Below, in pieces: positions 1-64,000 of a stretch of DNA of 64,000 nt. The stretch comes from Actinomadura sp. DC4 (GTDB lineage Bacteria > Actinomycetota > Actinomycetes > Streptosporangiales > Streptosporangiaceae). The notes under the pieces were generated by a model, which saw only the letters and a list, made by a program, of their open reading frames with translations, was not told the origin of the DNA and did not search any database. The stretch's first letter is position 1. Each line of letters begins with the position of its first letter. Made by a program: the position numbers and the translations under genes. The stretch is from NCBI RefSeq assembly GCF_030406325.1, contig NZ_JAUEQY010000012.1, positions 62,001 to 126,000 on the forward strand, given 5' to 3'.

Positions 1-385
1 GGACGGCCATGCCGATCCCGGCCATGATGACGGTGATGCCCGGGTTATCCGAATGCTCCGGCGCCAGGACGGCCGTGAGCACGAACCACAGGAGGGCGGC
101 CGCCGTGATCGCGCCGATCACGAGGTCGACGTACCGGAAGGCGGCGTGGGAGAAGACCGTTCCGCGTCGCACCATCGTCACCAGCCGCCATACGCAGACC
201 ACGATGACCTGGCCCGTCGCGATGCCCAGGATCACGATCACGCGAACCGGGGTCAGCGGGAACGACCCGTCCTCCGGGTCGTTCCCGCCGACCAGCGCCC
301 ACACCATCGCCACCTGTGCGAACACCGTGCTGGCGAGCACCCCTACGAGCACGACGCGCAGCGCGCGCACTGTCAGCGCTCCCAT
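1..385 (-). CDS. DUF2975 family membrane protein, C-terminus cut off
   Basis: The ATG at 385 follows a good ribosome site (AAGGAGAG). The readable 128 residues have hydrophobic segments near residues 8-30, 47-66 and 84-108 and a charged loop between the second and third. This matches the DUF2975 family of four-helix membrane proteins. In many bacteria such genes are followed by a small XRE-type regulator; here the gene runs off the left edge, so this cannot be checked. A 21-bp perfect palindrome 31-51 bp upstream suggests repressor control. The molecular function of the family is unknown to me. The family call rests on remembered sequence character, not a search. Confidence 0.7.
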   Translation of the reverse strand, partial: MGALTVRALRVVLVGVLASTVFAQVAMVWALVGGNDPEDGSFPLTPVRVIVILGIATGQVIVVCVWRLVTMVRRGTVFSHAAFRYVDLVIGAITAAALLWFVLTAVLAPEHSDNPGITVIMAGIGMAV

Positions 386-415
386 CGTCTCTCCTTCGAT
401 CGACTAACGATGAAA

Positions 416-436
416 ATCTATCGACTTTCGATAGAT
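416..436. promoter_or_regulatory. 21-bp palindromic operator candidate
   Basis: Two perfect 9-bp arms (ATCTATCGA and its complement) flank a 3-nt spacer. The site is 31-51 bp upstream of the DUF2975 start. A further half-site, TCGATAGAG, lies at 469-477. The AT-rich symmetric form stands out in this GC-rich DNA and fits a dimeric repressor site. The protein that binds is not identified. Confidence 0.55.
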
Positions 437-521
437 ATAGCACGGCTTCGACCGGAGAGGAAAGACCTCGATAGAGACCTGTGCCCCGGCGCTCCGGCCG
501 TGAGCCGCCGGGTCCGCGGCC

Positions 522-905
522 TCAGTCGCCGGGGGCGGAGAGTTTCGGGGTGAACGTGGTGCCGTGGAGGGCGCTGTCGATCAGCTCGATGCTCTCGGCG
601 ATCGCCACCAGCCGGGTGCCCTCGCGGCGGTAGATGTCGAGCACCGCCTCCACGCCGTGCGGCGGGACCGTGCCGGACAGGTCCGTACGGGCGGTGCGGA
701 AGCCCAGCCGGGCCGCCTCGATCGCGGCGGCGACGTGCTGGCGCGCCATCCGGGAGAGCGCCGCCGGATAGCGGCGCAGCACGCCGTAGCGGCGGTATTC
801 GGGTGGCACGAACTCGAACAGCCACGTCACCGCGGTGTCCTCGAACCTCTCGGTGCCCGGCGGGTGCACCCCGGTGGGCCAGCCGGGCGGAACGTACGCG
901 TTCAC
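522..905 (-). CDS. Conserved hypothetical protein, probably SOS-regulated
   Basis: This 127-aa soluble protein starts with GTG. It has no signal peptide, membrane segment or catalytic motif that I can recognise. The middle (residues 40-105) looks helical and rich in Ala and Arg. No function is assigned. The informative feature is upstream: a near-consensus actinobacterial LexA box at 927-942, 22 bp before the start codon. The neighbouring 979-1335 gene points the same way and ends just before the box, so the box can only serve this gene. That suggests induction by DNA damage, which is inference. Confidence 0.75.
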   Translation of the reverse strand: MNAYVPPGWPTGVHPPGTERFEDTAVTWLFEFVPPEYRRYGVLRRYPAALSRMARQHVAAAIEAARLGFRTARTDLSGTVPPHGVEAVLDIYRREGTRLVAIAESIELIDSALHGTTFTPKLSAPGD

Positions 906-926
906 ACGCCTCAGACTACGCCGGAT

Positions 927-942
927 ACGAACATGTGTTCGA
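927..942. promoter_or_regulatory. LexA (SOS) box candidate
   Basis: The sequence ACGAACATGTGTTCGA matches the actinobacterial LexA consensus TCGAAC-N4-GTTCGA except for the first base. Its 14-bp core is a perfect palindrome. It lies 22 bp upstream of the GTG start of the 127-aa gene on the minus strand, a position where a repressor would block transcription or the start site. Confidence 0.65.
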
Positions 943-978
943 AAAGGGTCTCATGAATGTGTCGCCGGAGGAGAGGGC

Positions 979-1335
979 TCAGTCCTCGTCGTCGCCGGGC
1001 TCGTCCGGCTCGCGGCGCTTCGTGATCCGGATGGTGCCCGACTCCAGGTCGTCGCGGCCGGGCGCGGCCTCGGTGTGGAGCTCGTGGCGGCGTTCTTTCT
1101 GCGCCTCCTGCTCCTCGAGCTGGATCTGCTTTCCGGCACCGCCGAACGCGGCCTGCAGGTCGGCGAACATGCCCGGGCCGAAGCCCGCGCCCGAGTCGGA
1201 GTCGCCGCGGATGGCCGACATCAGCCCGCCGCCGCCCGTGCCGTTCTTGGGCCAGTCCACCACTTCCGGCGTCGGAGGCGTGGCGGCGCGGCTACGGCGC
1301 GGGCGCTTGCGGCGCCGCCGAAACGGTGATCTCAC
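979..1335 (-). CDS. Conserved hypothetical basic/acidic protein
   Basis: This 118-aa protein starts at GTG 1335. Its N-terminus is a run of arginines (residues 2-18). A Gly/Phe-rich centre follows (FGPGMFADLQAAFGGAG), and the tail is highly charged and ends in DEPGDDED. It looks largely disordered and cytosolic. No domain is recognised. It is divergent from the Nif3-like gene, whose start is only about 100 bp away. The coding call rests on frame length and codon bias. Confidence 0.6.
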   Translation of the reverse strand: MRSPFRRRRKRPRRSRAATPPTPEVVDWPKNGTGGGGLMSAIRGDSDSGAGFGPGMFADLQAAFGGAGKQIQLEEQEAQKERRHELHTEAAPGRDDLESGTIRITKRREPDEPGDDED

Positions 1336-1433
1336 GCATCCTCCAACGTTCGGTCGACTCTCAGGATTCCTTACGGAGACCCGCCCGAATGGTATGTGCC
1401 CTCGCGGTGATCTCGAACGGTAACCTGCGGTGC

Positions 1434-2261
1434 GTGTCCCTCATACTGGCCGACCTCGTCGGGATCTTCGAAGACCGTTACGATCCGGCCTGGGCGGAGT
1501 CATGGGACGCCGTGGGCCTGGTCTGCGGCGATCCGGAGGCCGAGGTACGCCGGGTGCTGTTCGCGGTCGACCCCGTCGCCGAGGTCGTGGACGAGGCGCT
1601 GGCCTGGGACGCCGATCTGATCGTCACCCATCATCCCCTGCTCCTGCGCCCCGTGCACGGCGTGCCCGCCACCACGCACAAGGGCCGCCTCGTGCACCGG
1701 CTGATCACCGGCGGGGTGGCGCTGTTCACCGCCCACACCAACGCCGACGTGGCCGACCCGGGCGTCTCCGACGCGCTCGCGCGCGCCGTGGGACTGTCCG
1801 GGCCGCTGCGCCCGCTCAGCCCCTCGGCCGAGGACCCCCGGCGGGGCCTGGGACGGGTGGGGGAGCTGCCCGCGCCGGCGACCCTGCGGGAGTTCGCGGC
1901 GGACGCCGCCGAGGGCCTGCCGGCCACGGCGTCCGGCCTGCGGGTGGCGGGCGACCCCGACGCCCTCGTCCGTACGGTCGCGGTCTGCGGAGGAGCGGGC
2001 GACTCGCTGCTCGCCGCCGCGCGGGCCGCGGGCGCCGACGTCTACCTCACCGCCGACCTTCGCCACCATCCCGCCTCGGAGTTTCGTGAGGCGGGCGCCA
2101 CCGCCCTCGTCGACGCCGCGCACTGGGCCACAGAATGGCCGTGGCTTCGCGACGCGGCGTCGCTGTTGGGGGAGACTAACGTAGAGACCCGGATCTCCAG
2201 CGCCGTGACCGACGCGTGGACCTTTCGCTCCTTGAAGGAAGTACGTGAAAGCAGCACCTGA
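1434..2261 (+). CDS. Nif3-like dinuclear metal centre hexameric protein
   Basis: This 275-aa protein belongs to the NIF3/YbgI family. Visible motifs are WDAVGLVCGDP near the N-terminus, LIVTHHPLLLR (metal-binding His pair), FTAHTNADVADPGVSDALA, and LTADLRHHPASEF near the C-terminus, in the order expected. The family forms toroidal hexamers with a two-metal site; the physiological reaction is debated. I chose GTG 1434 because homology-like sequence starts at SLILADLVGIFEDRYDP; an open frame extends upstream to 1326 but looks non-conserved. It overlaps the next gene by 17 bp, so the zinc-ribbon gene is translationally coupled. Confidence 0.9.
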   Translation: MSLILADLVGIFEDRYDPAWAESWDAVGLVCGDPEAEVRRVLFAVDPVAEVVDEALAWDADLIVTHHPLLLRPVHGVPATTHKGRLVHRLITGGVALFTAHTNADVADPGVSDALARAVGLSGPLRPLSPSAEDPRRGLGRVGELPAPATLREFAADAAEGLPATASGLRVAGDPDALVRTVAVCGGAGDSLLAAARAAGADVYLTADLRHHPASEFREAGATALVDAAHWATEWPWLRDAASLLGETNVETRISSAVTDAWTFRSLKEVRESST

Positions 2262-2988
2262 AGCCCAGTTGCGCCTCCTCGACCTGCAGGAGCTCGACAC
2301 CGCTCTCGACCGCCTCGACCACCGCAAGCGTACGTTGCCCGAGCTCGCGGAGATCCAGCATGCCGAAGGACGCCTAAGCGAGTTCAGCGACGCGCTCGTC
2401 GCCGCCCAGACCGAGATCAGCGACATCGACCGGGAGCAGAAGAAGGCCGAACAGGACGTCGACCAGGTCCGCGCCCGCGCGGACCGCGACCAGAAGCGGC
2501 TCGACTCCGGCCAGGTCTCCTCGGCGCGCGACCTGGAGAACCTCCAGTCCGAGATCGCCTCGCTCCAGCGCCGCCAGTCCGATCTCGAGGAGATCGTCCT
2601 TGAGGTCATGGAGCGCCGTGAGGAGGCGGAGACGCGGCTGCGCGACGTCGATTCCGACCGGGAGACCAGCGAGAAGACCCTGGCCGAGCTGAGCGAACGC
2701 CGCGACACCGCCTACACCGAGCTCGACGGCCAGGCCGAGCTGCACAAGTCGGCGCGGTCGGGGATCGTCGCCGACATCCCCGACGACCTCATGAAGCTCT
2801 ACGACAAGCTGCGCGACCAAAATCGCGGCGTCGCCGCCGCGGCCCTGCTGCGCGGCCAGTGCCAGGGCTGCCACCTGCAGCTCAACACCGTCGAGCTGAA
2901 CGCCATCCGCACCGCGGACAAGGACGACGTCATCCGCTGCGAGGAGTGCCGCCGGATCCTCGTACGCACCAAGGAGTCCGGCCTGTGA
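2245..2988 (+). CDS. C4-type zinc ribbon coiled-coil protein
   Basis: This 247-aa protein has a long coiled coil (about residues 10-170, rich in Glu, Arg, Leu heptads) and a C-terminal zinc ribbon with CQGC and CEEC pairs. This is the DUF164/C4 zinc-ribbon architecture. Such proteins are thought to bind nucleic acids or act as structural adaptors; the exact role is unknown. It starts at GTG 2245 inside the Nif3-like gene, and its stop overlaps the GTG of the RNase H gene (GTGA). The tight three-gene run is conserved in actinobacteria. Confidence 0.9.
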   Translation: MKAAPEAQLRLLDLQELDTALDRLDHRKRTLPELAEIQHAEGRLSEFSDALVAAQTEISDIDREQKKAEQDVDQVRARADRDQKRLDSGQVSSARDLENLQSEIASLQRRQSDLEEIVLEVMERREEAETRLRDVDSDRETSEKTLAELSERRDTAYTELDGQAELHKSARSGIVADIPDDLMKLYDKLRDQNRGVAAAALLRGQCQGCHLQLNTVELNAIRTADKDDVIRCEECRRILVRTKESGL

Positions 2989-4115
2989 GGCTGGTCATCG
3001 AGGCGGACGGCGGGTCGCGGGGCAACCCCGGCCCGGCCGGCTACGGCGCGGTCGTACGCGACGCCGTCTCCGGCGAGGTGCTGGCCGAGGCCGCCGAGTC
3101 GCTCGGCACGGTCACCAACAACGTCGCCGAATACCGCGGCCTGATCGCCGGCCTGACCAAGGCGGCCGAGATCGCCCCGGACGCCGACGTCGAGGCCCGG
3201 ATGGACTCCAAGCTCGTCGTGGAGCAGATGTCGGGCCGGTGGCGCATCAAGCATCCGGACATGAAGCCGCTGGCCCTGGAGGCGCGCGACCTCGCCTCCG
3301 GCTTCTCCTCGATCCGGTTCACCTGGATCCCGCGCGAGCGCAACAAGCACGCGGACCGGCTCGCGAACGAGGCGATGGACGCCGCGGCCAAGGGCCGTAC
3401 CTGGTCCGCCTCGGACTCCTCCGCCTCCTTGGCCGCGGACGACGAGGAGCCCCATCCTGCCCCGGCCCCGTCCTCGTCCTCGACGGGGTGGGCCGCGCCG
3501 TCCGGCGTGCCCACGACCACGGTGTTGCTGCGGCACGGCGAGACGCCGCTGTCCGCGGACAAGCGCTTCGCCGGCGTCGGCGAGATCCCGCTGACCGAGA
3601 CCGGCGTGATGCAGGCGCGGGCCGCGGCCAAGGCCCTGGCGGGCCGCTCCTTCGACGCGATCGTGTCCTCACCGCTCGGCCGTACCCGCCAGACCGCCCA
3701 GGAGGTCGCCGACGTCCTCGGCCTGGCCGTCCGTACCGAGGACGGCCTCCGCGAGACCGACTTCGGCGACTGGGAGGGCTACTCCTTCGCCGAGGTACGC
3801 GAACGCTGGCCGGCCGAACTCGACGCCTGGCTCGCCGACCCGTCGGTGGCCCCGCCGCACGGGGAGAGCTTCACCGCCACCGCCCGCCGCGTGCAGACCG
3901 CCCGCGACAAGCTCCTCGTACGCTTCCGGCAGCAGACGATCCTGGTCGTGTCGCACGTGACCCCGATCAAGATGCTCGTACGCTCCGCGCTGGAGGCACC
4001 GCCGTCCGCGCTGTACCGCATGTACCTCGAGGTGTCCTCCATCTCCGAGATCGACTGGTACGCCGACGGCCCGGCCGTCCTCAAGCTCTTCAACGACACG
4101 CACCACCTCGCGTAG
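2985..4115 (+). CDS. Bifunctional RNase H / acid phosphatase
   Basis: The 376-aa protein joins two domains. Residues 1-130 are RNase H type I: IEADGGSRGNPGPAGYG, then NNVAEYRGL and a DSKLVVEQM aspartate. Residues 170-376 are a histidine phosphatase of the phosphoglycerate-mutase fold: LLRHGETPLS, the ETDFGDWEG loop and VVSHVTPIK. An acidic, Ser/Pro-rich linker (about 135-170) joins them. The same fusion is known in Mycobacterium (Rv2228c type), where both RNA/DNA hybrid cleavage and phosphatase activity are reported. The GTG start overlaps the previous stop by 4 bp. rnpB follows directly. Confidence 0.92.
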   Translation: MRLVIEADGGSRGNPGPAGYGAVVRDAVSGEVLAEAAESLGTVTNNVAEYRGLIAGLTKAAEIAPDADVEARMDSKLVVEQMSGRWRIKHPDMKPLALEARDLASGFSSIRFTWIPRERNKHADRLANEAMDAAAKGRTWSASDSSASLAADDEEPHPAPAPSSSSTGWAAPSGVPTTTVLLRHGETPLSADKRFAGVGEIPLTETGVMQARAAAKALAGRSFDAIVSSPLGRTRQTAQEVADVLGLAVRTEDGLRETDFGDWEGYSFAEVRERWPAELDAWLADPSVAPPHGESFTATARRVQTARDKLLVRFRQQTILVVSHVTPIKMLVRSALEAPPSALYRMYLEVSSISEIDWYADGPAVLKLFNDTHHLA

Positions 4116-4131
4116 CGACCGTGCCGCACGG

Positions 4132-4137
4132 TAAAAT
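4132..4137 (+). promoter_or_regulatory. rnpB: -10 box of the rnpB promoter
   Basis: TAAAAT lies 8 bases before the first base of the RNase P RNA P1 helix, the right distance for a -10 element. No good -35 hexamer is visible. Confidence 0.55.
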
Positions 4138-4145
4138 CCGTGTTT

Positions 4146-4542
4146 GGTGGACGAGTCGGCCGGGCGGTCGCGTCGGGATGTCTCCGACGAGGAAGGTCCG
4201 GGCTCCACAAGGCAGGGTGGTCGGTAACGCCGACCCGGAGTGATCCGCGGGACAGTGCCACAGAAAACAGACCGCCTTCGCGTTCTTCGCGGGGGTAAGG
4301 GTGAAACGGTGGTGTAAGAGACCACCAGCGCCCCAGGTGACTGGGGCGGCTAGGTAAACCCCACCCGGAGCAAGGTCAAGAAGGGCCCGCGAGAGCGGAC
4401 CCGCGCAGGCGATCGAGGGCAGCCGGTCCGAGGCCTGCGGGTAGACCGCTGGAGGCTGTCGGCAACGGCAGCCCTAGATGGATGGCCGCCACTCCGCGCG
4501 AGCGGAGAGACAGAACCCGGCCTACACGCCGACTCGTCCACC
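4146..4542 (+). ncRNA. rnpB: RNase P RNA, bacterial type A
   Basis: This is the catalytic RNA of RNase P, which removes the 5' leader of tRNA precursors. The conserved core strings are present: GAGGAAGGTCCGGGCTCC near the 5' end, ACAGAAAACAGACCGCC and GGTAAGGGTGAAA in the middle, and ACAGAACCCGGCCTACA near the 3' end. The ends pair perfectly as helix P1 (4146-4160 with 4528-4542). The length of about 397 nt is normal for actinobacteria. It follows the RNase H/phosphatase gene on the same strand. Confidence 0.96.
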
Positions 4543-4765
4543 ACACCCCTCTGAGCTGCATCGGGGCGGCCATTCGGCTTCCCCGTTCTGTCTCATTCCT
4601 GCCCGCGCCGTCGACCGACTGTCCGGCGGCAGTGCCGCTACCAATGATCGTCGGAGCCGGGGTCTTTGGCGGCGCGGACGCCGTCCACGGATGCACGATC
4701 GAGCGCTGACCTGGGGTTCTGTCGGGTGCTGTCCAAGGCGGATCTCAACCAGGGAAGAGGTGCTG

Positions 4766-4813
4766 GGGCACACCAGGTGCCCGTACACCCATTCGGGGGT
4801 AACCGGCGTGTAC
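4766..4813 (+). promoter_or_regulatory. Structured leader, two hairpins ahead of a small ORF
   Basis: The first stem pairs GGGCAC (4766-4771) with GTGCCC (4777-4782). The second pairs GTACAC (4783-4788) with GTGTAC (4808-4813), and an ACCC/GGGGGT stem can form inside it. The second stem includes the GTG start of the 48-aa ORF at 4808, so folding could limit its translation. Function is inferred only. Confidence 0.35.
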
Positions 4814-4954
4814 GTCAACCGCCGTGGCCGAATCCTGCTCGTGCTGATCATCGGCTGTCTGTGTCTGCTTGCTCTCCTCAACCCCGCCCTGGCCGGCGCC
4901 CTCGCCGAGTTGGTCGGTGTGGTCCTCCTCGTCTTGGAGCTGCTGGATCTCTGA
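4808..4954 (+). CDS. Small hydrophobic protein, 48 aa
   Basis: The ORF starts with GTG and encodes a short basic head (VNRRGR), a hydrophobic stretch (LLVLIIGCLCLLALL), the turn NPALAG, then a second hydrophobic stretch ending VVLLVLELLDL. That is typical of a two-helix membrane peptide. It lies between rnpB and its partial copy, where no larger gene exists. A GGGGGT run 8 bases upstream is a weak ribosome site. It may be real or chance; I know no family for it. Confidence 0.4.
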   Translation: MYVNRRGRILLVLIIGCLCLLALLNPALAGALAELVGVVLLVLELLDL

Positions 4955-4989
4955 GGTCCAGCCGCGCGGAGAAGCGCATCGGGGACGCC

Positions 4990-5024
4990 GAACCCGGCCT
5001 ACAAGCCGCCTCATCCACGACACC
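4990..5024 (+). repeat. Degenerate copy of the rnpB 3' end
   Basis: Bases 4990-5024 match rnpB 4513-4547 at 31 of 35 positions, including a 14-base identical run GAACCCGGCCTACA. In rnpB this stretch carries the universally conserved 3' core and the 3' strand of P1. The copy lies 477 bp downstream in the same orientation. No matching 5' half was found nearby. Confidence 0.6.
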
Positions 5025-5061
5025 TCCCTCCGCCGTCCTCGGCGGGCTCTCGTGGAAACGG

Positions 5062-5098
5062 CGGAGCCCCGCTCGCCGGGTCGGCGGGCGGGGCTCCG
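5062..5098 (-). terminator. Hairpin terminator
   Basis: An 11-bp perfect stem (CGGAGCCCCGC with its complement) has a second short stem in the loop. It lies 14 bp past the stop of the minus-strand gene ending at 5112. There is no long T run, as is usual in actinomycetes. Confidence 0.7.
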
Positions 5099-5111
5099 GT
5101 GAAGCGCTCAG

Positions 5112-6791
5112 TCAGCGGCGGTAGTCGTTGTAGGTGTTCCAGTCGTCCGGCCGCTTGTCCTTGTCGCGGTCGTTGTCCGTGCCGTACGTGTTGCCGTACG
5201 GGCTGGAGGGGTACGCCTGCGTGGAGTTGTCGTCCGGGGTCTGGCCCTGACCCGGCTGGCCGCCCGTGTCGTAGCCGCCCGGCGTGTTGTAGTAGCCCGG
5301 CTCGCCGCCGCCACTGCCGTAGGAGGACGGAGAGCCGCTGCCGTACGAGCCGCTGTCGTAGGACGACGAGCCGTACCCGCCGCCGGAGGAGGATCCGGAG
5401 TAGCCGGTGCCCAGCGGGTCGTCCTGGTGGGAGGGCGCGCCGTACGGCGCGGGGTCCCCACCGGAGTAGCCCGGGGACGACGACGAGCCGTACCCGCTGT
5501 CGTAGGACGACGAGCCGTACCCGCCGCCGCTCCCGCTCCCGCTGCCACTCCCGGAGGAGGGGTAGCCGCCCGAGAGCGGGTCGGAGTTGTAGGAGTCGGA
5601 CGACCACCCGCTGCCGGCCGACGGGGGGCTGCCCGCCGACGGCGTCGAGGAGCCGTACGACCCGTAGGACGACGAGCCCGACGAGGAGCCGGAACCGTAG
5701 GACGGACGCTCGCCGGTGTTCAGCGGGTCGTTCAACGGATCGTTGAGCGGGTCGTAGCCGGCCGACGGGGCAGGGTCGCTCTCCGCCGCGGCGGCGCGCT
5801 TGCGGTCCGACTGGATCTTGGCCAGCAGCTCGTCGACGCTGGGGACACGAGGCTCGTCGCCTGCGCCAGGAGCCGGTGACGGGGTGCTCGGCGGGTTCAT
5901 CGACGCCGCGGGCTGGATCGTCGTGGGCGGTGCCGTCGACTGCGCGGGAGGCGCCGGCGGCTGGGAGCGGTGAGACCCGTACGTCGGGCGCTCACCGGTG
6001 TTCAGCGGGTCGTCGCCGTAGCCGTTGTTCTGCGGCTGCGGTTGCTGCCGCGGCGGCTCGGACCCGTACGACCCGAAACCGCCACTCTGCTCCGGAGAGC
6101 CGAACGAGCCGGCGCCCGGGTCGGTTTCGCCCGAACGTCCCATCGGGGCGTCGAGTGGGCTCGCCGGGATCGCGGGCTGCGGTGCCGTGGGCGGAGCCGG
6201 GGTGTCGATCGGGCCGACCGGCAGCGACTCGGCGGTCGGCGCCGCCTGGCTCTGCGGCGGGCCCGACGGGGCGAGAGGGTCGTTCCCGCGCGGCTGGTCG
6301 CCCTGCTGTTCGGGGTTCTGCCGCCCGGGGAACCGGGGCTTGTCGAAGGTGATGGTCGACCAGTACTCGTCGTCGTCCATCTCTTCGTTGGACCGGCCGG
6401 ACGGCGCGGGCGCGGGACCCGGTCCCGGGCCGATGCCCGGACCGGCAGGGGCCGCGGGCAGCGACGCGTGACCCCCGGGCGGTGGCCCGGCGATCGGTCC
6501 TGCCATCGGGCCCGCCATCGGAGCGGCCGGCAACTGCTGAGGCTGAGGTGGAGCACCGATGGGAGCGCCCGCGACACGCATGTCGCCGTACGGCTCCTCC
6601 TCGTATTCGTACTCCTCGGGCTCACCACGGCGGCCGCGGGAGCGTCCTCCACGGCGGCCACGGGGCTGCTCGTCCTCGGCCATCCAGTCGTCATCGCCTC
6701 CGGCGCGGCTCGCCCTCATGCCGAGAGCGACGAGCACCCCGACGAGGACGACCACCGCGACGAGTCCGAGGACAACGATCAGACCCCACAT
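5112..6791 (-). CDS. Membrane-anchored, intrinsically disordered Pro/Gly/Ser/Tyr-rich protein
   Basis: The protein (559 aa from this start) begins with one transmembrane helix (WGLIVVLGLVAVVVLVGVLVALG) followed by a basic, acidic and then low-complexity tail. The tail has recurring DPLNTGERPTYGS units, at least three copies including a DPLNDPLNDPLN run. It then has long blocks of GSSSYGS/SYDSGYGSSS type. This looks like a disordered cytoplasmic tail, possibly a phase-separating or scaffold protein. An ATG at 6809 gives six more residues; I preferred 6791 because a GGGTGG lies just upstream. No function is known. A clear hairpin terminator follows. Confidence 0.75.
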   Translation of the reverse strand: MWGLIVVLGLVAVVVLVGVLVALGMRASRAGGDDDWMAEDEQPRGRRGGRSRGRRGEPEEYEYEEEPYGDMRVAGAPIGAPPQPQQLPAAPMAGPMAGPIAGPPPGGHASLPAAPAGPGIGPGPGPAPAPSGRSNEEMDDDEYWSTITFDKPRFPGRQNPEQQGDQPRGNDPLAPSGPPQSQAAPTAESLPVGPIDTPAPPTAPQPAIPASPLDAPMGRSGETDPGAGSFGSPEQSGGFGSYGSEPPRQQPQPQNNGYGDDPLNTGERPTYGSHRSQPPAPPAQSTAPPTTIQPAASMNPPSTPSPAPGAGDEPRVPSVDELLAKIQSDRKRAAAAESDPAPSAGYDPLNDPLNDPLNTGERPSYGSGSSSGSSSYGSYGSSTPSAGSPPSAGSGWSSDSYNSDPLSGGYPSSGSGSGSGSGGGYGSSSYDSGYGSSSSPGYSGGDPAPYGAPSHQDDPLGTGYSGSSSGGGYGSSSYDSGSYGSGSPSSYGSGGGEPGYYNTPGGYDTGGQPGQGQTPDDNSTQAYPSSPYGNTYGTDNDRDKDKRPDDWNTYNDYRR

Positions 6792-7032
6792 AGCACCACC
6801 CAACGCCATGGTCTATCGGTCGACGCCGACGCGGAGACCGTTTCCCTAATCACCGGCATCCGGGCCCCCAGGGACCTAGACCGATTGTTGCCGACCGCTA
6901 TGACCCTTGTCACACGGTTCGCGGACATCTACTCTCACACTACTTGCCGCAAATGGCCACTCGGGTCAGTGGCCGTCATCTCATGCTTTTCGTCACTCGG
7001 ACCCTCGCGGGTCACCGGCGGCGACATCATGC

Positions 7033-7599
7033 TCACTGGCCCCCGAAGCGCACCGTCATACGGCCTCGGGCGACCGTGCGCTCGGCGATCTCCGACAGCA
7101 CCTGGTTCAGTTTGGCTCCGTTCGCCAGCGGCACCCTGTCCCGCAGGGCGTACACCGTGAAGCGGTAGCGGTGGAGCTCGCCCTTCGGCGGGCACGGCGG
7201 GGCGTACCCGACCTTGTCCGCGGTGCTCAGCGCCTGCTCCGCGTGGCGCGGGATGACGCCTTCGAGGATCTCGTTGGCGGTCGCGTCGATGTTGAAGAGC
7301 ACCCAGTGGACGTACGCGCCGCTGGGCGCGTCCGGATCGTCGACGACCAGCGCCTGCGCGCCGACGCCGGTCGAGGCGACCGACCAGCGCAGCGGGGGCG
7401 TCTTGCCCTGGCCGCCCGCGCCCTTGCACGCGAACCGTACGGGGATCGGCGCACCTTCGCGGAACGCCGGGCTCGTCACGGTGATCGAATCCGGCACGCT
7501 ACCGCGTACGATCTTGGTCTGGCCGACCAAGCCGCATCCACTGAGCGACAGCAATCCGACGGCGGCAAGGCAGACCGGCCGCCACAACGTGGTCATCAT
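7033..7599 (-). CDS. YbhB/YbcL-type PEBP lipoprotein
   Basis: This 188-aa protein has a lipoprotein signal peptide with a lipobox (LLSLSGCG, Cys at about residue 22). The mature part has the phosphatidylethanolamine-binding fold signature: PPLRWS, VVDDPDAPSGAYVHWVLFNI and the GYAPPCPPKGELHRYRFTVYAL block. The family is called Raf-kinase-inhibitor-like by homology to eukaryotic proteins. In bacteria the ligand is unknown. Export and lipid anchoring follow from the signal peptide. It stands alone on the minus strand. Confidence 0.9.
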   Translation of the reverse strand: MMTTLWRPVCLAAVGLLSLSGCGLVGQTKIVRGSVPDSITVTSPAFREGAPIPVRFACKGAGGQGKTPPLRWSVASTGVGAQALVVDDPDAPSGAYVHWVLFNIDATANEILEGVIPRHAEQALSTADKVGYAPPCPPKGELHRYRFTVYALRDRVPLANGAKLNQVLSEIAERTVARGRMTVRFGGQ

Positions 7600-7809
7600 C
7601 GATCCATAGCTCCCGGGGGACGATCGTACGCCGCGCCCGGCCGGTGGCCTCGCATCAGCGGGTGTCCGCGGCGACGGGCGCTCGGCCTAACCTTAGGGCC
7701 GAACGGCTGAGTCCAGGTTGCTCCGAGGTCGTCGATGGCCGGTCCGGACGGCGTCCACGCTAAGCCCTCGGCGCCGACGCCACACGAGAACCCGCGAACT
7801 CCCGGTCGA

Positions 7810-8226
7810 TCACTCGAGCAGATCGCCGATGGCCGCGCGCACCCGGGCGCGCTCGTCCTCGGTCAGCCCGCCCCAGAACGCGCGCTCGGACTCGTACCAG
7901 ATCCCGGTGATCGGCTCGCGCAGCGCGCGGCCGGCGTCGGTCAGCCAGACGCGTACGAGCCGCGCGTCGGCGGCGTCGCGCTCCCGGTGGACGAGGCCGG
8001 CCCGCTCCAGGCCGCTCACGACCTTGGTCACCGCGGGCGCCGAGACGCCCGTACGGGCCGCGAGGTCGGCGGAGGTGACGCCGTCCTCGCGCCAGAGCTG
8101 GGCGAGGTAGTACTCCTGACCCACGTGCAGGCCGTGCCGGTCCAGACCGTCGGCGACGAGGGCCCTGTAACGCCCGAGCGAGCGGATCAAGTGGTACGAC
8201 GGGCTGTCGAGCAGCGAACGTTCCAC
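7810..8226 (-). CDS. MarR family transcriptional regulator
   Basis: The 138-aa protein has the winged-helix MarR layout: a helical N-terminus, the DNA-binding block TSADLAARTGVSAPAVTKVVSGLERAGLVHRERDAADARLVRVWLT, and a C-terminal dimer helix. It starts at GTG 8226. It is divergent from the large AfsR-like regulator (gap 264 bp). Its target is unknown; it could act on either side of the shared region. No strongly symmetric site was seen there. Confidence 0.9.
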   Translation of the reverse strand: MERSLLDSPSYHLIRSLGRYRALVADGLDRHGLHVGQEYYLAQLWREDGVTSADLAARTGVSAPAVTKVVSGLERAGLVHRERDAADARLVRVWLTDAGRALREPITGIWYESERAFWGGLTEDERARVRAAIGDLLE

Positions 8227-8490
8227 CTGCTCAGAGTAGCCATCGTCCTCCGTGGCACCCGTACGGCGCGGCCGGTGGATATCCGCGTGACGCCGGCCCG
8301 TGCCTCATGCAGGATGAGTCCGGCCGCGCTCGTACGGGCGCGGAGGGGCGGCGGTGGAAGATCGGCCGCGACGTTCTGGCGATCACCCGGGACATGGGGC
8401 GCATCGAGATATATCGTGGTTTGTCGTCAGGAACGGCAGACTTCCCGGGGCGGCGATTCCCGGGCGGGCACACGCAAGGGAGGATGGCTC

Positions 8491-11400
8491 GTGCGCATCG
8501 GGCTGCTGGGACCTCTCGAGGTGGCCGACGACGCCGGGCGGGCGGTCGAGGTCGGCGGCGCCCGCCTGCGCGCGCTGCTCATCCTGCTGACCCTCGACGC
8601 CGGCCGCGTCGTCACCGCCGAACGGCTCGTCGACGGGGTCTGGGGCGACGACCCGCCCTCCGGGGCGCCGAACGCCCTGCAATCCCTGGTCTCCCGCCTC
8701 CGGCGCGCGCTGCCGGGGCTCGTGATCGAGTCGCATCCGGCCGGATACCGGCTGGTTCTGGCCGAGTCCGGAGACACCGTCGACGTCGCCGAGTTCGACC
8801 GCCTCGCCGCCCGCGGGCAGGCGCTGCTGGCCGACGATCCCGCGCGGGCCGCCGACGAGTTCGCCGCGGCGCTGCGGCTGTGGCGCGGCTCGGCGCTCAC
8901 CGACGTCGCCGAGGCCGACTTCGCCCGCGGTCACGTCTCCCGCCTCACCGAACGTCGCCTGGCCGTGATCGAGGACCACATCGAGGCGCGGCTGACGCTC
9001 GGCCGCGCGGACGTCGCCGAGCTGCAGGCGCTCGTCGCGGCGCACCCGCTGCGCGAGCGCCTGCGCGGGCAGTACATGCGCGGCCTGTGCGCCGCCGGGC
9101 GGCAGGCCGACGCGCTCGCCACCTACGAGGACGCCCGCCGTACGCTCGCCGACGAGCTCGGCGTCGACCCGTCGCCGGAGCTGCGCGAGGCGCACCTGTC
9201 CGTCCTGCGCGGCGCGCCGTCCAGAGCGCGGCCGGCCGCGCGCACCAACCTGCGCGCCCGGCTCACGAGCTTCATCGGCCGCGAGGAGGAGATCGACCGG
9301 GTCGCCAAGCTCCTGGACCAGAACCGCCTCGTCACGCTCACCGGACCGGGCGGCGCCGGCAAGACCCGGCTCGCCGTCGAGTCCGCCGACCGGCTCGCCG
9401 AGCGCATGCCCGGCGGCGTCTGGCTCGCCGAGCTGGCCCCGCTCGGCGACCCGGCGGAGGTGCCGCAGGCCCTGCTCAGCGCGCTCGGCCTGCGCGAGCG
9501 GGCGCTGATGGGCAACATCCGGGGTACGGCGCCGGCCGTCACCGACCCGGTCGGGCGTCTCCTGGCCGCGCTGGCCGGCGAGCGTCTCCTGATCGTGCTG
9601 GACAACTGCGAGCACCTGATCGACGCGTGCGCCCGCATCGCCGACCGCATCCTGGCCCACTGTCCGGGCGTGCGCGTCCTCGCCACGAGCCGGGAGGCGC
9701 TCGGCATCACGGGGGAGACCCTCTGTCCCGTGCCGCCGCTGGGCTTTCCCGCCGCCGGCACGGTCGAGGACGTGCTCGACTATCCGGCCGTACGCCTGCT
9801 GGCCGAGCGCGCCGCCGCCGTACGGCCCGGCTTCACCGTCGACACCGACCTCGACGCGGTGCTGGCCATCTGCCGCCGCCTCGACGGCATGCCCCTGGCG
9901 ATCGAGCTGGCCGCCGCCCGCCTGCGAACGATGACCGCCACGCAGATCGCCGGCCGCCTGGACGACCGGTTCCGGCTGCTCACCGGCGGCAGCCGTACGG
10001 CGCTGCCGCGCCACCAGACGCTGCGCGCGGTGGTCGACTGGAGCTGGGACCTCCTCGACGAGCCCGAACACGTACTGCTGCGTCGCATGTCGGTCTTCTC
10101 CGGCGGGGCCACGCTCGAGAGCATCGAGGAGGTCTGCGGCTGCGACGTCTTCGACGCCCTCATCGGCCTGGTGGAAAAGTCACTGGTCATCGTGGACGGG
10201 GCCGGCCGCTACCGGATGCTGGAGACCATCCGCGCCTACAGCGCCGACCGCCTCTCCCGCGCCGGAGAGGCCAGGAGCATCCGGCGCGCACACGCCCATC
10301 ACTTCCTCGAACTCGCCGAGACCGCCGAGCCGATGCTGCGCACGCGCGAGCAGCTGCGGTGGATCCACCGGCTGGCCACCGAGTACGACAACCTGCACTC
10401 GGCGCTGCGCTGGGCCATCGACGTCCGCGACGCGGCGCTCGCGGTCCGTTACGTCGCCGCGCTCGGCTGGTACTGGTTCCTGCGCGGCCGGCGGATCGAG
10501 GGGGAGCAGCTCGCCGCCGAGGCGGTGGCCGTGCCCGGCGAGGGGCCGGCCCAGGCGCGGGCGCTCGCCTGCATGTACTGGCTGCTCGGCTCCATCGGCG
10601 GCGACGAGAACCCGGTCGAACGGGGGGCGCTGCGCACTCGCCTCTCGACGGCCCTGGAGACCATCGACGGGCTCGACCGCGACGCGCTGCACCCCGTCCT
10701 CCGCATCGCGCCGATGGGCCTGCGCATCTTCGACGGCCAGCTCGACGAGGCGCTCACCGAGCTGGAGATGCTGCGCTCGGCCCGCGACCCCTGGCTGCGC
10801 GCGACCGGCGACACTCTGCGCGGGCACGCCGTGATCAACATCGGCCTGGTGAAGGACGTCGAGAAGATCTTCGGCGCCGCGCTGGCGGCGTTCCAGGAGC
10901 TCGGCGAGCGCTGGGGACTGTCGATGACGCTGATCGGGATCGCCGAGATCGCGCTCTGGAAGGGCGAGCCGGAGAAGGCCAAGTCCTGCATCGAGGAGGC
11001 CCTCGGCTACTCCGTCGAGTTCGGCAGCGAGGACGATTCGAGCTTCCTGCGCATCCGCCTCGCCAACGCCTACACGGCGGCCGGTGACGAGGCGCGGGCG
11101 CGCGTCGAGCTGGAGAACGCCATACGCGGGGCCCGGCGGCGCAGCGCGCCCGAGGACCTCGCCTTCGTCTGCTTCACCCTCGGTGAGTTCGCCCGCCGCG
11201 ACGGTGACCTCGCGGGCGCTCGCGGGCATCTCGAAGAGGCCGTCGGGTATCTCGGCGAGCGGGGCGGCCCGCCGCAGTTCGCCGCCATGGTCCACTCACA
11301 GCTCGGGCTCGTCCACACGCTGGAGGGCGACACGGCCACCGCGCTCATCCGCCACACCGAGGCCCTCGCGCTGGCGACGACCGCGCACGACGCGCCGGCC

Positions 11401-11643
11401 ATCGCGCAGACCCTCATCGGCTTCGCCGACGTGGCCCTGTGCGCGGAAGAGCCGGAGCGAGCGGCGACGCTCCTCGGCGCGGCCGTCGCCGTACGCGGCA
11501 TGGAGGACCGGTCGCTGGGCGACCCGCCGCGCATCGAGCGGGCGGCACGTGGGGAGCTGGGCGACGTGCGGTACGACGAGGCGTACTCCCAGGGGCTCAT
11601 GATGGACACCGGGAGCGCCACGGCGTACGTCGGGATGGACTGA
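8491..11643 (+). CDS. AfsR/SARP-type regulator with NB-ARC and TPR domains
   Basis: The 1050-aa protein starts at GTG 8491 after GGGAGG. Residues 1-95 form the OmpR-like DNA-binding domain (IGLLGPLEVADDAG, ALQSLVSRLRRALPG). Residues 95-250 are the BTAD helical domain ending VDPSPELREAH. An NB-ARC ATPase follows with Walker A GPGGAGKTRL, Walker B LLIVLDNCEHL and a GMPLAIELAAARL motif. The C-terminal half is TPR-like helical repeats. Such STAND regulators activate secondary metabolism or export genes. The convergent DrrAB-type exporter is the nearest plausible partner, but no full biosynthetic cluster is here. Confidence 0.92.
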   Translation: MRIGLLGPLEVADDAGRAVEVGGARLRALLILLTLDAGRVVTAERLVDGVWGDDPPSGAPNALQSLVSRLRRALPGLVIESHPAGYRLVLAESGDTVDVAEFDRLAARGQALLADDPARAADEFAAALRLWRGSALTDVAEADFARGHVSRLTERRLAVIEDHIEARLTLGRADVAELQALVAAHPLRERLRGQYMRGLCAAGRQADALATYEDARRTLADELGVDPSPELREAHLSVLRGAPSRARPAARTNLRARLTSFIGREEEIDRVAKLLDQNRLVTLTGPGGAGKTRLAVESADRLAERMPGGVWLAELAPLGDPAEVPQALLSALGLRERALMGNIRGTAPAVTDPVGRLLAALAGERLLIVLDNCEHLIDACARIADRILAHCPGVRVLATSREALGITGETLCPVPPLGFPAAGTVEDVLDYPAVRLLAERAAAVRPGFTVDTDLDAVLAICRRLDGMPLAIELAAARLRTMTATQIAGRLDDRFRLLTGGSRTALPRHQTLRAVVDWSWDLLDEPEHVLLRRMSVFSGGATLESIEEVCGCDVFDALIGLVEKSLVIVDGAGRYRMLETIRAYSADRLSRAGEARSIRRAHAHHFLELAETAEPMLRTREQLRWIHRLATEYDNLHSALRWAIDVRDAALAVRYVAALGWYWFLRGRRIEGEQLAAEAVAVPGEGPAQARALACMYWLLGSIGGDENPVERGALRTRLSTALETIDGLDRDALHPVLRIAPMGLRIFDGQLDEALTELEMLRSARDPWLRATGDTLRGHAVINIGLVKDVEKIFGAALAAFQELGERWGLSMTLIGIAEIALWKGEPEKAKSCIEEALGYSVEFGSEDDSSFLRIRLANAYTAAGDEARARVELENAIRGARRRSAPEDLAFVCFTLGEFARRDGDLAGARGHLEEAVGYLGERGGPPQFAAMVHSQLGLVHTLEGDTATALIRHTEALALATTAHDAPAIAQTLIGFADVALCAEEPERAATLLGAAVAVRGMEDRSLGDPPRIERAARGELGDVRYDEAYSQGLMMDTGSATAYVGMD

Positions 11644-11667
11644 CCCTGTTCGACGCCGGGCACGACG

Positions 11668-11695
11668 ACGCCCGGCCTCGCGAGAGACCGGGCGT
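11668..11695. terminator. Bidirectional hairpin terminator
   Basis: Arms ACGCCCGG (11668-11675) and CCGGGCGT (11688-11695) pair perfectly. The hairpin lies between the stops of two convergent genes (11643 and 11704), so it can end both transcripts. Confidence 0.65.
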
Positions 11696-11703
11696 TGTGC
11701 GCG

Positions 11704-12516
11704 TCACACGCGGCGGCGCAGACCGCGCACCGCGAGGGGGGCGAAGACGACCGCGAGGATCACGGCCGAGATCAGGGTCTTGGTCACCGGGCCCGCGACC
11801 GGGCCGCCGTTGATCAGCCCGCGGGTGGAGTCGGCCAGGAAGGACACCGGGTTGACCTTGGCCCACGCCTGCAGCCAGCCCGGCATCGTGTGCACGTCCA
11901 CGAACGCGCTGCTGGAGAAGCTCAGCGGGAAGATCGTGGTGAACCCGAAGATCTGCACCTTGTCCGGCTCGCTCACCAGGACGCCGATCAGCACCGACAC
12001 CCAGGAGACCGCGAAGGACATCACGACCAGGAGCAGCAGCGCGCCGATCACCCCGGCGGCGTCGGTCTTGATGCGGAACCCGATGATGACGCCCATGGCC
12101 AGCAGGATCGCCATCGACCAGGCCTGCTTCACCGTGTCCGCGAGGATCCGGCCGGCCAGCGGCGAGAACCGCGAGATCGGCAGCGCGCGCAGCCGGTCGA
12201 AGACGCCCTTGGTGATGTCGGTGTTCAGCCCGACGCCGGTGTTGAGCGTGGCGAACAGGGCGTTCTGCGCGATGATGCCGGGCAGCGCGTACTGCAGGTA
12301 GGCCGTCGGGTCCCCGTGCGCCATCTGGCCGCCGAACACGTACGTGAACAGCAGCACGAACATGATCGGCTGGACGCTGAGGTCGAGCAGTTCCATCGGG
12401 TTGTGCTTGATCTGCACGAGCGTGCGCCAGGCGAGCGTCATGGTGTGGCGCACGGTCGACTGCGGGCTGACGCGCCTGGACGTCGCCCGAGACGAGGGAA
12501 GAGACGCGGTGGTCAT
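11704..12516 (-). CDS. ABC-2 type exporter permease, DrrB-like
   Basis: The 270-aa protein has six predicted membrane helices. It carries ABC-2 permease signatures, including LTYVFGG-like LLFTYVFGGQMAHGDPTAYLQYALPGI, and the EPDKVQIFGFTTIFPLSFSSSAFVDVHTMPGWLQ region typical of daunorubicin-resistance permeases. Its ATG overlaps the stop of the ATPase gene by 4 bp (ATGA). The pair should export a hydrophobic compound or antibiotic; the substrate is unknown. Confidence 0.9.
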   Translation of the reverse strand: MTTASLPSSRATSRRVSPQSTVRHTMTLAWRTLVQIKHNPMELLDLSVQPIMFVLLFTYVFGGQMAHGDPTAYLQYALPGIIAQNALFATLNTGVGLNTDITKGVFDRLRALPISRFSPLAGRILADTVKQAWSMAILLAMGVIIGFRIKTDAAGVIGALLLLVVMSFAVSWVSVLIGVLVSEPDKVQIFGFTTIFPLSFSSSAFVDVHTMPGWLQAWAKVNPVSFLADSTRGLINGGPVAGPVTKTLISAVILAVVFAPLAVRGLRRRV

Positions 12517-13472
12517 GCGGGGCTCCCTTCGAGTACGGGTTCCTCGGCGCGGTGGCCGGTCAGGGACAGGAAGACCTCATCAAGGCTGGACCTGCGCAAC
12601 GTCAGCTCGGCCACGAGGACGCCGGCGTCGTCAAGGTGACGGACGACCTTCGGGAGCACCCCGGGGTCGGCGACCGGCGCGGTGACCAGATCTCCGTCGA
12701 TCTTGATGCCGTCGCCGACGACCATGCTGACCAGTCCGGCGACCGTCTCACGGTCGCGCTCGTCGATCGGGCGCACCTGCAGGACCTGGCCGCCGACCTG
12801 GCTCTTCAACTCGTCGGGCGTGCCGTGCGCGATGACCTTGCCGTGGTCGATGACCGCGATGTCGTCGGCGAACCGGTCGGCCTCTTCCAAATACTGCGTG
12901 GTGAGCAGAACGGTCACGCCGTCGTGGACGAGCCCGCCGATGGTCTCCCACAGCCCGCCGCGGGCGTGCGGGTCCAGCCCGGTGGTCGGCTCGTCCAGGA
13001 ACAGGATCGAGGGCCGCCCCACGAGACTGGCCGCGAGGTCGAGCCTGCGCCGCATGCCGCCCGAGTAGGTCTTGGCCGCCCGGTCACGCGCGTCCCAGAG
13101 CTCGAACCGCTCCAGCAACTCGGCGGCGCGCGCCTTGGCCTCCCGCCGGGGCATCTCGAGCAGCCGGCCGATCATCACAAGGTTCTCGGTGCCGGTGAGC
13201 ATCTCGTCCACGGACGCGTACTGTCCGGTCAGCCCGATGAGCTGCCGAACCTGGTGCGCGTCGCGTACGACGTCGTAGCCGTCGACGGTGGCCCGGCCCT
13301 CGTCGGGCCGCAGAAGGGTCGCGAGAATCCGCACCGCGGTGGTCTTTCCGGCCCCGTTGGGCCCGAGAACTCCGAGCACGCTACCCGTACGCGCCTGGAG
13401 GTCGACCCCGTCCAGGGCGACGGTGTCGCCGAAGCGCTTCACCAGGCCCTCTGCCTGGATGGCGTAAGTCAT
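12513..13472 (-). CDS. ABC exporter ATPase, DrrA-like
   Basis: The 319-aa protein has a full nucleotide-binding domain: Walker A GPNGAGKTTAVR, signature YSGGMRRRLDLA, Walker B ILFLDEPTTGLD and the H-loop region TTQYLEEAD. The C-terminal 90 residues match the DrrA-type extension (IDERDRETVAGL). It is the first gene of a two-gene operon with the permease. Its start region (13480-13560) faces a gene-free stretch. No TetR repressor, the usual partner, is adjacent. Confidence 0.93.
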   Translation of the reverse strand: MTYAIQAEGLVKRFGDTVALDGVDLQARTGSVLGVLGPNGAGKTTAVRILATLLRPDEGRATVDGYDVVRDAHQVRQLIGLTGQYASVDEMLTGTENLVMIGRLLEMPRREAKARAAELLERFELWDARDRAAKTYSGGMRRRLDLAASLVGRPSILFLDEPTTGLDPHARGGLWETIGGLVHDGVTVLLTTQYLEEADRFADDIAVIDHGKVIAHGTPDELKSQVGGQVLQVRPIDERDRETVAGLVSMVVGDGIKIDGDLVTAPVADPGVLPKVVRHLDDAGVLVAELTLRRSSLDEVFLSLTGHRAEEPVLEGSPA

Positions 13473-14083
13473 GGGCTCTCCCCGTTAAACGTCCTTTGTT
13501 GTCGGGACTTACTGTCCACGAGGCCACTGTCATTTCGCGCACATCCGCCTGACACGGGCTGACAGCCCCCTGAGATCTCGCGTACGTGTCCTGCCCGCGC
13601 CTCTCGGAGCTGCGAGAACGGCCTTTGCCGGCGCCGGGAGACCGTAGATGGGGCGGCGATGTCGTCGCTGCCGGCTCATGGAGGGTGGCGAACGCAGGTC
13701 CGACCGATCGCAGCCCGCGTGCCATCGACCCGAACCCCCCGCCCCCGCGGACCGCGCCATCGACCCGAATGCCTGCCACCCACCCCTGCCGGGTGGGCCG
13801 CCGGACCCCGGCCTCCGGCGCTCTGTGGCACACGAGCCTTGAGCCCGGTATTCGCCGCCTGGCCGTCTCGGGCGGCGTAATGCGACATGGCGTGTGCGTA
13901 AGGGGGTTGGGCGAGATGGTGTGGGCGGAGATCGGCAGGGTCGGCGTTCGTGGCCCTTCTGGGGCCGGACGGCGGGGATCCGCGGCGCACTCGCGGGGTC
14001 GGGCGGGTCGGGCGAGTCGTCAGTCGGCGCGGGTCGCGAGTGGCCAGGGCGGCGTGGTGTCCGCCGCCCTCTCCAGAGGGCGG
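13473..14083. other. Gene-free region
   Basis: About 610 bp without a convincing gene. Open frames on both strands are Pro/Arg/Gly-rich and lack ribosome sites or family features. A 14-base direct repeat GCCATCGACCCGAA occurs twice within 40 bp near 13720-13770. The left end must hold the promoter of the ABC exporter operon. Confidence 0.5.
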
Positions 14084-14111
14084 GCGGCCCCCGGTTGTGG
14101 CCGGGGGCCGC
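14084..14111 (-). terminator. Hairpin terminator of sepH
   Basis: An 11-bp perfect stem (GCGGCCCCCGG with its complement) and a 6-nt loop lie 6 bp past the sepH stop. Confidence 0.8.
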
Positions 14112-14117
14112 CGGCGG

Positions 14118-15566
14118 TTACTCCGGGCGGCGGGCGCCGAACATGATCTCGTCCCAGGACGGGACCGAGGCGCGCTTGCCGCGGGACTTCTTGCGGGCGG
14201 CCGGGCGCTTCTCCTGCGCCGGCGGTGGAGTGGCGGCCTTGCCGCCACCGGCCGCCGCCGCGGCGGCGGGCTGCTCGGTCTCCGCGGGGCGTTCGACCGG
14301 CTTCTGCGCGGCCGGCTTGGCCGGGGCCTGCTTCGGCTCGGCCTGCTTCGGGGGTACCGGCTTGCGGCCGGCCGGTTCGCGCTTGGCGGCCGGGCGGGCC
14401 GGTTCGGACCTGGCCGGGCGCGGCGGTGCCGGGGCCGGGCGCTGGGTGGCGGCCGGTGGCGGCGCCGGCTTGGCGGCCGGCTGCTCCGCCGGCTCCTCGG
14501 GCTCGTGCGGGCGCGGCGGTGCGGCCTCGCGGGGCGCGGCGGTCTCGCGGGCCGGCGGCTCCTCGGCCGGCGCGATCGGCTCGCGTGCGGACACGGCCTC
14601 GCGGGGCTCCTCCTCGCGCGGCTCGGGCTCGCGGGGTTGCTCGGACTCCCGTACGGGCGACGCCTCCCGCGCGAACTCCTCGTCCCGCGGCGACACGGCC
14701 TCCCGCGACGGCGCAGCTTCCCGCGACGGCGCAGCCTCAGGCGGCGACACAGGTTCACGCGGCGACAGAGACTCCCGCGACGGCGCCACCTCGCGCGCCG
14801 GCTCAGGCGCCCTCGGCGCCGGCCGGGGCACCTCGCGTACGAACGCGGGCTCCTCCGCGACCGGCTCCTGGCGCGGCACCGGCGGCGGCGACGGGGCGCG
14901 CGCGGGCGGCTCCTCGCGTACCGGCTCGGTCACGACCTTCATCGCACGCCGGGGCAGGAACGGGGTCACCGTGTCGTCCTGCGGTTCGTCCAGGTCGAGC
15001 GAGGACAGCCGGGCGGCCTCCTCGTTGACCGCCGAGATGTGCCGGCGGCGCGGGTCGTAGGCCCACTCCGCGGCGAACGGGCGGCCGTCGTAGGAGAACG
15101 ACAGGCGTACGCGCCACGTCGAGTCCTCGCACTTCCGAGAGTCCCACTCGACCTCTTCGAGGTCGATGCCCCGCTTGCCGAGCCGCTCTTCCACGATCTC
15201 ACCGAGCGCGGGGGCGGGCGCGGACTCGCCCTGACGGCGTATCGTCACGCGCTGTGCCTGCTGTGCCATGTACTCGCGCTCTTGGAGGACCGGTCCCTCG
15301 AACCAGCGGACCCGTTCTACGGGGATGCCGGCGGTCTCGGCGATCTCCTCCGCGGTCTCTCCAGCGCGGATACGAGCTTGGATCTCCTTGGGACGCAAGG
15401 GACTCTCCACTTCGATCTCGTACTGGCCGAGGCGGGAGAAGTGCCCACGGACCGCGGCGCGAAGCCGGTCGTCGACGGGCAGCGTGAACCGGGTGCCTCG
15501 GCCCGCGGTGGCCAGGACGAGGTACGAACCGTCCTCGCTGACCGCGACGAGGCGCAGCTCCTGCAT
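14118..15566 (-). CDS. sepH: Septation protein SepH
   Basis: This 482-aa protein belongs to the actinobacterial DUF3071/SepH family. The N-terminal domain (residues 1-200) begins MQELRLVAVSEDGSYLVLAT and includes a helix-turn-helix-like block (RPKEIQARIRAGETAEEIAETAGIPVERVRWFEGPVL). A long Pro/Ala/Glu/Arg-rich disordered tail follows and ends in the basic motif RGKRASVPSWDEIMFG. SepH binds and stimulates FtsZ assembly in sporulating and vegetative septation. I chose ATG 15566, which follows GAAAGGAC; an upstream ATG at 15608 is in a poorly conserved stretch. A TTGACA hexamer upstream (15711-15716) may be its -35. Confidence 0.93.
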   Translation of the reverse strand: MQELRLVAVSEDGSYLVLATAGRGTRFTLPVDDRLRAAVRGHFSRLGQYEIEVESPLRPKEIQARIRAGETAEEIAETAGIPVERVRWFEGPVLQEREYMAQQAQRVTIRRQGESAPAPALGEIVEERLGKRGIDLEEVEWDSRKCEDSTWRVRLSFSYDGRPFAAEWAYDPRRRHISAVNEEAARLSSLDLDEPQDDTVTPFLPRRAMKVVTEPVREEPPARAPSPPPVPRQEPVAEEPAFVREVPRPAPRAPEPAREVAPSRESLSPREPVSPPEAAPSREAAPSREAVSPRDEEFAREASPVRESEQPREPEPREEEPREAVSAREPIAPAEEPPARETAAPREAAPPRPHEPEEPAEQPAAKPAPPPAATQRPAPAPPRPARSEPARPAAKREPAGRKPVPPKQAEPKQAPAKPAAQKPVERPAETEQPAAAAAAGGGKAATPPPAQEKRPAARKKSRGKRASVPSWDEIMFGARRPE

Positions 15567-15813
15567 GCGTGTCCTTTCGTGCCCTGTCCATCGTGGCTCG
15601 GGGCGCATGCGTGCCCTTCCCCCGGTCCCATGAGTCTCTCGTCAGGACGCACCTGCCCGCCAGCACCGTACCCGGCATGTCCGAACATCGCGGTCTCGTC
15701 GACGTGATCCTGTCAAGTTCCCGCAGCGTCGTCCCAGCTTGCCTGTTCACCGGGGTGCAGGGTGGAGGGCTTAACGATTCTTGTGCATCCTTTTCCAGGC
15801 GATGTCCTCCGGC

Positions 15814-15844
15814 AAATGAGCGGCGGCGTCCCCGCCGCTCATTT
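15814..15844 (-). terminator. Hairpin terminator overlapping the stop codon
   Basis: A 13-bp perfect stem (AAATGAGCGGCGG with its complement, 5-nt loop) spans the stop codon of the lactone oxidase gene at 15839-15841. It is flanked by C/T-rich sequence on the far side. Such stop-codon overlap is unusual but leaves the reading frame intact. Confidence 0.75.
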
Positions 15845-17149
15845 ACCGAAGATACGAGTCGTATATGCGTTAGCAAAGCGCCTGCCGGGGTCGATCTGGT
15901 CGCGCAAGGCCAGAAACTCCCCGAAGCGTGGGTAGACACCCTCAAGGTACGCGGCGTCACGCGTGTGCAGCTTGCCCCAGTGCGGGCGGCCCCCCAGTGC
16001 CGTCAGAATCTCCTCGACGCCCCGGAAGTACTCATCGTGGTCGGTCGCGTGGAACACGTGGATCGCGATGAACGCGGTGTCCCTCCCGTACGCCATCGAC
16101 AGCCAGGCGTCCTCCGCCGGCAGCAGCCGTACCTCGATCGGGAACCCGATGCGCCAGCCGCTCCGCTCGATCAGCGACCGCACCTCGCGCAGCGCGCCGG
16201 GCAGTTCCTCGCGTGGGATCGCGTACTCCTGCTCCTTGAAGCGCACGCGGCGGGGGCTGGTGAAGACCCGGTCGGACCGGTCGCTGTACGTGCGGGCGCC
16301 GAGCGCGCGCGCCGAGACCCCGTTGATCGCCGGCACCGCGCCCGGGAACCGCGAGCCGATCTGGTTGGTGAGGGAGAAGACGGAGTTGGACAGGAACTCG
16401 TCATCCAGCCAGTGCCGGAACGCCGACAGCGGCTCGGCCGGCCCCTCGACGCGGTTGTTGCGCTTGGTCAGGCACCCATCGGTGTGCGGGAACCAGTAGA
16501 ACTCGAAGTGGTCGTTGGCCGCCGCCATCTCATCGAGGCCGTCGAGCACGTCGTCCCACCGCATCGGCTCCTCGCGCGCCTGCAGCACGAACGCGGGGAC
16601 GACATGCCAGGTGACCGCCGTCACGACGCCGAGCGCGCCGAGGCCCGCGCGGGCCGCGTCGAACAGGTCCGGCCGCTCCGAGCGCGAGCAGGTCACGATC
16701 GTGCCGTCGGCCAGCACCAGCTCCAGCCCGGCGATCTGGGAGACGAGGCCGGCGGCCTCCCGCCCGGTGCCGTGCGTCCCGGTCTGGGTCGCCCCGGCGA
16801 GGGTCTGCTCCTGGATGTCGCCCATGTTCGCCAGGGCGAGCCCGTGGCCGGCGAGCACCTCGTTGAACGCCTTGAGCGTCATGCCCGCCTCGGCGGTGAC
16901 CAGCGACTTCTCGGCGTCGACCGTACGGAGGGCGGTGAGCCCCTCCGGCCGCAGGAGCACGCCTTCGGTGAGCGCGGCGCCGGTGAAGGAGTGGCCGGTG
17001 CCCGCCATGCGGACGGTCAGGCCCTCGCCGGCGGCCGCCGTCACCGCGGCGGCGACCTCGTCGGCGGAACGCGGAGTGACGGCGCGGCGTGGGGTGGCGT
17101 ACTGGTTGCCGGCCCAGTTTCGCCACACGAGAGGGCTGGTTTCAGGCAT
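15839..17149 (-). CDS. FAD-linked sugar-1,4-lactone oxidase (ALO/GulO family)
   Basis: The 436-aa protein is a VAO-type flavoenzyme. The FAD domain has VRMAGTGHSFTGAAL, whose His is the usual covalent FAD site, then GTHGTG. The C-terminal half is the ALO domain with the HWGKLH motif and an ending DQIDPGRRFANAYTTRIFG. Known relatives oxidise D-arabinono- or L-gulono-1,4-lactone; the true substrate here is not certain. I chose ATG 17149 (MPETSPLVWRNWAGN), 15 codons inside the longest frame. It stands alone. Confidence 0.9.
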   Translation of the reverse strand: MPETSPLVWRNWAGNQYATPRRAVTPRSADEVAAAVTAAAGEGLTVRMAGTGHSFTGAALTEGVLLRPEGLTALRTVDAEKSLVTAEAGMTLKAFNEVLAGHGLALANMGDIQEQTLAGATQTGTHGTGREAAGLVSQIAGLELVLADGTIVTCSRSERPDLFDAARAGLGALGVVTAVTWHVVPAFVLQAREEPMRWDDVLDGLDEMAAANDHFEFYWFPHTDGCLTKRNNRVEGPAEPLSAFRHWLDDEFLSNSVFSLTNQIGSRFPGAVPAINGVSARALGARTYSDRSDRVFTSPRRVRFKEQEYAIPREELPGALREVRSLIERSGWRIGFPIEVRLLPAEDAWLSMAYGRDTAFIAIHVFHATDHDEYFRGVEEILTALGGRPHWGKLHTRDAAYLEGVYPRFGEFLALRDQIDPGRRFANAYTTRIFGK

Positions 17150-17322
17150 AACACGAAATGTACTCACGTTTCCCCAGGTATCGGCAACCCTCACTCGCAG
17201 GCACGTTGTCGCGTACGGGCCCTCGCCCTACCCTCGACCTTTGTGCTTCCTGGAGCCGCACGTGGCCGGGACCGGCCTCCTCGAGGGTAACTAGCGTGCG
17301 GGCTGATTCGTTGGGACGGTTG

Positions 17323-18462
17323 ATGAGACGTTTCGTTCGCAGAGGAGTTCCGGCCGCGGTCGTGGCCATCGCGGTGGCGGCCACCGCCACCGCCGCGAGC
17401 GGCGCGGCGTACGTCATGACCTCCGCGCCGAAGGCCGCGCCCACGCCGCAGGCCGCGGCGAAGAAGGCCGTCCCCGCCGCGACCTCGGTCGTCCCCGCCT
17501 CCGAGAAGCCGTCCGCGCTCAAGCGCGTCGTGCCGCCGGACTTCCTGGTCATCTCCGGCAAACCGGTAACCAGCCGGCAGCTCGGCCGGGTCGAGAGGCT
17601 CAAGCACGTCCGTGACCTCATCACGGTGGACGCGGGCGCGGTGAGCCTGCAGGGCGGTCGGGCGAACGTGTTCGCCGTCGACCCGGTGCGCTTCCGGTCC
17701 TGGACGCCGCCCGGCACCGCCACCGACGACGGCCTGTGGACCGCGCTCGGCAAGAACCAGTTCGTCGTCTCCGACGACGTGCAGGGCCGGCTCGGCCTCC
17801 GTACCGGCATGCAGTACGCCATCCAGGGCAAGACGCAGCTGATGGCCACGATGGGCGGCGCCGGATCGCTGGGCCTGCCCGGCATCAACGTCCTCGTCGG
17901 CCGCGACACCGGACGCCGCATCGGCCTGCTCCCCGGCATCGGCCTGCTCGTCAACGCGCCCGGCGCCGACCTGAACACCCTGCAGACCGGCCTGCGCCAC
18001 GCGATCGGCGCGCAGAGCCAGATCATCAACCTGCACGACAAGGCGTACCAGCCGAAGGCGAGCAAGGGCGCGCCGCGCGGCAAGGCCGGCAGCTACCTCG
18101 AGCTGTACCAGCAGGCCGCGGCGACCTGCTCGGGCCTGTCGTGGACCGTCCTCGCCGCGATCGGGCAGATCGAGAGCGGCCACGGGCGCAACGTCGGCCC
18201 CTCCAGCGCGGGCGCGCTGGGCCCGATGCAGTTCATGCCGGCCACCTGGAAGTCCTACGGCGTGGACGGCGACGGTGACGGCAAGGCCGACATCATGGAC
18301 CCCTTCGACGCCGTGCCCGCGGCGGCCAAGTACCTCTGCGCCACCGGCGCCGGCCGGGGCGGGTCCTCGCTGTCCGACGCCATCTGGCACTACAACCACT
18401 CCCAGGACTACGTCAACGGCGTCCTGTCACTGGCCCGGGCGTACGCGCGCCGTTTCCCGTGA
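17323..18462 (+). CDS. Secreted lytic murein transglycosylase
   Basis: The protein (379 aa from this start) has a signal peptide or anchor (basic MRRFVRRG, then AAVVAIAVAATATAASGAA). A 200-residue unassigned region follows, then a C-terminal SLT domain: WTVLAAIGQIESGHGRN with the catalytic Glu, GALGPMQFMPATWKSYGVDGDGDGKAD and AAAKYLC. It should cleave peptidoglycan glycan strands outside the membrane. ATG 17323 follows GGGACGG; GTG 17296 after GAGGG is an alternative. It precedes the ferrochelatase gene by 42 bp. Confidence 0.9.
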   Translation: MRRFVRRGVPAAVVAIAVAATATAASGAAYVMTSAPKAAPTPQAAAKKAVPAATSVVPASEKPSALKRVVPPDFLVISGKPVTSRQLGRVERLKHVRDLITVDAGAVSLQGGRANVFAVDPVRFRSWTPPGTATDDGLWTALGKNQFVVSDDVQGRLGLRTGMQYAIQGKTQLMATMGGAGSLGLPGINVLVGRDTGRRIGLLPGIGLLVNAPGADLNTLQTGLRHAIGAQSQIINLHDKAYQPKASKGAPRGKAGSYLELYQQAAATCSGLSWTVLAAIGQIESGHGRNVGPSSAGALGPMQFMPATWKSYGVDGDGDGKADIMDPFDAVPAAAKYLCATGAGRGGSSLSDAIWHYNHSQDYVNGVLSLARAYARRFP

Positions 18463-18504
18463 GCCGCGGAGCGGGTACGCGCGCGCTGCTGGTTTGATGG
18501 AGGC

Positions 18505-19488
18505 ATGCGGTACGACGCCTTGCTCCTGCTGTCCTTCGGAGGTCCGGAAGGTCCCGACGAGGTGATGCCGTTCCTGGAGAACGTCACGCGCGGGCGCGGT
18601 GTGCCCAGGGCGCGGCTGGAGAGCGTCGCCGAGCACTACCACCTCTTCGGCGGGGTCAGCCCGATCAACCGGCAGTGCCGCGACCTCAAGGCGGCGATCG
18701 AGGCCGACTTCGCGGACCACGGCCTCGACCTGCCGGTTTACTGGGGTAACCGCAACTGGCGCCCCTTCCTGGCCGACACCCTGCGTCAGATGAAGGCCGA
18801 CGGCGTACGCCGCGCGGCGGCGTTCGCGACCTCCGCCTACAGCGGCTACTCCTGCTGCCGGCAGTACCTCGAGGACATCGACCGGGCGCGCGCCGAGGTC
18901 GGGGACGCGCCCGAGATCGACAAGCTGCGCATCTACTTCAACCACCCGGGCTTCGTCGAGCCGGTGATCGAGAACACCCGCGCGGCGTTCGACCGGCTTC
19001 CGCCGGACCTGCGGCCGGACGCGCGCCTGGTCTTCACCGCGCACAGCGTCCCGATGGCCCAGCCCGGTCGCGCGAGCTACGTCGCCGAGCTGAACGACGT
19101 CGCCGAGGTCGTCGCCGGAGGCCGGCCGTGGTCGCTGGCCTACCAGAGCCGCAGCGGGCCGCCGAGTGTGCCGTGGCTGGAGCCCGACATCGGCGACCAC
19201 CTGAAGAAGCTCCACTCCGAGGGCGCGGAGGCGGCGGTGATCGTGCCCGTCGGTTTCGTCTCCGACCACATGGAGGTCAAGTACGACCTCGACGTCGAGG
19301 CGGCCGAGCTGGCCGGGCGTCTCGGCCTCCGGATCGAGCGGGCGGCCACGCCGGGCACACACCCGAGGTTCGTCGCCATGGTCCGCGAACTCCTCCTCGA
19401 ACGCGACGGGACCGAGCGCCCGGCGCTGGGGAGACTGGGGCCACGCCCCGACACCTGCGCCGTGACCTGCTGCCGCAGGCCGGCGTGA
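18505..19488 (+). CDS. cpfC: Coproporphyrin ferrochelatase
   Basis: The 327-aa protein inserts iron into the porphyrin in haem synthesis; actinobacteria use the coproporphyrin-dependent route. Motifs: [69 protein letters not shown] and [17 protein letters not shown]. Cysteines in [10 protein letters not shown] and the C-terminal CAVTCC fit the [2Fe-2S] cluster ligands of actinobacterial enzymes. Its stop overlaps the first possible GTG of the next gene, suggesting cotranscription. Confidence 0.95.
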
Positions 19489-19529
19489 CGGCCCGCTTCG
19501 CGGCGGGCGCGCAGACCGGAAGGGGCAAC

Positions 19530-20330
19530 GTGCACGACCTGCTCGAGCTCGCGATCACCACGGCGGACGCCGCCGGCGCCATGCTCGTCGACCAGCGCCC
19601 GGCCGACGTACGCGTCGCGGCGACCAAGTCCAGCCCCACCGACGTGGTCACCGAGATGGACCGGGCGGCCGAGAAGCTCATCATCGAGCGGATCCGCGCC
19701 TCGCGGCCCGGCGACGCGTTCCTCGGCGAGGAGGGCGGCGCCTCCAGCGGAGGCAGCGGCGTGCGCTGGATCATCGACCCGATCGACGGCACCGTCAACT
19801 ACCTGTACGGCCTGCCGGACTGGGCGGTCAGCATCGCGGCCGAGGTCGACGGCGAGATCGTCGCCGGCGTGGTCACCGTGCCGACGCGCGGCGAGCTCTA
19901 CACCGCCGCGCGCGGCGAGGGCTCCTACCTCGTCCACCGCGACGGCTCCACCGAGAAACTGAGCTGCAACACCGGCATTCCGCTGGAGCGGGCGCTGATC
20001 GCGACGGGCTTCGGCTACTTCGCCCAGCGCCGCGCCCGGCAGGCCGAGGTGCTCCTCGGCGTGCTCCCGCGGGTCCGCGACATCCGGCGGGGCGGTTCGG
20101 CCGCCGTCGACCTGTGCTCGGTCGCCTCGGGACGCGTCGACGGCTACTTCGAGCGGGGCCCGCAGGAGTGGGACGTCGCGGCCGGCGGGCTGATCGTCCG
20201 GGAGGCCGGCGGCTTCATGGGCGGACTGAACGGCCGGCCCGCCAGCGCGGAGATGACGATCTCGGCCGGCCCCGGGCTGTACGAGGCGCTGCACGACCTG
20301 CTCGCGCCGCTGTCACCCGAGCGCGACTGA
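19530..20330 (+). CDS. Inositol monophosphatase family protein
   Basis: The 266-aa protein has the IMPase metal-site motifs in order: DVVTEMDRAAE, GEEGG, WIIDPIDGTVNYLYGLP and QEWDVAAGGLIVREAGG. It dephosphorylates inositol-1-phosphate or a related sugar phosphate and needs Mg2+. I chose GTG 19530, four bases after GGAAGGGG; GTG 19485, overlapping the ferrochelatase stop, adds 15 residues. A terminator follows. Confidence 0.92.
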   Translation: MHDLLELAITTADAAGAMLVDQRPADVRVAATKSSPTDVVTEMDRAAEKLIIERIRASRPGDAFLGEEGGASSGGSGVRWIIDPIDGTVNYLYGLPDWAVSIAAEVDGEIVAGVVTVPTRGELYTAARGEGSYLVHRDGSTEKLSCNTGIPLERALIATGFGYFAQRRARQAEVLLGVLPRVRDIRRGGSAAVDLCSVASGRVDGYFERGPQEWDVAAGGLIVREAGGFMGGLNGRPASAEMTISAGPGLYEALHDLLAPLSPERD

Positions 20331-20337
20331 CGCACGA

Positions 20338-20367
20338 CGGCCCCGCACCGTGAGTGGTGCAGGGCCG
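20338..20367 (+). terminator. Hairpin terminator
   Basis: A 12-bp stem with one mismatch (CGGCCCCGCACC with GGTGCAGGGCCG) lies 7 bp after the inositol monophosphatase stop. Confidence 0.7.
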
Positions 20368-20423
20368 GTTGTATGTCTGGTTCGCCGTGACTGCTTACCG
20401 TCAGGTGCTCCTTCGCCGCGCGT

Positions 20424-20594
20424 TCAGGCGCAGCGTGGAACGTCGATGCCGTGGCTCGCGGCCGTCCGCCGAAGATCGTCGATCTCGGCTCGCTGAGCCT
20501 CGACCAGCAGATCGTCGCCGGTGTCGTGGGCCACCCGCAGCGACTCGTACGCGTCGGTCAGACGCTGGTGGATCGTCGTCGTCAACTCGCCCAC
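20424..20594 (-). CDS. Small conserved hypothetical protein, 56 aa
   Basis: The protein starts at GTG 20594 after GGGAG. It is helical and acidic (VGELTTTIHQRLTDAY..., then VEAQRAEIDDLRRTAASHGI). It has no membrane segment. Short proteins of this type occur widely in actinomycetes without assigned function. It is divergent from the two-component pair starting at 20755. Confidence 0.65.
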   Translation of the reverse strand: MGELTTTIHQRLTDAYESLRVAHDTGDDLLVEAQRAEIDDLRRTAASHGIDVPRCA

Positions 20595-20754
20595 AACGGT
20601 CTCCCTTCCAGAAGAGGTGAAGTGCGGTCTACCCAAGGCATGGTCGCCGCTAAACCTCCGAATACCCTGGGCGTGCTTATCGGACACTTACGCACGGTGT
20701 GACATAACTGATACCGCCGGTCCAGCGCGCGGCTTTCCAGGGGGTGGAGACAGA

Positions 20755-21408
20755 GTGAGGGTTCTGGTCGTCGAGGACGAACGCGTGCTCGCGGACACCA
20801 TCGCCACCGGTTTGCGACGGGAGGCGATGGCCGTCGACGTCGCGTACGACGGCGCCGCCGCGCTGGAGCGGACCAGCGTCAACGACTACGACGTGGTCGT
20901 GCTCGACCGTGACCTGCCGCGGGTGCACGGGGACGAGGTGTGCCGGCGGCTCGTCGCCGACGGCGTCGCCGCCCGCGTCCTCATGCTCACCGCGGCGGGG
21001 GAGCTGGACGACAAGGTGGAGGGCCTGTCGATCGGGGCCGACGACTACCTCGCGAAGCCGTTCGCGTTCGCCGAGCTGATCGCCCGCATCCGCGCCCTCG
21101 GCCGGCGTTCCGCGCCGCCGCTGCCGCCCGTGCTCGAACGCGCGGGCGTCCGCCTCGATCCGGCGCGCCGCGCCGTCACCCGGAGCGGCCGCCCGGTGGA
21201 GCTGACGCCCAAGGAGTTCGCGGTGCTGGAGGTGCTGATGCGGGGGCAGGGCACCGTCGTCAGCGCCGAGCACCTGCTGGAGAAGGCCTGGGACGAGAAC
21301 ATCGACCCCTTCACCAACGTGGTGCGGGTGACGATGATGACACTTCGCAAGAAACTCGGTGAGCCGCAGGTCATCGAGACCGTGCCCGGCGCGGGGTACC
21401 GCCTTTGA
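20755..21408 (+). CDS. OmpR-family response regulator
   Basis: The 217-aa protein has a receiver domain (VLVVEDERVLADT, phospho-Asp in VVVLDRDLPRV, the Thr in MLTAAG, Lys in YLAKPF). A winged-helix DNA-binding domain follows (VELTPKEFAVLEVLMRGQGTVVSAEHLLEKAWD, ending VPGAGYRL). The GTG start follows GGTGGAGA. Its last four bases overlap the kinase start. The inducing signal is unknown. Confidence 0.93.
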   Translation: MRVLVVEDERVLADTIATGLRREAMAVDVAYDGAAALERTSVNDYDVVVLDRDLPRVHGDEVCRRLVADGVAARVLMLTAAGELDDKVEGLSIGADDYLAKPFAFAELIARIRALGRRSAPPLPPVLERAGVRLDPARRAVTRSGRPVELTPKEFAVLEVLMRGQGTVVSAEHLLEKAWDENIDPFTNVVRVTMMTLRKKLGEPQVIETVPGAGYRL

Positions 21409-22535
21409 GCCCCTCGCCAGGCGCCGTGACCCGCCGCATGACCGTACGCCTGCGGCTGACCCTGCTGTACGGCGGCCTGTTCTTCGCCGCGGGGTTCCTC
21501 CTGCTCACGGTCGCGTACGTCCTGGTGACCAACATCCTGGAGGGCCTGCCGATCGAGGTCCGCACCAACGACCCGTTCGGCATCTCCCAGCAGGAACAGC
21601 AGGCGATCCGGCAGAGCTTCATCGACAACGCCCAGCACCGGCTGATCACGCAGTCGGCCTTCGCGCTGGTCGGCGTGGGACTGATCGCGCTCGCGCTCGG
21701 CTGGTTCGTGGCCGACCGGGCGCTCGCGCCGCTGCAGAAGGTCACGGCGACGGCCCGCAAGCTGTCGGAGAGCACGCTGCACGAGCGCATCGCGCTGCAG
21801 GGGCCCGAGGACGAGATCAAGGAGCTGGCCGACACCTTCGACGCGATGCTGGAGCGCCTCAACGAGGCCTTCGACGCGCAGCGGAGGTTCGTCGGCAACG
21901 CCTCCCACGAGCTGCGCACGCCGCTGGCCATCAACCGCACCCTGCTCGAGGTCGCGCTCACCGACCCCGAGGTGTCAGAGGACCTGCGCACGGTCGGGCG
22001 CACGCTCCTCGCCAACAACGCCCGGCACGAGCGGCTCATCGAGGGGCTGCTCCTGCTGGCCCGCAGCGAACGCGAGCTGACCACCCGCACCGCCGTCGAC
22101 CTGAGCGAGGTCGCCACGATCGTGCTCAAGACGGCCGTACGCGAGGACCGGCCGGACATCGAGATCACCACCGAGCTCACGTCCGGCCCCACGACCGGGG
22201 ACCCGGTCCTGCTGGAGCACCTGGTCTCCAACCTCATCGACAACGCGGTCCGGCACAACGTCGACGACGGCACGGTCGTCGTCCGTACCGGGGTCCTGGA
22301 CGGATGGGCCACCTGCCAGGTGGAGAACACCGGCCCGGTGGTGCCCGCCTATGAGGTGCAGAACCTCTTCGAGCCGTTCCGCCGGCTCAACACCGACCGG
22401 ATCGAGTCGGCCAAGGGCGCCGGGCTCGGCCTGTCGATCGTGCGCTCGGTGGCCGGCGTGCACGGTGGTTCGGTGGTCGCGACGCCGCGCGAGGGCGGCG
22501 GCCTGATCGTCACGGTCCGCCTGCCGAAGGGCTGA
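21405..22535 (+). CDS. Membrane sensor histidine kinase
   Basis: The 376-aa protein has two membrane helices (about residues 17-40 and 82-103) around a 40-residue extracellular loop. A HAMP domain, a HisKA domain (RRFVGNASHELRTPLAIN) and an ATPase domain (N-box NLIDNAVRHN, G-box GAGLGLSIVRSVAGVHGG) follow. It is translationally coupled to the response regulator. The start codon is TTG at 21405 if the overlap is used; GTG 21426 is an alternative. The short loop suggests it senses the membrane or a small ligand. Confidence 0.92.
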   Translation: MSPSPGAVTRRMTVRLRLTLLYGGLFFAAGFLLLTVAYVLVTNILEGLPIEVRTNDPFGISQQEQQAIRQSFIDNAQHRLITQSAFALVGVGLIALALGWFVADRALAPLQKVTATARKLSESTLHERIALQGPEDEIKELADTFDAMLERLNEAFDAQRRFVGNASHELRTPLAINRTLLEVALTDPEVSEDLRTVGRTLLANNARHERLIEGLLLLARSERELTTRTAVDLSEVATIVLKTAVREDRPDIEITTELTSGPTTGDPVLLEHLVSNLIDNAVRHNVDDGTVVVRTGVLDGWATCQVENTGPVVPAYEVQNLFEPFRRLNTDRIESAKGAGLGLSIVRSVAGVHGGSVVATPREGGGLIVTVRLPKG

Positions 22536-22600
22536 GAAAGACCGCGTGACCGCGTGACGCACCCCGAGTGGCGCCACGCGATCACGGGCTCCCGGCTCGG

Positions 22601-23575
22601 TCAGCCGGTGTACTGGGCGAAGATCTTCGAGAACTCGTACGGCTGCTGCGGGATGTTCGTGCACTGGTAGAGCGCGCCGTTGCAGGCGTTGCGGTCGCGC
22701 GTCGTCTCCCAGAAGCCCAGCGAGCCCACGTGGTGCTGGCGCGCGAAGGACACGAGCTGCCGCGCGTCGTTCTGGTCATAGACGCTGCCGTCGTCGTTCT
22801 TCCCGAGCATCGGCGTGACGCCGACCATCGACCAGATCTGCGCGTCGGACCGGCCGGTGAGGATCGACGCCAGCTGGTCGTGCGTGGCCTGGGCGGCCTT
22901 CGTCGCCGCGTCGCCGTCGTCCGTACCGCTGCGGTAGTAGTCCATGGCCATGACGTTGACCGAGTCGGGACCGGCCCCGGCGTTCTTGGCCGACCGTACG
23001 ATGTTCAGCCCGTCGCTGGTCAGGCCCTCCGGCAGCACCGGCAGGGTGAGACTGATCTTGAGGTTGGGGTGGGTCTGCTTGAGCCGCGCCAGCGCCTGCG
23101 AGCGCCGGCCGATCGAGGCGGGGTCGGCGGTCGCGGCGCCCTCGATGTCGAAGTCGGCGTAGGTCGCGCCGTAGGCGTCCACGACCGCGGCGTACTCGGT
23201 GTAGAGGGTGTTCGCGTCACCGCAGGCCTGGGCGAGCTCGATGCCGGACGCGCCGCCGAAGGAGATCCTGACGTCGCCGCCGGCCGTCCGCAGCTTGTCG
23301 ATCTCGTCCTTCTGCCATGCCGTACGCGGGTCGTAGGCGTTGAACCAGCTGGCCTTGCAACCCGCGCCGGTGACGAACCCGAGGGTGAACCCCTTGATCC
23401 CGGAGGCCTGCGACATCGCGCTGAGCGAGGGCGTGGGCCAGGCGCCCATGTCCACGTACGGCGAGACGGCGGGCCAGTTGCCCGTGGCGGCGGTGGCGGG
23501 CGCGGCGACGGCGGGACCGATCAGCAGACCGGCCGGCACGGCCATCACGGCGAGCTTCTTGAACAGGCGTCTCAC
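22601..23575 (-). CDS. Secreted GH18 chitinase
   Basis: The 324-aa protein has a signal peptide (MRRLFKKLAVMAVPAGLLIGPAVAAPATAA, cleavage near residue 30). A GH18 barrel follows, with catalytic motif YADFDIEG in which E145 should be the acid. Other elements fit the family: ISFGGASG and VMAMDYY. It has no chitin-binding module. It should hydrolyse chitin or related GlcNAc polymers outside the cell. Its upstream DNA holds a promoter and two inverted repeats. Confidence 0.92.
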   Translation of the reverse strand: MRRLFKKLAVMAVPAGLLIGPAVAAPATAATGNWPAVSPYVDMGAWPTPSLSAMSQASGIKGFTLGFVTGAGCKASWFNAYDPRTAWQKDEIDKLRTAGGDVRISFGGASGIELAQACGDANTLYTEYAAVVDAYGATYADFDIEGAATADPASIGRRSQALARLKQTHPNLKISLTLPVLPEGLTSDGLNIVRSAKNAGAGPDSVNVMAMDYYRSGTDDGDAATKAAQATHDQLASILTGRSDAQIWSMVGVTPMLGKNDDGSVYDQNDARQLVSFARQHHVGSLGFWETTRDRNACNGALYQCTNIPQQPYEFSKIFAQYTG

Positions 23576-23614
23576 GTCACACTCCTGGCGGGGAGAGGAA
23601 TGGAGGGCCCCCGT

Positions 23615-23672
23615 GAAAGCTATTAGTAAGCTTTCCTATTAATTTCTACCGTGATCTGACCGAGACGGTCAA
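23615..23672 (-). promoter_or_regulatory. Chitinase promoter with operator palindromes
   Basis: On the minus strand, TTGACC (23667-23672) and TAGAAA (23643-23648) are 18 bp apart, a plausible -35/-10 pair. An inverted repeat with 7-bp arms GAAAGCT/AGCTTTC (23615-23635) covers the start of the transcript. A second, TGACCG-AGA-CGGTCA (23657-23671), overlaps the -35. The chitinase start lies 40 bp downstream. Confidence 0.6.
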
Positions 23673-23681
23673 GCCCGCCGG

Positions 23682-26438
23682 TCACTTGCGCGCCGTCGTC
23701 GTCAGGACCGGATAGCCCAGATAGTCCATGCCGATGTTGACGAACGACTTGGTGTTCCCCACCCGGTACTGCACGTTCGAGTACAGCGGGATGAGCGCCA
23801 TGTCATCCAGCGCGATCTTCTCGGCGCTCTGCAGCTCCTTGGTCCGCTGTCCCGCGTCGGCGGTCGAGCGGGCGGCCTTCATCGCGGCGTCGAAGGCGGG
23901 GCTGCTGTAGCGCGCGTAGTTGCTCCCGCCCACCGACCCGTCGTCCTTGCGCGCGATCGAGGAGCTGGACAGCAGCGGGCCGAGGAAGCTCTCGGCCGTC
24001 GGATAGTCCGCGACCCAGCCGAACGGGTACAGGCCCTCGGCGTCCTTGCCCGCCTCGTCCTGGTAGAACTTCGTGAGGTCGATCTTGCGGATGTCGACCT
24101 TCCAGCCGAGTTCGGTCTGAAGCTGCTGCTGCGCCGCGGTGACCAGCGCGGAGTACGAGCTCGTCGAGCCGACGGTCAGCGTCACCTTCGACCCCGGGCC
24201 GAGGCCCGCGAGCTGGGCCATCGACTTGGCCTTCACCGAGTCGTGGACGCACGCGGTGCAGCCGTTGGTCAGCCCGCCGGGGACGCCGGGCGGCACCAGG
24301 GAGCTGGCCGGCGTGTAGATCCCGCCGTAGGCGCTCTGGATCAGCGCCTTGCGGTCCAGCGCGTACGACACCGCCAGCCGCGCCTCCTTGGACTTCATCG
24401 GGCCCTTGTCGTTGATCGGCAGCAGGAACGTCATGCCGCCGATGGCCCCCTTCAGCAGCTCGCCGTCCGAGGAGTGGCGGGAGACGGCGGTCGGCACGGA
24501 GGCGGCGTTCAGCTCCGCCCAGTCGTACTGGCCCGCGTCGAACCCGGTCACCGCGCTGGCCAGGTCGCCGGCGAAGGTGACGTCGACCTCGTCCAGCTTG
24601 GGCTTGGTGAGGGCGGAGGAGTCGTTGCGAACCAGCGTGAGCCTGCTGTTCGCGGTGTAACTGCCGACCTTGAACGGCCCGTTGCCGATCGGCTGCTTGT
24701 TGTAGGTGGCGTCGGACGCGTCGCCGGCCACCGAGGGGACGGGGACGAACACCGGCGCGGACACGCGTTTGCCGAAGTCGCAGTCGGCCTCGGTGAGCGC
24801 CACCTGCAGGATGTCCGGGCCGCTCGTCGTGAGGCCCGACATCGTCCGCGAACCGCCCGAGTACACGTCGTCGTAGCCCTTGATGTCATCCATCAGGTAG
24901 CCCTCGCCACCGGTCTTGTTGCCCGCGGTGCGGTTCCAGCTGCGTACGAAGGCGGCGGCGTCGACGGGCTCGCCGTTGCTGAACTTCGTGCCCGGCCGCA
25001 GGGTGAACTTCCAGTTCGTACAGCCGCTGTCGGAGCTCATCTGGGTGGCCAGGGCGTTGACGATGGTGCCGTCCGGCTTGACCTGGCTCAGCCCGGTGTA
25101 GAGGTTCTCCACGACGAAGAAGTCGGCGGTGGTGATGGCGTTCGACGGGTCGATGGAGCTCGGCGCGGACATCGCCATGCGGAAGGTCCCGCCGGTCTTG
25201 CCGGCGACGGGTACGGGCTTGGCCTTCTTGTGGTTGCCGGCCAGCTTCACGCCGGCGTACGTCCCGGCCGAGACGAGTAGCACCATCGCGGCCGCGGCGG
25301 CGGCCACGACGCCGGGCCGGAGGCCGCGCCGCGGGGTCTTGTAGCCGTCTCCCGTGTAGCCCCGCGTCATCATCCCCGCCCCGGGCGGCGGCGTGTCGGC
25401 GCCCGGGGGATGGTGACCGGACGGCGGGGTGTCCGGCCCGGGGTAGTACATGCCGGGCGGAGGCGTGTCGTGACCGGTCGGGTAGGCCGCCCACGGCCGG
25501 GAGTCGCCGGCCCCGTACGGGCCGCTCGGCGGCGTCCACTGCGGAGGCGGGGTGTTCTGCGCGGCGACCTGGGCGCCCTTGTTCAGCACCTCGGTGGCCG
25601 CGGCGGGCCGCGCGCCAGGGAGCGAGACTCCGTCGTTGCTGAGCAGCCGGAGGAGGATCTGCTGCGCGGTCGGCCGGAGCCGTGCGTCCTTGGCCAGGCA
25701 CGCCGTGACGATCTCCCGCAGCGGGCCCATGAGCATCCCGAGGGACGGCTCCTGGGACAGGATGCGGTTCATCACCGCCGGGATCGAGTCCTGGCCGAAC
25801 GGCGGGCTGCCGGTCGCGGCGTACACGATCGTGCAGGCCCAGGCGAAGACGTCGGTGGGCGGACCGGCGGTGTTCCCGGAGATCTGCTCCGGCGACATGT
25901 ACGACGGCGTGCCCACGGTCGTGCTCGTCAGCGTCCCGCCGGCGTCGAGGGCACGCGCGATGCCGAAGTCGATCACGCGCGGCCCGTCGGAGGCGAGCAG
26001 GACGTTCGTCGGCTTGAAGTCGCGGTGGACGATGCCGGCCTCGTGGATGGCCGCGAGGGCGGTCGCCGTGCCGATGGCCAGGCGCTGCAGGACCCCGCCC
26101 GTACGGGGGCCCTCCGCGTCGACGACCTGGCGCAGCGACGGGCCCTCGATGAACTCGCTCACGAGGTAGGGCGTGTCGCCCTCCACGTCGGCGTCGAGGA
26201 TCTGGGCCGTACAGAACGGCGCGACGCGTTTGGCGCTGGCGAGCTCTCCCGCGAACCTCGCCCGTGCCTTGGTGTCGCCGCTGAACTGCGCGTGCAGCAG
26301 CTTGACGGCGACCCTTTCGCCTTCCGGGTCCTCGCCGAGGTAGACGACACCCTGCCCGCCCTCGCCGAGACGACCGGTCAGGCGGTACGAGCCCAGTTGC
26401 TCAGGATCGTTCGCCCGGAGAGGAGCGGTCTCCGGCAT
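23682..26438 (-). CDS. Ser/Thr protein kinase fused to an oligopeptide-binding (SBP family 5) domain
   Basis: The 918-aa protein has an N-terminal Hanks-type kinase (residues 17-270): GEGGQGVVYLG loop, catalytic K46 in VAVKLL, HRDFKPTNV with D140, DFG at 157-159 and TPSYMSPEQ. A Pro-rich cytosolic linker (about 295-370) and one membrane helix (about 376-398) follow. The extracellular part, residues 415-918, is a complete family-5 solute-binding protein (GGTFRMAMSAPSSIDPSNA, WKFTLRPGTKFSNGEPVDA, IGNGPFKV, FGWVADYPTAESFLGPLL). The layout suggests a receptor kinase sensing a peptide. It is cotranscribed with the kinase upstream (19-bp gap). Confidence 0.93.
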   Translation of the reverse strand: MPETAPLRANDPEQLGSYRLTGRLGEGGQGVVYLGEDPEGERVAVKLLHAQFSGDTKARARFAGELASAKRVAPFCTAQILDADVEGDTPYLVSEFIEGPSLRQVVDAEGPRTGGVLQRLAIGTATALAAIHEAGIVHRDFKPTNVLLASDGPRVIDFGIARALDAGGTLTSTTVGTPSYMSPEQISGNTAGPPTDVFAWACTIVYAATGSPPFGQDSIPAVMNRILSQEPSLGMLMGPLREIVTACLAKDARLRPTAQQILLRLLSNDGVSLPGARPAAATEVLNKGAQVAAQNTPPPQWTPPSGPYGAGDSRPWAAYPTGHDTPPPGMYYPGPDTPPSGHHPPGADTPPPGAGMMTRGYTGDGYKTPRRGLRPGVVAAAAAAMVLLVSAGTYAGVKLAGNHKKAKPVPVAGKTGGTFRMAMSAPSSIDPSNAITTADFFVVENLYTGLSQVKPDGTIVNALATQMSSDSGCTNWKFTLRPGTKFSNGEPVDAAAFVRSWNRTAGNKTGGEGYLMDDIKGYDDVYSGGSRTMSGLTTSGPDILQVALTEADCDFGKRVSAPVFVPVPSVAGDASDATYNKQPIGNGPFKVGSYTANSRLTLVRNDSSALTKPKLDEVDVTFAGDLASAVTGFDAGQYDWAELNAASVPTAVSRHSSDGELLKGAIGGMTFLLPINDKGPMKSKEARLAVSYALDRKALIQSAYGGIYTPASSLVPPGVPGGLTNGCTACVHDSVKAKSMAQLAGLGPGSKVTLTVGSTSSYSALVTAAQQQLQTELGWKVDIRKIDLTKFYQDEAGKDAEGLYPFGWVADYPTAESFLGPLLSSSSIARKDDGSVGGSNYARYSSPAFDAAMKAARSTADAGQRTKELQSAEKIALDDMALIPLYSNVQYRVGNTKSFVNIGMDYLGYPVLTTTARK

Positions 26439-26456
26439 GAGGGTGCCTCCCAGCGG

Positions 26457-28022
26457 TCACTGCTTGTTGAGGGTGCCGTTCGCGTACGAGCTTCCGTACG
26501 AGGTCTTGCTCATCGCCCAGGTCATGGAGGAGCCGCTCAGCGTCATCGTGATGTACGAGGACGTCGGGCAGGTGCCGCCGCTCTGATTGAACAGGGTCTG
26601 GCTGAACACCACCCGTGAGTCGTTGGAGCTGTCCGGCTCCATGAACACCGAGCCGGTGCAGTTGCCGTAGTCGGCGTGGCCGACCCGCGACCCGTTGTTG
26701 AGCGTGATGGTGATGTCGAACGGCCGGGTGTCGGCCTTCGCGTCGGTGTTGTGCCCCGAGCCCTTCCAGGTGCCGACGTAGTCGTCCGGCACGCCGTAGT
26801 GCGAGGGGGTGTAGGTCGGCAGGTTGTTCAGGTTGTGGTGGGCGTTCTGCATGAAGCCCGCGGCCAGCGCGATCGGCAGGCCCACGACCAGCAGCAGGAA
26901 GACCACGCAGCCGATGCCGACGAAGATCGGCGCGTTGCTGGACTTGCGCCGTGGCGGCGGAGGCGTGAACCGCGGCGGCATGGGCGCCGTGTGCTGATGT
27001 TGCTGCCAGGGCGGCGGCGTCTGCGGGCCCGGCATCATCATCGGGTTCGGCGTCGCCTGGCCGTGCATCATCGGCGTCGGCGTGTTGACGTACGGCGCGG
27101 GCGGCGGCGTGTTGACGATCGGCGGCGGCGGAGGCATCTCGGCCGCGATCCGGGTGCCCTTGCCGAGCAGGTCGTCCCGGTCGGCCGAGGGGCTCGGCGT
27201 CGCGCCGACCTGGCCGAGCAGGCGCAGCAGGAGCTGGTGGGCGGCCGGCCGGCGGCGCGGGTCCTTGTCCAGCGCCATGCCGACGAGCTCACGCATGGTG
27301 CCCGTGAGACGGGAGAGGTCCGGCTGCTCGTTGAGGATCCGGTTGATGATCACCGGCAGCGTCTCGGCCTCGAACGGGGAGTGGCCCGTCGCCGCGAAGA
27401 CCATCGTCGCGCCCCAGGCGAAGATGTCCACCGCGGCCGTCAGGGGCTCACCGGTGAGCTGCTCGGGGGCGAGGTAGCCGGGAGTGCCGACGACCATGCC
27501 GGTGGCGGTGACGGAGCTCTGCTGGGAGTCGACCGAGCGGGCGATGCCGAAGTCGACGACCCGCGGGCCGTCGGAGGCCAGCAGCACGTTGTTGGGTTTG
27601 AAGTCGCGGTGGACGATGCCGGCCTCGTGGATGGCGGCTAGCGCCGTCGCGGTACCGATGGCCAGGCGCTCGAGCGACGCGCCCTGGAAGGCACCCTCCT
27701 GGATGACGACGTCGTAGAGCGGCGGTCCGTCGATGAACTCGCTGATGATGTAAGGAGGACGACCGTGAAGGTCATAATCCAGGACCTGCGCGGTACAGAA
27801 AGGTGACACCTTCTGTGCCGCTTCGACCTCGCGCGCGAACCTCGTACGGGCAGACGAGTCGGAGTTCATCTGCGCATGCAGAAGTTTGATCGCGACGTGC
27901 TGACCCGATGGCGACCGGCCGAGATAGACGGCCCCCTGGCCGCCTTCACCCAGCTTCCCGACGACCTCGTACTGCCCCAGCGAGGCCGGATCGCCCGGCT
28001 CCAGGGGAGCGGCATCCGGCAT
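26457..28022 (-). CDS. Membrane Ser/Thr protein kinase with short extracellular domain
   Basis: The 521-aa protein has a kinase domain very like its neighbour's (GEGGQGAVYLG, VAIKLLHAQM, HRDFKPNNVLLASDGPRVVDFGIAR, GTPGYLAPEQ). A Pro/Met-rich linker and one membrane helix (IFVGIGCVVFLLLVVGLPIALAAG, about residues 362-385) follow. The extracellular domain has about 135 residues (YVGTWKGSG start, two Cys) and may form a beta-barrel. The two kinases share near-identical segments and look like tandem duplicates with different sensors. This gene is the first of the pair. Confidence 0.92.
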   Translation of the reverse strand: MPDAAPLEPGDPASLGQYEVVGKLGEGGQGAVYLGRSPSGQHVAIKLLHAQMNSDSSARTRFAREVEAAQKVSPFCTAQVLDYDLHGRPPYIISEFIDGPPLYDVVIQEGAFQGASLERLAIGTATALAAIHEAGIVHRDFKPNNVLLASDGPRVVDFGIARSVDSQQSSVTATGMVVGTPGYLAPEQLTGEPLTAAVDIFAWGATMVFAATGHSPFEAETLPVIINRILNEQPDLSRLTGTMRELVGMALDKDPRRRPAAHQLLLRLLGQVGATPSPSADRDDLLGKGTRIAAEMPPPPPIVNTPPPAPYVNTPTPMMHGQATPNPMMMPGPQTPPPWQQHQHTAPMPPRFTPPPPRRKSSNAPIFVGIGCVVFLLLVVGLPIALAAGFMQNAHHNLNNLPTYTPSHYGVPDDYVGTWKGSGHNTDAKADTRPFDITITLNNGSRVGHADYGNCTGSVFMEPDSSNDSRVVFSQTLFNQSGGTCPTSSYITMTLSGSSMTWAMSKTSYGSSYANGTLNKQ

Positions 28023-28163
28023 GTGACCCCCTCCAGCAACCCTTATTCTTTCGACCCGCCAGGTCTATCCCGGCGGGAACGATATCGCGTTACCTGAGAC
28101 GCTCGTCGCGCTTATCCGGTTCATGGTTGTGAGGAGGGGAGTTGACGTCCGGCTGCTGCTGTG

Positions 28164-28183
28164 ATGTCCGACACATCGGACAT
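28164..28183. promoter_or_regulatory. 20-bp palindrome in divergent promoter region
   Basis: Perfect 8-bp arms ATGTCCGA and TCGGACAT flank 4 bases. The site sits between the kinase operon (start 28022) and DUF4193 (start 28354). It could be a repressor site for either or a small RNA hairpin. Confidence 0.5.
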
Positions 28184-28353
28184 CCACGACGCGGGCACGG
28201 GAAGAGGCCGTGTGACGCGACGTGGCTTGCGTGTTCTGGGGCAAATCCCGTGACAGAATTTCCCGCCCGGATCGGGCACAAGATGGGCTTCCCGAGCGTT
28301 AGACCCGCGCGACGGGGCGCATAACTATGGACCGAGGGGGATGGAGATAGAAG

Positions 28354-28650
28354 ATGGCCACCGACTACGACAGTCCACGAAAGACAGACGACGACCTCAG
28401 TGAGGACAGCCTGCAGGAGCTGCAGGCGCGCCGTGCCGACAAGAGCACCGGCGTCATAGATGAGGATCTCGACGCCGGTGAGGTCACCGAGCTGCCCGGG
28501 GCGGACCTTTCGAACGAGGAGCTGAGCCTCCGCGTTCTGCCCCGGCAGGCCGATGAGTTCACGTGCGCGCGCTGCTTCCTCGTGCATCACCGCAGCCAAC
28601 TGGCCGAAGAGAGGAACGGCCAGCTGATCTGCCGCGAGTGCGCGGCCTGA
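28354..28650 (+). CDS. DUF4193 family protein
   Basis: The 98-aa protein begins MATDYDSPRKTDDDLSEDSLQELQARR, typical of the actinobacterial DUF4193 family. It ends with a zinc-ribbon-like pair of Cys motifs (CARC...CREC). It is small, acidic and soluble. The function is unknown. Its gene is followed after 14 bp by the 267-aa gene. Confidence 0.92.
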   Translation: MATDYDSPRKTDDDLSEDSLQELQARRADKSTGVIDEDLDAGEVTELPGADLSNEELSLRVLPRQADEFTCARCFLVHHRSQLAEERNGQLICRECAA

Positions 28651-28664
28651 GGCCGGGAGCGCTC

Positions 28665-29468
28665 GTGCCGGAAAACGAGGTCGAACGCTGGGAAGACGGC
28701 GAGGACCGGCTCGGTCATGAGATGGCGGAGCTGGTCGGCCGGCTGTCCGTCGAGGACGACATGGACCGCGAGACCCGCGGCCGCGTGCTCGGCCGTATCG
28801 CGCGCCTGATGGCCGCGAGCGCGCGCCGAGCCGGGGCCGCGGGCGTCGGACGGGGACGCTGGCTCACCGACACCGTCATGGAGATCGCACCGCACGTCCC
28901 GGTCCGCGACCTGGAGACGCTGCGCGCCCACCACGACGGCGAGACGGGCGAGGCCCTGGCCGATCTGCTCGTACGGGCCGCGCAGCGCGCCACGACCGGA
29001 GTCGGCGCGGCGGGCGGGGCACTCGCCGCGATCGAGTTCGCGGCGCCGCCGCTCCTGCTCAGCGCGCCGGCGCAGATCGTCGCGGAGACCGTGGTCGTCG
29101 CGACCATCGAGGTCAAACTGATCGCCGAACTGCACGAGGTGTACGGGGTGAAGGTCCCGGGCACCGGCACGGCCCGCGGCGCGATCTTCCTGCAGTCATG
29201 GGCCCAGCAGCGCGGCTTCGACCCGATGGCGCCGGGCAGCGTGACGGCGGCCCTGGGCGTGGCGGCCAAGACGGGCCTGCGTAAACGCCTGCTTCGGACG
29301 TTCGGCCGCCACTTCACCACGCTGGGGCCGTTCCTGACCGGCGCCGTGGCGGGCGGCGCGCTGAACCGCGCGGCGACCAAGCGCTTGGCCGACAAGATCC
29401 GTGATGACCTGCGTGGATATCACATCGAGACGGGCCGGCAGCGTCCTTCGGTCGAAGGCGGCCATTAG
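28665..29468 (+). CDS. Conserved hypothetical membrane-associated protein
   Basis: The 267-aa protein starts at GTG 28665 after CGGGAG. An acidic N-terminus and basic helix (residues 40-60) precede a hydrophobic centre (AAIEFAAPPLLLSAPAQIVAETVVVATIEVKL, residues 120-155). Another hydrophobic stretch (FLTGAVAGGALN) lies near the C-terminus. The pattern resembles EcsC-like proteins, but I am not sure of that. It is downstream of DUF4193 and probably cotranscribed. No function is assigned. Confidence 0.75.
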   Translation: MPENEVERWEDGEDRLGHEMAELVGRLSVEDDMDRETRGRVLGRIARLMAASARRAGAAGVGRGRWLTDTVMEIAPHVPVRDLETLRAHHDGETGEALADLLVRAAQRATTGVGAAGGALAAIEFAAPPLLLSAPAQIVAETVVVATIEVKLIAELHEVYGVKVPGTGTARGAIFLQSWAQQRGFDPMAPGSVTAALGVAAKTGLRKRLLRTFGRHFTTLGPFLTGAVAGGALNRAATKRLADKIRDDLRGYHIETGRQRPSVEGGH

Positions 29469-30252
29469 CGCCTGTTTTGTCGTTTGCCCGGGCGGTACAG
29501 CCGCGTTGCGAGCGTCCTGCGCCGCGACCGACGGCTACTGAAACGGTACGTTTCGTATTCCTGTCCGCGCCCGTCGGGCCATCGCTGATTGGCCAACACC
29601 GGACGGATCGCGTCCTCAGCGACGGGTGGGACTCGCCTCGTCGGCGTTGGCGGGCGCTCTGCGCTTCGACCGGCCGGCCGGAAATCCTGCGTGAGGCTTC
29701 CGCGGACCGCCGTCGGCGTCGTGCGCGGCCTGCCGAACCGCTCGTCCGAGGGTGCCGCCGTGGCGCTCCACCATGACCTTCAGCAGCGCCGACCGCACCG
29801 GCGCACGGTTGCAGGGCGGTCGGTGGCTTCGGCCTTGGGCGACCCGGTGTGCAGGCCGTCACACGGCGCGGGCTGTGGCGCGGATCGTCACGCGGTGAAC
29901 GTCACCCGGCCCCAACCTTCATGCGACGCGGACCGTCGCGCCGTACCAGGCCGCGATGCCGTGGGTGCTCCAGGCTGCCGACAGGGTCGGCGGCCCAGCC
30001 CCACGCGCGGCAAAGCGGTGCGATCTGGGGCGCTCTGTGCGACCAAAGAGGTCGGCCACGCGGCGGAGGAACCGACCCCCCGAACGCCTACCCCGTCGCG
30101 AGGTACAGACCCTCACGTTGGTCCCGAGCCTCCCCGTAAATCCCGAGCCCAGGCCGTCGCGTGATTCCCAGGCCCCTCGCAGGAAACGCGCCGTCACGCG
30201 GAGCGGGCGTCAGGCCGGCCGAAGATCGGCCGCCCGCACCCGCCGGACTCGC
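29469..30252. other. Region without a supported gene
   Basis: About 780 bp. Open frames on both strands are Arg/Pro-rich and lack ribosome sites, conserved motifs or the codon pattern of the flanking genes. A 60-aa minus-strand frame at 29616-29798 (VMVERHGGTLGRAVRQAAHD) looks slightly protein-like and could be a decayed gene. No repeats or RNA genes were seen. Confidence 0.5.
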
Positions 30253-30564
30253 TCAGGACGCAACGTTCTTGATCTTGTCGGTGGCCGTGCGCAGTGCGGC
30301 GGGGAGTTCGCCGGTGCTGTTGTGCCAGCGTTTGGCGGCGGCGCGGGTCGCCAGCAACCGGGCGACCTCCATCCCCACGCCCGTGACGACCGCCCAGCCG
30401 ATGGCCTCGGCGATCGCTACGTCCGGCGACTCGGGGTTGGTCGGGGGCTCCTTGCCGGTGATCTGCTTCCAGCCGACCGTGATCGCCTTACGCGCCACGA
30501 AGCCGGCGCCGAAAGCCGCCGCCCCGGCCAGCAGCCGCCAGCCCAGATCGCCCTTGTCAGCCAT
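30253..30564 (-). CDS. DUF4235 family membrane protein
   Basis: The 103-aa protein begins at ATG 30564 (MADKGDLGWRLLAGAAAFGAGFVARKAITVGWKQITGKEPP), a pattern characteristic of DUF4235. It has two hydrophobic helices (about residues 7-26 and 50-66) and a basic tail. GAGAGGGA gives the ribosome site, so the longer frame from 30594 is less likely. The family is common in actinobacteria and its function is unknown. It is divergent from valS. Confidence 0.88.
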   Translation of the reverse strand: MADKGDLGWRLLAGAAAFGAGFVARKAITVGWKQITGKEPPTNPESPDVAIAEAIGWAVVTGVGMEVARLLATRAAAKRWHNSTGELPAALRTATDKIKNVAS

Positions 30565-30671
30565 GCCCGTCCCTCTCAAGTGTTTCCCGGCCATGTTCCT
30601 GCACCGACCCTCTCACAGGCGATCACTTAATGACGACGGACCTGCCATGGTTGCCCAATACCATTGGCGGC

Positions 30672-33251
30672 ATGACAGAAAAGCCGCGCGCACCGGAGAA
30701 ACCCACCCTCGACGGACTCGAGGCCAAGTGGGTACACCTCTGGGACGAGCGCGGCACCTACCGCTTCGACCGTACGAAGGGGCGGGCGGCGATCTATTCG
30801 ATCGACACCCCGCCGCCGACGGTCAGCGGATCTCTTCACGTCGGGCACGTCTTCTCCTACACCCACACGGACGCCGTCGCCCGGTTCCAGCGGATGCGCG
30901 GCCGCGAGGTCTTCTATCCCATCGGCTGGGACGACAACGGCCTGCCGACCGAGCGCCGTGTGCAGAACTACTTCGGCGTCCGCTGCGACCCCTCGCTCCC
31001 GTACGACCCCTCCTTCGAGCCGCCGGACAAGCCGGGCAAGCAGGGCAAGCAGATCCCGGTCTCGCGCCGCAACTTCGTCGAGCTCTGCAACCGGCTCACC
31101 GAGATCGACGAGGAGGCCTTCGAGGACGTCTGGCGGCGCGTCGGGCTCTCGGTCGACTGGTCGCTGCTCTACACGACGATCGGCGAGAGCGCCCGCGCCA
31201 CGGCGCAGCGGGCGTTCCTGCGCAACCTCGCCCGCGGTGAGGCGTACGTCTCCGAGGCGCCGACGCTGTGGGACGTCACCTTCCGCACCGCGGTCGCCCA
31301 GGCCGAGCTGGAGGACCGCGAGCAGCCGGGCGCCTACCACCGCATCCGCTTCCACGCGGACGACCGGCCGGTCTACATCGAGACCACCCGGCCCGAGCTG
31401 CTGCCGGCCTGCGTCGCGCTGGTCGCCCACCCTGACGACGACCGCTACCGCGAGCTGGTCGGCACGACCGTCCGTACGCCGCTGTTCGGCGTCGAGGTGC
31501 CCGTCGTCGCCCACCATCTCGCCGAGCCCGACAAGGGCTCCGGTATCGCCATGATCTGCACCTTCGGCGACCTCACCGACGTGACCTGGTGGCGTGAGCT
31601 GAACCTCCCGACCCGCGCGATCCTCGACTGGCAGGGCCGGATCCTGCCCGAGCCGCCGGACGGCGTCGCGTCCGGCCCGTACGCCGAGCTGGCCGGCAAG
31701 ACCGTGCACTCGGCGCGCGAGCGCGTCACCGAGCTCCTGCGCGAGTCCGGCGACCTGGACGGCGACCCCCGTCCCATCAGCCGGCCGGTGAAGTTCTACG
31801 AGAAGGGCACCAAACCGCTCGAGATCGTCACGACCCGCCAGTGGTACATCCGCAACGGCGGGCGCGACGCCGAGCTGCGCGAACGCCTGCTGGCGCGCGG
31901 CGCCGAGCTGGCCTGGTACCCCCACTACATGAAGGCCCGCTACGACAACTGGGTCGCGGGCCTGGCGGGCGACTGGCTGATCTCGCGGCAGCGGTTCTTC
32001 GGCGTGCCGATCCCGGTCTGGTACCCCGTCGGCGCCGACGGCGAGCCGGTCCACGGCCGGCCGATCACACCGTCGGAGGAGACGCTGCCGGTCGACCCGT
32101 CCTCCGACGTCCCGCCCGGCTACACCGAGGACCAGCGCGGCAAACCGGACGGCTTCATCGGCGATCCGGACGTCATGGACACCTGGGCGACCTCGTCCCT
32201 GACCCCGCAGATCGCGGGCGGCTGGGAGCGCGACCCGGAGCTGTTCGCGGCGGTCTTCCCGTACGACCTGCGTCCGCAGGCGCACGACATCATCCGTACC
32301 TGGCTGTTCTCCACGGTCGTGCGGGCGCACCTCGAGCACGACTCGCTGCCGTGGGCCGGCGCCGCGCTGTCGGGATGGATCCTCGACCCGGACCGCAAGA
32401 AGATGTCCAAGTCCAAGGGCAACGTCGTCACGCCCATGGACCTGCTGACCCAGCACGGCTCCGACGCGGTCCGCTACTGGGCGGCCAGCGGGCGGCTCGG
32501 CACCGACACGGCCTTCGACACCGGGCAGATCAAGGTCGGCCGCCGGCTCGCCATCAAGATCCTCAACGCCTCCAAGTTCGTGCTGGGGCTCGGCGAGGTG
32601 CCGGACGGCACGCCGGTCACCGAGCCGCTCGACCTCGCGATGCTCGCCACGCTCGCCGAGGTGGTCCGCGAGGCCACGACGGCGTTCGAGGCCAACGACT
32701 ACACCCGCTCGCTGGAGCGCACCGAGAGGTTCTTCTGGAACCTCTGCGACGACTACCTCGAACTCGTCAAGGCACGGGCGTATGGCGAGGATGGCGAGGA
32801 TGGCGAGGATGGCGAGGATGGCGAGGATGGCGAGGACGGCGCCGACCAGAGCGCGGCGGCGTCGGCGCGCGCGGCCCTGCGTGAGGCGCTGTCGGTCGTG
32901 CTGCGGCTCTTCGCGCCGATCCTGCCCTACGTCACCGAAGAGGTCTGGTCGTGGTGGCAGGAGGGCTCGGTGCACCGCGCCGCCTGGCCGGACGCCGGCG
33001 CGCTGCCCGCGGGCGGCGATCCGGCGGTGCTGGCCGCCACCTCCGACGTCCTGCGCCAGGTCCGCCGCGCCAAGTCCGCGGCGAAGGTCTCGATGCGGGC
33101 CGAGGTCGAACGCGCCGCGGTCCGCGGCGCCGACGTGGCCAGGCTCGCCGAGCCGGACCTGCGGGCCGCCGGTCGCATCGCCGACCTGGAGCTGGCGACG
33201 GTGCCGGAAGAGGGCTTCACCGTCGACGTCACCCTGGCGCCGGCCGAGTGA
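30672..33251 (+). CDS. valS: Valyl-tRNA synthetase, archaeal-like type
   Basis: The 859-aa class I synthetase charges tRNA-Val. HIGH-like motif: PPTVSGSLHVGHVFSYTHTD. KMSKS motif: DRKKMSKSKGNVVTP. The editing domain lies between them. The sequence GWDDNGLPTERRVQNYFGV is typical of the shorter, archaeal-like ValRS lineage, not the PPPNVTGSLHIGH type common in bacteria; this is a judgement from motifs. Six GED repeats (residues about 705-722) come from a 9-bp tandem repeat. The start ATG 30672 was chosen by homology. Its stop overlaps the GTG of the next gene. Confidence 0.93.
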   Translation: MTEKPRAPEKPTLDGLEAKWVHLWDERGTYRFDRTKGRAAIYSIDTPPPTVSGSLHVGHVFSYTHTDAVARFQRMRGREVFYPIGWDDNGLPTERRVQNYFGVRCDPSLPYDPSFEPPDKPGKQGKQIPVSRRNFVELCNRLTEIDEEAFEDVWRRVGLSVDWSLLYTTIGESARATAQRAFLRNLARGEAYVSEAPTLWDVTFRTAVAQAELEDREQPGAYHRIRFHADDRPVYIETTRPELLPACVALVAHPDDDRYRELVGTTVRTPLFGVEVPVVAHHLAEPDKGSGIAMICTFGDLTDVTWWRELNLPTRAILDWQGRILPEPPDGVASGPYAELAGKTVHSARERVTELLRESGDLDGDPRPISRPVKFYEKGTKPLEIVTTRQWYIRNGGRDAELRERLLARGAELAWYPHYMKARYDNWVAGLAGDWLISRQRFFGVPIPVWYPVGADGEPVHGRPITPSEETLPVDPSSDVPPGYTEDQRGKPDGFIGDPDVMDTWATSSLTPQIAGGWERDPELFAAVFPYDLRPQAHDIIRTWLFSTVVRAHLEHDSLPWAGAALSGWILDPDRKKMSKSKGNVVTPMDLLTQHGSDAVRYWAASGRLGTDTAFDTGQIKVGRRLAIKILNASKFVLGLGEVPDGTPVTEPLDLAMLATLAEVVREATTAFEANDYTRSLERTERFFWNLCDDYLELVKARAYGEDGEDGEDGEDGEDGEDGADQSAAASARAALREALSVVLRLFAPILPYVTEEVWSWWQEGSVHRAAWPDAGALPAGGDPAVLAATSDVLRQVRRAKSAAKVSMRAEVERAAVRGADVARLAEPDLRAAGRIADLELATVPEEGFTVDVTLAPAE
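32784..32837 (+). repeat. 9-bp tandem repeat inside valS
   Basis: Five perfect copies and one variant of GGCGAGGAT lie head to tail in frame, coding for (Gly-Glu-Asp)6. Such arrays change copy number by replication slippage; each step adds or removes three residues without a frameshift. It falls in the C-terminal helical part after the anticodon-binding domain starts. Confidence 0.95.
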
Positions 33252-34441
33252 GCGGTGGGCTGTCCCGTACGGGACTCGAGCGCATGCGCGACGTGCTGGG
33301 CCGCGCGGTCGAGCGCGGCGAGGTGCCCGGACTGGTCGCCCTGGTCCACCGGCACGGGCAGACGCACGTGGTCGCGCTCGGCACGACGGAGGTCGGCGGG
33401 GACCGGCCGATGGCCGCCGACACGATCTTCCGCATCGCGTCGCTGACCAAGCCGGTCACCGCCGTCGCGGCCATGATCCTCATCGAGGAGTGCCGGCTGC
33501 GCCTGGACGATCCGGTGGACGGCCTGCTCCCCGAGCTGGCCGGCCGCCGCGTCCTGCGGCGGATCGACGCGCCGCTGGACGACACGGTGCCCGCCGAACG
33601 CCCGGTCACCGTACGCGACCTGCTCACCTTCCGGCTCGGCCTCGGCCCGATCCTCGCGCCTCCCGGCACGTACCCGATCCAGCGGGCCCTGGCCACCGTC
33701 GACTTCGGCCCGGACGGCCCGGACTGCGGCCCCGACGAGTGGCTGAAACGGCTCGGCGAGCTGCCGCTGGTCCACCAGCCGGGAACGGGCTGGATGTACC
33801 ACACCTCGGCGGACGTGCTCGGCGTGCTCGTCGCGCGTGCCACCGGCCGCCCGTACGACGAGTTCCTGCGCGAACGCGTCCTCGCGCCGCTCGGGATGGA
33901 CGACACCGGATACCACCTGCCGGCCGAGAGTCTCGGCCGGCTCGCGGTGAGCTACGCGGCCGACCCGGAGACCGGGACGCTGGTACGCCGCGAGGACCCG
34001 CGCGACGGCGCATGGGACCGCCCGCCGGCCTTCGTCTCCGGCGGCGGCGGGCCGGGCCTGCTCTCGACGGCCGGCGACTACCTGGCCTTCTGCCGGATGC
34101 TGCTGAACGGCGGCCGGTACGACGACGGCCGGATCCTGTCGCGCCCGGCGGTCGAGCTGATGACCACCGACCACCTCACGCCGGAGCAGAAGGCCGGCAA
34201 CGAGATCTTCTTCGGCTCGGGCGGCTGGGGCTTCGGCATCGCCGTCGACGGAGGCCGCGACACCCTCGCCACCCGGCCGGGCCGGTTCGGCTGGACCGGA
34301 GGCCTGGGCACGACCGCCTACACCGACCCGTCGGAGGGCCTGGTCGGCGTCCTGATGACGCAGGGCGCCATGACCTCACCGAGACACCCGCGCGTGTTCC
34401 AGGACTTCTGGACCTCGGCCTACGCCGCGATCGACGACTGA
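33248..34441 (+). CDS. Serine hydrolase, beta-lactamase/class C esterase family
   Basis: The 397-aa protein has the penicillin-recognising fold: SxxK motif IASLTKPVTAVAAMILIEE, the Tyr motif YHTSADVLGVLVARATGRPYDEF and the late GWTGGLGTTAYTDP motif. No signal peptide is present, so it is probably cytosolic and an esterase or peptidase rather than a beta-lactamase. The GTG start overlaps the valS stop (GTGA), so the two are coupled. Confidence 0.9.
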   Translation: MSGGLSRTGLERMRDVLGRAVERGEVPGLVALVHRHGQTHVVALGTTEVGGDRPMAADTIFRIASLTKPVTAVAAMILIEECRLRLDDPVDGLLPELAGRRVLRRIDAPLDDTVPAERPVTVRDLLTFRLGLGPILAPPGTYPIQRALATVDFGPDGPDCGPDEWLKRLGELPLVHQPGTGWMYHTSADVLGVLVARATGRPYDEFLRERVLAPLGMDDTGYHLPAESLGRLAVSYAADPETGTLVRREDPRDGAWDRPPAFVSGGGGPGLLSTAGDYLAFCRMLLNGGRYDDGRILSRPAVELMTTDHLTPEQKAGNEIFFGSGGWGFGIAVDGGRDTLATRPGRFGWTGGLGTTAYTDPSEGLVGVLMTQGAMTSPRHPRVFQDFWTSAYAAIDD

Positions 34442-34461
34442 CAGTGATGATGTAGATGAGC

Positions 34462-34495
34462 GCCCCCGGCGTGGTCGCGGTCCGCGGGTGGGGGC
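34462..34495 (+). terminator. Weak hairpin terminator
   Basis: GCCCCC (34462-34467) pairs with GGGGGC (34490-34495) across an irregular, GC-rich interior. It lies between convergent genes ending at 34441 and 34538. A short T run (CCTTTG) follows. Confidence 0.45.
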
Positions 34496-34537
34496 CTTTG
34501 CGTGTGCTCCGGCTCACGCGCCGCGCCTGACGAGGGA

Positions 34538-35095
34538 TCAGCCCAGCAGGAGGAGCGCCAGGGCGGCCAGCACGGTCACGCCGATCGCGTTGGTCACCAG
34601 GGGCATCCGGATCAGGCGGCGGTCGTCCCATTCGTCGTGGCGGCTCGCGTACCGGACCGTCGCCGTCACCGCGCGGCCCACCCCGAAACCGGTGCCCGTC
34701 AGGATCGTGGTGGCCGGCCCCTGGTGGCCGAGCAGCAATCCGAGCGCCACGACGTACGGGGCGCTGGCGGAGACGAAGGTTCGCACGCCGGTGCCGAGTT
34801 CGAAGCCGAACTGCAGGGCGCCCCGCCGGATCTTGTACTGCAGCACCTCCTGCGGGATCTGCCGGGCGTTCTGCGGCATCGGGATGCGCACCCAGCCGGC
34901 CTCGCGCGCGACGCCGAGGACCGCGACGGCAAGGATCGCGCCGGTGCGCACGGGCCCGGGTACGGGTGCGGCGAAGCCGGACAGCAGCCACAGCACGGTC
35001 GCGCTGAGCGTGCCCCCGAGCAGCAGCCCGAGGGTGAAGACGGCCAGGACCTCGCCCTGCCGTACGGGTGCCCGCCAACCTGGCGAGAACAGCAC
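34538..35095 (-). CDS. Polytopic membrane protein of the Cys-rich/Mau-like operon
   Basis: The 185-aa protein has four or five hydrophobic segments (about residues 15-40, 47-60, 108-123, 128-145 and 165-185). Between them lies the polar motif PMPQNARQIPQEVLQYKIRRGALQFGFELGTG. No known family is recognised. The start is GTG 35095, 18 bp after the 58-aa gene, with no clear ribosome site, so coupling to upstream translation is likely. It is the last gene of the six-gene operon (37661 to 34538). It may help insert or export the Cys-rich product, which is speculation. Confidence 0.7.
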   Translation of the reverse strand: MLFSPGWRAPVRQGEVLAVFTLGLLLGGTLSATVLWLLSGFAAPVPGPVRTGAILAVAVLGVAREAGWVRIPMPQNARQIPQEVLQYKIRRGALQFGFELGTGVRTFVSASAPYVVALGLLLGHQGPATTILTGTGFGVGRAVTATVRYASRHDEWDDRRLIRMPLVTNAIGVTVLAALALLLLG

Positions 35096-35113
35096 GAAAT
35101 CGCTGTTACGCGT

Positions 35114-35290
35114 TCAAACCGAGCCGGAGAGCGAGTAGCCCGCGAGCGCGCCGACCGAGGCCCAGCACAGGACGACCTGGCCGGCCGCCGCCGCCGCGAC
35201 GGCCAGCAGGGCCAGCACGGCGAACGGCAGCAACGGCTCGGTCAGCCCCCGGCGCAGGCGCCCCGCGGGCCTGGTCTCAGCTGCAGGCAT
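35114..35290 (-). CDS. Small membrane protein, 58 aa
   Basis: The ATG at 35290 opens a frame MPAAETRPAGRLRRGLTEP, then a hydrophobic stretch LLPFAVLALLAVAAAAAGQVVLCW and an ending GYSLSGSV. It overlaps the 3' end of the Cys-rich gene by 14 bp in another frame, so it is translationally coupled. It has one or two membrane helices and a single Cys. Its size makes it easy to miss. No family is recognised. Confidence 0.6.
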   Translation of the reverse strand: MPAAETRPAGRLRRGLTEPLLPFAVLALLAVAAAAAGQVVLCWASVGALAGYSLSGSV

Positions 35291-35861
35291 ACGCCCACCG
35301 GCAGATGGACTTGTACCAGCTTCCGGCCGCGCTCTTCGTCCAGCCGTCGTGGCACCGCCAGGTCACCGAGGTCGCGCAGTTGCCGCAGGGATTCGCGTAG
35401 TGCCAGATCCAGCCGTCGTACTTGCTCCCGTAGCACTCGTTCGGCCGCAGCTTGTACTGGCCCGGGTTCGAGACACCGGACTTGTGGTAGCCCTTGTACG
35501 TCCCGCTCGTCCGGCAGGCGGTGGACACGACCGTGCTGGGCCCGCAGCCGGGGGAGCAGTTGTGATCCGAGGCGTACGACGGGCACGTGGGGTAGATGTC
35601 GTAGTAGCCCGGCGTCAGCCCCTTCGTGTAGGGACCCGGAGTCCAGCCCTTGGTGCCGTACCCCGAGGCCAGGGCCTTGCGCGCCGGGGTGAAGACCCCG
35701 ATGGCGGCCAGCCCGGCCGTCGTGCCCGCGGCGACCGCGCCGCCGAGCATGGACCGGCGGCCGACGCCCACGGCGGTCGCCGCGGGGGCGCGTCGGCGCA
35801 CCCGCTCCGCGCCTTCGGGCCGGGGCCCGCGCAGTGGCGGTATCTGGTCGAGTTCGAGCAT
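35277..35861 (-). CDS. Tat-exported ten-cysteine protein
   Basis: The 194-aa protein has a long N-region and a twin-arginine-like signal, VGRRSMLGGAVAAGTTAGLAAIGVFTPARKALA (RR at 35-36, cleavage near 65). The mature part is rich in Gly, Tyr, Trp and Cys, with Cys at 93, 102, 106, 116, 143, 159, 162, 170, 187 and 193, enough for five disulfides. A CGNC motif lies at 159-162. It resembles methylamine dehydrogenase light chain in being Tat-exported and Cys-dense, but I see no convincing sequence match. ATG 35861 follows AGGAGGGG; ATG 35912, overlapping the previous stop, is the alternative. Function unknown. Confidence 0.85.
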   Translation of the reverse strand: MLELDQIPPLRGPRPEGAERVRRRAPAATAVGVGRRSMLGGAVAAGTTAGLAAIGVFTPARKALASGYGTKGWTPGPYTKGLTPGYYDIYPTCPSYASDHNCSPGCGPSTVVSTACRTSGTYKGYHKSGVSNPGQYKLRPNECYGSKYDGWIWHYANPCGNCATSVTWRCHDGWTKSAAGSWYKSICRWAYACS

Positions 35862-35908
35862 GTCCCCTCCTGGTTCCTCCGGCGGACCTGCGGTTCGCCC
35901 GTGCCCTG

Positions 35909-36424
35909 TCATCGCGCGCTGCCGAGCTCGGCGTCGTCGCGCAGCCGCCCGCCCATCTGGGCGACCAGCTCGCGCAGACCGCGTACGGAGCCGACCGGCT
36001 CGGCCGTGCGCACCCGGCCGTCCGCCCCGACGATCACCCCGTACGGCGTGGCCGGCACCTGGTAGTCGGTGAAGAGTTCCTGGCGGCCGGTCAGGACGCG
36101 CATGCCGTCGGGCGGCACGGCCTCGATCGCCGCCCCGGCGAAGACCGCCCTGGTCGCCGGGCCGCCGTCGATGCCGAGCGCCTCCTCGAAGACGTCGTGG
36201 CAGACCGGGCAGTCCTCGCTCAGGAACAGCAGGAGGGTCGCCCGGCCCGGTTCGATCCCGAGCACGTCCGGGGCGGGCGCGGGGGCGCCGGCCGGCAGCC
36301 CGAGCTCCCGCGTGCGGGGCCCCTGCGTGAGCTGGTGCACCTGGCGCACCAGCCCGGCCACGACCAGCGCGAGCAGCACGAGGGCCACCCAGGTCACCAG
36401 CAGTGCGGTGGTCTCGAAGCTCAT
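35909..36424 (-). CDS. MauD-like membrane-anchored thioredoxin
   Basis: The 171-aa protein has one N-terminal membrane helix (residues 7-27). A thioredoxin fold follows, with active site EDCPVCHDVF (CPVC at 72-75), a cis-Pro region VPATPYGVIVGADGRV and a closing helix. This matches MauD, which assists disulfide formation in the methylamine dehydrogenase light chain. The thiol site should face outside. Its ATG overlaps the stop of the MauE-like gene (TGATG), and the Cys-rich gene comes next, so it likely oxidises or isomerises that product. Confidence 0.88.
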   Translation of the reverse strand: MSFETTALLVTWVALVLLALVVAGLVRQVHQLTQGPRTRELGLPAGAPAPAPDVLGIEPGRATLLLFLSEDCPVCHDVFEEALGIDGGPATRAVFAGAAIEAVPPDGMRVLTGRQELFTDYQVPATPYGVIVGADGRVRTAEPVGSVRGLRELVAQMGGRLRDDAELGSAR

Positions 36425-36966
36425 CAGGCGGGCCGCCTTTCAGGGTCGAACATGGCCTGCGGCAGCAGCGAGAGCAGCACCGCGAACACGACGGAGGACA
36501 GGAGGAGGACGGCGACGTGCGTGCCGTGGGAGCCCGTCGCGGGCCCCGACCCGGCGGCCGCGGCCACCGAGGCCAGCGCGAGCGCGGTGGCGCGTCCGGG
36601 CACCCAGCCGGTCATCGGCGCGTCGCCGCCCGGCCCGGTCGCGCATCCGCACGGCACGCTCGGCCGGGTGCGCAGGACGTACAGGGCGTACGCCGCGTAC
36701 AGCGCGAGCAGGACCGCGGCGCCGCTCGCCGCGAGGGTGAGAAGGTGCGCGCGCCCGGCGACCAGCGCGTAGCCGGTACCCGCCCCGAGCACCCCTTCGA
36801 GCACCGCGGCGGCGACCGCGACCGCCCACCGCAGCGGACCCGGCACGACACGGTGGGCGGCCAGTGCGGCCGGCAGCGTACGCGGGGCGCGCAGGTGCCC
36901 GGCGAACGCCGCGAGGAGGACGAGTGCGACGGTTCCCGCGCAGACGCCCGTGAGCAGCTCCGCCAT
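36424..36966 (-). CDS. MauE/DoxX-like redox membrane protein
   Basis: The 180-aa protein has four membrane helices (about residues 6-25, 46-65, 73-97 and 145-170). It carries a CGC motif in the loop (SVPCGCATGPGGD), characteristic of MauE-type proteins that pass redox equivalents across the membrane. It starts one base inside the stop of the 231-aa gene and its stop overlaps the MauD-like start. MauE and MauD work together in methylamine utilisation; here no mau catalytic subunit is adjacent. Confidence 0.88.
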   Translation of the reverse strand: MAELLTGVCAGTVALVLLAAFAGHLRAPRTLPAALAAHRVVPGPLRWAVAVAAAVLEGVLGAGTGYALVAGRAHLLTLAASGAAVLLALYAAYALYVLRTRPSVPCGCATGPGGDAPMTGWVPGRATALALASVAAAAGSGPATGSHGTHVAVLLLSSVVFAVLLSLLPQAMFDPERRPA

Positions 36967-37661
36967 CAGGAGACGGTCTCGACCTTGAGCGCGCCGAGGC
37001 GCGACGCCACCTTGGGGGCCTCGCCCTCGTGCGGCAGCACGGTGACCATCGCGGTCGGGGTGGCGAGCAGGAAGTAGGTGCTGTCGTCGTCGAGTGTGTC
37101 GCGGAACAGCTCACCGTGCGGGAGACGGGCGCCGTGCCAGGAGGGCAGCCGCCGCGCGGTCGTCTTGTTCAGCGCCGTCATCTCCAGCAGGCCGATCCCG
37201 GGCACCTCCTTGGCGAGCTCGGAGGGCTCGGCGAGGCCGGCGCGCCTGGGGTTGCGCGAGGCGACGGTGAGGCCGTCGTCGTGCTCGGTCACGCCGAGGA
37301 GCTGGAAGACCCGTACGGCGTCGGCGGGCTTGGCGTTGTACATCGGGACGAACAGCGAGTACCGCTTGCCCTGCCACACGACGGCGAGCAACTGGTCCTC
37401 CAGCCCGGACCGCTTGTCGTAGTCGGTGACCCGGGTGGTCCGCAATCGCCCGTGCGGCAGGGAGAACTCGTCGTCGAACTTCCGGATGCCCAGGTCACCG
37501 GCCCAGCCGCCGGCGACGTCGTGGACTCCGGAGGTGAGCTCGTAGAGCCTGCCGTCGACCGCGTAGCGCGCCACGGAGCTGAACGGATGGGTGAGGTCGA
37601 GGTCGCCGGAGATGTGGAAGCGATACCCGTCGAGGGCTCGGTGAACAACGCTCTTGGCCAT
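36966..37661 (-). CDS. Hypothetical protein, first gene of the Cys-rich operon
   Basis: The 231-aa protein starts at ATG 37661 after GGGAGG. It has no signal peptide or membrane helix and no Cys. Sequence is mostly alternating polar and hydrophobic residues (beta-rich), with segments such as YRFHISGDLDLTHPFSSVARYAVDGRLYELTSG and YSLFVPMYNAKPADAVRVF. I do not recognise a family. It heads the operon, coupled to MauE by a TGATG overlap, so it is probably a dedicated cytosolic partner of the system. Confidence 0.75.
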   Translation of the reverse strand: MAKSVVHRALDGYRFHISGDLDLTHPFSSVARYAVDGRLYELTSGVHDVAGGWAGDLGIRKFDDEFSLPHGRLRTTRVTDYDKRSGLEDQLLAVVWQGKRYSLFVPMYNAKPADAVRVFQLLGVTEHDDGLTVASRNPRRAGLAEPSELAKEVPGIGLLEMTALNKTTARRLPSWHGARLPHGELFRDTLDDDSTYFLLATPTAMVTVLPHEGEAPKVASRLGALKVETVS

Positions 37662-37900
37662 GAAGTGTGCCTCCCGTTTACGGCCGCCCGAGAAAAGCAT
37701 CGATCGGGCATATGTCCGTATACACCTCTGCTCCCCAAGCGTGTGACCTGCGAATCGTCGTTGCCCGTATGTGGCCAACTCCGCAGCGAGGACAACATCC
37801 AGGGCCACCGGGGCGTCGTGCCATGAGATGGAAGGCGTGACACGATGGGCGACCGGATGAACACAGGACGTCGGGACGGGCCGGAGGACGGAGGCGACAC

Positions 37901-39061
37901 GTGACCGAAAAGGACCCGCGAGTGCCCGCGGCACTTGCCGGCGCGGCGGCGTGGTGCTGGCGGCTGATCGTTATCGGCATCGTCCTCTACGCGTTCGCCC
38001 ACATCATCGACAAGTTGCGCCTGGTCGTGCTCCCGTGCGCGGTCGCCCTCCTGCTGTGCGCCCTGCTCCATCCGGTCACCGAGCGGCTGCGCCGGTGGAT
38101 GCCCTCGCTCGCCGCCACCTGGCTGACCCTCCTCCTGGCGCTCGGGGTGCTCGGCGGCGTCGGCACCTTCGTCGGCATCCAGGCCAACGACCAGTTCCCC
38201 TTCCTCGTCGACCGGATCCAGTACACCGTCAAGCAGGCGCAGAACTGGCTGGTCACCGGGCCGTTCCACCTGAAGAACTCCCAGCTCCAGTCGGTCGCGG
38301 ACGAGCTCCTCAAGCAGCTGGAGCAGCAGCGCGGCAAGGTGGTCGGCACGGTCTTCACCGGCGCCACCGTCGCGGGCGAGGTGATCGCCTCGATCGTCTT
38401 CCTGTTCTTCGTGACGTTCTTCCTGCTCAAGGACGGGCGCGGGATCTGGAACTGGCTCATCAGCGGCCTCGGCCCCTACCGCGACCGCTTCGACCGAGCC
38501 GGGCGGGCCTCGTGGGAGACGCTGTCCCAGTACGTCCACGGCACGGTGATCGTGGCGGCCATCCACGCGGTCGTCATGGCGGTCGTGCTGGCCGTGATGG
38601 GCGTGCCGCTCGTCGCACCGCTCGCCGTCATCATCTTCTTCGGCAGCTTCATCCCGATCGTCGGCATCCTCATCGCCGGGGCGATCGCCGTCCTCGTGGT
38701 GTTCAGCGTCAAGGGCGGCATCGCGGCGCTCATCTTCCTCGGCATCCTGGTGCTCGAACAGCAGCTCGAAGGGCACGTCCTGCAGCCGCTCGTGGTCGGG
38801 CGCTGGGTGCGGTTCCACCCGCTCGCGATCATCTTGGCGATCACGGTCGGCGGTGTGGTCGCCGGCATTCCGGGCGCCGCGGTCGCGGTGCCGACGGCCG
38901 CGGTCATCTACCGCGCGGTGCCGGCGCTGCGCGGCTCACCCGAGCCGACGCCCGCCGAGGCGCCGGCCAAACCGCCCTCGCTCGCCCGCGGCCGTGACGC
39001 CGAACCCTCCGAGCGCGATTCCCCGTCCGACGAGGAGCCGGAGGAGCCGCGCTCGCCGTGA
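37901..39061 (+). CDS. AI-2E family transporter
   Basis: The 386-aa protein has about eight membrane helices. The family pattern is seen in LHPVTERLRRWMPSLAATWLTLLLALG, the FVTFFLLKDG motif and the C-terminal EQQLEGHVLQPLVVGRWVRFHPL block with GVVAGIPGAAVAVPTAA. The tail is acidic and Pro-rich. Members export or transport autoinducer-2 or Na+/H+; the substrate here is unknown. GTG 37901 follows GGAGG. Confidence 0.92.
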   Translation: MTEKDPRVPAALAGAAAWCWRLIVIGIVLYAFAHIIDKLRLVVLPCAVALLLCALLHPVTERLRRWMPSLAATWLTLLLALGVLGGVGTFVGIQANDQFPFLVDRIQYTVKQAQNWLVTGPFHLKNSQLQSVADELLKQLEQQRGKVVGTVFTGATVAGEVIASIVFLFFVTFFLLKDGRGIWNWLISGLGPYRDRFDRAGRASWETLSQYVHGTVIVAAIHAVVMAVVLAVMGVPLVAPLAVIIFFGSFIPIVGILIAGAIAVLVVFSVKGGIAALIFLGILVLEQQLEGHVLQPLVVGRWVRFHPLAIILAITVGGVVAGIPGAAVAVPTAAVIYRAVPALRGSPEPTPAEAPAKPPSLARGRDAEPSERDSPSDEEPEEPRSP

Positions 39062-39162
39062 GCGCGATGTGGCTCCAGGCCCAGGTCACCGGAGAATGGT
39101 CCGGCAGGCGATAGTGTCGCGCCAGGTGACGTGCCAGTGCCCATGAACGAAGAGGTGAACCC

Positions 39163-39666
39163 GTGACAGTGGACGTACTCATCCGGCGGCTCGATCCGGA
39201 CCTGCCGGCGCCGGTGTACGCGCACCCCGGCGACGCGGGCGCCGACCTCGTCGCCGGCGAGGACGTGGAGCTGGCACCGGGCGAGCGCGTGGTGGTGCCG
39301 ACCGGCATCGCGATCGCGATGCCCGACGGCTACGCGGCCTTCGTGCATCCGCGGTCCGGACTGGCGGCTAGATTGGGAGTGACGATCGTCAACGCCCCGG
39401 GCACGGTCGACGCGGGCTACCGGGGAGAGATCAAGGTCACCCTGCTGAACACCGACATCCGCAACACCGTGCGTCTCCAGCGCGGCGACCGCATCGCACA
39501 GCTGGTCATCCAGCGTGTGGAGCGGGCGGTCTTCCATGAGGTCGAGACCCTGCCCGGCTCGGCCCGCGGAGACGGCGGGTTCGGTTCCACCGGCGGGTAC
39601 ACGGGGAACGTCCAAGCAGGTCGCGTCGCAGGCGCGTCCGCCCAGCACAGGAGTGAAGGAGCGTGA
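39163..39666 (+). CDS. dut: dUTP diphosphatase
   Basis: The 167-aa trimeric dUTPase hydrolyses dUTP to dUMP. The five family motifs are present: [63 protein letters not shown] and GFGSTGGY. It starts at GTG 39163 after GAGGTGAA. Only 3 bp separate it from the DUF3710 gene. Confidence 0.96.
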
Positions 39667-39669
39667 GTC

Positions 39670-40473
39670 GTGTTTCGACGCCGTCGTCGGGACGATGAGC
39701 CCGAGAACGACCTCGAGCCGACCGACGAGGAGACCGTCGCGGACGAGGAGATCGACAGTGACGAGCCCGCGGTAGTGACGCACGGCGGCCCGTGGGACTC
39801 CGAGGCCGAGTCCGTACCCGAGATGGAACGGGTCGACTTCGGCGCGATCCAGGTGCCGATCGGCGAGGGTATCGAGATCCAGGTGAACGTCGAGGCCGTC
39901 GAGCAGGACGCCGAGGGCAACCCCGTCGGGGGCCGCATCGTCGCGATCACGATCGTGCACGGTGAGAGCGGCCTTCAGGTGCAGCCCTTCGCGGCGCCGA
40001 AGAAGAACGGCATCTGGGACGAGGTCCGCAAGGAGACCGCCGACGAGATCAAGCAGGCCGAAGGGGAGACCCAGGAGGCCGAGGGTCCGTTCGGCACCGA
40101 GCTGCACGGCATGGTCCCGGTGGCCATCCCCGAGGAGATGCGCGACCAGGTTCCCGCCGACATCGCCGAGCAGGGCTTCGGCTGGCAGCCGGTCCGCTTC
40201 ATCGGCGTCGACGGCCCGCGCTGGTTCCTGCGGGGCGTGCTCAGCGGCGCCGCTCTGGAGGACTCGGAGCAGGCCGCCGTCATGGAGCAGGTCTTCCAGC
40301 AGATCGTCGTCGCGCGCGGCGACGCGCCGATGCCGCCGCGGGAGCTCCTCGAGCTGACCCTGCCCGCCGAGGCCCAGCAGGCCATGGCGGCCGAGGCCGA
40401 GGGCGAGGAAGGCGAGGACCGCCCTCCGCTGAACCCTTTTGAGCGCGGCCCGGAGATCACCGAGGTCCGCTGA
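39670..40473 (+). CDS. DUF3710 family protein
   Basis: The 267-aa protein starts at GTG 39670 (basic FRRRRRDDEPENDLEP, then an acidic stretch). The conserved centre has DFGAIQVPIGEGIEIQVNVE, GESGLQVQPFAAPKKNGIWDEVRKE and WQPVRFIGVDGPRWFLRGV. It is an actinobacterial family found next to dut; function unknown. In many actinobacteria an OB-fold protein and DUF3159 follow; here they lie 22 kb away. Confidence 0.93.
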   Translation: MFRRRRRDDEPENDLEPTDEETVADEEIDSDEPAVVTHGGPWDSEAESVPEMERVDFGAIQVPIGEGIEIQVNVEAVEQDAEGNPVGGRIVAITIVHGESGLQVQPFAAPKKNGIWDEVRKETADEIKQAEGETQEAEGPFGTELHGMVPVAIPEEMRDQVPADIAEQGFGWQPVRFIGVDGPRWFLRGVLSGAALEDSEQAAVMEQVFQQIVVARGDAPMPPRELLELTLPAEAQQAMAAEAEGEEGEDRPPLNPFERGPEITEVR

Positions 40474-40482
40474 GCCTGGTTC

Positions 40483-40521
40483 GGAGCCCGCCGCCGCTGA
40501 GTGTCGCCGGCGGCGGGCTCC
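40483..40521. terminator. Strong bidirectional hairpin terminator
   Basis: A 14-bp perfect stem (GGAGCCCGCCGCCG with its complement, 11-nt loop) lies between the convergent DUF3710 and YeiH genes. Confidence 0.85.
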
Positions 40522-40530
40522 GCGTTCTCG

Positions 40531-41604
40531 TCAGCGGGTGAGCAGCACGCCCGCGTAGGAGATCCCGGCGATCAGGACCCACGACGTGAGGCCGAGGAGC
40601 AGGGCGCGGTGGCCGGTGCGGACCAGCACCCGCAGCCGTACGGCGCTGCCCAGGCCGAAGAGCGCGGCGGCGAACAGCAGGTCCTTCGCGGTGCCCGCCC
40701 CATCCAGCACGCCCTGCGGCAGCGCCCCGGTCGAGCGGATCACCACCATGGCCAGGAAGGTGACCAGGAACACCGGCAGCACCGGCGGCCGCCGCGCCGA
40801 CGTCCCGGTCCGCCGTACGCGCAGCGCGGTCACCGCGGTGACCGGGGCCAGCATGGCGACCCGGACGAGCTTGACCGCGATCGCCGGGACGAGCGCCGCC
40901 GGGCCGACGACCGTGGCGGTGGCGACGACCTGCCCGACGTCGTGCACGCTCGCGCCCACCCACCGGCCGGTGTCGTACGGGGACAGGCCGAGCAGGTGAC
41001 CGGCGGCGGGCATCACCGCGATCGCGAGGGTGCCGCAGAGGGTGACCAGGGCGACCGCGGTCGCGGCGTCGCGCTCGTGGTCGGCGGCGTCCTCACCGGA
41101 GCCGAGGACGCCGTCGACCGCGGCGACGGCCGACGCGCCGCAGATCGCGAACCCGGAGGCGACCAGCAGCGACATCCGCGGCGGCAGCCCCATCCGGCGG
41201 CCCAGCCAGCGGGTGCCGAGCAGCGTCGCGAGCAGCACGAACACGGTCATGACGATGGTCTGCCAGCCCAGCCCGGCGATGTCGCGCAGCGCGACCTGCA
41301 GGCCGAGCAGCACGACGCCCGCCCGCATCAGCGTGGTGGCCGCGTAGCGCGAGCCCGCCCGCGTGGACTCCGGCAGGACGCCGGTGTTGACCGCGACGAC
41401 GCCCAGGAGCAGGGCGGCCGTGAGCATCGGGACCGCGCCGGCCAGGCGGTGCACGCCCCAGGCGACGATCACCGCGGCCGCGCACACCGCCAGCCCCGGC
41501 CCGAGCTCGCGCGCCCGGCGGAACCGGGCCGTCCGGCGGCCCGTACGGACCGCGACGGTCCGCGGCCGGGGGAGCGCGTGCGGCCGGGTGGTCGAGGTGG
41601 TCAT
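40531..41604 (-). CDS. YeiH family putative sulfate exporter
   Basis: The 357-aa protein has about ten membrane helices. Family features include VLLGLQVALRDIAGLGWQTI, ASGFAICGASAVAAVDGV, SVHDVGQVVATATVVG and LFGLGSAVRLRVLVRTGH. The UPF0324/YeiH family is annotated as putative sulfate exporter without firm proof. ATG 41604 follows GGAG; ATG 41616 is an alternative. It is divergent from a LysR gene, a common arrangement. Confidence 0.9.
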   Translation of the reverse strand: MTTSTTRPHALPRPRTVAVRTGRRTARFRRARELGPGLAVCAAAVIVAWGVHRLAGAVPMLTAALLLGVVAVNTGVLPESTRAGSRYAATTLMRAGVVLLGLQVALRDIAGLGWQTIVMTVFVLLATLLGTRWLGRRMGLPPRMSLLVASGFAICGASAVAAVDGVLGSGEDAADHERDAATAVALVTLCGTLAIAVMPAAGHLLGLSPYDTGRWVGASVHDVGQVVATATVVGPAALVPAIAVKLVRVAMLAPVTAVTALRVRRTGTSARRPPVLPVFLVTFLAMVVIRSTGALPQGVLDGAGTAKDLLFAAALFGLGSAVRLRVLVRTGHRALLLGLTSWVLIAGISYAGVLLTR

Positions 41605-41660
41605 GATCTCCAGCATCAGGCCCGTCCGGAGCCCGGACTAGCAGGTGTTCCACTGGGAGG

Positions 41661-41679
41661 TCATAGGGTCGCCCTATGA
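41661..41679. promoter_or_regulatory. 19-bp palindrome over the LysR start codon
   Basis: TCATAGGG and CCCTATGA flank 3 bases. The right arm contains the LysR ATG (41676). It is a candidate autorepression site that could also act on yeiH transcription. Confidence 0.55.
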
Positions 41680-42566
41680 CTCAACGTCTGCCGGACCTGG
41701 AGGCGCTCGAACTCCTCGTCGCGGTCGCCGAGACCGGCAGCCTCGGCCAGGCGGCGGCGCGCCAGGGCATCAGCCAGCCGTCGGCGAGCGCCCGGATGGG
41801 CACGCTGGAGCGGCGGCTGGGCGTGAAGCTGCTCCTGCGCTCGCCCAGCGGCTCGCGGCTCACCTCCGCCGGGCTCGTCGTGACCGACTGGTCCAGGACC
41901 GTGCTCGAACAGGCGTACGCGCTGGTCGAAGGGGCCGCCGCGCTCCGCGCCCGCCAGCACGGCCGGCTGCGCGTGACGGCGAGCCTGACCATCGCCGAGC
42001 ACCTCATGCCCGGCTGGCTCGTCACGCTGCGGGAGGTCGACCCGGGTGTGCACGTCGAGCTGAACGTCGCCAACAGCGCGCACGTGATCGAGCGCCTGCG
42101 CGGGGGCGAGGCCGACCTCGGCTTCATCGAGGGCCGGGGCGCGCCGCGCGACCTGCACAGCCGCGCCGTCGCACGGGACCGTCTCGTCGTCGTGGTCGCG
42201 CCGTCCCATCCGTGGTCCCGCAAGCGCCGCGCGCTGCGCCCGGTCGAACTGGCGGCGACGCCGCTGCTGCTGCGCGAGGCGGGGTCGGGCACCCGTGAGA
42301 CGTTGGAGGCGGCGCTCATGCCGTACGGGGGAGTGGCCGAGCCCGCCCTCGAACTCGGCGCGACCGCGCCGCTGCGCTTGGCGGCGATCTCGGGGACCGC
42401 CCCGGCCGTGCTGAGCGCCCTGGCCGTGGCGGACGAGATCGCGGCGGGCCGCCTGGTGGAGGTCCCGTCCGAACTTCCCCTCGACCGCGTCCTGCGCGCG
42501 GTCTGGCCCCGCGGCCGTGAACTCCCCGACGCGGCCCTCCATCTCCTCCGCGTCACCCGCGGCTGA
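41676..42566 (+). CDS. LysR family transcriptional regulator
   Basis: The 296-aa protein has an N-terminal winged helix (LEALELLVAVAETGSLGQAAARQGISQPSASARMGTLERRLGVKLLLRSPSGSRLTSAG) and a periplasmic-binding-like sensor domain (RLRVTASLTIAEHLMPGWL, DLGFIEG). It probably controls the divergent YeiH gene, as in CysB- or YeiE-like pairs. The inducer is unknown. Confidence 0.93.
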   Translation: MTQRLPDLEALELLVAVAETGSLGQAAARQGISQPSASARMGTLERRLGVKLLLRSPSGSRLTSAGLVVTDWSRTVLEQAYALVEGAAALRARQHGRLRVTASLTIAEHLMPGWLVTLREVDPGVHVELNVANSAHVIERLRGGEADLGFIEGRGAPRDLHSRAVARDRLVVVVAPSHPWSRKRRALRPVELAATPLLLREAGSGTRETLEAALMPYGGVAEPALELGATAPLRLAAISGTAPAVLSALAVADEIAAGRLVEVPSELPLDRVLRAVWPRGRELPDAALHLLRVTRG

Positions 42567-42582
42567 CTCTCCAAGCAAAAAC

Positions 42583-42596
42583 TACACTAATGTAGA
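42583..42596. promoter_or_regulatory. BlaI-type operator 1
   Basis: CTACA-CTAA-TGTAG in an A/T-rich setting matches the TACA/TGTA palindromes bound by BlaI/MecI regulators. It lies 43 bp upstream of the PAP2-blaI-M56 gene set. Confidence 0.6.
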
Positions 42597-42638
42597 TTTT
42601 TGTTCCTGGCATAGGACCGGGCGTCTTGAGAGGTCTAT

Positions 42639-43328
42639 GTGGGTTTCGACGACGCCGTCTATCGCGACATGGTCGCGCTGGCACGGCACACGACCTGGCT
42701 CAACGGAGCCGCGAGCGGGTGGAGCGACTACGGGCTGGTGCTCTTCCTCGTGCTCGCGGCGGCCGGGCTGTGGCGGACCAGGTCGCTGCCGCGGGCACTG
42801 TGGGTACCGGCCGCGATGGCGGTGGCGGCCGTGCTCGGCACCCTGCTCAAGCTCGCGGTCGGCGAGCGGCGTCCGTGCCGGACGCTGCCGGCCGGCCACC
42901 TCGTGGCGGCCTGCCCGCCGCTCGGGGACTACGCGTTCCCCAGCAACCACGCGGTGCTCGCCGGCGCCGGTGCCGCGGCGGTGTGGGCCCTCGACCGGCG
43001 CCTCGGCGTCGTCGCGGCGGTGAACGCGCTGGTGATCGCGGTGGCGCGGGTCTACATCGGCGTGCACTATCCGCACGACGTGGCGGCGGGCCTGCTGTGC
43101 GGCGCCCTCGTCGCCTGGCCGGGCGGGCGGCCCGGCCGGTGGGTGCTGGGCCACGCCCTGTCCCGCCTGGGCGGCTCCCCGTCCGGCGATCCGGCGGGCG
43201 GATCGTGGCACACTGAGGATCGGTCATCGGGAACGTGGAGGTCGGCATGGCTGAGGGCGGGCGACGGGCCGCGGGTGCGCTCGAAGCCGAGGTCATGGCG
43301 GTCCTCCAGGGGGCCGGGCGTCCACTGA
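42639..43328 (+). CDS. PAP2 family phosphatase
   Basis: The 229-aa membrane protein has the three PAP2 phosphatase motifs: KLAVGERRP, FPSNHAVLAG and RVYIGVHYPHDVAAG, with five or six helices. It may dephosphorylate undecaprenyl pyrophosphate or another lipid phosphate. It starts at GTG 42639. Its C-terminal 38 residues (from about WHTEDRSSG) look non-family-like and overlap the blaI gene by 82 bp, which suggests a frameshift moved the original stop. Confidence 0.85.
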   Translation: MGFDDAVYRDMVALARHTTWLNGAASGWSDYGLVLFLVLAAAGLWRTRSLPRALWVPAAMAVAAVLGTLLKLAVGERRPCRTLPAGHLVAACPPLGDYAFPSNHAVLAGAGAAAVWALDRRLGVVAAVNALVIAVARVYIGVHYPHDVAAGLLCGALVAWPGGRPGRWVLGHALSRLGGSPSGDPAGGSWHTEDRSSGTWRSAWLRAGDGPRVRSKPRSWRSSRGPGVH

Positions 43329-43606
43329 ACGCCTCCGAGGTCCAGTCCCTGCTGACCAGCGACCTCGCGTACACCACCGTGGTGACGATCCTTTCGCGCA
43401 TGTACGGCAAGAGCGTGTTGACGCGCGTCAAGGAGGGCCGGGCCTACTCCTACGCGCCGGTGAGTGACGAGCCGGGCCTGGTGGCCCGCCGCATGCACCG
43501 GACCATGGCGGGGGAGGCCGACCGCGAAGCGGTCCTCGCCCGCTTCGTCGACTCCCTGTCCGACCAGGACGAACGTCTGCTGCGCGAGCTCCTGGACGGC
43601 CGCTGA
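43247..43606 (+). CDS. BlaI/MecI/CopY family repressor
   Basis: The 119-aa protein has the BlaI winged helix (LEAEVMAVLQGAGRPLNASEVQSLLTSDLAYTTVVTILSRMYGKSVLTRVKEGRAYSYAPV) and a C-terminal dimerisation helix. It starts at ATG 43247 after GGAGG. It is followed by an M56 protease, its classical partner. Two operator-like palindromes flank the regulon. The signal is unknown; cell-wall stress is plausible. Confidence 0.93.
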   Translation: MAEGGRRAAGALEAEVMAVLQGAGRPLNASEVQSLLTSDLAYTTVVTILSRMYGKSVLTRVKEGRAYSYAPVSDEPGLVARRMHRTMAGEADREAVLARFVDSLSDQDERLLRELLDGR

Positions 43607-43609
43607 GCG

Positions 43610-44440
43610 ATGGTGGACGTGGACGGCTACCTCCCGCTGGTCTCGCCGATGGTCGCGGCGCTCGCCGCACGCCCGCTCGCCGAGCATCTCCCGCCCCGTA
43701 CGGCCTCCTGGCTGCTCACCGTGCTCGCGGCGGGGCTGGCCCTGTGTTCGATGGGCACGCTGCTCGCGCTCGCCGGCGAGGGGCCGGCCTTCGCCGCGTT
43801 GCTCGGGCTCGGCCTGGCCGGCGCCGGCTACACCGCGGCCGGGCAGGTGCGCGCCCTGCGCGCGACCGCGCGCGAGGTACGCGAACTGCCCGGCGGCGGC
43901 ACGATCGCGGTGGTCGCCGACGACCGCGCCGACGCGTACGCCGTGCCCGGCCGGGTGGTCGTGTCGACGGGCATGCTCGCCGCGCTCGACCCGGCCGGGC
44001 GCCGGGTGCTGTTCGCCCATGAGTTCGCCCACCTGACCGGTCGGCACCACGTCTTCCGCGCCGTCGTCCGCGTCGCGGCGGCGGCCAACCCGCTGCTGTG
44101 GCCGTTGGAGGGCGCGCTCTGGTACACCACCGAGCGCTGGGCCGACGAGCGGGCGGCGGCCGCCGTCGGCGACCGCGTCATGACGGCGCGCGTGATCGGC
44201 GCGATGGCCCTCGCGTACGGACCGCGGGCCGCCGGGCGCATGGGCATCGGCGCGGCCCGCCCGGGACCGGTTCCGCGCCGGGTCGCCGCGCTGCTGCGCC
44301 CGCCGCCCCGCCGCGGCCTCGGTCTCGTCGCCGCGGCCCTCGCGCTGCTGCTGTGCACGGCGTACACCTCCGACGACCTCCTCGGTGACCTGGTCGCACA
44401 CGCGCGAGGTGCGAGCGCCGGGACCCCTGTAGAACGCTGA
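43610..44440 (+). CDS. M56 (BlaR1/MecR1-like) membrane metalloprotease
   Basis: The 276-aa protein has four membrane helices and the zinc-protease motif VLFAHEFAHLTGRHH (HExxH), with the third ligand likely in ERWADERAAA. It lacks the extracellular penicillin-binding sensor of true BlaR1. It should inactivate BlaI on a signal. It starts 4 bp after blaI. Confidence 0.9.
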   Translation: MVDVDGYLPLVSPMVAALAARPLAEHLPPRTASWLLTVLAAGLALCSMGTLLALAGEGPAFAALLGLGLAGAGYTAAGQVRALRATAREVRELPGGGTIAVVADDRADAYAVPGRVVVSTGMLAALDPAGRRVLFAHEFAHLTGRHHVFRAVVRVAAAANPLLWPLEGALWYTTERWADERAAAAVGDRVMTARVIGAMALAYGPRAAGRMGIGAARPGPVPRRVAALLRPPPRRGLGLVAAALALLLCTAYTSDDLLGDLVAHARGASAGTPVER

Positions 44441-44484
44441 CCGTTCCGCCCGGAACACCCCGGGTTGGCCTTCTCTGAGTTCAT

Positions 44485-44523
44485 CTTCTACAGTGTTGTA
44501 GAAGTTTTACGGCACTGTAGAAG
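44485..44523. promoter_or_regulatory. BlaI-type operator 2 with extra half-site
   Basis: CTTCTACA-GTGT-TGTAGAAG (44485-44504) is a perfect 8-bp-arm palindrome. TGTAGAAG recurs at 44516-44523, 19 bp away. It precedes the glycosyltransferase gene and resembles operator 1. Confidence 0.65.
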
Positions 44524-44544
44524 TACAACTCTGTGAGGGACCCG

Positions 44545-45753
44545 GTGAAGGTCGTCTTCCTGCTGCACAACGCCTACGGCATCGGCGGGACCGTACGGAC
44601 GACCCTGAACATGGCCGCCGCGCTCGCCGGGCGCCACCAGGTCGAGGTCGTCTCCATGCTCCGGCACCGCGAGAGGTCACGCTTCACGGTCGACCCGCGT
44701 GTGACGCTCGTACCGCTCGTCGACCTCCGCGAGGATGCCACCGATGCGACCGACCCGCGCCTGCACGAGCCCGCCCTCGTCTTCCCGTCCGCCGAGCGGC
44801 GCTATGCGCAGTACAGCCGCCTCACCGACGACCGGGCCGAGGCGTACCTCCGCGGCTCCGACGCCGACGTGATCATCGGTACACGGCCAGGCGTCAACGT
44901 CTACCTCGCCCGGTTCGCCCCCCGCCGCGCGGTGCGCATCGCCCAGGAGCACCTGACCCACGACGCTCACGGCACGAGGCTGCGCGCCGAACTCGCCCGC
45001 CACTACGCCGGCCTGGACGCCGTGGTCACCACCACCGAGGCGGACGCCGCCGTCTACCGGGCGCGGATGCGCCTGCCGGGCGTACGGGTGCTTGCGGTCC
45101 CGAACAGCGTGCCCGAACCCGCCGTACCGCCCTCCGACGGCACCGCGCCGATCGTCGCCGGTGCCGGGCGGCTGGTGCGCGGCAAACGCTTCGACCTGCT
45201 GATCGACGCCTTCGCCGACGTCGTCGCCAAGTATCCAGACTGGTCCCTGCGCCTCTACGGAGGCGGCCCCGACAAGGAACGCCTGCACCGGCTCATCGAG
45301 GAGCGCGGCCTCGGCGAACGGGTGACCCTGATGGGCTCGCGCTCACCGATCGACGCCGAGTTCGCCCAGTCGTCCATCGTCGTGTCCGCGTCGGCCGCCG
45401 AGTCGTTCGGCATGACCCTGGTCGAGGCCATGCGCTGCGGCGTCCCGGTGGTGAGCACCGACTGCCCGCTCGGCCCGGCCGAGATCATCGAGCACGGCGT
45501 CGACGGCCTGCTCGTCCCGGTCGGCGACGGCGAGGCGATCGCCGCCGCCCTGCTCGACCTCATCGGCGACCGCGCCGCGCGCCTCCGCATGGGCGAGGCC
45601 GCGCGCGTCTCGTCCCGCCGGTTCGACCCCGCTCCCATCGCCCGCACCTACGAGGCGCTCTTCGCCGACCTCGCCGCCGGGCGCCGCGCCCGCCGCAGAG
45701 AGCGGCACCGCGCCCGGTGGCGCGCCAGGATCCGCCGGGCCGTGCGCGGATGA
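44545..45753 (+). CDS. Family 4 glycosyltransferase
   Basis: The 402-aa protein has the GT-B fold: N-terminal FLLHNAYGIGGTVRTTLNMAAAL and VVSMLRHRERS. The C-terminal nucleotide-sugar domain has GAGRLVRGKRFDLLIDAF, LYGGGPDKERL and SASAAESFGMTLVEAMRCGVPVVSTDCPLGPAEII (EX7E). GTG 44545 follows GAGGGA. It may glycosylate a wall polymer or lipid. It is coupled to the next PAP2 gene and has its own BlaI-type operator. Confidence 0.92.
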   Translation: MKVVFLLHNAYGIGGTVRTTLNMAAALAGRHQVEVVSMLRHRERSRFTVDPRVTLVPLVDLREDATDATDPRLHEPALVFPSAERRYAQYSRLTDDRAEAYLRGSDADVIIGTRPGVNVYLARFAPRRAVRIAQEHLTHDAHGTRLRAELARHYAGLDAVVTTTEADAAVYRARMRLPGVRVLAVPNSVPEPAVPPSDGTAPIVAGAGRLVRGKRFDLLIDAFADVVAKYPDWSLRLYGGGPDKERLHRLIEERGLGERVTLMGSRSPIDAEFAQSSIVVSASAAESFGMTLVEAMRCGVPVVSTDCPLGPAEIIEHGVDGLLVPVGDGEAIAAALLDLIGDRAARLRMGEAARVSSRRFDPAPIARTYEALFADLAAGRRARRRERHRARWRARIRRAVRG

Positions 45754-46367
45754 CCCGTGCCGGGCGCATGGCCACGATCGGGGCGGTCTGCGCCGGTACC
45801 TTCGCCGGGCTGACCTCGTTCGTCCTGGCCGACGCCCCGGTGACCGGGCCGGATCGCCGGGTGCAGGCGTACGCGGTCGCTCACCGTACGCCCTGGCTCA
45901 ACGTCCTGCTGGAGGCCTGGACCCGGCTCGGCTCCACGACCGTCCTCGTCCCCGTGCTGCTGGCCGCCGGCGTCCTGCTTTGGTGGCGCCGCCGCGACCT
46001 CTACACCGTCGCGAGCCTGTGGGCCGCGCTCGGCGGCGCCATGGTCCTCTACCAGGTCCTCAAGGTCACGATCGGCCGGGCACGCCCGCCGGTCGCCCAG
46101 ATGATCACCCACCCCGGCGGTTACGCCTACCCGTCGGGGCACGCCACCCAGGCGGTCGCCGTCTGGGGCCTGCTGGCCGCCCTCGCCGTGGCGGGACGCG
46201 GCCGCCGCGCCCGCGCCCTCCTCCTCGGTGCCGCCGGACTGGTGATCGCCCTGATCGGCATTTCCCGCGTCTACCTCGGCGTCCACTGGCTCACCGACGT
46301 CGTCGGGGGCTATCTCCTCGGCGGGGCGCTGCTCGCTCTCCTCCTGGCTCTGCGCGGCGAGCGTTAG
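45750..46367 (+). CDS. PAP2 family phosphatase, second copy
   Basis: The 205-aa membrane protein has KVTIGRARPP, YPSGHATQAVAVWG and SRVYLGVHWLTDVVGG. Its ATG overlaps the glycosyltransferase stop (ATGA). The GT and PAP2 set suggests lipid-linked sugar processing. The last codons overlap the first repeat of the kdp operator. Confidence 0.9.
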   Translation: MTRAGRMATIGAVCAGTFAGLTSFVLADAPVTGPDRRVQAYAVAHRTPWLNVLLEAWTRLGSTTVLVPVLLAAGVLLWWRRRDLYTVASLWAALGGAMVLYQVLKVTIGRARPPVAQMITHPGGYAYPSGHATQAVAVWGLLAALAVAGRGRRARALLLGAAGLVIALIGISRVYLGVHWLTDVVGGYLLGGALLALLLALRGER

Positions 46368-46441
46368 GAACGCGTTAAGGCCGTCGGCTGGGGCGCTAAG
46401 ACGGCGTCAACGACCGTCTTTACGCCTGATTTCCGGCGTTA
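46361..46441 (+). promoter_or_regulatory. KdpE operator candidate upstream of the kdp operon
   Basis: Direct repeats start at 46361 (GCGTTAG), 46372 (GCGTTAA), 46393 (GCGCTAA) and 46404 (GCGTCAA), offsets 0, 11, 32 and 43. A fifth GCGTTA begins at 46436. The 11-bp period is typical of OmpR-family response-regulator sites. The same offsets occur upstream of the second KimA-like gene. Confidence 0.65.
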
Positions 46442-46493
46442 ACTCCTGACGTGGCCCCTGGTGAAGGGGGGCGATGGGCCGAGGAGGACCGCG

Positions 46494-46967
46494 ATGACGC
46501 GCCTGGAATCTTGCGCTTGGTCGCTGGCCGGTGGCAGCGCCTGCGTCTTCGCGCTCGCCGTCGTGCTCGGCGGGCTGCCGTGGCAGGTGGGGTTCGCGGC
46601 GGTCGCCGTGGCCGTACTCACCTGGGGGTGGCTGAGCCCCGTCATCGGGGCGGCGGCCATCGGCGGTGTCGCCTGGCTGTGCGTAACCGGCTTCGACGTG
46701 CACCGGCTCGGCGACGTGAGGATCACCGGGCGCGACGACGTCCTGCGTGCGGTGGTGCTCGTCCTCGCAGGAGTCCTCACGGCGTCCGCGCACGCTCTCG
46801 CCGAGGTCACGAGTGGTGGCCGGCCCACGGATCCGCTCTGGGCGGAGTTCCACGAGACCGGCCTTGGGCCGAACGTAACAACGGAGGGCTCTGCCGAAGT
46901 GCCGCGCCAACGCGGTCCGGTCGAGCAGCGACTCTTCGTACATCTGAAGGAACCGAGAGATGGCTGA
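46494..46967 (+). CDS. Membrane protein preceding the kdp operon
   Basis: The 157-aa protein has three or four helices (LESCAWSLAGGSACVFALAVVLGGLPWQVGFAAVAVAVLTWGWLSPVIG..., then DVLRAVVLVLAGVLTASAHAL). A polar C-terminal tail of about 50 residues follows. It starts at ATG 46494 after GAGGAGG. Its stop overlaps the 27-aa ORF by 8 bp, so it is cotranscribed with kdpFABC. The layout resembles the DUF4118 membrane part of KdpD, but this is uncertain. Confidence 0.8.
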   Translation: MTRLESCAWSLAGGSACVFALAVVLGGLPWQVGFAAVAVAVLTWGWLSPVIGAAAIGGVAWLCVTGFDVHRLGDVRITGRDDVLRAVVLVLAGVLTASAHALAEVTSGGRPTDPLWAEFHETGLGPNVTTEGSAEVPRQRGPVEQRLFVHLKEPRDG

Positions 46968-47043
46968 CCTGGTATTCATCCTGCTGACCGTGGCGATCTT
47001 CGCCGTGTTCGGCCTGATCGTGAAGGCGGTGGAACGGTTGTGA
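46960..47043 (+). CDS. 27-aa single-helix membrane peptide before kdpF
   Basis: The frame encodes MADLVFILLTVAIFAVFGL and a basic end VKAVERL. It starts 8 bp inside the end of the previous gene and its stop overlaps the kdpF GTG, so it is embedded in the coupled operon. Its sequence looks like the small unnamed peptides seen ahead of kdpF in other actinobacteria (from memory). It may be a second accessory subunit of the Kdp complex. Confidence 0.65.
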   Translation: MADLVFILLTVAIFAVFGLIVKAVERL

Positions 47044-47129
47044 GCATCGAGAACCTGATCGGGCTCATCCTCTCCATCGTGTTGTTCGTCTTTCTGATCG
47101 CCGCCCTACTCTTCCCGGAGCGTTTCTGA
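47040..47129 (+). CDS. kdpF: Potassium-transporting ATPase subunit F
   Basis: The 29-aa peptide [19 protein letters not shown]...LLFPERF has a single helix and the typical FPERF ending of actinobacterial KdpF. KdpF stabilises the KdpABC complex. The GTG overlaps the preceding stop and the stop is 1 bp before kdpA. Confidence 0.85.
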
Positions 47130-47130
47130 G

Positions 47131-48792
47131 ATGAGCACCACGTTCGCGGGGGTCCTGTTCGCGGGATCCCTCGTGCTCGCTCTGGCCGTGGTGTACCGGC
47201 CGCTGGGCGATTACATGTACCGGGTGTATTCGGGCGTGCGTCATTCACGTCCCGAGAGGCTGATCTACCGGTTGATCGGGGTGAAGCCGGACGTCGAGCA
47301 GACGTGGGGTGTCTACGCCCGCAGCGTCCTGGCCTTCTCGGCGGTGTCCATCCTGTTCCTGTACGGGTTCCAGCGGCTGCAGAACCACTTGATGCTGAGT
47401 CTGGGCTTCAAGCCGGTGATGACGCATCAGGCGTGGAACACCGCGATCAGTTTCACCACGAACACGAACTGGCAGTCCTACTCGGGTGAGTCGACCATGG
47501 GCCACCTGGTGCAGATGGCCGGGCTGGCGGTGCAGAACTTCGTCTCCGCGGCGGTCGGCATCGCCGTCGCGATCGCCCTGGTGCGGGGGTTCGCCCGTAA
47601 GCGGACCGAGCATCTGGGGAACTTCTGGGTGGACCTGGTGCGTGGCAGCCTGAGGATCCTGCTTCCCCTCGCCGCCCTCAGCGCGATCGTGCTGATCGCG
47701 GGTGGGGCCGTGCAGAACTTCCACGACCCGCACACGATCCAGACGCTGGCCGGGACGAAGCAGTCGATCACCGGCGGACCGGTGGCGAGCCAGGAGGCGA
47801 TCAAGGAGCTCGGCACGAACGGCGGCGGGTTCTACAACGCCAACTCCGCCCACCCGTTCGAGAACCCGACGACGTGGACGAACTGGTTCGAGATCCTCCT
47901 GCTGCTGGTCATCAGCTTCAGCCTGCCCCGGACGTTCGGCCGGATGGTCGGCAGCAACAAGCAGGGCTACGCGATCGTCTCGGTGATGGCGAGTCTGGCG
48001 ATCGTGAGCATGACGCTGATCATGTCGTTCCAGCTCACGCACCACGGGACCGTTCCGACCGCGATCGGCTCGTCGATGGAGGGGGTCGAGACCCGGTTCG
48101 GGGTGGCCAACTCGGCGACGTTCGCCGACGCGACCACGCTCACCTCGACCGGGGCCGTGAACTCCTTCCATGACTCCTACACGAGCCTCGGCGGCATGAT
48201 GGCGCTGTTCAACATGATGCTGGGCGAGGTCGCGCCGGGCGGTACGGGTTCGGGCCTGTACGGGATGTTGATCCTCGCGGTGATCACCGTGTTCGTGGCC
48301 GGTCTGATGGTGGGCCGTACGCCGGAGTACCTGGGCAAGAAGATCAGCAGCCGCGAGATCAAGTTCGCCGCGACCTACTTCCTGATCACGCCGATCTGCG
48401 TGCTGGTCGGGACCGCGTTCGCGATGGCGCTCCCGGGCGAGCGCGCGGGCATGCTGAACGGCGGCCCGCACGGGTTGTCGGAGGTGTTGTACGCGTTCAC
48501 GTCGGCGTCGAACAACAACGGGTCGGCGTTCGCGGGTATCACCGTCAACACGGCCTGGTACGACACGGCGCTGGGGCTGGCGATGGTGTTCGGGCGGTTC
48601 CTGCCGATCATCTTCGCGCTGGCGCTGGCCGGGTCGCTGGCACGTCAGGGTCACACGCCCGCGTCGGAGGGCACGCTGCCCACTCATCGTCCGCAGTTCG
48701 TCGGCATGGTCGCGGGCGTCACGGTGATCCTCGTCGCTCTCACGTTCCTCCCCGCGCTCGCGCTCGGGCCGTTGGCCGAAGGAATCCACTAA
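47131..48792 (+). CDS. kdpA: Potassium-transporting ATPase subunit A
   Basis: The 553-aa channel-like subunit of the high-affinity K+ pump has ten or so helices and the four selectivity-filter loops, including [46 protein letters not shown] and [14 protein letters not shown]. It selects and binds K+. It starts 1 bp after kdpF and stops directly before kdpB. Confidence 0.97.
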
Positions 48793-50964
48793 ATGTCGAC
48801 CGAACTCATGGACCCGCAGACCTTCGTCCCCGAGCCCCCGAAATCTCCGGGGGGCCGGGTTCAGGGCGGCCTGCTCGACCCGAAGCAGCTTCTGAGATCG
48901 CTACCGGACGCGGTGAAGAAGCTCGACCCGCGGACGATGTGGCGCAACCCCGTCATGTTCATCGTGGAGATCGGCGCGGTGTGGAGCACGGTCCTGGCCG
49001 TGGCCGAGCCGAGCTGGTTCGCCTGGCTCATCGTGGTGTGGCTCTGGCTGACCGTCGTCTTCGCCAATCTGGCCGAGGCCGTCGCCGAAGGACGTGGCAA
49101 GGCCCAGGCCGACGCGCTTCGCCGGGCCAAGACCGACACGGTGGCGCGCCGGCTGTCCGGCTGGGCGCCCGGCCGTGCCGTCCCGGAAGAGGCCGTGCCC
49201 GCGCCGGAGCTCCGTCAGGGCGACCACGTGGTGGTCGAGGCCGGCCAGATCATCCCCGGCGACGGTGACGTGGTCGAGGGCATCGCGAGTGTGGACGAGT
49301 CGGCGATCACGGGTGAGTCGGCGCCGGTGATCCGTGAGTCGGGCGGTGACCGGTCCGCGGTCACCGGCGGCACCAAGGTGCTGTCGGACCGGATCGTCGT
49401 CAAGATCACCCAAAGGCCGGGCGAGAGCTTCATCGACAAGATGATCGCGCTGGTGGAGGGCGCGAACCGGCAGAAGACTCCGAACGAGATCGCGCTGAAC
49501 ATCCTGCTGGCCTCACTGACGATCATCTTCGTGATGGCGGTGGCCACGCTTCAGCCGCTGGCGATCTTCTCCAAGGCGAACCAACCGGGCGTCCCGGACT
49601 CACTGGCCCTGAACGCCCACGGCGTGACCGGCATCGTGATGGTCTCCCTGCTGGTCTGCCTGATCCCGACCACGATCGGCGCGCTGCTGTCCGCCATCGG
49701 CATCGCCGGCATGGACCGCCTCGTCCAGCGCAACGTGCTGGCGATGAGCGGCCGGGCGGTCGAGGCGGCCGGGGACGTCAACACCCTGTTGCTGGACAAG
49801 ACCGGCACCATCACGCTGGGCAACCGGCAGGCCGCGGAGTTCACCCCGGTGGACGGCGTGACCGCCCAGCGGCTCGCCGACGCGGCGCAACTGTCCAGTC
49901 TCGCGGACGAGACACCCGAAGGCCGCTCCATCGTGGTGTTCGCCAAGACGGAGTACGGGCTACGCGAGCGCACGCCCGGCGAGCTCGGCCATGCGTCCTG
50001 GGTGGAGTTCACCGCCCAGACCCGCATGTCCGGTGTGGACCTGGAAGAGGGCCAGGAGGGCCGCTCGCTGCGCAAGGGCGCCGCGACCGCGGTGATGAAG
50101 TGGGTCCGCGACAACGGCGGTCACCCCACCGACGAGGTCGGCCACATCGTCGACGGCATCTCGGCCGGCGGCGGAACCCCGCTCGTGGTCGGCGAGGTCA
50201 TCCGCGAGCACGGTGGTGCCACCGCCCATGTACTCGGTGTCATCCACCTCAAGGACGTGGTCAAGGCCGGCATGCGCGAGCGGTTCGACGAGATGCGCGC
50301 CATGGGCATCCGGACCGTGATGATCACCGGGGACAACCCGTTGACGGCCAAGGCCATCGCGGACGAGGCGGGCGTGGACGACTTCCTCGCCGAGGCCAAG
50401 CCCGAGGACAAGATGGCGCTGATCAGACGAGAGCAGGAGGGCGGCAAGCTCGTCGCGATGACGGGCGATGGAACCAACGACGCCCCGGCGCTCGCCCAGG
50501 CCGATGTCGGGGTGGCGATGAACACCGGCACCTCGGCCGCCAAAGAGGCCGGGAACATGGTGGACCTGGACTCCAACCCCACCAAGCTCATCGAGATCGT
50601 GGAGATCGGCAAGCAACTGCTGATCACCCGGGGCGCGCTGACGACGTTCTCGATCGCCAACGACATCGCCAAGTACTTCGCGATCATTCCGGCGATGTTC
50701 GCCGTCGTCTACCCGGGCCTGGACACGCTCAACGTCATGCGGCTGCACAGCCCGCAGTCGGCGATCCTGTCCGCGGTCGTCTTCAACGCGATCGTCATCA
50801 TCGCGCTGATCCCGCTGGCCCTGCGCGGGGTGAAGTACCGGCCCTCCAGCGCCTCGAAACTGCTGTCCCGCAACCTCTACATCTACGGCCTGGGCGGCAT
50901 CATCGCCCCGTTCATCGGCATCAAGCTCATCGACCTGCTCATCCAGTTCCTTCCGGGAATGTGA
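48793..50964 (+). CDS. kdpB: Potassium-transporting ATPase subunit B
   Basis: The 723-aa P-type ATPase has the phosphorylation motif [16 protein letters not shown], the TGES dephosphorylation loop, [23 protein letters not shown] and the helix [24 protein letters not shown]. It powers K+ uptake with ATP. Its ATG follows the kdpA stop directly. Confidence 0.97.
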
Positions 50965-50965
50965 C

Positions 50966-51886
50966 ATGCGACTGCCCATCTGGATCCGCCAGCACCTCGC
51001 CGCCCTGCGCGCACTGCTGGTCATGACCGTGATCCTCGGAATCCTCTATCCCGTCGCGATCTGGGTCGTGGCCTTTCTGCCCGGCCTGCACCACGACGCC
51101 GAAGGCTCGATGGTCAAGACCGCCGACGGCAGAGTCGCCGGCAGCGGCATCATCGGCCAGGCCTTCACCGACTCCGGCGGCGACCCCCTCAAGCAGTACG
51201 TCCAAAGCCGTCCCTCCGACGCCGGCGACGGCTACGACCCGACCGCGACGGCGGCCGGCAACCTCGGCCCCGAGAGCATCGTCGACACGCTGCCGGACCC
51301 GAGTCTCGTCGCGGCCGGCAAGGAGGACGAGAACGCCAGGACGAGCCTGCTCACGGACGTCTGCACCCGCAGCAAGGCCGTCGGCGCGATCGAGGGCGTG
51401 GACGGCTCCCGTCCGTTCTGCACCCCTGGCGGCGTCGGCGCGGTGCTCGCGCTCATCGGCCCGCGCGACGCGGCCGGGCACGTCACGCACCCGACCGAGG
51501 TGGTCAGCCTCAACGAGGAGTGCGGCGTCGTGAACACGCCGTTCGTCGCGGCTTACCAGGGCGTCGTCGTCCAGTGCGCCAAGTACGGCACGGACTACGC
51601 GGACGGCGAGGTCGTGCCCGTCCGCGGTACCGCCCCGGCCCATCCGGAGGTGCCCGCCGACGCGGTGACCGCGAGCGGCAGCGGCCTGGACCCGCACATC
51701 TCCCCGGCGTACGCACGGCTCCAGGCGCCGCGTGTCGCCAAGGCGCGCGGCGTCCCCGAACAGCGGGTACTGCTGGCCATCAAGGACAACGAGGACGGCA
51801 GGGTGCTCGGCTTCCTGGGCGAACCCCGCGTCAACGTCCTGAAACTCAACATCGAACTCGACCGGAAGTATCCGTTCCGCGGATGA
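50966..51886 (+). CDS. kdpC: Potassium-transporting ATPase subunit C, enlarged
   Basis: The 306-aa subunit has the N-terminal membrane helix (residues 13-38), GSGIIGQAF and [23 protein letters not shown]. The C-terminal [28 protein letters not shown] and [14 protein letters not shown] are also typical. Usual KdpC is about 190-220 aa; here about 90 extra residues (about 125-220) with four Cys (133, 152, 186, 204) are inserted. They should lie outside the membrane and may form two disulfides. Confidence 0.93.
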
Positions 51887-51893
51887 GGACCGG

Positions 51894-51930
51894 GGTGCGG
51901 CGCGCCGTTCACCGGAGCGCGCGCCGCACC
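51894..51930 (+). terminator. Hairpin between kdpC and the first kdpD
   Basis: A 12-bp perfect stem (GGTGCGGCGCGC with its complement, 13-nt loop) lies in the 60-bp gap. It could end part of the kdpFABC transcripts, lowering kdpDE expression relative to the pump. Confidence 0.6.
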
Positions 51931-51946
51931 TCATCGGAGGAGTGAT

Positions 51947-54535
51947 GTGGCCATGACACGCGGGCGGCTGCGCGTCTACCTGGGGGCCGCTCCCGGCGTG
52001 GGGAAGACCTACGCCATGCTCGGCGAGGGCCGTCGCCGGCATGAGCGCGGCACCGACGTGGTGATCGGATTCGTGGAGTGCCACGACCGGCCCCGGACGA
52101 TCGAGCTCCTCGACGGGCTGGAGACGGTCCCCCGCAAGACGATGGAGTACCGCGGCACGACGTTCACCGAGCTTGACATGGACGCCGTCATCGCACGGGC
52201 GCCGCGGGTGGTGCTGATCGACGAGCTGGCGCACACCAACGTCCCGGGGTCGCGGAACGCCAAGCGCTGGCAGGACATCGAAGAGGTCCTCGCGGCCGGC
52301 GTCGACGTCATCACGACCATGAACGTCCAGCACCTCGACTCCGTCAACGACGTCGTCGAGCAGATCACCGGCGTGCCGCAACGCGAGACCGTGCCGGATG
52401 AGGTCGTACGGCGAGCCGACCAGGTCGAGCTCGTCGACATGACCCCCGAGGCACTGCGCCGCCGGATGGCGCACGGCAACGTTTACCAGGCCGAGAAGAT
52501 CGACGCGGCCCTGTCCAACTACTTCCGCGTCGGGAACCTCACCGCCCTGCGCGAACTCGCCCTCCTCTGGCTCGCCGACAAGGTCGACGATCAACTCGAC
52601 CGGTACCGCGCCGACCATCGCATCGACAAGACCTGGGAGGCACGCGAACGCGTCGTCGTCGCACTCACCGGCGGCCCCGAGGGCGACACCCTCATCCGCC
52701 GGGCCGCACGCATCGCCGACCGCGCCAAAGGCTCAGACCTGTTCGCCGTGCACGTCACCGTCGGCGACGGCCTCACCGGCGCCAGCCCCGCCGATCTCGC
52801 CCGCCAGCGCGCCCTCGTCGAGAGTCTCGGCGGCACCTACCATCAGGTGGTCGGTGACGACATCCCCCAGGCCCTCCTCGACTTCGCGCGCGGCGTCAAC
52901 GCGACCCAGCTCGTGCTCGGCGCCTCGCGTCGCGGACGTTTCGCCCAGCTCTTCTCCCGCGGCGTCGGCGTGACCACCACCGCGCTGTCCGGCGCGATCG
53001 ACGTTCACATGGTCACGCACGAGGAGGTCAGCCAGGGGCGCCGGCGCTCGGTGCGCGCCGGCGGCCTGACCGGGACCCGCAAAGGCATCGCCTTCGGCCT
53101 GGCCATCGTCGGGTTGCCGCTGCTCACCCTGCTCCTCGCGAACCTGCGCGGGCAGCTCTCCCTGGCGAGCCAGATCCTGCTGTTCCTCGTGGCGGTCGTC
53201 GCGGTGGCGCTGACCGGCGGCCTGTACGCGGCGCTGTTCGCGGCCGTCGCCGGCTCGCTCCTGCTCAACTACTACTTCACCCCGCCGATCCATGAGTTCA
53301 CCATCAGCGAGTGGGAGAACGCCCTCGCGCTGGGCGCGTTCGTCGTGGTCGCGATAGCGGTGAGCGTGGTGGTCGACCTCGCCGCCCGGCGTACACGGGA
53401 GGCCGCCCGAGCCAGCGCGGACGCAGAGATGGTCTCCAACCTGGCGGGCAGCGTGCTGCGTGGCGAGAGCACCCCCGGCGACCTGCTCGAACGCCTGCGG
53501 ACGGCATTCGGGCTGGACTCGGTGACGCTGCTCGAACGGCGCCCTGGCGCCCCGATGACTCCGGGCCGCCAAGGCGATCCGGGCTGCTGGCGGATCGTGG
53601 CCACCGTCGGCGGCGCGCCCTGCTGCAGTCCCGACGAAGGGGCCGCCGAGGTCGCCGTCGACGACGACCTCACGCTCGCGCTGCGCGGCCGTACCCCCTC
53701 CGCCGCGGACCAGCGCGTCCTGGAGGCGTTCGCCGCCCAGGCCGCCTTGGCGCTGCGGCAGCACCGCCTGGCCGAAGAGGCCGAGCAGGTGCGCCCGCTC
53801 GCCGCCGCGGACCGGATGCGCACCGCCCTTCTCGCCGCCGTGAGCCACGAGCTGCGCTCGCCTCTGGCCTCGGCCAAGGCCGCGGTGGAGAGCCTGCGCA
53901 CCGCCGAGGTCACCTGGACCGAGGGCGAACGCGACGAACTGCTCGCCACCGCCGACGAGTCGCTGGACCGCCTCGCCAGGCTGGTCGCCAACCTGCTCGA
54001 CATGAGCCGCCTGCAGGCCGGCCTGCTCGGCGTCACGGCCGAGCCGGTCGCCGTCGCCGAGCTGGTCCCCCACGCGATCGACGACCTTTCCGAGACCGGC
54101 GCCGGCGTCCGCGTCCGGCTTCCCGCCGGACTGCCCGACGTGCTCGCCGATCCGGCGCTGCTCGAACGGGTGCTCGTCAACCTGATCTCCAACGCGGTCC
54201 GGTACGGCTCGGCCGAGCAGCCGGTCCTCATCACGGCCAGCGTGCACGCGGACCGGGTCGAGCTGCGGGTCGTGGACCGCGGGCCGGGCATCCCCGAGGT
54301 CGAGCGCGACCATGTCTTCCTGCCCTTCCAGCGGCTCGGCGACCGCGACAACGACACCGGCGTCGGACTCGGCCTGGCCCTGTCACGCGGGCTCGTTGAG
54401 GCCATGGGAGGCGCCCTGGACCCCGAGGACACACCCGGCGGCGGGCTGACCATGCTCGTCACTCTGCCGGCGTACATCCCTGAGCCGTCCTTGATGTCCC
54501 ACCTTGACTCCGTACAGGAAAGGCGGGGGCGGTGA
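51947..54535 (+). CDS. kdpD: K+ sensor histidine kinase KdpD, first copy
   Basis: The 862-aa protein has the KdpD N-domain with Walker A GAAPGVGKTYAML. A universal-stress-like domain (ALTGGPEGDTLIRRAARIAD) follows, then four helices (about residues 380-490), a GAF-like linker, HisKA (AVSHELRSPLASAKAAVESL) and the ATPase (NLISNAVRYG, DRGPGIP, GVGLGLALSRGL). It controls kdp expression through KdpE in response to low K+. The GTG 51947 follows GGAGG. It overlaps kdpE by 4 bp. Confidence 0.95.
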   Translation: MAMTRGRLRVYLGAAPGVGKTYAMLGEGRRRHERGTDVVIGFVECHDRPRTIELLDGLETVPRKTMEYRGTTFTELDMDAVIARAPRVVLIDELAHTNVPGSRNAKRWQDIEEVLAAGVDVITTMNVQHLDSVNDVVEQITGVPQRETVPDEVVRRADQVELVDMTPEALRRRMAHGNVYQAEKIDAALSNYFRVGNLTALRELALLWLADKVDDQLDRYRADHRIDKTWEARERVVVALTGGPEGDTLIRRAARIADRAKGSDLFAVHVTVGDGLTGASPADLARQRALVESLGGTYHQVVGDDIPQALLDFARGVNATQLVLGASRRGRFAQLFSRGVGVTTTALSGAIDVHMVTHEEVSQGRRRSVRAGGLTGTRKGIAFGLAIVGLPLLTLLLANLRGQLSLASQILLFLVAVVAVALTGGLYAALFAAVAGSLLLNYYFTPPIHEFTISEWENALALGAFVVVAIAVSVVVDLAARRTREAARASADAEMVSNLAGSVLRGESTPGDLLERLRTAFGLDSVTLLERRPGAPMTPGRQGDPGCWRIVATVGGAPCCSPDEGAAEVAVDDDLTLALRGRTPSAADQRVLEAFAAQAALALRQHRLAEEAEQVRPLAAADRMRTALLAAVSHELRSPLASAKAAVESLRTAEVTWTEGERDELLATADESLDRLARLVANLLDMSRLQAGLLGVTAEPVAVAELVPHAIDDLSETGAGVRVRLPAGLPDVLADPALLERVLVNLISNAVRYGSAEQPVLITASVHADRVELRVVDRGPGIPEVERDHVFLPFQRLGDRDNDTGVGLGLALSRGLVEAMGGALDPEDTPGGGLTMLVTLPAYIPEPSLMSHLDSVQERRGR

Positions 54536-55197
54536 TCCGCGTGCTGGTCGTCGACGACGAGCCCCTCACCGCCCGGACGCTGGACCTCAACCTGCGGGCG
54601 CGCCGGTACGAGGTCTCCGTCGCGCGCGACGGAGCAGAGGCCCTGAGGCAGGCCGCCGACTGGCATCCGGACCTCGTCGTGCTGGACCTCGGCCTGCCGG
54701 ACGTCGACGGCGTCGAGGTGATCCGCGGACTGCGTGGCTGGAGCCGCGTGCCGATCATCGTGCTGTCCGGCCGTACCGGCTCGGCGGACAAGATCGCGGC
54801 GCTGGACGCCGGTGCCGACGACTACGTGACCAAGCCGTTCGGCCTCGGCGAACTGCTCGCCCGCATCCGCGCCATCGGCCGCCGCGCAGGCCCGCCCGAT
54901 CCGCCGCCGGTGGTCCGGCTCGGCGACCACCTCATCGACCTGGAGGCCAAGACGGTCATCCCGCCGGTGCACCTGACGCCCACCCAGTGGCGGCTGCTGG
55001 AGATCCTGCTGGCCAACCCGGGCCGGCTCGTCAGCCAGCGGCACCTGCTCACCGAGGTCTGGGGCCCGTCGTACGTGCGCCGTACGCACTACCTGCGTCA
55101 GTACATGGCCCAGTTGCGCCGCAAGCTGGAGCGCGACCCGGGCCGTCCCCGCCATCTGCTGACCGTGCCCGGCATGGGCCACCGGTTCCAGCCGTAG
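54532..55197 (+). CDS. kdpE: Response regulator KdpE, first copy
   Basis: The 221-aa OmpR-type regulator has the receiver (VLVVDDEPLTARTL, VVLDLGLPDVDG, YVTKPFGLGELLARI) and the winged helix (HLTPTQWRLLEILLANPGRLVSQRHLLTEVWGPSY, ending VPGMGHRFQP). Its GTG overlaps the kdpD stop. A KimA-like gene follows after 15 bp. Confidence 0.95.
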   Translation: MIRVLVVDDEPLTARTLDLNLRARRYEVSVARDGAEALRQAADWHPDLVVLDLGLPDVDGVEVIRGLRGWSRVPIIVLSGRTGSADKIAALDAGADDYVTKPFGLGELLARIRAIGRRAGPPDPPPVVRLGDHLIDLEAKTVIPPVHLTPTQWRLLEILLANPGRLVSQRHLLTEVWGPSYVRRTHYLRQYMAQLRRKLERDPGRPRHLLTVPGMGHRFQP

Positions 55198-55212
55198 GAA
55201 GGTCGGCGTCCG

Positions 55213-57042
55213 ATGAGTGTGATCTCCGCACGGCGGAGCACGGACCGCGACGACGCGGCCGAACGCGACCGCCTGTCCGTGCCCGGCGGCCTCGCCGCGC
55301 TGTCTCTGGACGCCATGGCCTCGGTGGCGTACGGCCCGGAGGCCATCGTCATCGTGCTGGTCGCCGGCGGGGGAGCGGCGCTCGGCTACACGCTCCCCGT
55401 CACGCTGGCCATCGCCGCGCTGCTCGGCGTCCTGACCCTGTCCTACCGCCAGGTGATCGCCGCGTTCCCCCAGGGCGGCGGGGCGTACGGCGTGGCCAGG
55501 ACCTACCTCGGCCGGCGCGCCTCCCTGGTCGCCGCGGCCTCCCTCGTCGTCGACTACGTGCTGAACGTCGCGGTGTCGATCGCCGCCGGGGTGGCCGCGC
55601 TCACCTCGGCGGCGCCCGCGCTGCTGCCGTACACCGTCTGGCTGTGCCTTGCCGTCCTCGTCCTGGTCACCGCCGTCAACCTGCGCGGAATCGCGCACAG
55701 CGCGCGGCTGTTCATCGTGCCGACCGCGATCTTCGTGCTGGTGATCCTCGCCGTGATCGTCGTCGGCCTGTTCCGCGACCGGCCCGTCGTGGCCGAGTCG
55801 CCGGTGGCGCAGGCGCGCGGGCTTCAGACGGTCGGCCTGTTCCTCCTGCTGCGGGCGTTCGCCAACGGGTGCGCGGCGCTGACCGGGGTCGAGGCGATCG
55901 CGAACGCGGTGCCGTCCTTCCGGCGACCGCGGGTGCGGCGGGCGCAGCGTGCGGAGGTCGCGCTCGGGGCGCTGCTCGGCGTCATGCTGATCGGCGTCTC
56001 GGCGCTGATCGTCCGCTTCCACGTACGCCCGGTGGCCGGGATCACCGTGCTGTCCCAGGTGACGGAGGGGTCGCTGGGCCGCGGGGTCGGCTACTACGTC
56101 GTGCAGTTCGCCACCGTCGTGCTGCTGGCCCTGGCCGCCAACACCTCCTTCGGCGGCATGCCCGTGCTGGCACGGCTGCTGGCCAGGGACAACAACCTGC
56201 CACACCTGTTCGCGCTGCGGGCCGAACGCCAGGTGCACCGGTACGGCATCCTCTTCCTCGCCGTCACCGGTGGCCTGCTGCTCATCGGCACCGGTGGCGA
56301 CATGAACACCCTCGTGCCGCTGTTCGCCATCGGCGTGTTCGTCGGCTTCACCCTCTCCCAGGCCGGCATGGTGCGGCACTGGTGGACCGACCGTCCGTAC
56401 GGCTGGCGCCCGCGCGCGGCACTCAACGGCGTCGGCGCGCTGCTGACCGGGCTGGCCGCGGTCGTCGTCACGGTCACGAAGTTCCCCGAGGGCGGCTGGC
56501 TGATCGCCGTGACCATGCCGCTCATCGTCTGGCTGATGTCCGGCGTCCACCGGGCGTACGGGCGGATCGGGGAGCGGCTGGAGCTGGGCCGGACCCCGGC
56601 GCGGCCCCGCCCTCGCCGGTCCCTGGCGATCGTGCCGGTCGGCGGCGTGAACCGGCTGACCGAGGAGGCGATCTCGGCCGCACTCTCGCTCGGCGACCGG
56701 GTCGTCGCGGTGCGGGTGACCCATCCCGACGAGCCCGAGGAGACCGCGGAGTTCATCGACGCGTGGGAGCGCTGGGCGCCGGACATCAACCTCGCACTGG
56801 TCAGCGACGGGCATCGGCGGCTCGTGGACCCGATCGTGAACTACGTCCGCGGCGTCGGCGAGGCGCACGTCTTCGTGCTCATCCCCGAGGTCGAACCGGC
56901 CCATGTCTGGCAGCGCGTCCTGCAGAACCAGCGCGGGGCGGTGCTCGCCCACGCCCTGCGCCGCGACACCGACGCGGTCGTCTGCCGGCTGCGCTTCCGC
57001 CTCGATGAGGTGTCCGGCCGCCAGGCGGGACACAATGCGTAG
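55213..57042 (+). CDS. KimA-like APC family K+ transporter, first copy
   Basis: The 609-aa protein has 12 predicted helices. KimA/YdaO signatures are LDAMASVAYGPEAI, LSYRQVIAAFPQGGGAYGVA, DYVLNVAVSIAAG, ANGCAALTGVEAIANAVPSF and a GVFVGFTLSQAGMVRHW block. A cytosolic C-terminal domain follows (SLAIVPVGGVNRLTEEAISAAL...). KimA relatives import K+ with protons and are often controlled by c-di-AMP. Substrate is inferred from family and context between kdpE and kdpD. It lies 6 bp before the second kdpD. Confidence 0.88.
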   Translation: MSVISARRSTDRDDAAERDRLSVPGGLAALSLDAMASVAYGPEAIVIVLVAGGGAALGYTLPVTLAIAALLGVLTLSYRQVIAAFPQGGGAYGVARTYLGRRASLVAAASLVVDYVLNVAVSIAAGVAALTSAAPALLPYTVWLCLAVLVLVTAVNLRGIAHSARLFIVPTAIFVLVILAVIVVGLFRDRPVVAESPVAQARGLQTVGLFLLLRAFANGCAALTGVEAIANAVPSFRRPRVRRAQRAEVALGALLGVMLIGVSALIVRFHVRPVAGITVLSQVTEGSLGRGVGYYVVQFATVVLLALAANTSFGGMPVLARLLARDNNLPHLFALRAERQVHRYGILFLAVTGGLLLIGTGGDMNTLVPLFAIGVFVGFTLSQAGMVRHWWTDRPYGWRPRAALNGVGALLTGLAAVVVTVTKFPEGGWLIAVTMPLIVWLMSGVHRAYGRIGERLELGRTPARPRPRRSLAIVPVGGVNRLTEEAISAALSLGDRVVAVRVTHPDEPEETAEFIDAWERWAPDINLALVSDGHRRLVDPIVNYVRGVGEAHVFVLIPEVEPAHVWQRVLQNQRGAVLAHALRRDTDAVVCRLRFRLDEVSGRQAGHNA

Positions 57043-57048
57043 TGGGGG

Positions 57049-59526
57049 GTGAACGCGATCGTCGAGCGCGGCAGACTAAAGATCTACTTCGGTTCGGCGC
57101 CGGGGGTCGGCAAGACGTACGCGATGCTGAGCGAGGCCCTCCGGCGTCAGGAGCGGGGTACCCGCTTGGTCGTGGGCTTCGCCGAGACCTACGGCCGGCC
57201 CCGTACCGCCGCGCTCCTGGACGGTCTGGAGGTCGTGCCCCTGCGGCACGCGGAGGTGGACGTCGACGCGGTGATCGCCCGCGCGCCCCAGGTCGCCTTC
57301 GTCGACGAGCTGGCGCACACCAACGCGCCCGGGACCCGCAACGAGAAGCGCTGGCAGGACGTCGAGGAACTGCTCGCCGCCGGCGTAGACGTGGTCTCCA
57401 CCGTCAACGTCCAGCACCTGGAGTCGCTCGCCGACGTGGTCGAGCGCATCACGGGCGTACGGCGCGGCGAGACGGTGCCCGACGAGGTCGTACGGCGGGC
57501 CGACCAGATCGAGCTGGTCGACATGTCCCCGGAGTCGCTGCGCCGCCGCCTCGCGCACGGCGACGTCTACCCGCCCGAACGCTCCGACGCCGAGCTGTCG
57601 GACTACTTCCGCGTCGGCAACCTCACCGCCCTGCGTGAACTGGCCCTCCTGTGGGTCGCCGACCGCGTGGACGACGCCCTCGCGCGCTACCGGGACGAAA
57701 AAGGCATCAAGCGGACCTGGGAGGCCCGTGAGCGCATCGTCGTGGCGCTGACCGGCGGACCGGAGGGCGACACGCTCATCCGGCGGGCCGCCCGGATCGC
57801 GGCGCGAGCCGGGCGCGGCGACCTGGTGGCCGTGCACGTGGCCCGTGCCGAGGGGCTCGCCGACGGTTCGCCGGAGGCCCTGGCGCGCCAGCGGGCGCTG
57901 GTCGAGGGCATGGGCGGCTCGTACCACCAGGTGACCGGCGACGACGTGCCGGACGCGCTGATCGAGTTCGCGCAGGGCGTGAACGCCACGCAGATCGTGC
58001 TCGGATCGAGCCGCCGCAGCCGGTGGCAGTACGTCTCAGGCCCCGGGGTCGGCGCGACCGTGGCGGGCCGCTCCGGCGACGTCGACGTGCACATCGTCAC
58101 CCACGACTACGCCGGTAAGGGCCGCGCGCCGGCCGTCGTGGGCCGCAACTCGCTGGGCCGGCGGCGCCTGACGGCCGGCTGGTTGTTCGCCGTGTTCGCG
58201 CCACCGGCGCTCACCGGTCTGCTCTCGATCCGGGGTGAGAGGCTCGGGCTCCCGACCGAGCTGCTGTTCTACCTCGCCCTGACCGTCGCCGTGGCGCTGG
58301 TCGGCGGCCTGTGGCCCGCCGTCGTGGCGGCCGTCGCCGGGTTCCTGCTGGCCAACTGGTTCTTCACCCCGCCGCTGCACACACTGACGGTGGCCGAGCT
58401 GGAGAACGCCTTCGCGCTGCTCGTCTTCGTCGCGGTGGCGGTCGCGGTGGCCACCGTGGTCGACCTCGCCGCCCGGCGCAGCTCCCAGGCGGCGCGGGCC
58501 CGCTCGGAGGCGACGACGCTGAGTATGCTCGCCACGAGCGTGCTGCGCGGCGAGGACGCCCTGCCGGAGCTGCTCGAACGCGTACGGGAGACGTTCGGCC
58601 TGGACTCCGTGGCACTGCTGGAACGCGCCGGCGACGGCTGGACCGGGGTCGCCTCGGCGGGCGTGGGCCCCTGCGACCGGCCGGGCGAGGCCGACGTACG
58701 GGTCCAGGTCAGCGACGTGCTGATCCTCGCCCTGCGCGGCCGGGTGTTGCCCGCCGCCGACCAGCGCGTGCTCGCCGCCTTCGCCTACCAGGCCGCCGCG
58801 GCGCTGGACCGCCAGCGGCTCGCCGAACAGGCTCGGCAGGCCGGGCGGCTGGCCGAAGGCAACAAGATCCGTACGGCTCTGCTCGCCGCCGTCTCCCACG
58901 ACCTGCGCACCCCGCTGGCCTCGATCAAGGCGAGCGTCAGCAGCCTGCGGTCCGACGACGTCCAGTGGGACCCCGCGGACGAGGCCGAACTGCTCGCCAC
59001 GATCGAGGAGTCGGCCGACCGGCTGGACCGCCTCGTCGCCAACCTGCTCGACATGAGCCGTCTGCAGACCGGTGTCGTCACCCCGCTCGCCCGGCCGGTC
59101 TCGATCGATGAGGTCCTCCAGCCGTCGCTGGTGAACGTGCCCGGAGACCAGGTCAAGATCGAGGTACCGGACAACCTCCCGCCCGTCGTGGCCGACCCGG
59201 GGCTCCTGGAGCGGTCGCTGGCCAACGTGGTGGAGAACGCCGTACGGCACGGGGGCGCCGAACCGGTCCGCATCTCGGCGCGCGAGGTCGGCGGGGCCGT
59301 CGAGCTGCGCGTCACCGATCGCGGCCCGGGCGTGCCGGACTCCGCCAAGAGCCAGATGTTCGAGCCGTTCCAGCGGCTCGGCGACCGCCCGCGCGGCGAC
59401 GGCGTGGGCCTCGGCCTCGCGGTCGCCCGCGGCTTCGCCGAGGCGGTCGGCGGCGACCTGCACGCCGAGGACACTCCCGGAGGTGGCCTGACGATGATCT
59501 TCACGTTGCCGGTGGATCCCCGATGA
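57049..59526 (+). CDS. kdpD: K+ sensor histidine kinase KdpD, second copy
   Basis: The 825-aa protein has the same order as the first copy: GSAPGVGKTYAML, USP-like ALTGGPEGDTLIRRAARIAA, four helices (about 365-475), HisKA (AVSHDLRTPLASIKASVSSL) and ATPase (NVVENAVRHG, DRGPGVP, GVGLGLAVARGF). Differences, including a shorter linker, show it is a diverged paralogue. It starts at GTG 57049 and overlaps kdpE2 by 4 bp. Confidence 0.94.
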   Translation: MNAIVERGRLKIYFGSAPGVGKTYAMLSEALRRQERGTRLVVGFAETYGRPRTAALLDGLEVVPLRHAEVDVDAVIARAPQVAFVDELAHTNAPGTRNEKRWQDVEELLAAGVDVVSTVNVQHLESLADVVERITGVRRGETVPDEVVRRADQIELVDMSPESLRRRLAHGDVYPPERSDAELSDYFRVGNLTALRELALLWVADRVDDALARYRDEKGIKRTWEARERIVVALTGGPEGDTLIRRAARIAARAGRGDLVAVHVARAEGLADGSPEALARQRALVEGMGGSYHQVTGDDVPDALIEFAQGVNATQIVLGSSRRSRWQYVSGPGVGATVAGRSGDVDVHIVTHDYAGKGRAPAVVGRNSLGRRRLTAGWLFAVFAPPALTGLLSIRGERLGLPTELLFYLALTVAVALVGGLWPAVVAAVAGFLLANWFFTPPLHTLTVAELENAFALLVFVAVAVAVATVVDLAARRSSQAARARSEATTLSMLATSVLRGEDALPELLERVRETFGLDSVALLERAGDGWTGVASAGVGPCDRPGEADVRVQVSDVLILALRGRVLPAADQRVLAAFAYQAAAALDRQRLAEQARQAGRLAEGNKIRTALLAAVSHDLRTPLASIKASVSSLRSDDVQWDPADEAELLATIEESADRLDRLVANLLDMSRLQTGVVTPLARPVSIDEVLQPSLVNVPGDQVKIEVPDNLPPVVADPGLLERSLANVVENAVRHGGAEPVRISAREVGGAVELRVTDRGPGVPDSAKSQMFEPFQRLGDRPRGDGVGLGLAVARGFAEAVGGDLHAEDTPGGGLTMIFTLPVDPR

Positions 59527-60197
59527 CGCGCGTACTCGTGGTCGACGACGAACCGCAGATCGTCCGCGCGCTCCGCATCAACCTGCGTGCCCGCGGCTAT
59601 GAGGTGGACGCCGCGCCGGACGGCCGTACCGCCCTGGACCTTGCCGCCCGCCGCCACCCGGACGTGATCGTGCTGGACCTCGGCCTGCCCGACATGGAGG
59701 GCGCGGAGGTGATCAAGGGCCTGCGCGGCTGGACGAGCGTGCCGATCATCGTGCTGACCGCCCGGCACGCCTCGGAGGAGAAGGTCGACACGCTCGACGT
59801 GGGCGCCGACGACTACGTGACCAAGCCGTTCGGCATGGACGAGCTCCTGGCCCGCCTGCGCGCCGCGGTCCGCCGTGCCGCGCCGCCGGAGGAGGACGCC
59901 GTGATCGCCACGGCCGACTTCACCGTGGATCTGGCCGCCAAGAAGGCCACCCGCGACGGCGCCGACGTACGCCTGACCCCGACCGAGTGGCACGTCCTGG
60001 AGGTCCTGGTCCGCAACGCGGGACGGCTGGTCAGCCAGCAGCAGTTGCTCCGCGAGGTGTGGGGCCCGTCGTACGCGAACGAGACCGGCTACCTGCGCGT
60101 CTACCTCGCCCAGCTCCGCCGCAAGCTGGAGGCCGACCCGTCCCGCCCCACGCACTTGATCACCGAGCCGGGCATGGGCTACCGCTTCGAGCGTTAA
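59523..60197 (+). CDS. kdpE: Response regulator KdpE, second copy
   Basis: The 224-aa OmpR-type protein has VLVVDDEPQIVRAL, VIVLDLGLPDMEG, YVTKPFGMDELLARL and a winged helix (RLTPTEWHVLEVLVRNAGRLVSQQQLLREVWGPSYANE, ending PGMGYRFER). Its DNA-binding helix resembles that of the first copy, so both may bind the same GCGTTA repeats. The stop codon lies in the first repeat before the next gene. Confidence 0.94.
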   Translation: MTRVLVVDDEPQIVRALRINLRARGYEVDAAPDGRTALDLAARRHPDVIVLDLGLPDMEGAEVIKGLRGWTSVPIIVLTARHASEEKVDTLDVGADDYVTKPFGMDELLARLRAAVRRAAPPEEDAVIATADFTVDLAAKKATRDGADVRLTPTEWHVLEVLVRNAGRLVSQQQLLREVWGPSYANETGYLRVYLAQLRRKLEADPSRPTHLITEPGMGYRFER

Positions 60198-60254
60198 GAA
60201 CGCGTGCGTTAGGGAGGCGTTAATAAGGGAAGCGGGGGCGTTAAGAGGGCGTTA
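60191..60254 (+). promoter_or_regulatory. KdpE operator candidate upstream of the second KimA-like gene
   Basis: Repeats start at 60206 (GCGTTAG), 60217 (GCGTTAA), 60238 (GCGTTAA) and 60249 (GCGTTAG), offsets 0, 11, 32 and 43; one more GCGTTA begins at 60191 over the kdpE2 stop. The spacing equals that upstream of the kdp operon. Confidence 0.7.
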
Positions 60255-60297
60255 GGGATGCCTGTTCAGGGGGCCTTCGGGTTATTTGCTGGCGATT

Positions 60298-62286
60298 GTG
60301 AGACAAGACGCCCTGAAGCTCCCCAAGCGATTCCTCGTCGGCCGTCCGTTGCGGACCGGGCAGATGGGGGAGACGCTGCTGCCGAAGAGGCTGGCGCTGC
60401 CGGTCTTCTGCAGCGACCCATTGTCCTCCGTGGCGTACGCGACCGAGGAGATCCTGCTCGCGCTCAGCCTCGGCGGGCTGGCGATGTTCTACCTCTCGTG
60501 GTGGGTCGGCGCGGGCGTCGTGTTCCTGCTGCTCGTGGTGACCGCGTCGTACCGGCAGACCTGTCACGCCTATCCGAACGGCGGCGGCGCGTACGCGGTC
60601 AGCCGGGCCAACCTCGGGGAGAACGCCTCACTGATCGCGGCGAGCGCGCTGCTCATCGACTACGTGATGACGGTGGCGGTCTCGGTCGCGGCCGGCGTCG
60701 CCAACATCGTCTCGGCCGTCCCGGCGCTCGGGCCGCACGCGGTCGGGCTCTCGATCGCGGCGATCACGGGGATCGCGGTGACGAACCTGCGCGGCGTGAA
60801 GGAGTCCGGCCGCGCGTTCGCGATCCCCACGTACGGCTTCGTGGTGAGTGTCTTCCTCATGGTGGGCGTCGGGCTGTGGCGCACGCTGTCCGGGCACGCG
60901 CCGACGGCGGAGTCGGCGTCGCTGACCGTCCACGGCACGCACGGGACGGCCGGCGCCGCGGTGCTGCTGCTCGCCCTGCGCGCCTTCGCGCAGGGCTGTA
61001 CGGCGCTGACCGGCGTGGAGGCGGTCAGCAACGGCGTCCCCAACTTCAAGCGGCCCAAGAGCCGGAACGCCGCGACCACGCTGACGGTCATGGGCCTGCT
61101 GGCGGTGACGATGTTCGCCGGCATCACCGCGCTCGCCGCGATCGCGCACGTCCACATCGCCGGCTCCCCGGGCCGGCTCGGCGGCGCGCCGCGCGGCTAC
61201 GAGCAGAAGACCGTGATCGCCCAGCTCGGCGGCGCGGTGTTCGGGCACGGGTCGATCCTGTTCTTCCTGATCCAGGCGTTCACCGCGGCGATCCTCGTGC
61301 TGGCGGCCAACACGGCGTTCAACGGCTTCCCGATCCTCGCCTCGATCCTGGGCGGCGACGGGTACCTGCCGCGGCAGTTCGCCCGCAGGGGCGACCGGCT
61401 CGTCTTCAGCAACGGCATCGTGATCCTGTCGCTGCTGGCCGGCGCGCTGGTCTGGGCGTTCGACGCCAGCACCACCCGGCTCATCCAGCTGTACATCATC
61501 GGAGTGTTCGTCTCGTTCACCCTCAGCCAGACCGGGATGGTGCGGCACTGGGGCGACGAGCTACGCGGTGTCCTCGACCCGGGACGGCGGCGCCAGATCC
61601 ACCGTTCCCGCGCGATCAACCTCGTCGGCGCCGTTCTCACCGGCCTCGTCCTGGTCATCGTGCTGCTCACCAAGTTCACGCACGGCGCGTGGATCGTCGT
61701 CGTCACGATGCCACTGGTGTTCCTCATGATGAAGGCGATCCAGCGCCACTACCGGCGGGTCGCCGCCGAGCTGCAACCGGGCGAGGAGGGCGTCGCGCTG
61801 CCCAGCCGCATCCACGCCATCGTTCTCGTCTCCAGGCTGCACACGCCGACGCTGCGCGCGCTGGCGTTCGCGCGCGCCACGCGGCCGAGCACTCTGACCG
61901 CGCTGTCGGTCGCGACCAGCGAGGAGGAGGCGGCGCGGCTCCAGCGGGAGTGGGGCGAGCGCGACATCCCGGTGTCGCTGAAGATCCTCGACTCCCCGTA
62001 CCGCGACATCACCGGCCCCGTGCTCGACTACGTCGGACGCATGCGGATGAGGAGCCCGCGCGACGTGGTGTGCGTCTTCATCCCCGAGTACGTCGTGGGG
62101 CGATGGTGGGAGCACCTGCTGCACAACCAGAGCGCGTTCCGGCTGAAGGCGCGTCTGCTGTTCCGTCCCGGAGTCATGGTGACGAGTGTCCCGTGGCAGC
62201 TCGGCTCGGCCGAGGCGGCCCTCGCGCGACGCCAGGAGGATGCCGGTTTTGCCGTTCGCAAGCAGGTGCGGTCGGGAGCAGCATGA
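60298..62286 (+). CDS. KimA-like APC family K+ transporter, second copy
   Basis: The 662-aa protein (GTG 60298; TTG 60286 possible) matches KimA closely in LPKRFLVGRPL, LPVFCSDPLSSVAYATEEIL, YRQTCHAYPNGGGAYAVS, LIDYVMTVAVSVAAG, QGCTALTGVEAVSNGVPNFK and GVFVSFTLSQTGMVRHW. The C-terminal cytosolic part ends near WWEHLLHNQSAF. It has its own upstream region with KdpE-like repeats. The family imports K+; transport is inferred. Confidence 0.9.
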   Translation: MRQDALKLPKRFLVGRPLRTGQMGETLLPKRLALPVFCSDPLSSVAYATEEILLALSLGGLAMFYLSWWVGAGVVFLLLVVTASYRQTCHAYPNGGGAYAVSRANLGENASLIAASALLIDYVMTVAVSVAAGVANIVSAVPALGPHAVGLSIAAITGIAVTNLRGVKESGRAFAIPTYGFVVSVFLMVGVGLWRTLSGHAPTAESASLTVHGTHGTAGAAVLLLALRAFAQGCTALTGVEAVSNGVPNFKRPKSRNAATTLTVMGLLAVTMFAGITALAAIAHVHIAGSPGRLGGAPRGYEQKTVIAQLGGAVFGHGSILFFLIQAFTAAILVLAANTAFNGFPILASILGGDGYLPRQFARRGDRLVFSNGIVILSLLAGALVWAFDASTTRLIQLYIIGVFVSFTLSQTGMVRHWGDELRGVLDPGRRRQIHRSRAINLVGAVLTGLVLVIVLLTKFTHGAWIVVVTMPLVFLMMKAIQRHYRRVAAELQPGEEGVALPSRIHAIVLVSRLHTPTLRALAFARATRPSTLTALSVATSEEEAARLQREWGERDIPVSLKILDSPYRDITGPVLDYVGRMRMRSPRDVVCVFIPEYVVGRWWEHLLHNQSAFRLKARLLFRPGVMVTSVPWQLGSAEAALARRQEDAGFAVRKQVRSGAA

Positions 62287-62340
62287 TGTAACTATTCCTG
62301 CCGGTTTGTTTCTTAGAGGGATGGCCTAGTCTTGCCAATC

Positions 62341-62733
62341 ATGGATGACGTGCCTGACGACGGTTCGGGATCACGAGGCCTGCGCGGGTTCATTCGCAGG
62401 CTGACGTCGACCAAGGCAGAGCTCGAGGCCCAGGAACTCCAGAGGACCAGCGACTCGGAGGGCGCCACTCCGATCAAGCGCTGCACCGCGCGGCGCCGCG
62501 CCTGTGTAGCGGGTACGCTACGCACTGTGACACTGCGACCGCGGGGCGGCGCGCCCGCGCTCGAGGCGGAGCTGTACGACGGGTCCGACGTGATCGATCT
62601 CGTCTGGCTCGGCCGACGGCGGATCGCCGGCATCGAGCCCGGCCGTCTCATGCGGGCGGAGGGTCTCGTCAGCGTTCAGGACGGCCGCAAGGTCATGTTC
62701 AACCCGCGATACGAGCTGCGGGGCAGCTCGTGA
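62341..62733 (+). CDS. OB-fold nucleic acid-binding protein
   Basis: The 130-aa protein has a helical N-terminus (RGFIRRLTSTKAELEAQELQR). A compact beta-rich OB-fold follows (ACVAGTLRTVTLRPRGGAPALEAELYDGSDVIDLVWLGRRRIAGIEPG...). It is a conserved actinobacterial family usually beside DUF3159. It starts at ATG 62341; TTG 62332 is possible. Confidence 0.88.
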   Translation: MDDVPDDGSGSRGLRGFIRRLTSTKAELEAQELQRTSDSEGATPIKRCTARRRACVAGTLRTVTLRPRGGAPALEAELYDGSDVIDLVWLGRRRIAGIEPGRLMRAEGLVSVQDGRKVMFNPRYELRGSS

Positions 62734-62764
62734 TCGATGTCCCGGGCGCCCGCGAGGAGGCCAG

Positions 62765-63466
62765 GTGAACGACCCGACCGGGCCCGACTCCGCGAGCGCC
62801 GAGGCGCCCGCGGAAGACGGCGAGGTCCCGGAGAAGGCCGCGTACGACACCGTCGAGGAGGCGGTCCGCGTCCAGCTCACCAAGGCGCTGGGCGGCGCGC
62901 GCGGCGTGGTCGAGGCGGCCATCCCGACGATCGGCTTCACCGTCTCGTGGATCGTGACCAAGGAGCTGCGGCTGTCGCTGGGCATCGGCGCGGGGCTCGC
63001 GGTGGTCCTGCTGGCCGTGCGCCTGGCGCAGCGGTCCACCGTCCAGTTCGTGCTCAACAGCATCTTCGGCATCGGCATCGCGGCCCTGTTCGCGCTGCGC
63101 TCGGGCAAGGCCGAGGACGCCTTCCTGCCCGGCATCCTCTACAACGCGGGGTACGCCGCCGCGATGCTGTTGTCGATCGTGGTCCGCTGGCCGCTGGTCG
63201 GCTTCATCATCGGCTCGGTCACCGGCGACCCGACCGCCTGGCACCGCGACCGCGAGATCGTACGCCTGTGCTCGCGGCTGACGTGGCTGCTGCTGATCCC
63301 GTGCCTGATCCGCGTCGCCGTGCAGTACCCCCTCTACCTCGCGGGCCACGTGGCGTGGCTCGGCGCGGCGAAGGTCGTCATGGGCTGGCCGCTGCAGGTC
63401 GCCGCCCTGGCCGCGATGGTCTGGCTGCTGGCCCGCGGCCGTACGCCCATGGACCGCCCGGTGTAG
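62765..63466 (+). CDS. DUF3159 family membrane protein
   Basis: The 233-aa protein has an acidic N-terminus. Five or six helices follow, with VEAAIPTIGFTVSWIVTKELRLSLGIG, FGIGIAALFALRSGKAEDAFLPGILYNAGYA and VRWPLVGFIIGSVTGDP. It is an actinobacterial family of unknown function, often near potassium-uptake and OB-fold genes. GTG 62765 follows GAGGAGG. Confidence 0.92.
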   Translation: MNDPTGPDSASAEAPAEDGEVPEKAAYDTVEEAVRVQLTKALGGARGVVEAAIPTIGFTVSWIVTKELRLSLGIGAGLAVVLLAVRLAQRSTVQFVLNSIFGIGIAALFALRSGKAEDAFLPGILYNAGYAAAMLLSIVVRWPLVGFIIGSVTGDPTAWHRDREIVRLCSRLTWLLLIPCLIRVAVQYPLYLAGHVAWLGAAKVVMGWPLQVAALAAMVWLLARGRTPMDRPV

Positions 63467-63541
63467 CACTCAGGTGACTGTCCGTCATTATTCGGGGGTA
63501 TGAGAACGGTCCGGACATGTTCGCTCATCGGGGACCTTCTC

Positions 63542-64000
63542 ATGCCTGGCAAGTACCACCTGTTCGCGATCATCGGCCTGGGCGCCGGCGTGACCGCCCT
63601 CGGCGCCGCCGCGTCCGACAAGATCCTCGGCCAGCCCGGCCTCCCCGCCGGTGCCGTCATCAAGGACGTCGAGGGCAGAACGGTCGGCTCCCTGCGCGTC
63701 GAGGACCAGGGCCGGCGCAAGTCCAAGATCACCGTGACGGCGAAGGGCCTGCCGCCCGGCTACCACGGCTTCCACATCCACAAGAAGGGCGTCTGTGACG
63801 CCACGTCGATCGACCCGAAGACGGGCAGCCCGTTCTTCAGTGCCGGCCCGCACTTCGACCTCGGCGCGCACCCCCATCCGAACCACTCGGGCGACCTGCC
63901 GCCCCTGCTGATCTCCGCGGACGGCACCGGCCGCACGACGATCGTCACCGAGCGCTTCCGCCTGCGGCAACTGCTCGACGGCGACGGCAGCGCGATCATC
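63542..64000 (+). CDS. sodC: Cu/Zn superoxide dismutase, C-terminus cut off
   Basis: The readable 153 residues have a short hydrophobic start (HLFAIIGLGAGVTALGAAAS), which may be a signal peptide. The SOD signature follows: GYHGFHIHKKGVCD, then GPHFDLGAHPHPNHSGDLPPLL with metal ligands. The gene runs off the right edge before the final metal and Arg motifs. It should remove superoxide outside the cell. ATG 63500 in frame is an alternative. Confidence 0.88.
   Translation, partial: MPGKYHLFAIIGLGAGVTALGAAASDKILGQPGLPAGAVIKDVEGRTVGSLRVEDQGRRKSKITVTAKGLPPGYHGFHIHKKGVCDATSIDPKTGSPFFSAGPHFDLGAHPHPNHSGDLPPLLISADGTGRTTIVTERFRLRQLLDGDGSAII

Follow-up and report, generated by a model that had tools for sequence, protein, structure and literature searches.

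A receptor-type Ser/Thr kinase fused to a family-5 solute-binding domain, a candidate peptide sensor of Actinoallomurus and other genera

Gene order and domain layout

The window, i.e. the whole 64,000-nucleotide stretch of DNA analysed from the soil bacterium Actinomadura sp. DC4, contains a single ATG-started open reading frame, here called FUS, that encodes a Ser/Thr kinase and a solute-binding protein (SBP) in one chain (Table 1). An SD-like GGGAGG precedes the ATG. Pfam finds a Pkinase match in the N-terminal part (E 1.7e-39) and an SBP_bac_5 match at aa 459-827 that covers profile positions 2-365 of 368 (E 2.8e-62), i.e. a complete domain. The hydropathy profile has one peak only, which lies between these two domains. 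The kinase has kept its motifs (GEGGQG at 25, K46, HRDFKPTN at 138, DFG at 157), and K46, H138-R139-D140 and D157-F158-G159 are invariant in 17/17 aligned fusions. By its catalytic Lys, HRD and DFG, combined with a single membrane helix and an outer domain, FUS is a Hanks-type receptor kinase in which the helix would place the SBP domain outside the cell. A preliminary description of this DNA had proposed that a kinase, a linker, one helix and a complete family-5 SBP lie in one 918-aa chain, and the reading frame, Pfam and hydropathy bear this out.

Table 1. Genes, domains and residues discussed in the text, numbered along the window
Feature	Position	Strand	Basis
FUS, kinase-SBP fusion gene, 918 aa	23682..26438	-	ORF, Pfam, conservation in relatives
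FUS Ser/Thr kinase domain, aa 18-262; K46, HRD (D140), DFG (D157) intact	25653..26387	-	Pfam, motif alignment
FUS Pro-rich cytoplasmic linker, aa 263-372	25323..25652	-	alignment; between kinase and membrane helix
FUS sole membrane helix, ~aa 373-398	25245..25322	-	hydropathy peak 1.97 at aa 377-395
FUS extracellular family-5 solute-binding domain, aa 415-918	23685..25196	-	Pfam, AlphaFold model, structure matches
W808-x-x-D811 of FUS, counterpart of M. tuberculosis DppA W442/D445	24006..24017	-	alignments
C473 of FUS, first in fusion-specific cysteine pair	25020..25022	-	alignment
C553 of FUS, second in fusion-specific cysteine pair	24780..24782	-	alignment
KIN, upstream kinase gene, 521 aa, 18 bases ahead of FUS	26457..28022	-	ORF, Pfam, tree
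Outer domain of KIN, predicted as a beta barrel of 8 strands, outside any Pfam family	26460..26801	-	Pfam, structure model, structure search
Two-component genes (response regulator, histidine kinase) conserved next to FUS, in convergent orientation	20521..22535	+	Pfam, synteny

The upstream kinase KIN likely shares an operon with FUS and would be co-expressed with it. The two kinases are 58% identical, and their homology ends in the linker, at about aa 302 of FUS. Beyond this point KIN carries an ectodomain whose predicted barrel (pLDDT 90.5) is unrelated to the SBP, as had been anticipated from the sequence, where the similar kinase next door was said to have a different extracellular domain. 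A search of solved structures returned no match to this ectodomain at E <= 0.001; its weak structural matches are small beta barrels, e.g. Cap15 and nitrobindin (best E 3e-3). Two of its cysteines are invariant in 16 sequences.

In Actinoallomurus and in other genera the syntenic locus runs from a class-I tRNA synthetase (Pfam tRNA-synt_1, which we read as valS) through a 301-aa gene, KIN, FUS and the histidine kinase with its response regulator to a ferrochelatase and a transglycosylase. No ABC importer components were found beside FUS among the genes called at 14.1-33.3 kb, which were all scanned with Pfam except a 113-aa ORF. The 301-aa gene (window 28563-29468, +) has no Pfam family and is kept at the locus even where the kinase is missing. 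A GH18-like gene (22601-23575, -; 22.2 bits at a Pfam cut-off of 29.6) lies between FUS and the histidine kinase and occurs at 4/8 of the genus loci. Further away, the window encodes a regulator of 1302 aa with BTAD, AAA and TPR domains (7735-11643, +).

Distribution and ancestry of the fusion

FUS was found full length and in one frame in 8/8 Actinoallomurus genomes, the open frames measuring 904-951 aa; named records of this genus are Actinoallomurus iriomotensis, A. purpureus, A. spadix and two MAGs. Of 100 sampled genomes of the family, 9 carry the fusion, in 10 copies, each within an open frame of 865 aa or longer. We built an SBP profile from 15 fusions and ran it on 297 genomes of the order, counting places at or above 526 bits. 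This SBP type occurs at 59 places in 58/297 genomes, and for 57 of the 59 the surrounding open frame is 865 aa or longer, the other two (G658, G543) being cut by contig ends; the kinase domain itself was observed in 24 of the fused places and the remaining ones are called fused by frame length. In the same 297 genomes the matches below the fusions reach at most 308 bits, mostly in frames of 500-620 aa. A search of 394 genomes of the class (at least 500 bits) returned, besides these fusions, only two free proteins (G121, G413), and a search of 296 genomes of the phylum (E 1e-120) just the window's own copy and the G121 protein. The same fusion is thus present in other genomes, where the preliminary description had proposed to look for it, both throughout the genus and in further genera. 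A sequencing or annotation artefact joining two genes, the frame error considered in that description, has next to no probability: we found no point in its favour, and single-frame, full-length copies occur in 8/8 genus genomes and in several further genera.

Two further kinds of fusion were considered and rejected. Among the lower-scoring family-5 matches with long frames, eight were examined (L232-L238 and the G067 match, L166), with a few further ones outside that set, and none of the eight has a kinase; they are free SBPs. In detail, none of the seven places L232-L238 matches the FUS kinase at E 1e-15, a Pfam scan of L233-L235 and L166 gave the SBP alone with no kinase, and L233 has a lipobox-like signal within its frame. 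A double-kinase KIN-FUS fusion was suggested by open frames of ~1456-1560 aa (G552, G605, G596, G575), which proved to be GC-rich upstream extensions: the first ~607 residues of the long G552 frame match neither the KIN nor the FUS kinase, and in G605, G596 and G575 the two genes occupy distinct frames that overlap.

In the kinase tree 20 fusions group as a single clade (support 96/83), separate from a KIN clade (100/100). The first SBP tree, with 48 rows, recovered a single origin of the fused domains in 24% of bootstrap trees. After six rows were dropped (two secondary fusions, the second SBP of G121, two duplicates and one long branch), the 20 fusions fell on one side of a branch with support 100/99, a value that depends on the dropped rows and comes from a tree whose root was not inferred. 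The two trees agree on a single, old fusion lineage. Among 14 further loci around the conserved histidine kinase, taken from genomes that lack the fusion, 7 have one kinase and 7 have none. Kinases thus occur here in a single branch of the family, only part of which has FUS.

The two free proteins of the class search belong to another family of bacteria. They are 546-550 aa long, have a lipobox-like start and head Opp-type operons in which two permease-like and two ATPase-like genes follow, named from their sequences and not via Pfam. Their identity to the window SBP is 40-42%; the latter is 42.3% identical to the free G121 protein and 41.5% to the SBP of the G044 fusion. The FUS SBP would derive from a transporter SBP. 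A donor in the window's own genome was considered and rejected, the best free SBP there being merely 30% identical. At L219 and L220 two Opp-like clusters stand in tandem, each headed by a family-5 SBP, and the first of these SBPs is the nearest free relative of the fused domain. The fused SBP domains diverge faster than their kinases (71.9% versus 88.9% identity for the same genome pair), and judging by this rate their ligands may differ between genera.

Fold and cleft of the extracellular domain

The AlphaFold model of the FUS SBP domain (pLDDT 91.2, pTM 0.89) is a complete two-lobe fold, an open oligopeptide-binding-protein fold of the kind for which a prediction of the binding cleft had been proposed. 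Solved structures align with it at a Z of up to 40.1 across 476 residues. The best of them belong to family 5 and are mainly those of peptide binders: YliB, M. tuberculosis DppA (8wd9, Z 38.4), MppA (4toz, Z 37.8), OppA and DppE; for B. subtilis OppA (8are) the Foldseek E is 5.7e-45. The model is nearer to apo or open forms (TMq 0.89 for 8wd9, 0.87 for 8azb, 0.86 for 4toz chain A) than to most peptide-bound OppA and DppA structures (TMq about 0.74-0.78).

D811 of FUS aligns with position 421 of 517 in the M. tuberculosis DppA chain. Since this chain ends at residue 541, the counterpart of D811 is DppA D445. W442 and D445 of DppA are described as conserved residues of the peptide pocket (PMC6751184). 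For OppA, a conserved Asp (419 in S. enterica) is reported to bond the amine of residue 1 of the peptide (PMC5736914). By way of DppA, D811 would correspond to OppA Asp 419. W808 and D811 are each retained in 19/20 fusions, with Thr in place of D811 in G601. Loss of the ligand-site residues, which would speak against binding, is therefore not what is seen in FUS.

From sequence and model, peptide sensing is the best reading of FUS, likely rather than proven. Against it stands the wider ligand range of family-5 SBPs, which takes in nickel complexes, haem, sialic acid and other solutes. The receptor could instead sense a sugar, a metal chelate, haem or some other ligand known for family 5, an alternative that we consider improbable. 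It draws on the fold shared with nickel, sialic-acid and haem binders, whose chains follow closely in Z (37.1 for 5za4, 36.9 for NikZ 4oet), and on the absence of the Asp in one fusion. The conservation of W808 and D811, OppA, DppA and MppA as top sequence matches, and the Opp-type operons in which the closest free relatives sit all argue for a peptide. By the same evidence, of the "peptide or sugar" proposed in the preliminary description, the peptide is the likelier.

C473 and C553 are present in 20/20 fusions, 0/26 free SBPs and 0/2 secondary fusions, and they likely form a fusion-specific disulphide. The pair would also fit an SBP that has become a docking or scaffold domain with no small ligand, serving a cell-wall polymer or a partner protein, for instance KIN or the histidine kinase. 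The faster divergence of the SBP and the position of KIN upstream of FUS in syntenic loci would fit this as well. The domain has, however, kept its cleft residues and its open two-lobe fold, and we hold such a role to be quite improbable.

Candidate peptide sensing and known sensor kinases

Overall, we suggest with moderate confidence that FUS is a one-component membrane receptor kinase, in which an OppA/DppA-type outer domain senses a peptide and switches the kinase. The SBP domain would be tethered by its N terminus to the single membrane helix and no longer serve an importer. A peptide (a nutrient, a cell-wall fragment or a secreted signal) would enter the open cleft, its amino end being held at D811, and the two lobes would presumably close on it. 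Closure could alter the packing or dimerisation of the receptor, a change passed via a linker that looks disordered and one helix, and the kinase inside might thereby be turned on or off.

The FUS SBP has the fold of OppA, DppA and MppA, aligns with such proteins over its full length and carries the Trp-Asp pair known from their peptide pocket. Unlike them, it rides on a kinase, lacks a lipobox start and adjacent importer genes, and has the extra C473 and C553. One could still picture a tethered transport protein, with FUS feeding an importer encoded elsewhere and the kinase reporting on or regulating uptake; the closest free relatives look like importer SBPs, and the genome has free family-5 relatives elsewhere. 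With importer genes absent beside FUS in the window, and a one-helix tether that would limit docking, we regard this as very unlikely.

Kinase-SBP fusions have already been published as a type. A 2005 paper describes an S. coelicolor kinase (gi|21223285) with a Glu/Gln SBP domain in a single chain (PMC1262709), and a 2018 paper names MSMEG_1200 and "260 SBP kinases" in InterPro (PMC6069109). According to these papers, MSMEG_1200/StpK7 and the S. coelicolor protein resemble FUS in having a Ser/Thr kinase and an SBP in one polypeptide; the S. coelicolor SBP is described as a Glu/Gln domain, whereas that of FUS is family-5. Against the NCBIfam model for StpK7/MSMEG_1200 (NF052427, cut-off 900) FUS scores 104.4 bits, through its kinase part only, and the 601 positions of this model appear too few for a kinase plus a family-5 domain of ~500 aa. 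We rate FUS as a family-5, OppA-type variant of the published type. No description of a family-5, OppA-type kinase fusion was found in literature searches, whose limited coverage of subscription papers makes this weak evidence of absence, and such fusions may already be catalogued among the 260 SBP kinases of InterPro.

In the GlnH-GlnX-PknG system of Mycobacterium and Corynebacterium (PMC6069109), a Ser/Thr kinase is controlled by an extracellular SBP, as is presumed for FUS. It differs in consisting of three separate proteins, with amino-acid ligands and a kinase without a membrane helix, where FUS is one chain with an oligopeptide-type SBP. The FUS kinase region, and only this part, matches the NCBIfam models of PASTA kinases (PknB/Stk1; NF033483, 175.5 bits, cut-off 450) and of AfsK (NF053615, 203.1 bits, cut-off 1300). 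Unlike these kinases, FUS lacks a PASTA domain (no match in Pfam) or a PQQ domain.

Finding the stimuli of most bacterial Ser/Thr kinases has been called an outstanding question in the abstract of PMC6069109. The stimulus and the coupling of FUS are directly testable, since its type of sensor domain has a well-studied closing motion and ligands that often co-purify. In addition, synteny and the trees of the FUS family show how an importer's binding protein can become a receptor. A more specific form of the peptide-receptor reading makes FUS a dedicated receptor for a particular secreted or cell-wall peptide, groups it with KIN and the histidine kinase in one sensing station, and lets the fast-changing SBP set each species' own peptide; we see this as possible but unlikely. 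If it holds, an importer's peptide-binding protein, once tethered to a kinase, was made into a one-component peptide receptor.

The preliminary description had also suggested swapping of sensors between kinases. Over evolutionary time such exchange is real, as two observations show. First, the nearest kinase outside the FUS clade (L052, 66.5% identity) has several apparent membrane helices in place of the SBP. Second, two genus genomes, from two species, have another kinase + SBP_bac_5 fusion at a different locus (G002, L157:8644-11559, +; G001, L158:9306-12149, -), in which the kinase falls outside the FUS clade and the SBP is just 28% identical; by these comparisons it is probably an independent capture. 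The idea holds only over such long times, as KIN and FUS belong to separate old clades with stable ectodomains. Ten other kinases of this genome were scanned with Pfam. Among their ectodomains are PD40, PQQ (two) and WD40 propellers, and in six of the kinases this part matches no Pfam family.

Follow-up and report, generated by a model that had tools for sequence, protein, structure and literature searches.

In the mau gene cluster for methylamine utilization, MauE is believed to help form the disulfides of the light chain of methylamine dehydrogenase (MADH) (as cited in PMC7794033). The same paper described decRiPPter clusters of Streptomyces in which mauE, in one of them together with mauD, lies beside a gene whose product has at least eight Cys, with no other mau genes (PMC7794033). 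For bacterial selenoproteins, rules for the bSECIS hairpin have been published, and a 2026 catalogue lists 119 prokaryotic selenoprotein families, none of which is MauF (PMC13188914).

The window analysed here is the whole stretch of 64,000 nt from Actinomadura sp. DC4 (GCF_030406325.1, NZ_JAUEQY010000012.1:62001-126000), and the closest relatives of its DNA in the collections belong to Actinoallomurus and Actinomadura. A sequence-only reading had described a six-gene operon in it (Table 1). The operon is real and its genes lie where they had been placed, but it contains five genes, as the last two, read as a membrane peptide of 58 aa and a membrane protein of 185 aa, lie in a single frame interrupted by one TGA and form one gene, denoted EF. 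The 231-aa gene A, the MauE-like gene with CGC (PF07291) and the MauD-like gene with CPVC (TIGR02661, below cut-off) were recovered as described.

Table 1. Features of the operon and of the region downstream of the in-frame TGA, in window coordinates
Feature	Position	Strand	Basis
Gene A, 231 aa, first gene of the operon	36966..37661	-	ORF; no Pfam or NCBIfam match, no known family
Gene B, MauE-like membrane protein, vicinal CGC	36424..36966	-	Pfam PF07291, E 6.9e-13, over cut-off
Gene C, MauD-like membrane-anchored thioredoxin-fold protein, CPVC	35909..36424	-	TIGR02661 and hhalign
Gene D, Tat-signal Cys-rich protein, 194 aa, 10 Cys	35277..35861	-	ORF, alignments
EF, putative selenocysteine MauF homologue, 250 residues, Sec59	34538..35290	-	Frame, conserved TGA, hhalign
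In-frame TGA inside EF, inferred Sec codon	35114..35116	-	Conserved in homologues
Hairpin H1, AACAGC/GCUGUU	35088..35107	-	3′ of UGA
SECIS-type hairpin H2, stem CUCGCCA/UGGCGGG, GGU in apical loop	35071..35087	-	Covariation

The sequence-only reading had proposed a comparison of gene neighbourhoods, and there the Cys-rich gene kept its partners: it was found together with both halves of EF at 47 of 47 loci from Actinoallomurus, Actinomadura and Spirillospora, and all parts of the operon occurred in identical order at 41 of these. Four of the remaining six loci begin at or near a contig end, and in two the MauE gene is under the search threshold. This conservation far exceeds chance. Gene A homologues take the first position in nearly all related operons. 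Gene C matches the MauD model TIGR02661 with E 3.7e-6, far below the cut-off of this model, whereas profile comparison with true MauD by hhalign gives a convincing E of 4.7e-11, and an alignment shows the CxxC motif and the Pro preceding strand 4 to be invariant. The Tat-signal protein has exactly 10 Cys, as had been read, and all ten are invariant in 36 sequences of close relatives; distant relatives conserve six Cys and a WxW motif, which is invariant in the family. Pfam TAT_signal matched 6 of 17 family members, a sequence search of the family against solved structures returned Tat signals only, and the AlphaFold model of the Cys-rich protein is of low quality (pLDDT 33.5).

In distant relatives the set consists of A, the MauD-like protein, the Tat-signal Cys-rich protein and EF, plus either MauE or a small CxxC protein. 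At loci L100, L106 and L109-L111, a protein of ~105 aa with a YDSSCGGCS motif and no Pfam match is encoded directly 3′ of EF, at the usual place of MauE. An ECF-type sigma factor gene, usually with a probable anti-sigma gene, adjoins the EF operons of L097, L108, L114, L142, L145 and L146, and envelope-stress control of these operons is possible. Elsewhere in the window, a tandem GED-repeat tract (32780-32815) lies within a valyl-tRNA synthetase-like gene (30630-33251).

The two ORFs of EF are separated by the TGA (35116-35114) and six codons. Their spacing, the TGA and its flanks (LSGSV-*-TRNSESVLFSPGWR) are kept in all relatives, and the residues TRNSExxLFSPGWR past the TGA are retained while the Ser codon shifts from AGC to TCG. 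In L019 and L057 the conserved Ser 3′ of the TGA is encoded by TCG in place of AGC, which shows that the residue past this codon is under selection. A search with the read-through EF protein in 343 genomes of one family gave convincing matches in 107, where each full match, including those of 32-40% identity, contained one TGA; the matches that lacked it were partial. Judged from these alignments, one conserved gene of 250 codons spans the TGA. No Cys version of EF was seen within the Streptosporangiaceae-type family, and Sec/Cys pairs came from a more distant branch. In one Actinomadura-type genome with tRNA-Sec, EF can be recognised over its first ~33 residues only (G270:C1:2093583-2093681), possibly a gene remnant. 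Plasmid records contained one weak EF relative, in an 11.9-Mb Nonomuraea entry. The AlphaFold model of EF is of low quality (pLDDT 54).

Two hairpins follow the UGA. The position of H1 slides by 2 nt between clades, together with the Ser codon. H2 begins 26 nt past the UGA, and in 39 sequences all seven of its pairs are formed in every one (100% of cells), compared with a pairing of only 37-49% at slid control positions. Two pairs change on both sides, one of them the loop-closing pair (A-U/G-U/G-C). Diversity at third codon positions is 0.125 over the 22 codons that follow the UGA and 0.440 elsewhere (p 7e-5). H2 agrees with the published bSECIS rules (PMC13188914) in its stem of 6-7 bp, its loop AGGUU/GGUCU, the 32 nt between the UGA and this GGU-type loop, and its energy of -9.4 kcal/mol. 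In the host gene for a Sec-type formate dehydrogenase, the hairpin 3′ of the UGA has the loop GGUCU, which is also that of distant EF homologues. Folding of the whole region gave no excess stability (z -0.53), and the evidence for the hairpin thus rests on covariation.

The host genome contains the genes for selenocysteine synthesis and insertion, as judged from sequence: tRNA-Sec (selC) scored 74.6 bits, SelB was over the model cut-off, and selA and selD were recognised from their sequences and not by a model. Among the 343 sampled genomes of one family, tRNA-Sec was present in 107 of 107 with EF and in 112 of 236 without, in a test that ignores phylogeny, by which its significance is inflated. 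Moreover, tRNA-Sec lies within 12 kb of at least 23 of 122 EF loci (in 22 genomes), where about 0.4 would be expected; this count is a lower bound, since only best-scoring tRNA matches were used. At several of the linked loci, e.g. L143, L146 and L148, selA, selB and selD also adjoin EF. Across L103, L141-L143 and L145-L149, tRNA-Sec and some or all of selA, selB and selD are found beside the EF operon, and the tRNA-Sec next to EF is often additional to another one elsewhere in the genome. This arrangement looks like a portable selenocysteine module.

EF had no match among Pfam and NCBIfam models, selenoprotein models included, and nothing was found among the sequences of solved structures. 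By hhalign, EF aligns with MauF over 158 columns (probability 97.1, E 6.8e-11), EF with a sister SPUG family at E 4.3e-17, and this sister family with MauF at E 7.9e-17, all E-values being those of single comparisons and not of a database search. Sec59 of EF aligns with the Cys of the SPC motif of MauF, which is the only invariant Cys across five MauF sequences. These comparisons show EF to be a MauF homologue with a UGA at the position of this Cys; the third mau maturase, present as the split gene, was missed in the sequence-only reading. At the Sec site, MauF of Paracoccus has STWSPCGY, which is absent from EF with its SGSVUxxNS, and we therefore call EF a MauF homologue and not MauF itself. 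Taken together, the homology and the predicted Sec at the SPC Cys argue for a selenocysteine MauF.

The sister family was found by a profile search of the phylum. Its annotated members are shortened because their open frames begin after the UGA, just past the TGA in RSSWSP-TGA-GxSMLxSIxP, and the family had no match among NCBIfam models. The SPC site is TGA in seven members from other actinobacterial classes (L154, L156-L158, L161-L163), whose genomes have a clear tRNA-Sec (56 bits or more), and TGC (Cys) in two (L155, L160), whose tRNA-Sec scores of 46-49 bits are borderline and in the range of other tRNAs. Sister-family operons encode MauE-like and MauD-like proteins and MauF(U), and their Tat protein contains 18 Cys as well as LGFP repeats. 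In a third variant (L108:8187-11404), a MauF-like gene lies beside genes for a 12-Cys Tat protein, a MauE-like and a MauD-like protein. This L108 paralogue was considered as a non-Sec version and rejected, as it too carries TGA at the corresponding position, two codons before 10317.

We infer from these data that the UGA of EF is decoded as selenocysteine, inserted by SelB. If the UGA were instead a true stop, a 58-aa peptide would be made and a separate 185-aa membrane protein re-initiated at the GTG six codons on, which is how automatic gene finders also divide EF. Indeed, GTG or a similar start is found 6-7 codons after the UGA in 51 of 78 closely read homologues. None of these starts has a Shine-Dalgarno sequence, however, and in the other 27 the first 15 codons after the UGA contain no start at all. 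The codon is TGA in all 78 and never TAA or TAG, amino-acid conservation extends over the stretch from the UGA to the start, and distant relatives align with MauF across the site as one protein, so that we consider termination very unlikely. An ordinary tRNA, e.g. tRNA-Trp, could also read the UGA and yield a selenium-free isoform extended at the C terminus, which would account for the conservation of both halves and of the RNA structure downstream. This seems extremely improbable given the perfect co-occurrence with tRNA-Sec, the physical linkage to selA, selB, selC and selD, a hairpin that follows the bSECIS rules with the loop type of the host formate dehydrogenase SECIS, and homologues with Cys at the UGA site.

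What stays constant across the variants is the set of MauD, MauE, MauF(U) and a Cys-rich protein exported by Tat, and this favours a role of the membrane proteins in maturing their Cys-rich partner. The operon of MauE, MauD, MauF(U), the ten-Cys Tat protein and protein A is thus probably a version of the mau maturation machinery that uses selenocysteine. In the proposed mechanism, SelB would insert Sec at the UGA of EF, and the membrane-embedded Sec59 would exchange with the thiols of MauE CGC and MauD CPVC, by which the disulfides of the Cys-rich protein may be formed or shuffled outside the membrane; this role is modelled on that proposed for MauE and MauD with the MADH light chain. Among possible functions, maturing the disulfides of the Cys-rich protein has the best support, and we infer it by stepping from co-occurrence to function.

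Two other readings of the operon concern the fate of the Cys-rich protein. It might be a precursor in a RiPP-type cluster, modified by MauE, MauD and MauF(U) and then cleaved to a bioactive peptide, as was proposed by decRiPPter for Streptomyces mauE/mauD clusters with precursors of 8 or more Cys (PMC7794033). We regard this as unlikely: the Tat signal and the Cys-rich domain of 130 residues, in which 10 Cys are invariant, point rather to a folded protein, the Tat protein of the sister system bears LGFP repeats, and no dedicated protease or transporter was seen among the operon ORFs read. The gene content mauF-E-D-A and the invariant WxW would fit an MADH-like quinoprotein system, whose light chain, carrying a cofactor derived from tryptophan, would be the Cys-rich protein. 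A likeness to the MADH light chain had been raised in the sequence-only reading, but homology does not extend beyond the Tat signal: as a candidate MauA homologue the protein was rejected, since hhalign aligns only this signal, and TIGR02659 (MADH light chain) gave no match in a search run without a positive control. That reading had also seen no MADH heavy chain, in agreement with TIGR02658 (MauB), which finds nothing genome-wide, although control genomes were poor, with only one weak positive. Neither mauG nor mauJ occurs in the neighbourhoods read, and a quinoprotein system is therefore most improbable. The further suggestion, that this redox machinery acts on a different secreted product, is reasonable, because MauD- and MauE-like genes travel with the Cys-rich protein in all relatives and no heavy chain was found; a form of the idea had appeared earlier for the Streptomyces clusters (PMC7794033).

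Extending the preferred disulfide-maturation reading, the chances seem about even that a large Sec-MauF superfamily, so far unannotated and with at least three branches in several actinobacterial classes, runs selenium-dependent disulfide maturation of secreted Cys-rich proteins and that, in some bacteria, it accounts for the presence and transfer of the Sec machinery, as selA, selB, selC and selD travel with it. EF is found in 107 of 343 genomes sampled from one family and beyond that family as well. If true, it would be a new membrane selenoprotein family, overlooked because annotation pipelines cut the gene in two, and would explain why many aerobic soil actinomycetes use selenium. The long-unclear function of MauF would be pinned to one redox residue, testable by mutation, and MauF-U, MauE, MauD and the substrate would form a matched set for studying the disulfides of Cys-rich Tat substrates.

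The link between a selenoprotein and MauF appears to be new: we found no report of selenocysteine with methylamine utilization, or of a selenoprotein with MauE or in Actinomadura, in a search that most subscription journals lay outside. The pattern of MauE/MauD with a Cys-rich peptide has precedent (PMC7794033), and those Streptomyces clusters resemble the EF operon in having mauE/mauD next to the gene for a Cys-rich protein, whereas PMC7794033 mentions neither selenium nor a Tat signal. Known bacterial selenoproteins share with EF the UGA, the bSECIS and selABCD, and include membrane or thiol-redox members, e.g. TsoB and YeeE/YedE. Among CcdA/DsbD carriers (PF13386, PF02683), the sister SPUG protein matches DsbD_2 weakly (E 0.0021, below cut-off), and the SPC motif in the first helix is a further likeness; in contrast to these carriers, EF and SPUG have one conserved chalcogen residue and not two, and EF itself has no match. 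The closest described protein is MauF of Paracoccus denitrificans (L164:1434-2267), homologous to EF over ~160-190 residues, with which EF shares the PQxxxQVP and G-rich transmembrane motifs, MauE and MauD as neighbours, and one invariant Cys/Sec at the same place. EF differs from it by the predicted Sec for Cys and by SGSVU in place of STWSPC, i.e. Ser-Gly-Ser-Val before Sec instead of Ser-Pro, and the EF operon differs from mau in its lack of MauB, MauG, MauJ or amicyanin neighbours.
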